From a virus: DNA of 29,075 nucleotides. Made by a program: the position numbers and the translations under genes. The notes below the pieces were generated by a model. The model was not told the origin of the DNA, searched no databases, and saw only the letters and a list, made by a program, of their open reading frames with translations. Of the stretch, positions 1 through 29,075 are shown one piece after another (position 1 is the stretch's first letter; each line of letters begins with the position of its first letter). The stretch is taken from IMG/VR virus record IMGVR_UViG_3300046504_000102, positions 1 through 29,075 of that record. One strand, written 5' to 3'.

Positions 1-3
1 ATT

Positions 4-366
4 ATGAAATTTTATAGATACGAAGCAGTTCAATATGCCGTCATTGGTGATGATGGTGAATATACGGATTCACATTTTCCCAATCCAAAATTGGAATTGA
101 GAACTTATGATTTGCTTAAAGAAACATCAAAAGGATATTGGATTGGTTATGGTAGTTTGGGTTATAGCCAATACAATTGGAAAAAATGGGTTTCTAAAAC
201 ATCAATAAAAAGATTTGCTTATCCAACTGAAGAAGAAGCATTGACGAATTTCATCAAACGAACAGAAAAACGAATTGGAATTTTGGATAGCCAGTTAATG
301 GCATGTAAAATAAGTTTAAGTTTAGCAAAAATGAAAGAAAATGAAATTCAAAGCATTAAGAACTAA
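4..366 (+). CDS. hypothetical phage protein, 120 aa
   Basis: I do not recognise a family. The product is a soluble, mixed-charge protein rich in Tyr and Trp in its first half (around residues 45-65). Its C-terminal third is Lys/Glu-rich and probably helical. There is no signal peptide, membrane segment or metal-binding cluster. The ATG lies three bases into the window, so a longer N-terminus upstream cannot be excluded. The reading frame overlaps the next gene by 26 bases, which suggests translational coupling. Confidence 0.75.
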   Translation: MKFYRYEAVQYAVIGDDGEYTDSHFPNPKLELRTYDLLKETSKGYWIGYGSLGYSQYNWKKWVSKTSIKRFAYPTEEEALTNFIKRTEKRIGILDSQLMACKISLSLAKMKENEIQSIKN

Positions 367-748
367 AAGAGAACCAAAGGAATTCGTTCACATTGATACC
401 ATTGCTACTACAATGATATTATATACTGGTGAACTTCCTAAACCACAGCCTTTAACGGCAACATTAGAAGCAATGAAAGATTATTATAGATATGATACTC
501 CGCTTCCCAATAACATTACCTTAGATGACCTTGAATTGGTCGAATTCGAAATGTTTGAAGCAGATACAGTTGGTGCGGATATACGCAATAAACTTAGTTC
601 ATGTAAAAATCTTGTAGCTTTACTTGAAGAATATTTTAGTGTGAATGTTGTACATGCCTCTGAAGAAAGAAGTAAATTAGTTGAGTTTATTAAAAATGAA
701 ATGGCACGAACAAAAATAAATATAAAATATATAGCTAATCTATTATAA
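341..748 (+). CDS. hypothetical phage protein, 135 aa
   Basis: Unrecognised soluble protein. The first ~30 residues are basic, the middle is acidic (around residues 60-80), and the C-terminal ~50 residues look helical. The ATG lies inside the end of the preceding gene (26-base overlap), and no better start is available because upstream codons belong to that gene. It is probably co-transcribed with the preceding gene. The stop is 7 bases before a TAnnTTTG promoter element. Confidence 0.7.
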   Translation: MKFKALRTKREPKEFVHIDTIATTMILYTGELPKPQPLTATLEAMKDYYRYDTPLPNNITLDDLELVEFEMFEADTVGADIRNKLSSCKNLVALLEEYFSVNVVHASEERSKLVEFIKNEMARTKINIKYIANLL

Positions 749-754
749 TTATAC

Positions 755-762
755 TATATTTG
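755..762 (+). promoter_or_regulatory. Bacteroidota-type -7 element (TATATTTG), leaderless spacing
   Basis: The sequence matches the TAnnTTTG -7 consensus of the Bacteroidota primary sigma factor and lies exactly four bases before the ATG at 767. The same element-N4-ATG arrangement recurs at 7879 and 13637. I cannot define a convincing -33 TTG here. Confidence 0.5.
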
Positions 763-766
763 CAAA

Positions 767-1042
767 ATGAAAAAATTGTATATTTCTTATTCTACTGAAT
801 ATGAAAAGGGTTGGGGAAGCAAACCTGATGGTATAATGCTTGCAGTTGATCAAAATATAATGCTTGCAGAAATTGAAAAACAACATAAAGAAGGAGATTA
901 TGAAATTTATTGGAGATATACTGACCCAATAGAAGTCTATACTGATGATGAAAATTATAATAAATTGGTTTTAGAGTTAAATGAATACAATGTATTATTT
1001 TCTATGGATGTTAGTTCATTGAATTTATATAAGAAAATTTAA
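767..1042 (+). CDS. hypothetical protein, 91 aa
   Basis: Small soluble protein of unknown function, rich in Tyr, Glu and Asp, with no motif I can name. It begins with M-K-K-L-Y-I-S-Y-S and looks like an alpha/beta fold with alternating hydrophobic residues. The ATG follows the TATATTTG element by four bases, so the transcript is probably leaderless. The gene-free RNA region begins immediately after its stop. Confidence 0.65.
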   Translation: MKKLYISYSTEYEKGWGSKPDGIMLAVDQNIMLAEIEKQHKEGDYEIYWRYTDPIEVYTDDENYNKLVLELNEYNVLFSMDVSSLNLYKKI

Positions 1043-1045
1043 AAT

Positions 1046-1150
1046 GCGTGGGTAGTCAAATTGGTACGGCACTCCCCGAAAGGATGGTAGACAGTAGAAA
1101 GGTGCACCAGTAATTACGACATCATGTGGGTTCGAACCCCGCACTACGCT
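1046..1150 (+). tRNA. tRNA-like gene with anomalous long centre
   Basis: The ends form a tRNA frame. The acceptor strands are 1046-1052 and 1143-1149 (five Watson-Crick pairs, one G-U, one mismatch). The D arm is 1055-1070 with a 3-bp stem and the loop containing TTGGTA. The T arm is 1126-1142, with five pairs (one wobble) closing a TTCGAAC loop. The stretch between D and T arms is 55 nt where about 23 is normal. I cannot find a 5-bp anticodon stem with a 7-nt loop and U33 there. CCA is not encoded. It could be a tRNA with a ~30-nt insert, a degenerate tRNA, or a tRNA-like structure with another role. No amino acid can be assigned. Confidence 0.45.
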
Positions 1151-1405
1151 CAAAGTTCTTTGAAGATTAAGTCTTTCTGCTGAAAGGCAAACAGTAAGTT
1201 CTGCGTTATAAGTCGTAGGAGTGTTCATAAGAGCCTACACTATGAAAACAGTCGATTCACTTACAATCCTATTCCAAAGGATGTTGTTTGTTATCAGATA
1301 GTAGTAGGGACTCACGCCTCTTTACAATGCGCATCCAGAGACTCACACAGACCAACAAGTGTCTGAAAAACTATTTCGACTTGGAAACAGACAGAAAGAC
1401 TCCCT
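1151..1405 (+). other. gene-free structured spacer between tRNA-like elements
   Basis: There is no plausible ORF here, and the base composition is visibly less AT-rich than the flanking genes, as in RNA genes. Hairpins seen by eye: TCAAA/TTTGA at 1150-1163; GTAGG/CCTAC around 1216-1238; a perfect 5-bp stem with a 7-nt loop at 1266-1282 that resembles an anticodon arm; and CAGAC/GTCTG pairs around 1347-1392. The motif GACTCAC occurs twice (about 1309 and 1340). This may hold further divergent tRNAs or another structured RNA, and I cannot assign one. Confidence 0.4.
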
Positions 1406-1540
1406 GATTGGATGGCGAAATTGGTTAGACGCTTGAAAAAGATAAGAGACATTAAGGTGGAACTCTTGGGATTCTGGTAGTAAAGCAGAAGAATTTAGAT
1501 TTGAAATCAACCCGTACAGATTCGAATTCTGTTCCAATCA
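1406..1540 (+). tRNA. tRNA-like gene with ~60-nt insert near the anticodon
   Basis: The acceptor strands 1406-1412 and 1533-1539 are perfectly complementary over 7 bp. The D arm (1415-1432) has a GCG/CGC stem and a loop with TTGGTTAGA, very like bacterial Leu tRNAs. The T arm (1516-1532) has a perfect 5-bp stem and a TTCGAAT loop. TTGA (1433-1436) and TCAA (1507-1510) could pair as the anticodon stem, leaving a normal 5-nt variable loop (1511-1515). About 70 nt lies between them instead of 7-9. A hypothetical mature loop drawn from 1499-1505 would have U33 and anticodon UUG, but this is speculative. CCA is not encoded. An intron-like insertion in the anticodon loop is the simplest reading, and a decayed tRNA is the alternative. 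Confidence 0.5.
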
Positions 1541-1657
1541 CGATTACCAACATGATGGCTGCGTGTTCAAATGACGGATAACGTGCCCCAATGGGGGTCT
1601 GAATGCCAGACAAAGGAAGCACCGTTAGAAAGGAAAGTTGGCAACTAAACCTAACTT
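1541..1657 (+). ncRNA. hairpin-rich RNA stretch, identity unknown
   Basis: There is no ORF with coding character. Three consecutive hairpins can be drawn: CCCC/GGGG at 1586-1596 with a 3-nt loop, GTCTG/CAGAC at 1597-1611, and GTTAG/CTAAC at 1624-1655 enclosing smaller pairs. Together with the terminator that follows, this looks like the 3' part of a structured transcript or a leader of the gene at 1702. It matches no riboswitch I can name. Confidence 0.35.
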
Positions 1658-1687
1658 ACCAGTAGATAAATGAACTGGTTTTTATTT
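1658..1687 (+). terminator. rho-independent terminator closing the RNA region
   Basis: The inverted repeat ACCAGT (1658-1663) / ACTGGT (1674-1679) with a 10-nt loop runs directly into a T-rich tract (TTTTTATTT). It is placed where the structured RNA region ends, 15 bases before the next ATG. Confidence 0.6.
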
Positions 1688-1701
1688 AAAAACAATACAA
1701 A

Positions 1702-2058
1702 ATGGAAAAGACTGCTTATAGAATTATTCCTTTAAAAACATTTATCGCTGATCGATATTTGCAATTTAAACGCATTAATGAAAAAGGAAAAGAAATTTGG
1801 TGCTTTGTACCAAAGGTACTTGATGCTTATGTTAGTGGTGAATGTTTGACACAGGAAGATTGTCCAGAATCGATTTCAGATATGAGAGGAACAAGTTTCA
1901 AGCATTCATTTTATGGTAGTGAAAAGCATTCATTAATTCCGTTTACTACCGAATATCCAGATATTGAAGAATATTTTAAACACATTCGTAAAAAACGTCA
2001 AGAATATTTGGATAACCAACAGAAAGAAAGAAATGATCGAACAATAGTATATTTATAA
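1702..2058 (+). CDS. hypothetical protein, 118 aa
   Basis: Unrecognised soluble protein. It has an N-terminal alpha/beta-looking half with two Cys residues in the middle (around 50 and 56) and a strongly charged, probably helical C-terminus (residues ~90-115). The start ATG follows an A-rich leader without a Shine-Dalgarno sequence, typical of this window. It lies 11 bases upstream of the RNA ligase gene and is probably co-transcribed with it. Confidence 0.7.
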   Translation: MEKTAYRIIPLKTFIADRYLQFKRINEKGKEIWCFVPKVLDAYVSGECLTQEDCPESISDMRGTSFKHSFYGSEKHSLIPFTTEYPDIEEYFKHIRKKRQEYLDNQQKERNDRTIVYL

Positions 2059-2069
2059 ATCAATTAGTT

Positions 2070-4034
2070 ATGGGCTATTTACACATCCAGAACCTTTACA
2101 AACAGCAGACAATCCTCTTATTTAGAGAGTGTTATGCAATGGAGAAAATTCACGGGACTTCCGCACACGTAGGTTGGAAATTCGCAACTAAATCAGTACA
2201 TTTGAGTAGTGGTGGCGAAAGTATTGATAAATTTTCTGCATTATTTAATACGGAAGCATTAAGTAATAAATTTATTGAAATTTTTCCAGATATTGATGTA
2301 ACAATTTATGGTGAAGCATACGGTGGATGTTTATGTTGTAGAACACCAATTTTATTGACTGATGGAAGTAAGATGTAAATTGGAAAAATTGTTAATAATA
2401 AATTAAATATTGATGTATTATCATATAATTTTTTAACAGAAAAATTAGAATCAAAAAAAGTAATAAATTGGTATAGAACAGAAAATAAAAATAATTGGAA
2501 AACAGTATATTTTGAAAGAAGATTCAGAGGTGGTAAATCTACTAAACTTATAGTAACAGATAATCATGTTTTCTATGTAGATTTTAATGGAACAACAATA
2601 GAAAAATCATGTAAAGATTTGAATGTTGGAGATGAAGTTTTTATACCACATGAAAAAATATCATATGTTCAAGAAGATGTAATTAGAGGTGGATTATTGG
2701 GTGATGGAAGTATGTCACATTCCAATAAAACCAGAAGTTATATTTTTAAGTTTTCACATTCATTAAAACAAAAAGATTATGCTGATTTTAAAGGAAAAAT
2801 ATTAAATTCAATAATAAATATTGTTAAAAATACCACAAGTGGGTTTGGGTCAGAATGCATTAGATATGATACAAAATCATTACCTGATTTAAGAAATATT
2901 TATTCCGAATTATATTCAATAGAAAATAAAAAATCAATTACTACAAATTACTTAAATAAATTATCACCATTAAGTATGGCAATTTGGTATATGGATGATG
3001 GGTCATTAAAAATAAATAAAATTGGTTCACACAGAAATACATCTATTTTATCAACACAAGGTTTTTCTGAAAATGAAAATGATATAATTGTAAATTGGTT
3101 TAATGAAAAAGGATTATTTTGTAGAAAAGAAGTAAGTGGTAAATATTTTATTGTTAAATTTACTCCTGATGGAACTGAAAAATTTCAGCAAATAATTGCA
3201 CCATATATTATTCCAGAAATGAGATATAAATTAAATGATGAATTCAAAGAAATTCCTTTTGTATTAAATGATGGTATTATTAAACAATCAAATATGAATT
3301 TAGTAAAAACAAAAATTCTTAAAATTGAAAATGGAAATCCATATCATAGACCTTCATATAATGAAAGATTTGATATTGAAGTTGAAGATAATCACAATTT
3401 TTTTGCAAATAATATTTTAGTTCATAATTCACAACAGGGACAATCTCATGTTTATGGCAAAGTTCTTAAATTTATCGGCTTTGACGTTCATGTTGGTGAT
3501 GTTTGGCTTAATGTGCCTAATGCAGAAGATGTTTGCAAACAATTCAATATTGAATTTGTTCATTATGAAAAAATTCCTGCAAATCTTGAAAATTTTAATA
3601 ATGAAAGAGATCAGTATTCAGTTCAGGCAATTCGTAATGGTATGGGTACTGGTCTTAAACGTGAAGGTATTGTTCTTCGTCCGTTGGTTGAAATGCGTAC
3701 TAATAATGGCGAAAGGGTTATTTGTAAATACAAACCAGATGAACAAATGGAAACTAAAACCAAACGTGAGGTAACTCCAGAACAGGTTAAGGTTCTTGCA
3801 GATGCTAAAGCAATAAGTGAGGAATGGGTTACAAATCTCAGATTAGAACATGTACTTCAGAAATTTCCTGTTGATATTAGCATGGAAGGCATACCTACAA
3901 TCATTAAGGCAATGATTGAAGACGTATACAGGGAAGGTAAAGGTGAGATAGTTGAATCACATGAAGCTACTAAAGCAATTGGTAGTAAAACTGTTCAATT
4001 ATTTAAACAGAAACTTAACAGTAATATAAAATAA
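2070..4034 (+). CDS. Rnl2-like RNA ligase, intein-interrupted, with in-frame TAA
   Basis: ATP-dependent RNA ligase that would seal 5'-phosphate/3'-OH RNA ends through a lysyl-AMP intermediate. The N-extein (86 aa) carries nucleotidyltransferase motif I, E-K-I-H-G with catalytic Lys26, and ends in the motif III-like Y-G-E-A-Y-G-G. The C-extein (201 aa, from 3429) resumes with Ser and has motif IV (E-G-I-V-L-R-P) and motif V (C-K-Y-K-P). The joined protein would be 287 aa, against 334 for T4 Rnl2. An intein separates the halves. TAA at 2376-2378 interrupts the frame, which is otherwise open from 2070 to 4034. As read, the ligase is therefore inactive unless the stop is suppressed or the downstream part is separately initiated and trans-spliced. 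The next gene starts in TAATG overlap. Confidence 0.85.
2328..3428 (+). mobile_element. LAGLIDADG intein in the RNA ligase
   Basis: The intein has 367 codon positions. It starts at Cys (2328) after the extein residues G-G and ends in V-H-N, followed by Ser (+1). That gives the expected Cys1, block-B T-D-N-H, penultimate His and terminal Asn. Two LAGLIDADG motifs are visible: G-G-L-L-G-D-G-S, about 20 residues after the block-B region, and I-W-Y-M-D-D-G-S in the middle. It is thus a splicing domain plus homing endonuclease. Insertion is next to ligase motif III, a conserved active-site position as is usual for inteins. The only defect seen is the TAA after residue 16. Confidence 0.9.
2376..2378 (+). 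other. in-frame TAA inside the intein N-terminus
   Basis: The reading frame of 2070 continues without another stop from 2379 to 4034, and the residues after the TAA (I-G-K-I-V-N-N-K) are normal intein sequence. The stop falls directly after intein residue 16. The first in-frame ATG/GTG/TTG downstream is TTG at 2619, beyond block B, so re-initiation there would lose essential intein residues. An ATT codon follows the stop directly. Confidence 0.85.
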
Positions 4035-4231
4035 TGGCAATAGAGATTAAAATCAGTATTAAGAATTGCAGTGAATGTCCGTTCTTTAAAGAAGAACGGA
4101 TGTACACTGCTGATAGTTTTGAAATGTCATTCGACTGGTTTTGCAATAAAGCACACGGTAAAAAAATTGCAGGATATGTTGAAACTTTTGATAAGGTAGC
4201 AATACCTGATTGGTGTCCATGTAAAATATAA
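4034..4231 (+). CDS. small CxxCP zinc-binding-type protein, 65 aa
   Basis: Cys-rich small protein: C-S-E-C-P-F-F at residues ~12-18, a further Cys around residue 37, and a C-terminal W-C-P-C. Spaced Cys pairs suggest one zinc site. The same layout (C-x3-C-P, central Cys, C-terminal K-C-P-L) is seen in the product of 26265-26519, so the two are probably distant paralogs. The function is unknown. The ATG overlaps the ligase stop (TAATG). Confidence 0.75.
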   Translation: MAIEIKISIKNCSECPFFKEERMYTADSFEMSFDWFCNKAHGKKIAGYVETFDKVAIPDWCPCKI

Positions 4232-4236
4232 TAGAT

Positions 4237-4374
4237 ATGGGACGATATTCACGTAAAGACATGATTGAGTTTGCAAGTTACGCAAAAAGCTGGTACACAC
4301 CAAGAAAAGTCAGTGAGGCGTATAAACGTTATTTAAAGGGAGATAGACTATTTACAAAAAAGAAAAAGAAATGA
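4237..4374 (+). CDS. small basic protein, 45 aa
   Basis: Very short, strongly basic protein ending in five lysines (M-G-R-Y-S-R-K-D start). It could bind nucleic acid, but nothing identifies it. It sits 5 bases after the preceding stop, and its TGA overlaps the next ATG (ATGA), which supports real translation as part of a tightly packed operon. Confidence 0.6.
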   Translation: MGRYSRKDMIEFASYAKSWYTPRKVSEAYKRYLKGDRLFTKKKKK

Positions 4375-4544
4375 AAGAATATGTATTTGAATTCAAAAAC
4401 GGTGACACAATCTTAAAAATTGGTGTTAAAGCAGAAAGTCAAGATATGGCACGATCAGCCATAACATACATGCTTAATTCACCCGAAAAATTTGACTTTA
4501 CATTAGTTGAAATAATTGAACGTATGCAACCATTTCAATCATGA
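4371..4544 (+). CDS. hypothetical protein, 57 aa
   Basis: Small soluble alpha/beta protein of unknown function, with the pattern K-E-Y-V-F-E-F...L-K-I-G-V-K-A-E-S followed by a helix. It is joined by ATGA overlaps on both sides, which is the main argument that it is a gene. Confidence 0.6.
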   Translation: MKEYVFEFKNGDTILKIGVKAESQDMARSAITYMLNSPEKFDFTLVEIIERMQPFQS

Positions 4545-4717
4545 TAATACTATACATTTATTTAGTAGTTTGTCTTATCTGGGGATGTTTTGCAGTCTAT
4601 AAAAATCATCAATATCCAATAAAACCAACTGTCATTAATCATTTTATAGTGTTTTTAATTAATTTTATTTTATTTCCATATTGTTTATATGTCGCATTAA
4701 AAAATAAAAAAACATGA
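4541..4717 (+). CDS. small membrane protein, 58 aa
   Basis: Two hydrophobic segments (residues ~2-19 and ~33-53), separated by a short polar stretch and ending in K-N-K-K-T, predict a two-pass inner-membrane protein. The ATG overlaps the preceding stop and its TGA overlaps the start of the AAA+ protease gene (ATGA). The coupling may mean it works with the protease, for example as a membrane adaptor, since the protease lacks the membrane anchor usual for M41 enzymes. That is inference. Confidence 0.6.
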   Translation: MIILYIYLVVCLIWGCFAVYKNHQYPIKPTVINHFIVFLINFILFPYCLYVALKNKKT

Positions 4718-6657
4718 ATACTAAATTTCTGGAACGAATTAAATCAAAAAGAGAAAAACTTGAAGAAATTAAATTTGCATTAAAAGATAAATTTATTGGG
4801 ATTGATGATGTTATTGATAAAATAATTGACAGTATTTCATTATGGTATCTAACGCCTGAACTTCAATTCAGACCACTTATTGTTTCATTATGGGGAATTA
4901 CTGGTGTGGGCAAAACTGACTTGGTTCGTACTCTGGTTAAATTATTAAAATTTACTGATAAATTCATCGAAATCCAAATGGACATGAAGAATGATTATTC
5001 AAGAAGTATTGAAAATTTTCTGGAAAGTAGTGGTATTGATTCTGCAGAACCCGCAATATTACTTCTTGATGAAATTCAAAGATATCGTACATTAAATGAA
5101 CAGGGTGAAATGGTTGAAAATAAATATTTTAATGATGTTTGGATGTTACTTTCAGATGGTAAATTTCAAAATAATTCACAACGCAGAGTTGAAATATTGG
5201 ATTTATTGTATGAAGAAATGTATTATTCCGATAGAATGTCTGATGATGAATCTTCTGATGGTGAAGAAGAAGATGAAGCACCGTCAAAAAAGAGTATGGG
5301 TAAAGGTAAAAACAAAGCAAAACCAAAAAAACCAAGAGTTTATAAATATAAAACATCTTATTGGACTGCAAGTCGTTTTAAAAAAATGCTTAATTTAAAA
5401 ATTTCTGCCGAAGAAATTATGAGAATGAGTCTTGAACAGCGAACGGAAATCATGGAAGATAGTTTGAAATTAGGTAATGTTAATGAAGGCAAGTCATATG
5501 AAAAATTATTAATATTTATTTCGGGCAATCTTGATGAAGCATTTACAATGGCTGATGAAGTTGAAGACAGTGAAAGAGATGCTGATATTTATCATGAACT
5601 TAGCAAAAGAATCAACATTATTCATATTAAACATGCACTTTCAAAACAGTTTAAACCAGAGCAGATTGCCAGATTTGGAAATAATCATGTTATTTATCCA
5701 TGCTTGGATAAAAAAAGTTATTACGAAATCATCAAAAAGAACTGTACAGTAATTCTTGATAGGGTTGAAACTGAACATCATATTAAAATTTCTTTATCTG
5801 ATAACATATATGATGCAATTTACAGAAATGGAGTGTTTCCAGCGCAGGGTGTAAGACCAGCAATTTCAACGGTTTATAATTTGCTTGGTAGTAATTTGCC
5901 ATATTTCTTGTATCTCTGTCTTGTGAATGATTTAAATGAAATGTCTCTTGATATTAAAAATAATCTTTTATTTACTGTTATTAACAGCAAAATATATGAT
6001 AAAGAAGTTGTTCTCGATATTGATCTTATTCGTGACGGTAAAACAATTGATGAAAAAATTATGGTAAAGGTTCATGAAATTGGTCATGCTTTATTATATG
6101 CAATATTATATAAAACTCCACCAAGGCAAATTAATATAAACAGTTCTGGTTTCTCAGAAGGTTTTGTCATTAATCATAGTTCGATTGAAAATAAAACATT
6201 TATAAGAAATCGTATTGCGGTTTATCTGGGCGGTATTGTTGCAGAAGAACTTGTATTTGGTGAAGAATTCAAATCAATTGGTGCATCTGCAGACATAGCA
6301 AATGCAACAGATACTGCAGGTTGTTATGTTAGAAAATATGCAATGGATGGGACTATTTCAAGGGTGATAAAAAAAGAAGCACCACAAGGATTAGAACTAA
6401 ACTATAATACTGATAAAACAGATGAAATTATTGAAGGCATATTAGGCGAAGAAAAGAAAAGGGCAAAAGATTTGTTGAATAAAAATATGGGTACTTATAA
6501 AGCACTTATAAAATATGCAATTGAAAAGAATAAGATTAGTGTTGAAAATTTTCTTGAAATTTGTAATACGAATGGCTTAAATTTGAAACAAACAGGAATT
6601 AACGATAAACTAAAATATTCCTATGACAAAATGGTTGATAAATTTTTGAAGCAATAA
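4714..6657 (+). CDS. Clp-type AAA+ ATPase fused to M41 (FtsH-like) metallopeptidase
   Basis: Predicted ATP-dependent protease of 647 aa. The AAA+ module has Walker A (61-68, G-I-T-G-V-G-K-T), Walker B (114-120, I-L-L-L-D-E), sensor 1 (I-S-G-N, 269-272), an Arg finger (F-K-P-E...A-R, R320) and a sensor 2 G-V-R-P (379-382). This set resembles Hsp100/Clp rather than FtsH AAA. The C-terminal part is M41: zinc motif H-E-I-G-H (454-458) and the third-ligand region G-A-S-A-D-I (D527), followed by helices. Residues 173-213 are a low-complexity acidic-then-basic insert between Walker B and sensor 1. There is no membrane segment, unlike FtsH. It could degrade host regulators or process phage proteins. 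The domain call is secure; the substrate is unknown. Confidence 0.85.
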   Translation: MNTKFLERIKSKREKLEEIKFALKDKFIGIDDVIDKIIDSISLWYLTPELQFRPLIVSLWGITGVGKTDLVRTLVKLLKFTDKFIEIQMDMKNDYSRSIENFLESSGIDSAEPAILLLDEIQRYRTLNEQGEMVENKYFNDVWMLLSDGKFQNNSQRRVEILDLLYEEMYYSDRMSDDESSDGEEEDEAPSKKSMGKGKNKAKPKKPRVYKYKTSYWTASRFKKMLNLKISAEEIMRMSLEQRTEIMEDSLKLGNVNEGKSYEKLLIFISGNLDEAFTMADEVEDSERDADIYHELSKRINIIHIKHALSKQFKPEQIARFGNNHVIYPCLDKKSYYEIIKKNCTVILDRVETEHHIKISLSDNIYDAIYRNGVFPAQGVRPAISTVYNLLGSNLPYFLYLCLVNDLNEMSLDIKNNLLFTVINSKIYDKEVVLDIDLIRDGKTIDEKIMVKVHEIGHALLYAILYKTPPRQININSSGFSEGFVINHSSIENKTFIRNRIAVYLGGIVAEELVFGEEFKSIGASADIANATDTAGCYVRKYAMDGTISRVIKKEAPQGLELNYNTDKTDEIIEGILGEEKKRAKDLLNKNMGTYKALIKYAIEKNKISVENFLEICNTNGLNLKQTGINDKLKYSYDKMVDKFLKQ

Positions 6658-6683
6658 TTCTAATCTTTAAAAACAATTTAATT

Positions 6684-6890
6684 ATGAGATATATTCAGCA
6701 TAAATCAGGACAAAAACTTCATTTAGTATTTGAAGTTGAAAATAGTTTAACACAACCTATTTGTGGGAGAAAATTCGATAATTATCGAATGTCAATCAAC
6801 GTACCATTAGGTAATTCTTGTAAAAAATGTAATCAACGACTTAATAGTAAAAATTTCGATTCAAAAGAATTCATAAAACAAAGTTTATAA
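6684..6890 (+). CDS. small Cys-containing protein, 68 aa
   Basis: Unknown protein with I-C-G near residue 27 and C-K-K-C around residues 46-49, which could form a single zinc site. The rest is polar. It starts in the AATTATG context and lies 2 bases before the next gene. No family is recognised. Confidence 0.65.
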   Translation: MRYIQHKSGQKLHLVFEVENSLTQPICGRKFDNYRMSINVPLGNSCKKCNQRLNSKNFDSKEFIKQSL

Positions 6891-6892
6891 TT

Positions 6893-7117
6893 ATGAAACC
6901 ATTGTTTGAAAAAATTGAAGTTAAAACGATTGATGATTTACCAAAAGAAGATATGTTAATATATGGTAAATATAAAAGAAGTGTCACATTTGAAGCAATT
7001 GAATTTCAAAAAAATGATCTTCAATGGGGTATTGCTAATATTGATTGGTATTTTAAACCCGTTACTGAAGAAGAAGTGCAAAATATATTATGTATATATC
7101 CAAAAATAAAATTATAA
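6893..7117 (+). CDS. hypothetical protein, 74 aa
   Basis: Soluble small protein with an aromatic-rich C-terminal half (W-G-I-A-N-I-D-W-Y-F) and an acidic stretch E-E-E near the end. No motif is recognised. It starts in the AATTATG context two bases after the preceding stop. Confidence 0.65.
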   Translation: MKPLFEKIEVKTIDDLPKEDMLIYGKYKRSVTFEAIEFQKNDLQWGIANIDWYFKPVTEEEVQNILCIYPKIKL

Positions 7118-7120
7118 TGT

Positions 7121-7252
7121 ATGAATTTCTTAAAATTTTTAAATAGTTTATTAACAGCACTTATTGTAACTGGCGCATGTGTTGCAATTGGTTTTATTAT
7201 ATTTTTAAGAAAACATGAAAGAGAAAATAAAAAAGAAACTAATATTAAATAA
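7121..7252 (+). CDS. single-pass membrane protein, 43 aa
   Basis: One hydrophobic segment (residues ~9-29) is followed by a charged cytoplasmic-type tail (R-K-H-E-R-E-N-K-K-E). The length and placement, between two genes and one base before the next ATG at 7254, fit the many tiny membrane proteins of this genome. Function unknown. Confidence 0.55.
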   Translation: MNFLKFLNSLLTALIVTGACVAIGFIIFLRKHERENKKETNIK

Positions 7253-7253
7253 A

Positions 7254-7820
7254 ATGAAAGAAGAAATAATTTTAAGAAAAAAGGCATATTTTTTTGTACC
7301 TTACAATATAAGTGCTGCGCAAATCGGCATACAGGCAGGACATGCACTTGGACGTTATGCTTTAAAATATGGTAAAAATGACCTTAATCATGTTATCTGG
7401 GACTTTCTTGAAAATCATGAAACATGGATTGTTCTTGATGGTGGTACAACCAATGAAGACAGAGATTTTGAGGGTATTGCTGCAGGTACAATGAATCAAA
7501 TTGGTGATCAGTTACTTGAAAATGATATTGAATTTTCATATTTTATCGAACCTGATCTGAATCATGCACTTTCTGCACTTTGTTTTATTGCTGATGAAAG
7601 AGTGTTTGACAGAGAACTTTATCCAGATTTTATTAATTATTTTATTGATAATTATAGAACAAGTGCACCTGCACAAGAAATTGTTGCTATAAGAATGCTT
7701 TCATATGAGCAATTAAAAGAATATGCTCCTGAACGTTATAAAGAATGGGTAAGACTTATTGGTGGTGTTAAGAATGTATTTTTACGTGATTTAATTAAAG
7801 ATAAACACTTAGCAAGATAA
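7254..7820 (+). CDS. peptidyl-tRNA hydrolase II-like protein
   Basis: About 188 aa from the ATG at 7254. An ATG at 7215 is in frame but lies inside the preceding membrane-protein gene, so I prefer 7254. Residues ~15-55 contain A-A-Q-I-G-I-Q-A-G-H-A-L-G-R-Y, resembling the Pth2 signature (K-x-A-A-Q-x-x-H-A). This is followed by a W-I-V-L strand where Pth2 has its K-x-V-L strand. The later part does not match well. If it is a true Pth2, it would release peptides from stalled peptidyl-tRNA. It could equally be a Pth2-fold protein with another substrate. Confidence 0.5.
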   Translation: MKEEIILRKKAYFFVPYNISAAQIGIQAGHALGRYALKYGKNDLNHVIWDFLENHETWIVLDGGTTNEDRDFEGIAAGTMNQIGDQLLENDIEFSYFIEPDLNHALSALCFIADERVFDRELYPDFINYFIDNYRTSAPAQEIVAIRMLSYEQLKEYAPERYKEWVRLIGGVKNVFLRDLIKDKHLAR

Positions 7821-7878
7821 AATTGAAAAAACTTAGCATAATATTGTTTTTACTTATAGTTATTTACATATTAATACA

Positions 7879-7886
7879 TATCTTTG
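7879..7886 (+). promoter_or_regulatory. -7 element TATCTTTG, leaderless spacing
   Basis: TAnnTTTG lies exactly four bases before the ATG at 7891, as at 755 and 13637. The 70-bp gap between 7820 and 7891 otherwise holds only a doubtful 23-codon hydrophobic frame. Confidence 0.55.
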
Positions 7887-7890
7887 TACT

Positions 7891-8544
7891 ATGACACATC
7901 GTGACTTATGTTTTTCTTTGGCTGAAGCAAAGGGTACTAATTTTATTGAAGTACCTTTGGGGAGTGTCTGGCTGAGTAAAGATGGGTTGGGCGTGGCTGA
8001 TGTAATATCGATTGATTATTCATATGTTAAATTCATTATGAATATTTTTGAATGTAAAGTTACACGATCAGATTTTATACAAGATTTAAAGTCAAAAAAA
8101 TATGAAAAATACTTACCATATTGTAATAGATTTTATTATGCTTGTTTAGCAGGTATTACAACTGCAGAAGAAATGCCACCAGATGTTGGGTTGATAGTGA
8201 AGGGTGAAAATGGGTGGAAAACAGTTAAAGCAGCGAAAAAAAGAGTTATTGATATTCCACAGGAAGCACTATTATCAATGCTTTTTTTCAAAGGCAGAAT
8301 TTACAATAGCAGAAGAATTGAATTATCAAATAATTATTATGGAGTACATGCATTACAAAGAAGTCAATTAAAGGGATTTGGTAAAAAAATTCAGGACATG
8401 ATATTAAATTATAATGATCTTGAACTTAGATTTAGTAATTTACTGTATGAATATACTGAATCATTGAACGTACCAGATGACGAAAGAAAAAGAATAAAAG
8501 ATGAATGGAAAAATTTAACATATTTAAGTAAAAATAGAAGATAA
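7891..8544 (+). CDS. MmcB-like PD-(D/E)XK nuclease family protein
   Basis: 217 aa. The N-terminal ~110 residues fit the MmcB/DUF-type DNA-repair nuclease fold: V-A-D-V (D37), then F-E-C-K (E54, K56) as the PD-(D/E)XK core. After the core come S-D-F...D-L-K...Y, a C-N-R-F-Y-Y-A strand, and P-P-D-V-G-L-I. The C-terminal half is helical and charged and is not part of the family core. In bacteria MmcB is linked to translesion repair; the phage role is unknown. A leaderless promoter precedes it, and its stop overlaps the next start (TAATG). Confidence 0.65.
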   Translation: MTHRDLCFSLAEAKGTNFIEVPLGSVWLSKDGLGVADVISIDYSYVKFIMNIFECKVTRSDFIQDLKSKKYEKYLPYCNRFYYACLAGITTAEEMPPDVGLIVKGENGWKTVKAAKKRVIDIPQEALLSMLFFKGRIYNSRRIELSNNYYGVHALQRSQLKGFGKKIQDMILNYNDLELRFSNLLYEYTESLNVPDDERKRIKDEWKNLTYLSKNRR

Positions 8545-8801
8545 TGGAAAATATTACAGAAAAAAATTTATTAAATCTTGGCTTTAAAAGACAAGATGTT
8601 AGCGAAGAAGAATCTGGTGATAAACCATATTATTACTTCACATATGAAATAGATAAGTTATGTCTTATCAGTAATTCAAATGATGAATGTGTTGATGGCA
8701 AATACGATATTGAATTTTATGACTATGTTGATTCAGTATGTTTTACTGATATTAAAATACTTACAAAACTTATTAAAATACTTAAGTCAAACAAAGTTTA
8801 A
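8544..8801 (+). CDS. hypothetical acidic protein, 85 aa
   Basis: Acidic small protein (about residues 15-60 rich in Asp/Glu/Tyr) with a basic, leucine/isoleucine-rich C-terminal helix. It resembles the many small phage proteins of this type but has no nameable motif. TAATG overlaps join it to both the nuclease and the helicase genes, so the three form one translational unit. Confidence 0.7.
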   Translation: MENITEKNLLNLGFKRQDVSEEESGDKPYYYFTYEIDKLCLISNSNDECVDGKYDIEFYDYVDSVCFTDIKILTKLIKILKSNKV

Positions 8802-10318
8802 TGAGCAAACGTAGAACGCCATATAAAGGTATTTCAAAGAATTATGACTTCAATAAGTTGAATACATCACTTGGTGATAAAACTATTATTGCTAATAATA
8901 AACTTGCAGATAATCAATTACTTACCCCGTCTGGCAAAATTATAACGTTTAATGACCAACAATATGAAGGTATTAATAAAATTCGTGCTTGGCTAAAAAG
9001 TGATAAGACATTCTTTTGTTTAGCTGGACATGCGGGTACGGGAAAAAGTAGTATTGTAAAGAAAATGATTGATGAATACCGTTATGGTGTTGTTGTGTCA
9101 GCACCTACTCATAAAGCACTTGGAGTCATTGAGAATTTAACTGGATGTAAAGGGGTCACCACTCATTCTTTACTTGGATTAAGACCTGACGTATCCATCG
9201 ATTCGTTTGACCCCAATAACCCAATTTTTAATCCAATAGTACCGCCAAAAATAAATGATCATAATTGGATTGTTTCAGACGAATCATCGATGGTGAATAA
9301 GCCATTATTTGAAATGATTAAAGAAAAAACAATGGGACATAGAACAAAAATATTGTTTATTGGGGACCCATGTCAAATTCCGCCTGTTGGAGAAAAGATG
9401 AGTGTAGTATTTTTTCAAGACGATATTGAAATACACACACTTACCAAAGTTGAAAGGCAAACTGATGATAATCCATTATTATTTTTATATAATGATTTAA
9501 GAAACAATTTAGATTCATTAGATGGTGGATTTTTAAGAAAATCTAATGTAAATAGTAAAGGAGAGGGAATAATATTCACCACAAATAAACAAGAATTTAG
9601 AGAATCAATATTCAAAGAATATAAGACTGAAGAATTTCAAAAAAATAGTGATTATGTAAAAACAATTGCATGGCGAAATATTACTGTTATGCAATCAAAT
9701 AAAATAATAAGAGATGAATTAATTGGAAAAAATAAAGATGTCATTGAGATCGGTGATTTAATCAGTGGCTATCGATCAATACTAAATGAAAAACAAAACT
9801 ATATTATAATTGAAAACTCCACAGACTACCACGTTGTAGAAAAGTCAAGTCTCGAAGAAAATAAATATGATATAAAGGGATTTCAAGTGAAACTTCGTGA
9901 AGATTTACCAAAAGGTAAATTTAAATATGATGATGTTTTTATTGTAAATAGTAACGACCACAATAATTTACATCATTATGCCGAAATGCATGATTTTTTT
10001 AAAGATATGGCAAAGGATAATAAAAAACTTTGGAAAAAATATTACGAGTTTAGAGGTAATAATTTAATTATGGTCAATATTGATAAATTTCGCAACGAAA
10101 TGTTTCGCAATACAGGAGAGGTTATTTCCAAAGACCTTGATTTCGGCTATTGTATAACTGGACATCGAAGCCAAGGTTCAACGTACAATAAGGTTTTTGT
10201 TATTGAAAACGATATTCGAAAAAATTGGGTTATTAAAGAACGAAATCAAATTTTTTATGTAGCGGTTTCAAGACCAACCACATTAGCTACAGTACTTTCT
10301 AATAGAATTGATTTATAA
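8801..10318 (+). CDS. Dda/RecD-type SF1 DNA helicase
   Basis: 505-aa superfamily 1B helicase (5'-3' on DNA by family analogy). Motifs: Walker A G-H-A-G-T-G-K-S-S (76-84), motif Ia A-P-T-H-K-A, motif II D-E-S-S-M (160-164), motif III G-D-P-C-Q-I-P-P-V-G-E (188-198). Near the C-terminus it has G-H-R-S-Q-G-S-T-Y and Y-V-A-V-S-R (motifs V/VI). Phage Dda helps start replication and strips proteins from DNA. The TAA is immediately followed by the converging endonuclease gene, with no spacer base. Confidence 0.9.
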   Translation: MSKRRTPYKGISKNYDFNKLNTSLGDKTIIANNKLADNQLLTPSGKIITFNDQQYEGINKIRAWLKSDKTFFCLAGHAGTGKSSIVKKMIDEYRYGVVVSAPTHKALGVIENLTGCKGVTTHSLLGLRPDVSIDSFDPNNPIFNPIVPPKINDHNWIVSDESSMVNKPLFEMIKEKTMGHRTKILFIGDPCQIPPVGEKMSVVFFQDDIEIHTLTKVERQTDDNPLLFLYNDLRNNLDSLDGGFLRKSNVNSKGEGIIFTTNKQEFRESIFKEYKTEEFQKNSDYVKTIAWRNITVMQSNKIIRDELIGKNKDVIEIGDLISGYRSILNEKQNYIIIENSTDYHVVEKSSLEENKYDIKGFQVKLREDLPKGKFKYDDVFIVNSNDHNNLHHYAEMHDFFKDMAKDNKKLWKKYYEFRGNNLIMVNIDKFRNEMFRNTGEVISKDLDFGYCITGHRSQGSTYNKVFVIENDIRKNWVIKERNQIFYVAVSRPTTLATVLSNRIDL

Positions 10319-11173
10319 TTAAATTATGTACCAACCTTTAAATGCTCCACTTTTTATTTTTCTCTTATTAGTATATGATTTTTGAAATATTGAAGATAAA
10401 TTCATTTTTTTTAATTCGGCTTGAAGATTAATGCATTCAAATTTATATTTTAAATTATTATTTTCATCATATATTTCATAACATTTAATATTAAAACGAT
10501 ATTTATTTGATTCAATAATTTTATTAATAGTTTCTTCAGAATGTTTATACCATTTACGACTTTCTATCATTTTTTCAATATGTTCCTTGGTTAATTTCCG
10601 TCCTAAACAATTTTTATTTCCTAAATGTGCTTCGCCTATTTTTCGTTTTTGCTCTTCAGTTGCTTTATATCCTTTATGAGAATCACTTAATTTTTGTCTA
10701 TGTTCTTTCGTAAGTTTTTTACCAATATGTGTTATTCTTAACTTTTCTTTAGATTCTTCAGAATGATGTTTGCCTAAAAACGACCTACTAGAATTTTCAC
10801 TTAATTTTTTTCTTGTTTCTTCGGAACATACTCTAAGTTTACTTGCTGCTCCGATTTTTAATTTTGTTTCGTCAGACATTTTATAATGATCACCACCAGT
10901 TGTTAAATTTAATCCATGTTCGGTATTAAATGTATCATAAAGTTTAATATAATATGCTTCTAAATCATTAAGTTCGGATTCTTGACATTCATGAATTAAT
11001 TCAAATATATGTATATCCCAACCATATTTAATAATAGAATGGTATAATTTTTGTTGACATTTACATCTAGCGTTTTTATAATTAGTAATTCTTGATTTTA
11101 TATTTGCCGATTGACCAATATAAATCTTGCCTGTTGGTGACGTTATTTTATATATACCACAAATTTTATTCAT
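10319..11173 (-). CDS. GIY-YIG homing endonuclease with NUMOD3 repeats (cassette 1)
   Basis: 284 aa. The N-terminal GIY-YIG domain has C-G-I-Y-K-I and K-I-Y-I-G-Q-S, with a conserved E-L-N-D-L-E-A helix. A series of NUMOD3-type DNA-binding repeats follows (S-E-E-T-K/R-x-K-x-S...G-K/R-x-x-x-x-E-x) across residues ~105-225. The last ~55 residues (Y-E-I-Y-D...G-A-F-K-G-W) resemble a NUMOD1-type target-recognition module. It is encoded against the main gene direction, starts inside the 51-aa RHH-like gene, and its stop abuts the helicase stop. It is free-standing, since no flanking intron is seen. Confidence 0.9.
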   Translation of the reverse strand: MNKICGIYKITSPTGKIYIGQSANIKSRITNYKNARCKCQQKLYHSIIKYGWDIHIFELIHECQESELNDLEAYYIKLYDTFNTEHGLNLTTGGDHYKMSDETKLKIGAASKLRVCSEETRKKLSENSSRSFLGKHHSEESKEKLRITHIGKKLTKEHRQKLSDSHKGYKATEEQKRKIGEAHLGNKNCLGRKLTKEHIEKMIESRKWYKHSEETINKIIESNKYRFNIKCYEIYDENNNLKYKFECINLQAELKKMNLSSIFQKSYTNKRKIKSGAFKGWYII

Positions 11174-11321
11174 AATTATTTTTTTTCATATCCCTGTTTA
11201 TTAAGTCTGTAAAATACTGCGTCACCGTAGTAAAATTCTTCTCAGCAGTCTTACGCAGATACTCCAATTGTTTTGGATGTATTCTAATCGTATACAATTT
11301 TTTAATTTCTTTATTTTTCAT
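11166..11321 (-). CDS. ribbon-helix-helix-like protein, 51 aa (cassette 1)
   Basis: The product starts M-K-N-K-E-I-K-K and continues L-Y-T-I-R-I-H-P-K-Q-L-E-Y-L-R, then N-F-T-T-V-T-Q-Y. This is a short strand followed by two helices, as in Arc/CopG ribbon-helix-helix DNA-binding proteins. It is closely similar over its length to the product of 12985-13140. It overlaps the endonuclease start, so the two are translationally coupled. A likely role is repressing the divergent promoter region or its own endonuclease; that is inference. Confidence 0.7.
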   Translation of the reverse strand: MKNKEIKKLYTIRIHPKQLEYLRKTAEKNFTTVTQYFTDLINRDMKKNNYE

Positions 11322-11424
11322 AGTAACAACGTATTTACTATAAATACTAAATATTTTTTAAAAAAGCAAGTTATTTTAAATAAATTCATTATATTTGTAA
11401 CTTATTTTAAAAATATCCGTATAA
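11322..11424. repeat. 103-bp near-duplicate promoter module, copy 1
   Basis: The segment between the RHH-like ATG and the CGTATAA box has the same length (103 bp) and order of elements as 13141-13243. It shares the 15-base core CAAGTTATTTTAAAT and then TATATTTGTAACTTATTT. It holds the promoter for the plus-strand gene and presumably one for the minus-strand cassette. Confidence 0.65.
11395..11424 (+). promoter_or_regulatory. TTGTAAC-N16-CGTATAA promoter box
   Basis: TTGTAAC at 11395-11401 and CGTATAA at 11418-11424, followed 28 bases later by the ATG at 11453. It is one of seven intergenic copies in the window. TTGTAAC overlaps a TATATTTG sequence (11390-11397). Confidence 0.65.
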
Positions 11425-11452
11425 GTACTATTAATAACTAAAATCAACTATT

Positions 11453-11746
11453 ATGAAAACAGAATTTAATGGGAATTTAGGTTTATTTGAAGTAGATAAA
11501 ATTATACATAAAAATAATTTTTATGAAATTAAATTTCAAAACACAAATAAAAGATTTGCGGGAACATATCTACATTCATTCATGACTGAAGAAAATATTG
11601 CCAAGTCATTAGTTGATTTAAAACGTGGGGATAGGATATGGATTGATATTTCTGCATATACTGCCGATAAATCATTGTTTATACATAATCCATTTGGAAC
11701 AATTGGCACATATAGCAGAGCAAGAAAATTTAATACGAACAACTAA
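11453..11746 (+). CDS. hypothetical protein, 97 aa
   Basis: Unrecognised small protein with a beta-rich N-terminal half (alternating hydrophobics) and a C-terminus containing N-P-F-G-T-I-G-T-Y. There is no membrane segment or metal site. It is the first gene after the TTGTAAC/CGTATAA box and is probably co-transcribed with the NADAR gene 26 bases downstream. Confidence 0.7.
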   Translation: MKTEFNGNLGLFEVDKIIHKNNFYEIKFQNTNKRFAGTYLHSFMTEENIAKSLVDLKRGDRIWIDISAYTADKSLFIHNPFGTIGTYSRARKFNTNN

Positions 11747-11772
11747 AATAAATTATTAAATAGTTAATAATC

Positions 11773-12258
11773 ATGGAACGCATAACCGATAAATATGTCT
11801 TTTTTTGGGGGTCAGAATTCTCTAACTGGTTTGAGTGTAAATTTACATATAAAAATTTAACATTTTTTAACTCTGAACAGGCATTCATGTGGGAGAAAGC
11901 GATTTATTTTGGAGATACAGAAACTGCTGCATTAATTTTAAAAACACCTTCACCTAACCAAAACAAAAAATTAGGTCGTAAAATTAAAAATTTTAAAACA
12001 GATGTATGGTTAAAAGAAGGTTATGCAATTATGATTGCTATTAATACGGCTAAGTTCAGTCAGAATTCAAAATTAAAGACAATTTTACTTTCTACTGAAA
12101 ACAAGATTCTTGTTGAAGCCAGTCCTCATGATACAATCTGGGGTATTGGCTTATATCATGAGGATGACAAGGTTCTGGACGAAAAAAATTGGAAAGGACA
12201 GAACCTTTTAGGCAAAGCATTAATGTGTGTGAGAGATGAGATTCGAAAAAATCAATAA
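11773..12258 (+). CDS. NADAR (YbiA-like) family N-glycosidase
   Basis: 161 aa, the full length of a NADAR domain. Signature: F-x-S-x-x-S-N-W-F near the start (read here as W-G-S-E-F-S-N-W-F), then N-S-E-Q-A-F-M-W-E-K-A, P-N-Q-N-K-K-L-G-R-K, A-K-F-S-Q-N, and E-A-S-P-H-D-T-I-W-G-I-G near the C-terminus. The family cleaves N-glycosidic bonds in riboflavin-pathway intermediates or removes ADP-ribose from guanine. In phages it is a candidate counter to DarT-like DNA ADP-ribosylation. It is followed on the opposite strand by an endonuclease whose stop is one base away. Confidence 0.85.
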   Translation: MERITDKYVFFWGSEFSNWFECKFTYKNLTFFNSEQAFMWEKAIYFGDTETAALILKTPSPNQNKKLGRKIKNFKTDVWLKEGYAIMIAINTAKFSQNSKLKTILLSTENKILVEASPHDTIWGIGLYHEDDKVLDEKNWKGQNLLGKALMCVRDEIRKNQ

Positions 12259-12259
12259 A

Positions 12260-12988
12260 TTATTTTTTTATTAAACGACTCTTTTTTTGTGCAATAGACA
12301 TATTATTTTTTTGCTCTTCAGTGCATTTTCTACCCATGTTGCTTAAACTTATTTTTTGTTTAGCTTCTTCACTACATTTTCTGCCTTTCATGCTATTAAT
12401 AAATTTTGCTATTTGTTTTTCAGTATGTTTTTTACCAGTATTTATAATTCTTAATTTTTCTTTACATTCTTTTGAACAAGGAATACCTTTTCTATTTAAT
12501 CTCATTTTTATTTTACTTTCTTCAGTGTGTTTTTTACCAGTATTTGCAATTCTTATTTTTTCTTTATGTTCATCGGTAAGTTTTTTTCCTAAATTTCTTC
12601 CCTTACTGGCTTTACTCATTTTTATTTTAGATTCATCAGATGCTCTTCTTCCAATAATTGCATTACCAATTTTTCTTTTTGTTTCTTCAGAAAGAATAGG
12701 GTTATTGCCACCGCTTGTTAAATTTAAACCATGTACACTATTAAATGTATTATATAATTTAATATAATATTTTTCCAAATCATTTAGTTCAGACTTATCA
12801 CATTTATGAATTATTTCAAAAATATGTTTATTCCAACCATATTTTTTAATTGAACGACATAATTTTATTTGATGTTTAGAACAAGATTTTTTATATGACG
12901 AATATCTACGCTTAATATCAACACTTTGCCCAATATAAATTTTACCTGTTGGTGATGTTATTTTATATATACCACAAATTTTATTCAC
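12260..12988 (-). CDS. GIY-YIG homing endonuclease with NUMOD3 repeats (cassette 2)
   Basis: 242 aa, starting with GTG inside the end of the RHH-like gene. The N-terminal ~100 residues are nearly the same as in cassette 1 (C-G-I-Y-K-I, K-I-Y-I-G-Q-S, L-N-D-L-E). The remaining ~140 residues are NUMOD3 repeats (G-R/K...S-E-E, G-K-K-H-T-E-E) that diverge from cassette 1. It lacks the NUMOD1-like tail of cassette 1. The different recognition domains suggest different target sites. The stop lies one base from the NADAR stop codon, in convergent orientation. Confidence 0.88.
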   Translation of the reverse strand: MNKICGIYKITSPTGKIYIGQSVDIKRRYSSYKKSCSKHQIKLCRSIKKYGWNKHIFEIIHKCDKSELNDLEKYYIKLYNTFNSVHGLNLTSGGNNPILSEETKRKIGNAIIGRRASDESKIKMSKASKGRNLGKKLTDEHKEKIRIANTGKKHTEESKIKMRLNRKGIPCSKECKEKLRIINTGKKHTEKQIAKFINSMKGRKCSEEAKQKISLSNMGRKCTEEQKNNMSIAQKKSRLIKK

Positions 12989-13140
12989 AATTTTATTGAA
13001 TTATTTTTCATGTCATTATATATTAAATCCAAAACATATTGTGTTACGGTCGTAAAGTTTTTATCTGCCATAAGTCGTAAATAATTTAACTGATCGGGAT
13101 ATATTCTAATAGAATATAATTTTTTCTTTTCTTTTTTCAT
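12985..13140 (-). CDS. ribbon-helix-helix-like protein, 51 aa (cassette 2)
   Basis: Same length as its homologue at 11166-11321 and aligns without gaps. It shares L-Y-S/T-I-R-I, P-x-Q-L-x-Y-L-R and K-N-F-T-T-V-T-Q-Y. The predicted fold is RHH DNA binding. I chose the ATG at 13140 rather than an upstream in-frame start, to match the homologue. The GTGA overlap with the endonuclease start indicates coupling. Confidence 0.7.
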   Translation of the reverse strand: MKKEKKKLYSIRIYPDQLNYLRLMADKNFTTVTQYVLDLIYNDMKNNSIKL

Positions 13141-13243
13141 TGTATTAACATTATATGTACATAAATACAAATAATTTTTTGAAAAAACAAGTTATTTTAA
13201 ATAATTATTATATTTGTAACTTATTTAAATATTATACGTATAA
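13141..13243. repeat. 103-bp near-duplicate promoter module, copy 2
   Basis: Counterpart of 11322-11424, with identical length and the same ordered elements between the RHH-like ATG and the CGTATAA box. Divergence is highest next to the RHH-like start and lowest around CAAGTTATTTTAAAT and TTGTAAC. It separates a minus-strand RHH/endonuclease cassette from a plus-strand small gene, exactly as copy 1 does. Confidence 0.65.
13214..13243 (+). promoter_or_regulatory. TTGTAAC-N16-CGTATAA promoter box
   Basis: TTGTAAC at 13214-13220 and CGTATAA at 13237-13243. The ATG at 13251 is only 7 bases after the second box, so the transcript is probably leaderless. TATATTTG overlaps at 13209-13216. Confidence 0.65.
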
Positions 13244-13250
13244 TTATATT

Positions 13251-13355
13251 ATGAAAAAGTTTATAGAAATACTTAAATTCTTTTGGTTTCCAATTTTATG
13301 TGTGATATATTTTATTATATATGGAATATTGGCAAGCAAAGGAATAATTAAATAA
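13251..13355 (+). CDS. small membrane protein, 34 aa
   Basis: Single hydrophobic segment (residues ~10-27) with a basic N-terminus (M-K-K-F) and a short basic tail; probably an inner-membrane peptide. The ATG was chosen because it directly follows the promoter box; upstream in-frame codons would overlap that box. Function unknown. Confidence 0.55.
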   Translation: MKKFIEILKFFWFPILCVIYFIIYGILASKGIIK

Positions 13356-13380
13356 CTTGAAATTTTAAAAGACAGAACAG

Positions 13381-13632
13381 ATGAAAAGAATAATTGATTT
13401 TATTTGTAGTTATAGTATGACAAATAATTTAGAAGTAAATGATTATCCAAAATTAATACCTTTATTGAGAGAAAAATTTGATATAAGAGATTATTGTGGA
13501 CAAGAAGCAACTGAAGAATTAATTGATACAGTAATATTTTGGGAAAAACACCCCGAAATTTACGAATCATTGGAATCAATTCTTAATAAAAAATATTTTG
13601 TAAAACAATTTATTATAATTAATGAAAATTAA
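13381..13632 (+). CDS. hypothetical protein, 83 aa
   Basis: Soluble protein, probably mostly helical, with acidic and aromatic residues (D-Y-C-G-Q-E-A-T-E-E-L). No family is recognised. It starts 25 bases after the preceding membrane peptide and stops 4 bases before a TAnnTTTG element, so the transcription unit probably ends here. Confidence 0.65.
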   Translation: MKRIIDFICSYSMTNNLEVNDYPKLIPLLREKFDIRDYCGQEATEELIDTVIFWEKHPEIYESLESILNKKYFVKQFIIINEN

Positions 13633-13636
13633 TTAA

Positions 13637-13644
13637 TATCTTTG
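13637..13644 (+). promoter_or_regulatory. -7 element TATCTTTG, leaderless spacing
   Basis: TAnnTTTG lies exactly four bases before the ATG at 13649, identical in spacing to 755 and 7879. Confidence 0.55.
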
Positions 13645-13648
13645 TACA

Positions 13649-14020
13649 ATGAAAAAAATAATAGATCATAAATATATTGGTGTGCCTAATATCTGTTTTT
13701 CTTTAACCGATAAAGATGATGACAGAGAAAAAGAATATTCTAAACAACGAATTGAATTTGGATTTGATGATTCAGAAACATGGAGTTTAAGGGATACAAT
13801 TGCCAATTTCATTATTCCACGTTTAGAAAGATATGAAGAAATCTCAAAAGAATTTTTAATACGGGATGAAGAACTTATAAAAGATATTGAAAAGTTTTTA
13901 ATTGCAATGAAATTAACAGCACGAGACGAAGGGTCATTAATACTTTCTGAAGAAGAAGAAAAGCAACTGACAGAAGGTTTAGATGCATTTCCAAAAATAT
14001 TTCTTACTTTGTGGTGGTAA
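13649..14020 (+). CDS. conserved-looking phage protein, 123 aa
   Basis: Function unknown. The central block E-T-W-S-L-R-D-T-I-A-N-F-I-I-P-R-L is of a type I have seen in small phage proteins (Trp-Ser-Leu then I-x-x-F-I-x-P-R-L). The C-terminal part has an acidic helix (S-E-E-E-E-K-Q-L). It starts at a leaderless-type promoter, and its stop is followed by the next TTGTAAC box. Confidence 0.7.
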   Translation: MKKIIDHKYIGVPNICFSLTDKDDDREKEYSKQRIEFGFDDSETWSLRDTIANFIIPRLERYEEISKEFLIRDEELIKDIEKFLIAMKLTARDEGSLILSEEEEKQLTEGLDAFPKIFLTLWW

Positions 14021-14021
14021 A

Positions 14022-14052
14022 TTGTAACTAATTCAAAACATTATTCGTATAA
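14022..14052 (+). promoter_or_regulatory. TTGTAAC-N17-CGTATAA promoter box
   Basis: TTGTAAC at 14022-14028 and CGTATAA at 14046-14052, with the ATG at 14060 only 7 bases later, as at 13251. Confidence 0.65.
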
Positions 14053-14059
14053 TTGTATT

Positions 14060-14452
14060 ATGAAAAAGACATTAGTGATAGTACGTGGATTACCCGGTGC
14101 GGGTAAAAATTCTTTCGCAGAATTACTTGGAAGAGCTATTTGCTGTGCTGATGATTGGCATACACATAAAGGTAAATACAATTGGTTACCTCAAAACGTT
14201 GGTACTGCTCATGCGTGGTGTCAAAGAAAATGTTGGAGATTTATGCAAAAAGATATTTCTCCCATCATTATTGCTAATACAAACACAACTGAAAAAGATA
14301 TTGAAATATATTTTGAATATGCAAAATTTTTTGGATATAAAATTTTCTCAGTTGTAATTGAAAACAGACATAATGGTGTAAACATTCATGATGTCCCTGT
14401 CGAAACTATTGAAAAAATGAAAAATCGTTTAATGAATAGTATTAAATTATGA
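14060..14452 (+). CDS. P-loop kinase, polynucleotide-kinase / N4BP2-like
   Basis: 130-aa AAA_33-type P-loop protein. R-G-L-P-G-A-G-K-N-S (9-18) is the Walker A. A-D-D-W (about 30-33) corresponds to the S-A-D-D substrate-binding motif of T4 Pnk-like kinases. Further on come A-H-x-W-C, I-I-I-A-N-T-N-T, and a C-terminal R-H-N-G-V-N-I-H-D-V-P segment typical of N4BP2-type kinases. The residue after the Walker Lys is Asn instead of the usual Ser/Thr, although a Ser follows. It probably phosphorylates RNA or DNA 5' ends and would pair with the RNA ligase at 2070. It overlaps the next gene by ATGA. Confidence 0.7.
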   Translation: MKKTLVIVRGLPGAGKNSFAELLGRAICCADDWHTHKGKYNWLPQNVGTAHAWCQRKCWRFMQKDISPIIIANTNTTEKDIEIYFEYAKFFGYKIFSVVIENRHNGVNIHDVPVETIEKMKNRLMNSIKL

Positions 14453-14940
14453 TAAAATTTATAGGAAAATATCCCTTCATTGAAATAGTCCCAAATATTG
14501 TGGATTATAAAAGTGTTATTGTGAACGAGAAACAGTTGTCTGATGAAGAAAAAAGACAACTTAAAGAAGCCAAAGAAATACTTTCACTTCATCAGATACC
14601 TCTTAATAAAGTACGTTTTGTGTTCGATATGAAATTTACATATGATGTAACTAATAATGTTGTTAATCCAAGATATGTAAAATTAATACCAAAGAAAAAA
14701 ACAAAACATGATCAGAGTATTGATATTGATGCTCCTGCAGACTTAATGACAATTATTGTTGGCACATACCAAACAGATTATGATGATTTTAAAAATGTCA
14801 GAGAAATAATAAGAAAGAGCAAAAAAGGTGTTGTTATAATGTTAGATGATTCAGGTTCAGGTAATTTATCAGGAATTGAATATAATATTTTAATGGCAAA
14901 TCTTGATGTAGCAATTAATTTTCACAATAATATTATATAG
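14449..14940 (+). CDS. hypothetical protein, 163 aa
   Basis: Unrecognised soluble protein. The central part is charged (P-K-K-K-T-K-H-D-Q) and the C-terminal third has V-V-I-M-L-D-D-S-G-S-G-N-L-S-G. The D-D-S-G-S-G stretch might be a phosphate- or sugar-binding loop. The ATGA overlap with the kinase gene suggests joint translation and perhaps a shared pathway. Confidence 0.65.
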   Translation: MIKFIGKYPFIEIVPNIVDYKSVIVNEKQLSDEEKRQLKEAKEILSLHQIPLNKVRFVFDMKFTYDVTNNVVNPRYVKLIPKKKTKHDQSIDIDAPADLMTIIVGTYQTDYDDFKNVREIIRKSKKGVVIMLDDSGSGNLSGIEYNILMANLDVAINFHNNII

Positions 14941-14994
14941 ATAATTTGGATATATTAATATTTAATAATACATTTGACAAATAAAATTTATAAT

Positions 14995-15210
14995 ATGGAA
15001 AAAGCACCATTAGAATCTGTAAAAGTTTATTCACCAATCGAAGACAAAGACGTTCGTACCAATCTTGGTAATTCACCAATTTTTAAAGGGGCACGTTATC
15101 ACGAAAGTGAACTTGCTTTGGCGAAGAAGAACCATGCAATATTGTATGAGTATATTTTTAAATTTGAAGGGTTAATACCGATTATGTTAACTAAAATGAG
15201 CAAATTATAA
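14995..15210 (+). CDS. hypothetical protein, 71 aa
   Basis: Small soluble protein with a charged N-terminal half and a C-terminal hydrophobic stretch (F-E-G-L-I-P-I-M-L). I chose the ATG at 14995 over an in-frame TTG at 14974 because ATG is the rule in this window. It lies just before the third GIY-YIG gene. Function unknown. Confidence 0.6.
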   Translation: MEKAPLESVKVYSPIEDKDVRTNLGNSPIFKGARYHESELALAKKNHAILYEYIFKFEGLIPIMLTKMSKL

Positions 15211-15239
15211 ATTTAAAAGTATTTATATGAAAAAGAAGT

Positions 15240-16085
15240 ATGACTTATCAAGGTGTTATTTATTGTGCTGTTTCTCCATCAGGGAAAAAATATTATGGAT
15301 TTGCATATAATTTACATAGAAGAAAATATATTCACAAGAGAGATTCTGTTGTAAAGAAAAACATTTTTTATAATGCAATAAAAAAATACGGCTTTGATAG
15401 TTTCATTTGGAACGTTATTGAAACATATAAAAATGATGATAAAGAATATATCAAAGTTATTTTACGAAAGCGAGAAAGATATTGGATAGAGAAAGATAAG
15501 ACATTTAATCCTGAATTTGGATATAATATGACACGTGGTGGCGATGGTGGAGATACTTTTTCAAACAAATCTGATGAAGATAAAGAAAAAATAAAATCAA
15601 AATTACGTAAATCATTAATTGAAAGTAAAACGCCATTATATAGTAAAACGTTTTATGAATGGTGGATAGAAAAATATGGAAAAGAAATTGCAGATAAAAA
15701 ATTAGAAGAATTTAAAAAAACAAATAGTGATTCACACAAAGGAAAAAGTCATCCGTGTTCTGAAGAAACAAAAGAAAAAATTGGAAAAAAACTTTTAGGA
15801 TATAAAATTTCCGAAGAAAGCAGACAAAATCGATTAGGTAATAAAAATGCAAGTGGTAAAAGAAGCGATGAGGCAATATTAAATATAAGTAAATCACATA
15901 TTGGATTACCTTCGCCAAATAAAGGAAAACACGCATCTAAAGAAACAAAAGATAAAATGAGTAAAGCAACAAGTGGTGAGAATCATCATAGTTTTGGAAA
16001 ACATTTTACCGAAGAACATAAAAGAAACTTAAGTATTTCGCACATAAAAAGAATTGAAAACTTAAAAGCTGAAATTAATAATTAA
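15240..16085 (+). CDS. GIY-YIG homing endonuclease with NUMOD3 repeats (third copy)
   Basis: 281 aa. The N-terminus G-V-I-Y-C-A-V...K-Y-Y-G-F is a diverged GIY-YIG motif (Y-Y-G for Y-I-G). An E-x-x-W-I-E-K helix and G-Y-N-M-T-R-G-G-D follow. Four or so NUMOD3 units (S-E-E-T-K-E-K-I-G, S-K-E-T-K-D-K-M-S, T-E-E-H-K-R-N-L-S) occupy residues ~170-275. Unlike the other two, it lies on the plus strand and has no RHH-like partner, so it is a separate insertion. Free-standing; its target site is unknown. Confidence 0.85.
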   Translation: MTYQGVIYCAVSPSGKKYYGFAYNLHRRKYIHKRDSVVKKNIFYNAIKKYGFDSFIWNVIETYKNDDKEYIKVILRKRERYWIEKDKTFNPEFGYNMTRGGDGGDTFSNKSDEDKEKIKSKLRKSLIESKTPLYSKTFYEWWIEKYGKEIADKKLEEFKKTNSDSHKGKSHPCSEETKEKIGKKLLGYKISEESRQNRLGNKNASGKRSDEAILNISKSHIGLPSPNKGKHASKETKDKMSKATSGENHHSFGKHFTEEHKRNLSISHIKRIENLKAEINN

Positions 16086-16101
16086 CTTAAAACTCATTAA
16101 T

Positions 16102-16305
16102 ATGGAATATTCAGATGGTGATATTAGGACATGGGCAAAGCAGATTAGAGAAAATAAAATTCGTGATCTGAAAATTATTGTCGATTATTTTGAAAGAGAA
16201 TTGAAAAATGATCTTGGCAATGTAAGTTCAATATATTATATTCATGGCAAACAGAGAATTATTGAACTGAGAAAAAAACTCGATCATCTTATTCTTTCTG
16301 CATAA
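16102..16305 (+). CDS. hypothetical helical protein, 67 aa
   Basis: Charged, almost certainly all-helical protein (many Arg/Lys/Glu with Leu/Ile at heptad-like intervals), which could dimerise as a coiled coil. No family is recognised. The stop lies 3 bases before the next TTGTAAC box. Confidence 0.6.
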   Translation: MEYSDGDIRTWAKQIRENKIRDLKIIVDYFERELKNDLGNVSSIYYIHGKQRIIELRKKLDHLILSA

Positions 16306-16308
16306 TAA

Positions 16309-16339
16309 TTGTAACCTTTTTAGTTTATTTTACGTATAA
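16309..16339 (+). promoter_or_regulatory. TTGTAAC-N17-CGTATAA promoter box
   Basis: TTGTAAC at 16309-16315 and CGTATAA at 16333-16339. The next substantial gene starts at 16388. An 11-codon frame with ATG at 16375 lies between and may only be leader. Confidence 0.65.
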
Positions 16340-16387
16340 TATATTAAAATATTTTATATGTAATATTTAACTAAATGGACAAAATTG

Positions 16388-16753
16388 ATGAAAGACGAGT
16401 TATATAAAGATAAAGTTAGAAAGAATTTTTTCAAAGACGAAAATCAACGTAATCTCTGGATTCGTTTGAATGCTGAACATATTCAATATGTTAGTAAAAA
16501 AACCACCGGTATTGATAAGCCATTAGGGGAAATTGGTCAGACATATTCATTTATGCAAATTTCAGCAAATCAATTAGACTATGATGAACACATGTGTAAT
16601 GCTCCAAGATTCAGCTTTGAAGAACTTGTATTACCACATGATGAATTATTGAGACTTGCACGAAAACGAAATAGAGAAGAGATCGAAAAAATATTTAAAG
16701 TCGATGCAAATGATTTAATGTTATTAGGTGACATTGATGACGAAGATTTATAA
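16388..16753 (+). CDS. hypothetical protein, 121 aa
   Basis: Soluble protein, acidic towards the end (D-I-D-D-E-D-L). The middle contains T-G-I-D-K-P-L-G-E-I-G-Q-T-Y-S-F and L-P-H-D-E-L-L-R-L-A. No domain is recognised. I use the ATG at 16388 rather than the adjacent TTG at 16385. It is driven by the box at 16309. Confidence 0.65.
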   Translation: MKDELYKDKVRKNFFKDENQRNLWIRLNAEHIQYVSKKTTGIDKPLGEIGQTYSFMQISANQLDYDEHMCNAPRFSFEELVLPHDELLRLARKRNREEIEKIFKVDANDLMLLGDIDDEDL

Positions 16754-16839
16754 TTATTCATTATAAAAACAAAACTATTTATTAACAAATTAGAATACTC
16801 AGGAATGTAAGCATTACTTTATATAACACCCAACATGAA

Positions 16840-17046
16840 ATGAAGTTTATAAAAATACTCATATATGTTATATTGTTTATATTATATTGGTATTCTTGTT
16901 ACATGACTTCAGCAGATTCAAAACATGTCATTTGGGGTTATATATGTGCAATAGATTTTGGAATTTTATTCACTATGTCAGCTTCATATATTATCAAATA
17001 TCAAAAAAAGAATAAAAATAACGAAAATAAATCAGAAGATTTGTAA
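16840..17046 (+). CDS. two-pass membrane protein, 68 aa
   Basis: Hydrophobic segments at residues ~3-22 and ~30-52, with a highly polar Lys/Asn/Glu-rich tail (residues ~53-68), predict an inner-membrane protein with both ends cytoplasmic. Its last two codons, TTG TAA, form the start of the next TTGTAAC promoter box. Function unknown. Confidence 0.65.
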   Translation: MKFIKILIYVILFILYWYSCYMTSADSKHVIWGYICAIDFGILFTMSASYIIKYQKKNKNNENKSEDL

Positions 17047-17071
17047 CCTTTCAATAATATTCTACGTATAA
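17041..17071 (+). promoter_or_regulatory. TTGTAAC-N17-CGTATAA promoter box
   Basis: TTGTAAC at 17041-17047, including the stop codon of the preceding gene, and CGTATAA at 17065-17071. The ATG at 17099 follows after 27 bases. Confidence 0.65.
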
Positions 17072-17098
17072 GTACCATATTTAACTTAAATTATATTT

Positions 17099-17308
17099 AT
17101 GAAAGCACTCGAATTTATTCTTAGCAGTTTCTGGCATTGGGCAGGATTTATGGCAATTTTAGCACTAATATTTTATTTTGGCTGTAATACCATTCTTCAG
17201 TTAGGAAATAGAATTTTGCGTCATTCAACTCTGAAAAAAATTGGTTATCCGCCAATTCATTGTGATGCTGATGGTGACTCTAACAAACTTGAAGAAGATG
17301 TTGATTAA
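17099..17308 (+). CDS. single-pass membrane protein, 69 aa
   Basis: One long hydrophobic segment (residues ~5-35, possibly two short passes) is followed by a basic stretch and an acidic tail (H-C-D-A-D-G-D-S...E-E-D-V-D). Unknown function. It is the last gene before the envelope operon and may share its transcript, unless the hairpin at 17303 terminates it. Confidence 0.6.
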   Translation: MKALEFILSSFWHWAGFMAILALIFYFGCNTILQLGNRILRHSTLKKIGYPPIHCDADGDSNKLEEDVD

Positions 17309-17335
17309 AATTTTTTTATTAATCTAAAATTTTTT
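17303..17335 (+). terminator. possible weak terminator
   Basis: GATTAA (17303-17308) and TTAATC (17319-17324) form a 6-bp AT-rich stem with a 10-nt T-rich loop, followed by a T6 run. The hairpin includes the stop codon of the preceding gene. The low GC content makes it weak. Confidence 0.3.
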
Positions 17336-17337
17336 AA

Positions 17338-18150
17338 ATGAAAAAATTATTGTTTTTGGGACTTTTAATGCTATTCAGTATAACATTAACAGCACAAGAG
17401 AAAGGACATTTTCAAATTCTTATTGGATATGAAAATGATATGTATTCAAAACCGTATGATAGAAATTTTACTATTCTGCATGGTGGTTTTGGATATAAAA
17501 GTAATCTCGCTGCTATTTATGGCAACATCAATCTTGGGTATCTATATAAAACTCCTGATGGAGTTGCAGAAAATATTCAAAACAAAATTCAATATGAATT
17601 TGATTACTATCAAAGTTTAAGTAAAAGTAAATCAACTTCATTTTGGCTTAATTATGCGTATAGTCAAGATTTATTGTTTCCAAATCATAGATTCATTGGC
17701 GAATTATGGCAAAAATTACCCGCACATTTTTTAATTTCAGGTGGTGAAACACATTATATATATACTGGTGGTAATGCAACAATTTTAAATGTAGGATTAG
17801 AAAACTACTTCGGTAGATATTGGTTAGAATTTAAAACATATTTCTTTTTAAAGCAACCAAGTACTACATATTCATATTTCTTAACTGGAAGAATTTTCTT
17901 TAAAGATGTTAACTACCTACAACTTAGTGCAGGTATTGGTTCAGCACAAGATGAACCATTTATACTTACCACTGATTTAAATAGATTGGATGCAAAAACT
18001 ACAAGTATTAAATATGTGACAAATATATTTAAAGCAAGAATGAGAATTAGTGGTGGCTTCACATACATGTATGAGCAATATCAAGCAGATGTGTGGAGAA
18101 ACAGATATGCATTTGGAGTTGGTTTAATCTATAATATAACGAAACCATGA
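17338..18150 (+). CDS. YaiO-family outer-membrane beta-barrel protein
   Basis: 270 aa with a clear Sec signal peptide (M-K-K-L-L-F-L-G...L-T-A-Q, residues 1-20). The rest is alternating aromatic/hydrophobic amphipathic strands throughout, ending in an aromatic-rich final strand (Y-A-F-G-V-G-L-I-Y). The overall pattern fits the YaiO-type barrel. Such proteins are associated with exopolysaccharide export and lie beside GT2 synthases in bacteria. Its stop overlaps the next start (ATGA), and the third gene of the set is a GT2 synthase. An outer-membrane, export-type protein is unusual cargo for a lytic phage. The barrel and signal peptide are secure; the polysaccharide role is inferred from neighbours. 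Confidence 0.75.
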   Translation: MKKLLFLGLLMLFSITLTAQEKGHFQILIGYENDMYSKPYDRNFTILHGGFGYKSNLAAIYGNINLGYLYKTPDGVAENIQNKIQYEFDYYQSLSKSKSTSFWLNYAYSQDLLFPNHRFIGELWQKLPAHFLISGGETHYIYTGGNATILNVGLENYFGRYWLEFKTYFFLKQPSTTYSYFLTGRIFFKDVNYLQLSAGIGSAQDEPFILTTDLNRLDAKTTSIKYVTNIFKARMRISGGFTYMYEQYQADVWRNRYAFGVGLIYNITKP

Positions 18151-19373
18151 GATATAGAATTAAAATTTTAATACCCGTATTAATAGTAATTATATTATTT
18201 ATTGGTAGTTTTGTAATGCAGACTAAATATAACACAGTTATAATGAATGCATTGACAGGACATGGTGCTGAAACACTTTTTCTTAAACAAATTGTAATAC
18301 TTGGGACTTCGTTTGCGTTCATGAACTTGTTAATTGGTTCTGTTGTGATTTGTTTTGTCACTATGATTTTTATACTAATTTTTGTTTTACTTAACAGAAG
18401 AAGAATGGAAAGGAGAGCAAAAATTAAAGAAAGTCTGACAGAAGTGTATCAAAAATTAATACTGGATGCAATTGCAGATAAAATCATTACTAAAGATGAA
18501 TTCAAACAGTTCAAAAAAATCTGTAATGGACATTTTAGGAAAAACATATTAATTGATCAGATTATTGATGTTGCAGTAGTAATGCCAATCAATGTATTGA
18601 CAAAATTAAGGCAACTGTATGTCGATTTGGACTTATTAAATGAAACAGAAAGAAAATTATATAGTTGGCAATGGCATAAGAAGATCAAAGCAATGAAAGA
18701 ATTATCGCATCTTGATATTGACGATTATAATAAAACAATTGTCAAATATGTCAATAGTAAAAATGATATTCTTAGAATGGAAGCACAGATTGCAATGGTT
18801 AGACTCAGTGATTTTGATCAAAACCCTTTCTCGTTTTTACGTGATCTTAAACATGATTTTTCATTATGGGAACAAATAACTTTACATCAATTGATGGTTG
18901 AAGCTGATATGAAAGTTCCTGACTTTGGTGAATGGATATATTCTGATAATATAACTGTAAATATGTTTTGCATGAGAATGATACGTGAATATAAACAGGA
19001 TTGGAATGTAGAAAAACTGACAGTAATGTTATCTCATGCAGTTGATAAAGTAAGAAATCTTACCATACAAGTTGTTGGTGATTTAAAATTAGTAAGTCTC
19101 ACTAAAAATTTAATGGAAAAATACAAAGAAGAAACTTATGCAAATCAACTTGAGATAGTAAAATCTTTGGGCAAAATAGCAGATCAAAGTTCTGTTGAAT
19201 TTTTACAGAATGTTGTAGATATTGAAACTGATACTGACTTACAAATAGAAGGAGTTAAAGCCATCTATGAATTAGGTGAAACAGGTAAAGTAGCTCTCGA
19301 AAAAATGATGAATTCTAATTATAAGGATTACAACATTATTATAAAACATGTTCTTGATAATAAAATTAATTAA
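18147..19373 (+). CDS. membrane-anchored HEAT-like repeat protein
   Basis: 408 aa. Two or three N-terminal hydrophobic segments (residues ~7-25 and ~47-83) are followed by a basic R-R-R-M-E-R-R-A-K stop-transfer region. About 300 cytoplasmic, helical residues follow, and the last ~150 (S-L-T-K-N-L-M-E-K...I-V-K-S-L-G-K-I-A...V-K-A-I-Y-E-L-G-E-T-G) read as HEAT-type repeats. Such proteins can scaffold other proteins. Its position between the barrel and the synthase (ATGA overlap upstream, 11-base gap downstream) suggests it links or regulates the synthase at the inner membrane. No enzyme motif is seen. Confidence 0.65.
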   Translation: MRYRIKILIPVLIVIILFIGSFVMQTKYNTVIMNALTGHGAETLFLKQIVILGTSFAFMNLLIGSVVICFVTMIFILIFVLLNRRRMERRAKIKESLTEVYQKLILDAIADKIITKDEFKQFKKICNGHFRKNILIDQIIDVAVVMPINVLTKLRQLYVDLDLLNETERKLYSWQWHKKIKAMKELSHLDIDDYNKTIVKYVNSKNDILRMEAQIAMVRLSDFDQNPFSFLRDLKHDFSLWEQITLHQLMVEADMKVPDFGEWIYSDNITVNMFCMRMIREYKQDWNVEKLTVMLSHAVDKVRNLTIQVVGDLKLVSLTKNLMEKYKEETYANQLEIVKSLGKIADQSSVEFLQNVVDIETDTDLQIEGVKAIYELGETGKVALEKMMNSNYKDYNIIIKHVLDNKIN

Positions 19374-19384
19374 TACTTAAAGTT

Positions 19385-20782
19385 ATGTGGTTTTTTATAA
19401 ATTTCGTATTTTTATTTACATTGGTTCTTTTCTTTAGCTATTTTAGCTTGGGATATTTTTCGGTTAAAAAATTGAGAAATCATGTGAAAAGAAATAGTTA
19501 TGTTGATTATAACAGTGTCGCAACTTCTTCATTAGCACCTTCAGTATCAATTATTGCTCCTGCATATAATGAAAGTGCAAATATTGTTGATAGCGTAAGA
19601 ACACTTATGAACTTACAATATAGAAACTTTGAAGTGATAATTGTTAATGATGGTTCAACCGATAATACTTTTGCATTATTGAAGAACAATTTTAAATTAG
19701 AAAAACGTAATTACTTCTTTGAATATAAAATACCTTGTAAAAGAATAAAAGGCATTTACAAATCAACCAGTAAAGAATTTTTCAGATTAACAGTTGTTGA
19801 TAAAATTAATGGTGGTTGTAAGGCAGATGCAAGTAATGCAGGTGTTAATATTTGTCGTAATGATCTTGTACTTATTATGGATGCCGATTCTGTTATTGAG
19901 CCAGATTCAATTACCAAACTTGTTAAGCCATTTCTTGAAGAAAAAAAGAAAAAGGTTATTGGTACTGGTGGAGTCGTCAGGATTATGAATTCATGTACTG
20001 TTGAGGACGGTAAAATAAAGAAAATCAATCTACCTGCAAAATTCTTACCAAGATGGCAAGCACTTGAATATACACGTGCATTTTTGCTTGGTAGAATGGC
20101 ATGGTCACAACTTGATGGATTACTTCTTATATCAGGCGCAATGGGTTTATTTGACAGAGATATCCTTGTCAAAGCAGGTGGATATGATGCCAAAGCAATT
20201 GGTGAGGACATGGAAATGGTTATTCGTATGAGAAGATATATGGCTGAAAAAAAACAAGATTATATTGTTACATATATTCCAGACCCATTATGTTGGACTG
20301 AAGTTCCTGCTGATTATAAATCACTGGAAAGTCAAAGAGCAAGGTGGGCACGTGGTCTTGTTTATGCACTAAGAAAACATAAGATAATGTTTTTAAATAG
20401 AATATATAAGAGATTAGGTATGTTAGGTTATCCGTTCTGGCTGTTCTTTGAATGGTTAGCACCACTTCTTGCATTCGTTGGTTTTGCATTTACTATTTAT
20501 CTTGCAGTCAGTGGCGCAATTAATTGGAAATTTTTCTTCTTACTTTATTTGTTTATTTATTCATTTGCCATATTCATGTCCTCATGGTCTGTTTTATTTG
20601 AAGAATTAACATTTCATAAGTATGCAAGAAAAAGAGACGTAATAAAATTATTAGCAATGGCATTTGTAGAACCTCTTATTTATCCAATGATTGCATGGTT
20701 TTCAGTTAAAGGAAACTGGCAATATATTCGTGGAGTAGAAGGTTGGGGTACTATTATAAAAAAAGGTGCTGATAAAAAATAA
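19385..20782 (+). CDS. processive family-2 glycosyltransferase (membrane polysaccharide synthase)
   Basis: 465 aa. N-terminal membrane helix (3-25). The GT2 domain has N-D-G-S-T-D (88-93), K-A-D-A-S-N (146-151), D-A-D-S (166-169, metal-binding DxD), G-E-D (273-275, catalytic base region) and Q-R-A-R-W (317-321), the Q-x-x-R-W of processive synthases such as PgaC/BcsA. Several membrane helices lie between ~345 and 460. It would polymerise a nucleotide sugar and extrude the chain across the inner membrane. The sugar cannot be told from sequence. With the YaiO-like barrel it could form a synthesis/export path. Length and motifs look intact. Confidence 0.9.
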   Translation: MWFFINFVFLFTLVLFFSYFSLGYFSVKKLRNHVKRNSYVDYNSVATSSLAPSVSIIAPAYNESANIVDSVRTLMNLQYRNFEVIIVNDGSTDNTFALLKNNFKLEKRNYFFEYKIPCKRIKGIYKSTSKEFFRLTVVDKINGGCKADASNAGVNICRNDLVLIMDADSVIEPDSITKLVKPFLEEKKKKVIGTGGVVRIMNSCTVEDGKIKKINLPAKFLPRWQALEYTRAFLLGRMAWSQLDGLLLISGAMGLFDRDILVKAGGYDAKAIGEDMEMVIRMRRYMAEKKQDYIVTYIPDPLCWTEVPADYKSLESQRARWARGLVYALRKHKIMFLNRIYKRLGMLGYPFWLFFEWLAPLLAFVGFAFTIYLAVSGAINWKFFFLLYLFIYSFAIFMSSWSVLFEELTFHKYARKRDVIKLLAMAFVEPLIYPMIAWFSVKGNWQYIRGVEGWGTIIKKGADKK

Positions 20783-20789
20783 TTAAGAA

Positions 20790-20819
20790 TTGTAACTAAT
20801 TCATAAAAATATCGTATAA
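20790..20819 (+). promoter_or_regulatory. TTGTAAC-N16-CGTATAA promoter box
   Basis: TTGTAAC at 20790-20796 and CGTATAA at 20813-20819. The ATG at 20847 follows after 27 bases, the same spacing as at 17099. Confidence 0.65.
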
Positions 20820-20846
20820 TGATAATAATGTAGAAAATTTACCATT

Positions 20847-21077
20847 ATGAAAACTACAAGAAATCTTAGAAAAGATGTAACGTTAGGAGAAAAATTTCAT
20901 TATATTGCTTTAGCAGTAGATGAAAGAGATTGTCGATCAAAAAAGACTAAATGGAAAACCGACTTAATCAGTAATGCATGTCAATACAGTTCTCAACCAA
21001 AACTTAAACGTGAAGATTTTGATGGTATATTAGATATGACAATCAAGGAAATTGCAAATAAATTGAAAATATTATAA
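20847..21077 (+). CDS. hypothetical basic protein, 76 aa
   Basis: Basic small protein (many Lys/Arg in residues 1-55) with a C-terminal helix (T-I-K-E-I-A-N-K-L-K). It might bind nucleic acid, but no motif supports this. The stop overlaps the next ATG (TAATG). It is first in a run of small genes behind the promoter box. Confidence 0.6.
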   Translation: MKTTRNLRKDVTLGEKFHYIALAVDERDCRSKKTKWKTDLISNACQYSSQPKLKREDFDGILDMTIKEIANKLKIL

Positions 21078-21271
21078 TGAAAAGATATTGTTGGCTTAAT
21101 ATGGAAACTGGAATTTTCAGCGATTCTTGGAACGAAGATGATCAGAAAAAATATTTGAATGAAGTTGATTTTGTAAAATGGGGAGAAGAACATCCAACAA
21201 TGAAATTAATTGAATATACATGTCTGACCGACCCGAATTTTGAATTTGTACATCAAATGAAATTACGATAA
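21077..21271 (+). CDS. hypothetical protein, 64 aa
   Basis: Small Trp-rich acidic protein (C-W-L-N-M-E-T-G near the start, V-K-W-G-E-E-H-P in the middle). Not recognised. TAATG overlap upstream and a two-base gap downstream place it in the same translational run as its neighbours. Confidence 0.65.
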   Translation: MKRYCWLNMETGIFSDSWNEDDQKKYLNEVDFVKWGEEHPTMKLIEYTCLTDPNFEFVHQMKLR

Positions 21272-21273
21272 TT

Positions 21274-21726
21274 ATGAAAGACGAAAGAATAACACTGGCA
21301 ACGGCAAAACTTTGCAAAGAAAAAGGTTACAATATTAGTTGTAACGGGTCTTATACCGAATTTCTTAAGACACATAAATCAGATAATCCTTCTTTTGCAA
21401 TGAAGAAAGGTGAAGTAGATTTTGATGATAGTTTTTTCTTCATGAATAATAATTCAATGTGTGATTATTCAAATGAAAATTACACAATGTATGCAGCACC
21501 TTCACAGAGTTTATTACAACGCTGGCTCAGAGATACGCATAAACTTCATATTGAAATTATATTGGGACATGATGAAAAACAAACTTGGTATGATTTTTAT
21601 GTTTATAAAATTGAACTTGGTTATGATGATGATTTTATAGCAGATTCATCTGATATGGATGATAATGGTTCTTATGAAGAAACATTAGAGACTGGTTTAC
21701 AGGAAGCACTTAAACTTATGAAATAA
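21274..21726 (+). CDS. phage protein of the S/TQxLLQRWxR family, 150 aa
   Basis: Layout: N-terminal T-A-K-L-C-K-E-K-G-Y helix; then A-P-S-Q-S-L-L-Q-R-W-L-R-D-T-H (about 76-90); then a beta section; then an acidic tail and a final helix with E-E-T-L-E-T-G-L-Q-E-A-L-K. I recall this arrangement from many Bacteroides/Bacteroidota phage and prophage proteins without known function. The next gene is a paralog with the same blocks. Its stop overlaps that gene's start (TAATG). Confidence 0.75.
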   Translation: MKDERITLATAKLCKEKGYNISCNGSYTEFLKTHKSDNPSFAMKKGEVDFDDSFFFMNNNSMCDYSNENYTMYAAPSQSLLQRWLRDTHKLHIEIILGHDEKQTWYDFYVYKIELGYDDDFIADSSDMDDNGSYEETLETGLQEALKLMK

Positions 21727-22124
21727 TGGAAGAACAACTTGTATCATATGAAACGGCAAGACTTGCCAAAGAAAAGGGATTTAAAGAATCTATGAATAAT
21801 TGTTATGACCCCGAATGTTTTGAAGTTAATCATGTTTTTAAATATTGGGATGAATATTTTTGTTCAACTGAAAATAGAAGAAAGAGACTACTTAATGCAC
21901 CTACACAGGCATTACTTCAACGCTGGTTCAGAGAAGTTCATGGTATTGAAGTGTTTGTAAAACCATTTTATATTCCACAATTGAGTCGAGAAGGTTGTTT
22001 TAAATATTATGGCTTAGTTGTGTTGAAAGATTGTGTTAGCGATTGTAATGCACTTAGTGAATGTAAAGATAAATATGAGGATGCATTTGAAGATGCATTA
22101 AAATTAGCATTTAAATCAATATAA
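21726..22124 (+). CDS. paralog of the S/TQxLLQRWxR family, 132 aa
   Basis: Shares with its upstream neighbour the N-terminal E-T-A-R-L-A-K-E-K-G-F block, the central A-P-T-Q-A-L-L-Q-R-W-F-R-E-V-H block and the C-terminal E-D-A-F-E-D-A-L-K-L block. Otherwise it has diverged and carries more Cys. It probably arose by tandem duplication. Function unknown. Confidence 0.75.
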   Translation: MEEQLVSYETARLAKEKGFKESMNNCYDPECFEVNHVFKYWDEYFCSTENRRKRLLNAPTQALLQRWFREVHGIEVFVKPFYIPQLSREGCFKYYGLVVLKDCVSDCNALSECKDKYEDAFEDALKLAFKSI

Positions 22125-22126
22125 TA

Positions 22127-22513
22127 ATGGAAGACAGAATTACACAAATAAAAGCTGAAATTGCTAAACAAGAAAAATTATTTCATATTGCTGTTGGTTC
22201 GGCTATTAAGTATGATACTTATGATGAATATGAAATAGCTATAGCACCTTTTCAAGCAAAACTTCGTGCCCTTGACAGGGAATTACGTATGATAATGCCA
22301 TATGAATTTATTGACAGCATTGATAAAGAAGATGATGTAATGACAATAAAAGAATTTATAAATGCGGTAAAATCTGGACTTTTTGTTGATACTGATGGTT
22401 ATGGACGTTATGTCAAAAATTATAAAAAAACTAACATAACAATACTACCATCTGATATTAAATATCAGGCAATTAGGAGAGACTTTGATACAATAGTTTG
22501 GTTTAATAAATAA
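22127..22513 (+). CDS. hypothetical protein, 128 aa
   Basis: The N-terminal ~60 residues are helical and coiled-coil-like (I-T-Q-I-K-A-E-I-A-K-Q-E...L-R-A-L-D-R-E-L). The C-terminal half is alpha/beta with D-T-D-G-Y-G-R-Y. It resembles small phage proteins with a C-terminal 'D-G-x-G' strand, but no family is named. It follows the paralog pair by two bases. Confidence 0.65.
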   Translation: MEDRITQIKAEIAKQEKLFHIAVGSAIKYDTYDEYEIAIAPFQAKLRALDRELRMIMPYEFIDSIDKEDDVMTIKEFINAVKSGLFVDTDGYGRYVKNYKKTNITILPSDIKYQAIRRDFDTIVWFNK

Positions 22514-22519
22514 TATTTT

Positions 22520-22714
22520 ATGGAATATATTGATAAGATAGTTGATGATTCAATAATTATTCAAAAAGAATTACATTCTTTTATTGATCAAATCAGGGAA
22601 AGTGAAAGAGGCAAAAAAATTCCTTACCAAGATTTAGTGGTAATATTTTTCACAATGAAACTTGCTGAATTAGAAGCAAAAATAAAAGAAGCAGGTCTTA
22701 TATTAAAAAATTAA
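22520..22714 (+). CDS. hypothetical helical protein, 64 aa
   Basis: Almost entirely helical and charged, with a hydrophobic patch (V-V-I-F-F-T-M-K-L) that is too short to be a clear membrane helix. No family. It is two bases from the deformylase start. Confidence 0.6.
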   Translation: MEYIDKIVDDSIIIQKELHSFIDQIRESERGKKIPYQDLVVIFFTMKLAELEAKIKEAGLILKN

Positions 22715-22716
22715 TT

Positions 22717-23280
22717 ATGAGTGAAATTATAGTTATACCAAATGAGCAGACTCCCAAAGTATCTGAGATAGAGGATATCGAGCTATTCTTTATTCAGAAC
22801 ATTAAACAACTTCAAGAATTCAAAGACTATGCACATACCAGATTTGATGCAGTAGGTCTGGCTGCAAATCAAACAAGCATTGATGGTGAAAGATTCATGG
22901 CAAGAGCATTTGCACTTAGAGACACAGAAAAACATATTTGGAGATTAATCATTGACCCGCATATCACCGAATATATCGGCATTAAAGAAATCAAGCGTGA
23001 AGGATGTTTAACATGGAAAGGCAAAGTAATTGTTGCTGAACGTAGTCGTGCAGTAAGAGTCAGTTATTTTGATGAAGTTGGTCAAAGTGTTAACAACGAA
23101 TTACATTTTGGTTTTGAAGGGCAAATTTGGCAACATGAGATCAATCATTTAAATGGTGTGGAAGAACGTGTCGAAGAACGTGGTTTCATTGAACCAAAGT
23201 CAATTAGTGTTGGTCGAAATGATAAATGCCCTTGTGGTTCAAATCTTAAATACAAAAAATGTTGTTTCTTATATTTATAA
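22717..23280 (+). CDS. def: peptide deformylase with C-terminal SEC-C zinc motif
   Basis: 187 aa. The three deformylase motifs are present: V-G-L-A-A-N-Q (46-52), E-G-C-L (95-98, metal ligand Cys97) and Q-H-E-I-N-H-L-N-G (139-147, metal ligands H140 and H144 with E141). The enzyme removes the N-formyl group from new proteins. Residues 166-183 (G-R-N-D-K-C-P-C-G-S...K-K-C-C) are a SEC-C zinc motif as in the SecA tail, which binds SecB or ribosomes. Phage deformylases are known, but a SEC-C tail is unusual and could target the enzyme to ribosomes. Both domains are secure calls. Confidence 0.9.
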   Translation: MSEIIVIPNEQTPKVSEIEDIELFFIQNIKQLQEFKDYAHTRFDAVGLAANQTSIDGERFMARAFALRDTEKHIWRLIIDPHITEYIGIKEIKREGCLTWKGKVIVAERSRAVRVSYFDEVGQSVNNELHFGFEGQIWQHEINHLNGVEERVEERGFIEPKSISVGRNDKCPCGSNLKYKKCCFLYL

Positions 23281-23284
23281 TACA

Positions 23285-23292
23285 TATCTTTG
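23285..23292 (+). promoter_or_regulatory. -7 element TATCTTTG
   Basis: TAnnTTTG lies 12 bases before the ATG at 23305. Unlike the other three copies it is not four bases from an ATG, so a short leader is expected. Confidence 0.4.
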
Positions 23293-23304
23293 ATAAAAAT
23301 TTTT

Positions 23305-23487
23305 ATGAAAAAATTAACGAAGAATCAAAAAGAAAGATTTGAAAAATATTGGAACAAAGAAACTATAAACGAACTTATAACTTCAAATGTACCAAGAGAG
23401 ATTGTTGAAAAATGGTTATATTCAATTCTTTCAATAAAAAATGAAAATGAATTTTTATTGAAATCAGAAGAAATGAAATTATTATGA
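23305..23487 (+). CDS. hypothetical protein upstream of the XRE gene, 60 aa
   Basis: Charged helical protein without a nameable motif. I use the ATG at 23305; an in-frame TTG at 23290 lies inside the promoter element. ATGA overlap with the XRE-type gene gives a two-gene arrangement like toxin-antitoxin modules. The product does not look like a RelE/HigB toxin and is shorter than those. Confidence 0.55.
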   Translation: MKKLTKNQKERFEKYWNKETINELITSNVPREIVEKWLYSILSIKNENEFLLKSEEMKLL

Positions 23488-24068
23488 AAACAATTAAAGC
23501 AAGAAAATATAATAGTAAAACTTTAGCAGACATACTTGCGGATATACCAAAATCGGTGGAGAAACAAGTATCTTCAACAATGGCAATTGCTGCTCTTATT
23601 GACGATGAAATGAAGAAAAACAATCTCAGCATTGATGATGTAGCTAAAATATTTAAAGTAAAACCAGAAACTATTGGTCATTGGTTAAGCGGTTCATTTG
23701 ATTTTAAAATCAGCACGCTTTGTAAAATTGAAGAAAAAATAAATATTGAATTATTCAAGATTACTAAATATCAAAAAAATATAATTTCAAAAAATAATGA
23801 AGTTATCTCTATAAATTTTACTACAAAAATAATAAAGAATTATATTGAAATGGGATATGTACCAAGAATGGATGGTTCATTAATGGTTTCAGATGATTTA
23901 ACATGTGATTGTTGTGGAAAAAATACAACAAGTCTTAGTGGTTTTGAAAATAATAATCCTAAATATCCAGATATTGGATTATGTATTAAATGTCTGGAAG
24001 AATATGCTAAACTAATTCATAGTCATGAACAAAGCACAAATGAAACGAATGACATTTGTAGAATTTGA
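23484..24068 (+). CDS. XRE-type HTH protein with C-terminal zinc ribbon, 194 aa
   Basis: The HTH lies at about residues 33-95: L-I-D-D-E-M-K-K-N-N-L-S-I-D-D-V-A-K-I-F-style helices, P-E-T-I-G-H-W-L-S-G (recognition helix region), then I-S-T-L-C-K-I-E-E-K. This is typical of XRE/HigA DNA-binding proteins. The C-terminal part has C-D-C-C (about 141-144) and C-I-K-C (about 167-170), a probable zinc ribbon. A transcriptional regulator is likely. Its TGA overlaps the next ATG (TGATG). Confidence 0.7.
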   Translation: MKTIKARKYNSKTLADILADIPKSVEKQVSSTMAIAALIDDEMKKNNLSIDDVAKIFKVKPETIGHWLSGSFDFKISTLCKIEEKINIELFKITKYQKNIISKNNEVISINFTTKIIKNYIEMGYVPRMDGSLMVSDDLTCDCCGKNTTSLSGFENNNPKYPDIGLCIKCLEEYAKLIHSHEQSTNETNDICRI

Positions 24069-24253
24069 TGGTGGAGAAACTGTCAGAGGTAAAGGACTTA
24101 AGAAAAAAACTTGGTACTCTATCTGTAGTATACATTATATTCATGATAATAATTGTAACATGTGTAATACTGGTAGTTGGCAAAATAATTTTATGCTTAC
24201 AATTAGTAGTTGGTTTCATGATCACATTTATTGGTTATGGTTATGGTGGATAA
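24068..24253 (+). CDS. two-pass membrane protein, 61 aa
   Basis: A basic N-terminus (V-E-K-L-S-E-V-K-D-L-R-K-K) is followed by two hydrophobic segments (residues ~18-38 and ~41-58) ending Y-G-Y-G-G. I prefer this frame to the overlapping +1 frame (24025-24264) because it shows clean membrane helices and a TGATG junction. Function unknown. It ends 22 bases before TnpB. Confidence 0.5.
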   Translation: MVEKLSEVKDLRKKLGTLSVVYIIFMIIIVTCVILVVGKIILCLQLVVGFMITFIGYGYGG

Positions 24254-24275
24254 ATAATATTTAAGATAAAAATAA

Positions 24276-25493
24276 ATGCGATTAGTTGAACAACACATTA
24301 TAAATAAAAGTAATACTCTTTTTAAAGAGATTGATGATTTATGCTTTTTATCAAAAAATCTTTACAATAAAGCTAATTATATTATTAGACAAGAATTTAT
24401 TAAAACATCAAAAGAAAAAAAAGAAGGTAAATTAGATCATGCTAATTGGATTAATTATTATCAACTACAAAAACAACTGCAAAATGATAAGGATGTTGAC
24501 TATATTGCACTTCCAAGAAAAGTAAGTCAACAAATCTTAAAAACATTAGATAAAAATTGGAAATCATTCTTCAAATTCATTCATAATGGCAGACCCAATT
24601 TACCAAACTATAAACATAAAACTAAAGGCAGAAATTTATTAGTTTACACTATTCAAGCAATTTCAAAAAAAGAATTAAAAAATAATATTGTTCGTTTATC
24701 TCAAACAAATATTAGAATACAAACAAAGCAAAAAGACATTCAAGAAGTAAGAATAATACCAAAATTAAAACATTACATAATTGAAATAATTTATAAAAAG
24801 GAGGTACAAGATTTAAAATTAAATAAAAATAATATTGCTGGAATTGATTTAGGAGTAAATAATTTATGTACTATAACATCAAATGTAAATAACATTAAAC
24901 CTGTTATCATTAACGGTAGACCATTAAAATCCATAAATCAATATTATAATAAAAAGAAAGCTAAATTACAATCATTTGTTGGTGATAAATCTTCTAATAA
25001 AATTCATAATTTAACTAATAAAAGAAATAGAAAAATTAATAATTATTTACATAATGTGAGTAGAATAATTATTAATTTCCTTATTCAAAATAATGTTGGA
25101 ATATTAGTAATTGGTAAGAATAAATTGTGGAAGACTGAAATAAATATGAATAAGAAAAATAATCAGTCTTTCGTAAATATACCACATGCCAGATTAATTA
25201 ACATGATTGAATATAAAGCTGAGTTAGTTGGAATTGATGTTGTTATTACCGAAGAAAGTTACACGAGTAAGTGTAGTTTTATTGACGATGAAAAACTATG
25301 CCATCATGAGAATTATCTTGGTAGAAGAATTCATCGTGGTTTATTTAAATCAAGTAATAATGTTTTAATTAATGCTGACTGTAATGGTAGTGGTAATATA
25401 ATAAGAAAAGCATTTTCAAAAGCATTTGCTGATGGAATAGAGGGTGTTGTAGTTCATCCAATAAGAATTAATCCTTATAAACTTGTTTCATAA
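24276..25493 (+). CDS. tnpB: TnpB-family RNA-guided endonuclease (IS200/IS605 OrfB type), no TnpA
   Basis: 405 aa, close to full-length TnpB (408 in ISDra2). RuvC I is G-I-D-L-G-V-N-N (D191). Downstream are E-E-S-Y-T-S-K-C (326-333), R-R-I-H-R-G-L-F, I-N-A-D-C-N-G (D368) and the terminal G-I-E-G-V-V-V-H-P. Where RuvC II normally has Glu, the sequence reads V-I-G-K-N (G280). The zinc-finger cysteines are reduced (C333, C342, C369). No TnpA and no clear element ends are visible. A guide RNA would be expected to overlap the 3' end (about 25400-25555). It may act as a homing-type nuclease in the phage or be a decayed insertion. Confidence 0.85.
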   Translation: MRLVEQHIINKSNTLFKEIDDLCFLSKNLYNKANYIIRQEFIKTSKEKKEGKLDHANWINYYQLQKQLQNDKDVDYIALPRKVSQQILKTLDKNWKSFFKFIHNGRPNLPNYKHKTKGRNLLVYTIQAISKKELKNNIVRLSQTNIRIQTKQKDIQEVRIIPKLKHYIIEIIYKKEVQDLKLNKNNIAGIDLGVNNLCTITSNVNNIKPVIINGRPLKSINQYYNKKKAKLQSFVGDKSSNKIHNLTNKRNRKINNYLHNVSRIIINFLIQNNVGILVIGKNKLWKTEINMNKKNNQSFVNIPHARLINMIEYKAELVGIDVVITEESYTSKCSFIDDEKLCHHENYLGRRIHRGLFKSSNNVLINADCNGSGNIIRKAFSKAFADGIEGVVVHPIRINPYKLVS

Positions 25494-25555
25494 TATTATG
25501 AAATTAGAAACTATTTTTGGGTAAATTATATTTAATAAAATTTAACTAAATAATT

Positions 25556-25981
25556 ATGAAACATTATTTTTCTTACGAAGAAGATGAAGCCTATAAAGAA
25601 GGTCATAATGATGAAAGAAATCATCACAGTGATTATGAACATGACAGATACGCTTATGATGGTGAAGACAGGGCATATTGGGATGGTAGAAAAGACGAAC
25701 AAGAAGCTGAAAGAAGACGTGAAGATGAACGTGAAGAAGAAGAAAGACAAGAAAGAGAAGATTATGAGCGTTATGAACGTAGAAGACATGAGGAAGCAGA
25801 GCGTGAACGAGAGCAAGAAATGGAATATGAACGTATGTGTCATGAGGATAACATGAGAGAAATTGAAATGGAGCAGCGCAGAGAAGAAGAAAACGAAATG
25901 CCGAGTACAGAAGAAGAATTATTTAATCAAATAGAAGAAGATGAAAGAGGAAATCAGGAAATTAAATCCGATAGTAATTGA
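25556..25981 (+). CDS. Glu/Arg-rich coiled-coil protein, 141 aa
   Basis: Extremely charged protein. The first ~45 residues are rich in Tyr, Asp and His with D-G-E-D-R-A-Y-W-D-G-R. Residues ~48-120 are nearly all E/R/K/Q with interspersed M and Y, predicting a single long charged helix or coiled coil. No enzymatic motif. The A+G-rich coding strand explains the composition. It overlaps the next gene by 41 bases. Function unknown. Confidence 0.7.
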   Translation: MKHYFSYEEDEAYKEGHNDERNHHSDYEHDRYAYDGEDRAYWDGRKDEQEAERRREDEREEEERQEREDYERYERRRHEEAEREREQEMEYERMCHEDNMREIEMEQRREEENEMPSTEEELFNQIEEDERGNQEIKSDSN

Positions 25982-26252
25982 AATTGCTGAAGAATTAAAT
26001 GAATTCGAAAGATTTGTTGGTATTTCTGCAGCATTTGATGATAATGGAGTAGCTGTTTTTGTTGGTCTTGTTGAAAAATATAATTCAGATTTAGAATTAA
26101 TCGGTAAAAGATATGTTAGAATACAGGCAAGACATTTAGAACCAACTGACGATACTTTTACGGTGAAAGACATGAAACTTGCTTTTGAACAAGGGCGCAG
26201 TACTACAGAAGTATTTGAAAGTTGGTTTGATTTTTTTATTAAAAGAAAATAA
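25941..26252 (+). CDS. hypothetical protein, 103 aa
   Basis: Alpha/beta small protein: a hydrophobic strand section (V-G-I-S-A-A-F-D-D-N-G-V-A-V-F-V-G-L), then a polar C-terminal helix with W-F-D-F-F-I-K-R-K. The ATG gives a 41-base overlap with the preceding gene; later in-frame starts are absent until well inside the conserved-looking part. Not recognised. Confidence 0.65.
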   Translation: MKEEIRKLNPIVIEIAEELNEFERFVGISAAFDDNGVAVFVGLVEKYNSDLELIGKRYVRIQARHLEPTDDTFTVKDMKLAFEQGRSTTEVFESWFDFFIKRK

Positions 26253-26264
26253 ATAATAAATATT

Positions 26265-26519
26265 ATGGGAATAAATGAAGAGAATGTTATAATTAGCGAA
26301 AAAGAAAGTAATATTACAGTAAAAGAATGCTATCATAGTTGTCCTTTATTTGGAATATCAAGTGATGGCATGGAATGTATGCATCCTGTGTTTGAATCTG
26401 GAAGTCCTTGGGACAGGATGATTATTACTCAGAATAACAGCAGAGGTCGTGTACCTGATAAATGCCCTTTAAGAAAAAGTGCTATTAAAATAGTTAAAAA
26501 TATTAAATTAGAAATTTAA
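26265..26519 (+). CDS. small Cys-rich zinc-binding-type protein, 84 aa
   Basis: Cys positions: C-Y-H-S-C-P-L-F (about 22-29), E-C-M-H-P (about 38-42) and D-K-C-P-L-R-K near residue 66. The order (CxxxCP, central C-x-H-P, terminal CPL) resembles the product of 4034-4231, suggesting one zinc site and common ancestry. Starts in the ATTATGG context. Function unknown. Confidence 0.7.
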   Translation: MGINEENVIISEKESNITVKECYHSCPLFGISSDGMECMHPVFESGSPWDRMIITQNNSRGRVPDKCPLRKSAIKIVKNIKLEI

Positions 26520-26522
26520 ATA

Positions 26523-26687
26523 ATGATACCGATTAATTACATACAGTCAATACCAGCATATCAATATTATCCAACAGTAAATTACTTGATATTAGTGCCA
26601 ATAGGTTGTCAATTCAATATACCTAATGGTCAGGTTTGCAGTGGTGGTTTTATTGTTTATTATAAAAACAATTCATATTTTTTGTAA
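26523..26687 (+). CDS. hypothetical small protein, 54 aa
   Basis: Hydrophobic, Tyr/Ile/Pro-rich peptide with two Cys (residues ~29 and ~39), without a clear membrane helix. Support comes from its position 3 bases after the preceding stop and from the stop codon lying within the TTGTAAC box, as seen for the gene at 16840. Moderate doubt remains that it is translated. Confidence 0.45.
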   Translation: MIPINYIQSIPAYQYYPTVNYLILVPIGCQFNIPNGQVCSGGFIVYYKNNSYFL

Positions 26688-26712
26688 CTTTTTAAAATTT
26701 ATTTACGTATAA
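26682..26712 (+). promoter_or_regulatory. TTGTAAC-N17-CGTATAA promoter box
   Basis: TTGTAAC at 26682-26688 and CGTATAA at 26706-26712. A 6-codon ATG frame lies 24 bases downstream and the gene at 26762 lies 49 bases downstream, so this copy has the longest leader. Confidence 0.65.
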
Positions 26713-26761
26713 GTAACTTAAAACGTTTAATTATTATGAATGAACCTTTAATTTAAATATT

Positions 26762-26923
26762 ATGAAGTGGAGATTTACATCATTTAAAGTTGCTCCAATG
26801 AGAATAGCAGCATTTATTCTGCTTATCATTGCGTGGTCACACGGTACTGTATCTGGCATACTTGCTTGGATACTTTTGCTATTGATACTTGACATTAGTT
26901 TAGATGCCAATAAAAATAAATAA
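26762..26923 (+). CDS. small membrane protein, 53 aa
   Basis: Two hydrophobic stretches (residues ~13-24 and ~30-44) with a basic N-terminus (M-K-W-R-F) and a polar tail (D-A-N-K-N-K) predict a hairpin or single long membrane insertion. It starts behind the promoter box at 26682 and is two bases from the next gene. Confidence 0.6.
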   Translation: MKWRFTSFKVAPMRIAAFILLIIAWSHGTVSGILAWILLLLILDISLDANKNK

Positions 26924-26925
26924 TT

Positions 26926-27096
26926 ATGGAAATTATACACAAACCTTGGGAATGGACGACAGTTACCACAGAAGGTGGTGGCTATTCGTTAGTTAAAGCA
27001 GACGAAGAAACTCGTAAAAAACAACTCGAAGAGTTTAAGAAAAAACGTAAAGCTGAACTCAAAAAAGACCTTGATGAAATTGATAACTTATTTTAA
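26926..27096 (+). CDS. hypothetical charged protein, 56 aa
   Basis: The N-terminal half contains W-E-W-T-T-V-T-T-E-G-G-G-Y. The C-terminal half is a Lys/Glu-rich helix (E-E-F-K-K-K-R-K-A-E-L-K-K-D-L) ending in D-N-L-F. Unknown function. The AATTATG start context and close packing support it as a gene. Confidence 0.6.
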   Translation: MEIIHKPWEWTTVTTEGGGYSLVKADEETRKKQLEEFKKKRKAELKKDLDEIDNLF

Positions 27097-27112
27097 TTAA
27101 AACAAAATAATT

Positions 27113-27319
27113 ATGGCAGACGTAATCGGTAGTGGTAATCCTAAACGAGAAATATTGGTAGATGCAATAAAAGAATTGCATGCTGCAAATTTAAATCTTA
27201 TACGTGAAAAAAGTGTTGAAACTCAATTTGCTAAGAATCATATTAAAATGGCATTGCATTTGATTAATGGACTATTAAATACAATTGAAGCACCAGAACA
27301 AACATATCATTTAGAATAA
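27113..27319 (+). CDS. hypothetical helical protein, 68 aa
   Basis: Predicted all-helical small protein (I-L-V-D-A-I-K-E-L-H-A-A-N-L-N-L, then I-K-M-A-L-H-L-I-N-G-L-L). No family is recognised. The AATTATG start and a one-base gap to the next gene indicate the same operon. Confidence 0.65.
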   Translation: MADVIGSGNPKREILVDAIKELHAANLNLIREKSVETQFAKNHIKMALHLINGLLNTIEAPEQTYHLE

Positions 27320-27320
27320 A

Positions 27321-27770
27321 ATGAAAGAAGAAGATTTAACAATTATATTTAACATATTACTTGCAGAAAAAGACAGTTGTTCAATTTCTGAAGTAAATCG
27401 ATTATGTAGTAAATATATGAAAGAACATCCAGATACATATATTTTTAATTGTAGAGATACTTTTTTTTATTATATCAATATATTTCCTGAATTATATTAT
27501 TGGGATAATAGAGCAGAATTAATTCGCAAACAAGCAGTAACTATGTGTAAGTTTTGTGGTAAAACATATAGAAAATATCCAGACATTAAAAAATATAATG
27601 CAGTTGTTGAAGCAAATAAAGGATATACCGAAGCTGATATTTATAAAGCATTTTATGTAGGTTTGAACAGAGGGATATATGTCGCAAGTGTGATAAAAGG
27701 CGAACCGATTGAAGGCGATTATCCAACATACGAAGAATATATTACTAAATTAAAAAATAATGAGAAATGA
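27321..27770 (+). CDS. hypothetical protein with one CxxC pair, 149 aa
   Basis: Soluble protein with aromatic-rich helices (F-F-Y-Y-I-N-I-F-P-E-L-Y-Y-W) and C-K-F-C-G near residue 76, possibly half of a zinc site. No family is recognised. ATGA overlap with the following zinc-cluster protein suggests they are made together. Confidence 0.65.
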   Translation: MKEEDLTIIFNILLAEKDSCSISEVNRLCSKYMKEHPDTYIFNCRDTFFYYINIFPELYYWDNRAELIRKQAVTMCKFCGKTYRKYPDIKKYNAVVEANKGYTEADIYKAFYVGLNRGIYVASVIKGEPIEGDYPTYEEYITKLKNNEK

Positions 27771-28360
27771 GTGAACGTTGTATAGTATGTGGTAAATTTA
27801 TTGGAGATAAAGAAATTTCCAATAATGAAATTGAAACAGAATTTATACCTGACACTGAATTTACTATAGAAGAAATAAATTACACACATAAAAAATGTAT
27901 AATGAAAAAAGAAAATGAACCAGTACAACTCTGTGGCTTTAATGAAGCATGGAGAGGCAATTGTAAAAAACCTGCAGTTAAAAACGGTAGGTGCGAAGAA
28001 CATGCTGATTTAGTGTGTGCAAGTTGTGGTGCTCCTGCAACACATAGTTGTTATGAAACAGGTCAATTTGTTTGCGGTGCTCCGCTTTGTGACGATTGTG
28101 AACACACAATTGCTGGTGATGGTACTAATGGTAATATTGGTTTTTACAGGACTGCTCCGCTTCCAGAAGGTATGAAAGAGCATTGCAAAAAAACTGCACA
28201 AGTAAATTTTCCTTGGATAGTAATATCTTGTTGCAAAGATTATCCTGAAATGCAAGCAATGCTTGACAAATATAAGAAAGGGGAACTTTCATATGCAGAT
28301 GCAGATAAGCAGATGGGCGACTATATTGCTGCAAAAAACAAAGAAGAAGGAAGGGATTAA
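27767..28360 (+). CDS. multi-zinc-cluster protein, 197 aa
   Basis: Three Cys/His-rich regions. C-I-V-C-G-K is at the N-terminus, with H-K-K-C about 35 residues later. L-C-G-F...N-C-K-K-P-A...C-E-E-H is in the middle. V-C-A-S-C-G-A-P-A-T-H-S-C...C-D-D-C-E-H follows, resembling B-box/zinc-ribbon clusters. The C-terminal ~60 residues are helical. Likely a structural zinc protein that binds nucleic acid or protein; the exact role is unknown. I recall similar multi-cluster proteins in Bacteroidota phages. Confidence 0.7.
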   Translation: MSERCIVCGKFIGDKEISNNEIETEFIPDTEFTIEEINYTHKKCIMKKENEPVQLCGFNEAWRGNCKKPAVKNGRCEEHADLVCASCGAPATHSCYETGQFVCGAPLCDDCEHTIAGDGTNGNIGFYRTAPLPEGMKEHCKKTAQVNFPWIVISCCKDYPEMQAMLDKYKKGELSYADADKQMGDYIAAKNKEEGRD

Positions 28361-28362
28361 TT

Positions 28363-28611
28363 ATGGACAACAAAATAGCTGAATTAATTAATACTGGTTG
28401 GGATGTTAAATTTTCAAATCAAGTTAAGAGGATAGACAGTGAATTCGTTATCAGAACTTGTTGGAAAGCTGAATATGGTGACGAAAGATATGAATCTCAA
28501 TGGGCAGGATTTAAAGATGCAAAATTATGCGTTAAAGATTTTATTAAAATTGCTGAAATAGCAATGAAAACTGAAGCAAAACTTAAAACTGAAAATCATG
28601 AAAAAAGATAA
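28363..28611 (+). CDS. hypothetical protein, 82 aa
   Basis: Small soluble alpha/beta protein (W-D-V-K-F...F-V-I-R-T-C-W-K-A-E-Y-G) with a C-terminal helix. Not recognised. It overlaps the next gene by 14 bases and starts two bases after the preceding stop. Confidence 0.65.
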   Translation: MDNKIAELINTGWDVKFSNQVKRIDSEFVIRTCWKAEYGDERYESQWAGFKDAKLCVKDFIKIAEIAMKTEAKLKTENHEKR

Positions 28612-29075
28612 ATTAACTCTTGCAGAAAGAAGAAATCTTGCAAAACTCACTCTCCCAAACGGACCTGATGGTTGGACTGGTATTATAAAAGGTACTCATA
28701 AAAAAGAAACTTATGATAAATTTGGTATACCAAATTTACGAAGTGAAGTAATTGATTATTTGACCCTGCATCCAATAACCACAAAATATTTAGTAAAAAC
28801 ACATCCTGAATTATTGAGAAATGAAGTGTTTATCATTAATGTTAAAGAGAATGAAGATTGGGAAAATAAATTACCTGATTTCATTGAATCAACAAGACGT
28901 GGTAATATTGCTTATACTTTAACTGGTGAAGTTGTACCAGAAATGAAACCTTTATTTGCAGTTCTAAAAGCAATCAGTAATACACGTGGAAATATTAAAA
29001 TAGAAACAGGTGCAGGTGACTGGTTTCCAAAAGTTGCTGAAAAAGCACAACATGCTGCAAAACACATTATTAAAA
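28598..29075 (+). CDS. hypothetical protein, 3' end beyond the window
   Basis: Open from the ATG at 28598 to the window end (about 159 codons, no stop). The product starts M-K-K-D-K-L-T-L-A-E-R-R-N-L-A-K and contains P-N-G-P-D-G-W-T-G-I-I-K-G, then E-N-E-D-W-E-N-K-L-P. A later part reads G-N-I-K-I-E-T-G-A-G-D-W-F-P-K. It is soluble and I do not recognise it. The total length cannot be told. It overlaps the preceding gene by 14 bases. Confidence 0.7.
   Translation, partial: MKKDKLTLAERRNLAKLTLPNGPDGWTGIIKGTHKKETYDKFGIPNLRSEVIDYLTLHPITTKYLVKTHPELLRNEVFIINVKENEDWENKLPDFIESTRRGNIAYTLTGEVVPEMKPLFAVLKAISNTRGNIKIETGAGDWFPKVAEKAQHAAKHIIK

Follow-up and report, generated by a model that had tools for sequence, protein, structure and literature searches.

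A regulator-free YaiO-HEAT-GT2 cassette carried by phages and predicted to make and export an envelope polysaccharide

Introduction

Phages degrade or chemically modify the surface sugars of their hosts, and the locus considered here raises the question of whether a phage could also build a new surface. It lies at positions 17338-20782 of the IMG/VR virus record IMGVR_UViG_3300046504_000102, the whole of which (29,075 bases) was analysed and is referred to below as the window. Three genes are found at this place, for a YaiO-family barrel, a HEAT-repeat protein and a glycosyltransferase of family GT2, and they had been described in an initial annotation as phage-borne genes of bacterial type for polysaccharide synthesis and export. 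A phage with its own polymer synthase and outer-membrane barrel would build a new surface on the cell, and this would offer a testable explanation of how large environmental phages might exclude superinfecting phages or alter biofilms.

The viral record

The record is classed as linear and the window is thus probably a fragment. It has a GC content of about 28%, its coding sequence lies almost entirely on one strand, and many of its ORFs are short. Its phage character is indicated by a Dda-like helicase (PHROG match 4.2e-81), whose nearest relatives are found in crAss-like phages (33-35%), an RNA ligase with a LAGLIDADG intein, homing genes of the GIY-YIG/NUMOD3 type, and genes for NADAR and peptide deformylase. 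No structural gene was recognised within the 29 kb, so that the phage nature of the window could not be decided from the window itself; it is settled by the two related contigs described below. In the phage collection, no relatives of the window were found at the DNA level. Signals for transcription were of little help: a sigma-70 scan was at chance level (40 sites found, 40.1 expected) and uninformative, motifs of the Bacteroidota promoter type were inconsistently placed, and no terminator lies directly 3' of the GT2 gene.

The three proteins of the cassette

The cassette consists of three complete ORFs on the + strand, in the order YaiO, HEAT, GT2, and is packed as an operon, with an overlap of 4 bp between the YaiO and HEAT genes and a gap of 11 bp between the HEAT and GT2 genes. 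The initial annotation had claimed three consecutive intact genes, which is borne out, and had named the three families correctly, but it listed them in reverse order. Its further remark that they share the AT content of the phage agrees with the GC, GC3 and codon use of the three genes, all of which fall within the spread of the other genes of the window. Neither a sugar-nucleotide gene nor a gene for a periplasmic scaffold was recognised near the cassette.

The first gene (17338..18150, + strand) encodes a YaiO-family outer-membrane beta-barrel of 270 aa, which matches PF19413 (E 1.6e-25, 90.5 bits against a cut-off of 23.9) and TIGR04390 (1.4e-19, 71 bits against a cut-off of 32); the curated cut-off for the family is also passed by its relatives in the two further phage contigs, L016 and L017. 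Its N-terminus, MKKLLFLGLLMLFSITLTAQ, resembles a signal peptide, as do those of the L016 and L017 copies, and the protein is predicted to be the exit pore in the outer membrane. A PDB sequence search with it returned zero matches. The phage YaiO proteins lack the TPR domain that is present in most bacterial copies, so that the earlier description of a "complete inner-to-outer arrangement" was slightly strong, this periplasmic part being missing. Barrel-only YaiO proteins, judged by length, also occur in E. coli and Emticicia.

The second gene (18147..19373, + strand) encodes a protein of 408 aa with a match to HEAT_2 (PF13646) at E 9.7e-6, just under the cut-off. In its AlphaFold2 model (pLDDT 86.9), helices at residues 2-37 and 43-109 are followed by a chain of helical pairs forming an alpha-solenoid. 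Profile and fold searches match designed HEAT-type alphaRep proteins, the structural matches of the model being only such designed proteins and generic HEAT/armadillo solenoids, and a PDB sequence search likewise gave only generic HEAT proteins. The N-terminus is predicted to form a two-helix membrane hairpin that anchors the protein in the inner membrane, and since the basic juxtamembrane stretch NRRRMERRAK follows the second membrane helix, the solenoid would lie in the cytoplasm according to the positive-inside rule. The HEAT protein is predicted to be a partner or scaffold of the GT2 synthase.

The third gene (19385..20782, + strand) encodes a membrane-integrated GT2 of the processive type, with 465 aa and matches to PF00535 (4.1e-23), PF13641 and PF13632. 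The initial annotation had attributed all catalytic motifs to this enzyme, and the D, DxD, ED and QxxRW motifs are indeed present, the residues D89, D166/D168, E274-D275 and Q317-R318-x-R320-W321 being invariant across 27 GT2 homologues. The AlphaFold2 model (pLDDT 88.6) has a GT-A domain, one N-terminal and three C-terminal long membrane helices, and it is in this model that the GT-A domain appears fused to channel-forming membrane helices. When the model was searched with Foldseek (best matches at E 4.5e-15), hyaluronan synthases ranked first, among them that of a Chlorella virus, followed by chitin and cellulose synthases. A PDB sequence search returned generic GT2 matches only. An assignment as a PgaC/IcaA poly-N-acetylglucosamine synthase was considered and rejected, as the NCBIfam score of 116.7 bits is far below the equivalog cut-off of 422.3; the protein is also well below the CelA equivalog cut-off. 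The PDB sequence search found no solved structure of a YaiO, of a GT2 from this subfamily or of its HEAT partner, and the literature searched contains no described function for any of them.

The same cassette in other phages

The GT2 was aligned with its relatives from bacteria, and this alignment led to two viral contigs, L016 (44.9 kb) and L017 (405 kb), in which the YaiO-HEAT-GT2 order is identical to that of the window. Identity to the window proteins is 61% for GT2, 44-45% for HEAT and 31-43% for YaiO. In both contigs, the cassette lies 3.5-7 kb from the genes for a T4-like prohead protease (S77) and the Gp23 major capsid protein, and L017 also has 39 tRNA genes, a tmRNA-like gene, a large terminase, a tail sheath, UvsX and a DnaB-like helicase, which together with its 405 kb identify it as a jumbo phage. 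The claim that the synthesis and export genes are phage-borne is therefore supported by the recurrence of the cassette in L016 and L017.

Apart from the cassette, the only ORFs of the window with matches in L016 or L017 are one of 78 aa, homing endonucleases and, weakly, the deformylase. As almost nothing but the cassette is common to these phages, it has been either exchanged between phages or unusually retained; moreover, the absence of the window helicase from the 405-kb phage indicates that the phages are not close relatives. The phage copies form one clade in each of the three protein trees (SH-aLRT 99 each), a pattern consistent with a single acquisition of the cassette by a phage lineage.

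Further scans of viral contigs with alignments of the phage GT2, HEAT and YaiO proteins recovered L016 and L017 only, scans for close relatives with single proteins recovered none, and YaiO and HEAT had zero matches in 50,697 phage records. The phage set thus comprises three contigs, two of which, including the window, are fragments. Two other candidates were discarded as phage examples. The best match in the phage collection, MT836222, is a gut contig of 60% GC without a recognisable phage gene; its genes, with domain names read from the sequence, are CotH-like, HEAT-like, GT2 and of GGDEF/EAL type. In L099, a contig with tail genes, the operon lies at the edge, is of the bacterial type and includes a LytTR regulator. 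The initial annotation knew of no described phage system of this composition, and none was found in PHROGs, INPHARED or the literature searched, which yielded nothing on point on YaiO, HEAT plus GT2 operons or exopolysaccharide synthesis by phages; however, the composition is that of a common bacterial operon minus its regulators.

A widespread bacterial operon and its phage version

The cassette is the core of a widespread bacterial operon with the layout histidine kinase - response regulator - TPR-YaiO - HEAT - GT2, which is apparently undescribed so far. This GT2 subfamily was found in 61 of 297 sampled Bacteroidota genomes. The gene immediately upstream of GT2 encodes a HEAT protein in 22 of the 24 bacterial loci sampled and in all 21 of an extended set; the two sets overlap and were chosen by GT2 score. 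Within the extended set, YaiO is located no more than 7 kb from 16 of the 21 GT2 genes, and the exact YaiO-HEAT-GT2 order is present in 7 of 20 loci, all seven of which have a receiver-domain protein upstream, accompanied in six by a hybrid histidine kinase. A receiver gene adjoins the operon in at least 16 of the 20 loci. In other loci, YaiO is found behind GT2 or in its vicinity, often together with a membrane enzyme of the sulfatase family, which in three bacterial loci is fused to GT2; on an Emticicia plasmid, the neighbouring gene is annotated as LTA synthase family. The operon is not confined to Bacteroidota, since the Mesorhizobium plasmid pMc1192 (L096) carries it as kinase - RR - RR - YaiO - HEAT - GT2.

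The bacterial operons, in Bacteroidota (e.g., L073-L079) and on pMc1192, share with the phage cassette the three families, their order and their strand, and the GT2 of the Bacteroidota operon is about 40-50% identical to that of the window over its full length. However, they have a hybrid kinase, receiver and/or Hpt proteins, a YaiO extended at its N-terminus by a TPR part and, in many cases, an enzyme of the sulfatase/LTA-synthase type, all of which the phage copies lack: neither a Response_reg (receiver) domain nor a protein of the sulfatase/LTA-synthase type (PF00884) was found in any of the three phage records. As a combination of genes, the set is therefore nothing new, since it already exists in bacteria. 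The phage version is a natural minimal set, which points to YaiO-HEAT-GT2 as the core of the operon and suggests that the phosphorelay only controls it in bacteria. The phages appear to have lost the regulators rather than never to have had them.

Proposed function and alternative explanations

The three genes probably form one functional cassette, taken once from a chromosomal operon of the Bacteroidota type and kept under selection; its products would make a polymer and export it, free of regulation, onto the surface of the infected cell. On the cytoplasmic side of the inner membrane, the GT2 would polymerise a nucleotide sugar of the host and thread the growing chain through its own membrane channel; since a sugar-nucleotide gene was not recognised, the host must supply the sugar. 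Next to the synthase, the anchored HEAT protein would scaffold or activate it, and the polymer would leave through the outer membrane via the YaiO barrel. These steps are proposed from what is known of processive GT2 families, the fold match and the conserved pairing of the genes. With the kinase and response regulator lost from the phage copies, the polymer would be made whenever the phage genes are expressed, and output would depend on transcription of the phage genes and not on a signal from the host. The infected cell would gain a capsule or slime layer, and such a coat would most likely serve to conceal receptors from phages that compete for the cell, or to shield the cell in another way.

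The polymer could also be made for another benefit, such as a slime that keeps the progeny near the biofilm, a stable and long-lived infected state, or protection from grazers. In two phages, the cassette lies near the genes for the prohead protease and the capsid protein, which would fit late expression, and the hyaluronan found on cells infected by chloroviruses (PMC5408694) is a related case, but the sequence favours no one benefit over another, and this explanation is possible without being probable. A different view would make the GT2 a modifier of an existing host glycan, in a GtrB-like conversion of LPS/O-antigen or capsule, and YaiO an unrelated surface protein. O-antigen conversion by phages is a well-known kind of moron, and the best PHROG match of the GT2 is a GtrB-like protein of O-antigen conversion (phrog_841, 5.6e-9). 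However, this match spans only residues 53-101, the generic start of the GT2 fold, whereas processive synthases are matched in the QxxRW motif and in the channel-type helices at the C-terminus; moreover, no flippase-like GtrA gene was recognised near the cassette, and YaiO is co-conserved with HEAT-GT2 in both phages and bacteria. A glycan modifier is, thus, unlikely.

It is still harder to argue that the YaiO barrel is the active part, altering or masking a receptor as a protein, with HEAT and GT2 as passengers. Phage-encoded outer-membrane proteins or lipoproteins that block receptors, such as Cor and Llp, do exist, but in this case YaiO should be the best conserved of the three proteins, and the reverse is observed, with GT2 the most conserved (61%) and YaiO the least (31-43%). 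Finally, the initial annotation had itself pointed out that the region might prove to be a bacterial contaminant or a misassembly, to which a chimera at a prophage edge may be added. In favour of this, the window is a linear 29-kb fragment without a recognised structural gene, and at the end of another contig catalogued as viral, L099, an RR-HEAT-GT2 operon of the bacterial type adjoins tail genes. This concern is answered by two independent phage contigs, one of them of 405 kb, that carry the cassette beside capsid genes, by codon use and GC like those of the neighbouring genes, and by the monophyly of the phage copies, so that an artefact of this kind is scarcely credible.

A coat made by the phage might extend beyond the YaiO-HEAT-GT2 cassette. 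A broader GT2 scan identified three contigs, L100-L102, in which a secreted barrel-like protein of 125-134 aa, matching OMP_b-brl weakly in two of these contigs, is encoded directly upstream of a GT2 synthase that is only 28-32% identical to that of the window; L101 also has genes identified as endolysin and holin. A pair of synthase and outer-membrane barrel has, therefore, turned up in a second phage group, which hints at a repeated recruitment of such pairs by phages. It may tentatively be proposed that large Bacteroidota phages carry an entire polysaccharide factory of their own, free of regulators, with which the infected cell is coated, that synthase-barrel pairs were recruited at least twice independently (YaiO-HEAT-GT2 and the small barrel-GT2 of L100-L102), and that coat-making is a general phage strategy, although this wider reading is rather doubtful.

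Comparison with known systems

In the E. coli locus yaiP-yaiX-yaiO-yaiS, a GT2 gene (yaiP) and a YaiO barrel occur together, as in the cassette; however, this locus is chromosomal, lacks the HEAT partner and, unlike the cassette, includes a deacetylase and an acyltransferase (disrupted in K-12). Polymer synthase systems of Gram-negative bacteria, such as PgaABCD and Bcs, include an outer-membrane barrel. The synthases for poly-N-acetylglucosamine (PgaABCD), cellulose (Bcs) and hyaluronan (HasA) are processive membrane GT2 enzymes with the D, DxD, ED and QxxRW motifs, like the GT2 of the cassette, whose fold matches hyaluronan, chitin and cellulose synthases, but the cassette has the HEAT partner in place of the PgaD, BcsB or PilZ parts and YaiO in place of PgaA or BcsC. 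The GtrA/GtrB/Gtr systems of O-antigen conversion are also phage-carried and include a GT2 that acts on the cell envelope, as is proposed here. However, GtrB uses a lipid-linked sugar and a flippase, without an outer-membrane barrel or a synthase of the QxxRW type, and the cassette is set apart from a Gtr cassette by the short phrog_841 match and by the fact that no flippase-like gene was recognised next to it.

The closest viral precedent is the hyaluronan synthase A098R of PBCV-1, a processive GT2 encoded by the virus, through which infected cells receive a polymer coat (PMC5408694), and one of the best fold matches of the cassette GT2. In this case, the algal cells become covered, on infection, by a dense and fibrous network of hyaluronan (PMC5408694). 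However, PBCV-1 is a virus of eukaryotic algae and A098R acts as a single protein, without an outer membrane to cross, an exporter or a HEAT partner, whereas the phage cassette combines a synthase of this fold with a HEAT protein and a predicted outer-membrane exit.

Further features of the window and of the jumbo phage

The window carries an RNA ligase gene with a LAGLIDADG intein (2070-4034), in which the N-terminal part of the intein is broken by a single in-frame stop (2376-2378) and the rest of the frame is open. Three GIY-YIG/NUMOD3-type homing endonuclease genes are present (10319-11173, 12260-12988 and 15240-16085), and two of the three are encoded on the minus strand in a window whose coding is otherwise on the plus strand. 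A TnpB/Cas12f-like protein (24276-25493), with OrfB_IS605 and a Cas12f1-like TNB domain, apparently stands alone.

A soluble-looking fusion of AAA and FtsH-type peptidase M41 (4714-6657) had no relative among 50,697 phage records searched by tblastn. An ORF of 78 aa (14974-15210) is possibly linked to the YaiO-HEAT-GT2 cassette, and homologues (34%) also lie upstream of the cassette in the viral contigs L016 and L017. In the 405-kb jumbo phage G006, a tRNA called Pyl with anticodon CTA (L067:13926-13999) is a possible amber suppressor.

Other GT2 loci in virus-catalogued contigs

A dense glycan-type locus with two GT2 matches over the cut-off lies near the major capsid gene of the 45-kb phage contig (L070:491-15901, G007); the locus also holds genes that, named by eye from sequence, resemble transketolase, radical-SAM-type, DegT-like aminotransferase and FkbM-like methyltransferase genes. 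At the end of another contig, which also carries baseplate genes, a LytTR response regulator, a HEAT protein and a GT2 (41% to that of the window) follow one another in this order (L099:5967-9425); the set may mark the edge of a prophage or be a conversion cassette of a temperate phage.

Three further phage contigs encode a small barrel-like protein, which had no match in PHROG or the phage collection, paired with a GT2 synthase (L100:7466-9239, L101:3963-5761 and L102:2555-4329), and endolysin and holin genes lie near the pair in L101. The synthase is directly downstream of the barrel-like protein, which bears a signal peptide, and this pair differs from the window cassette.
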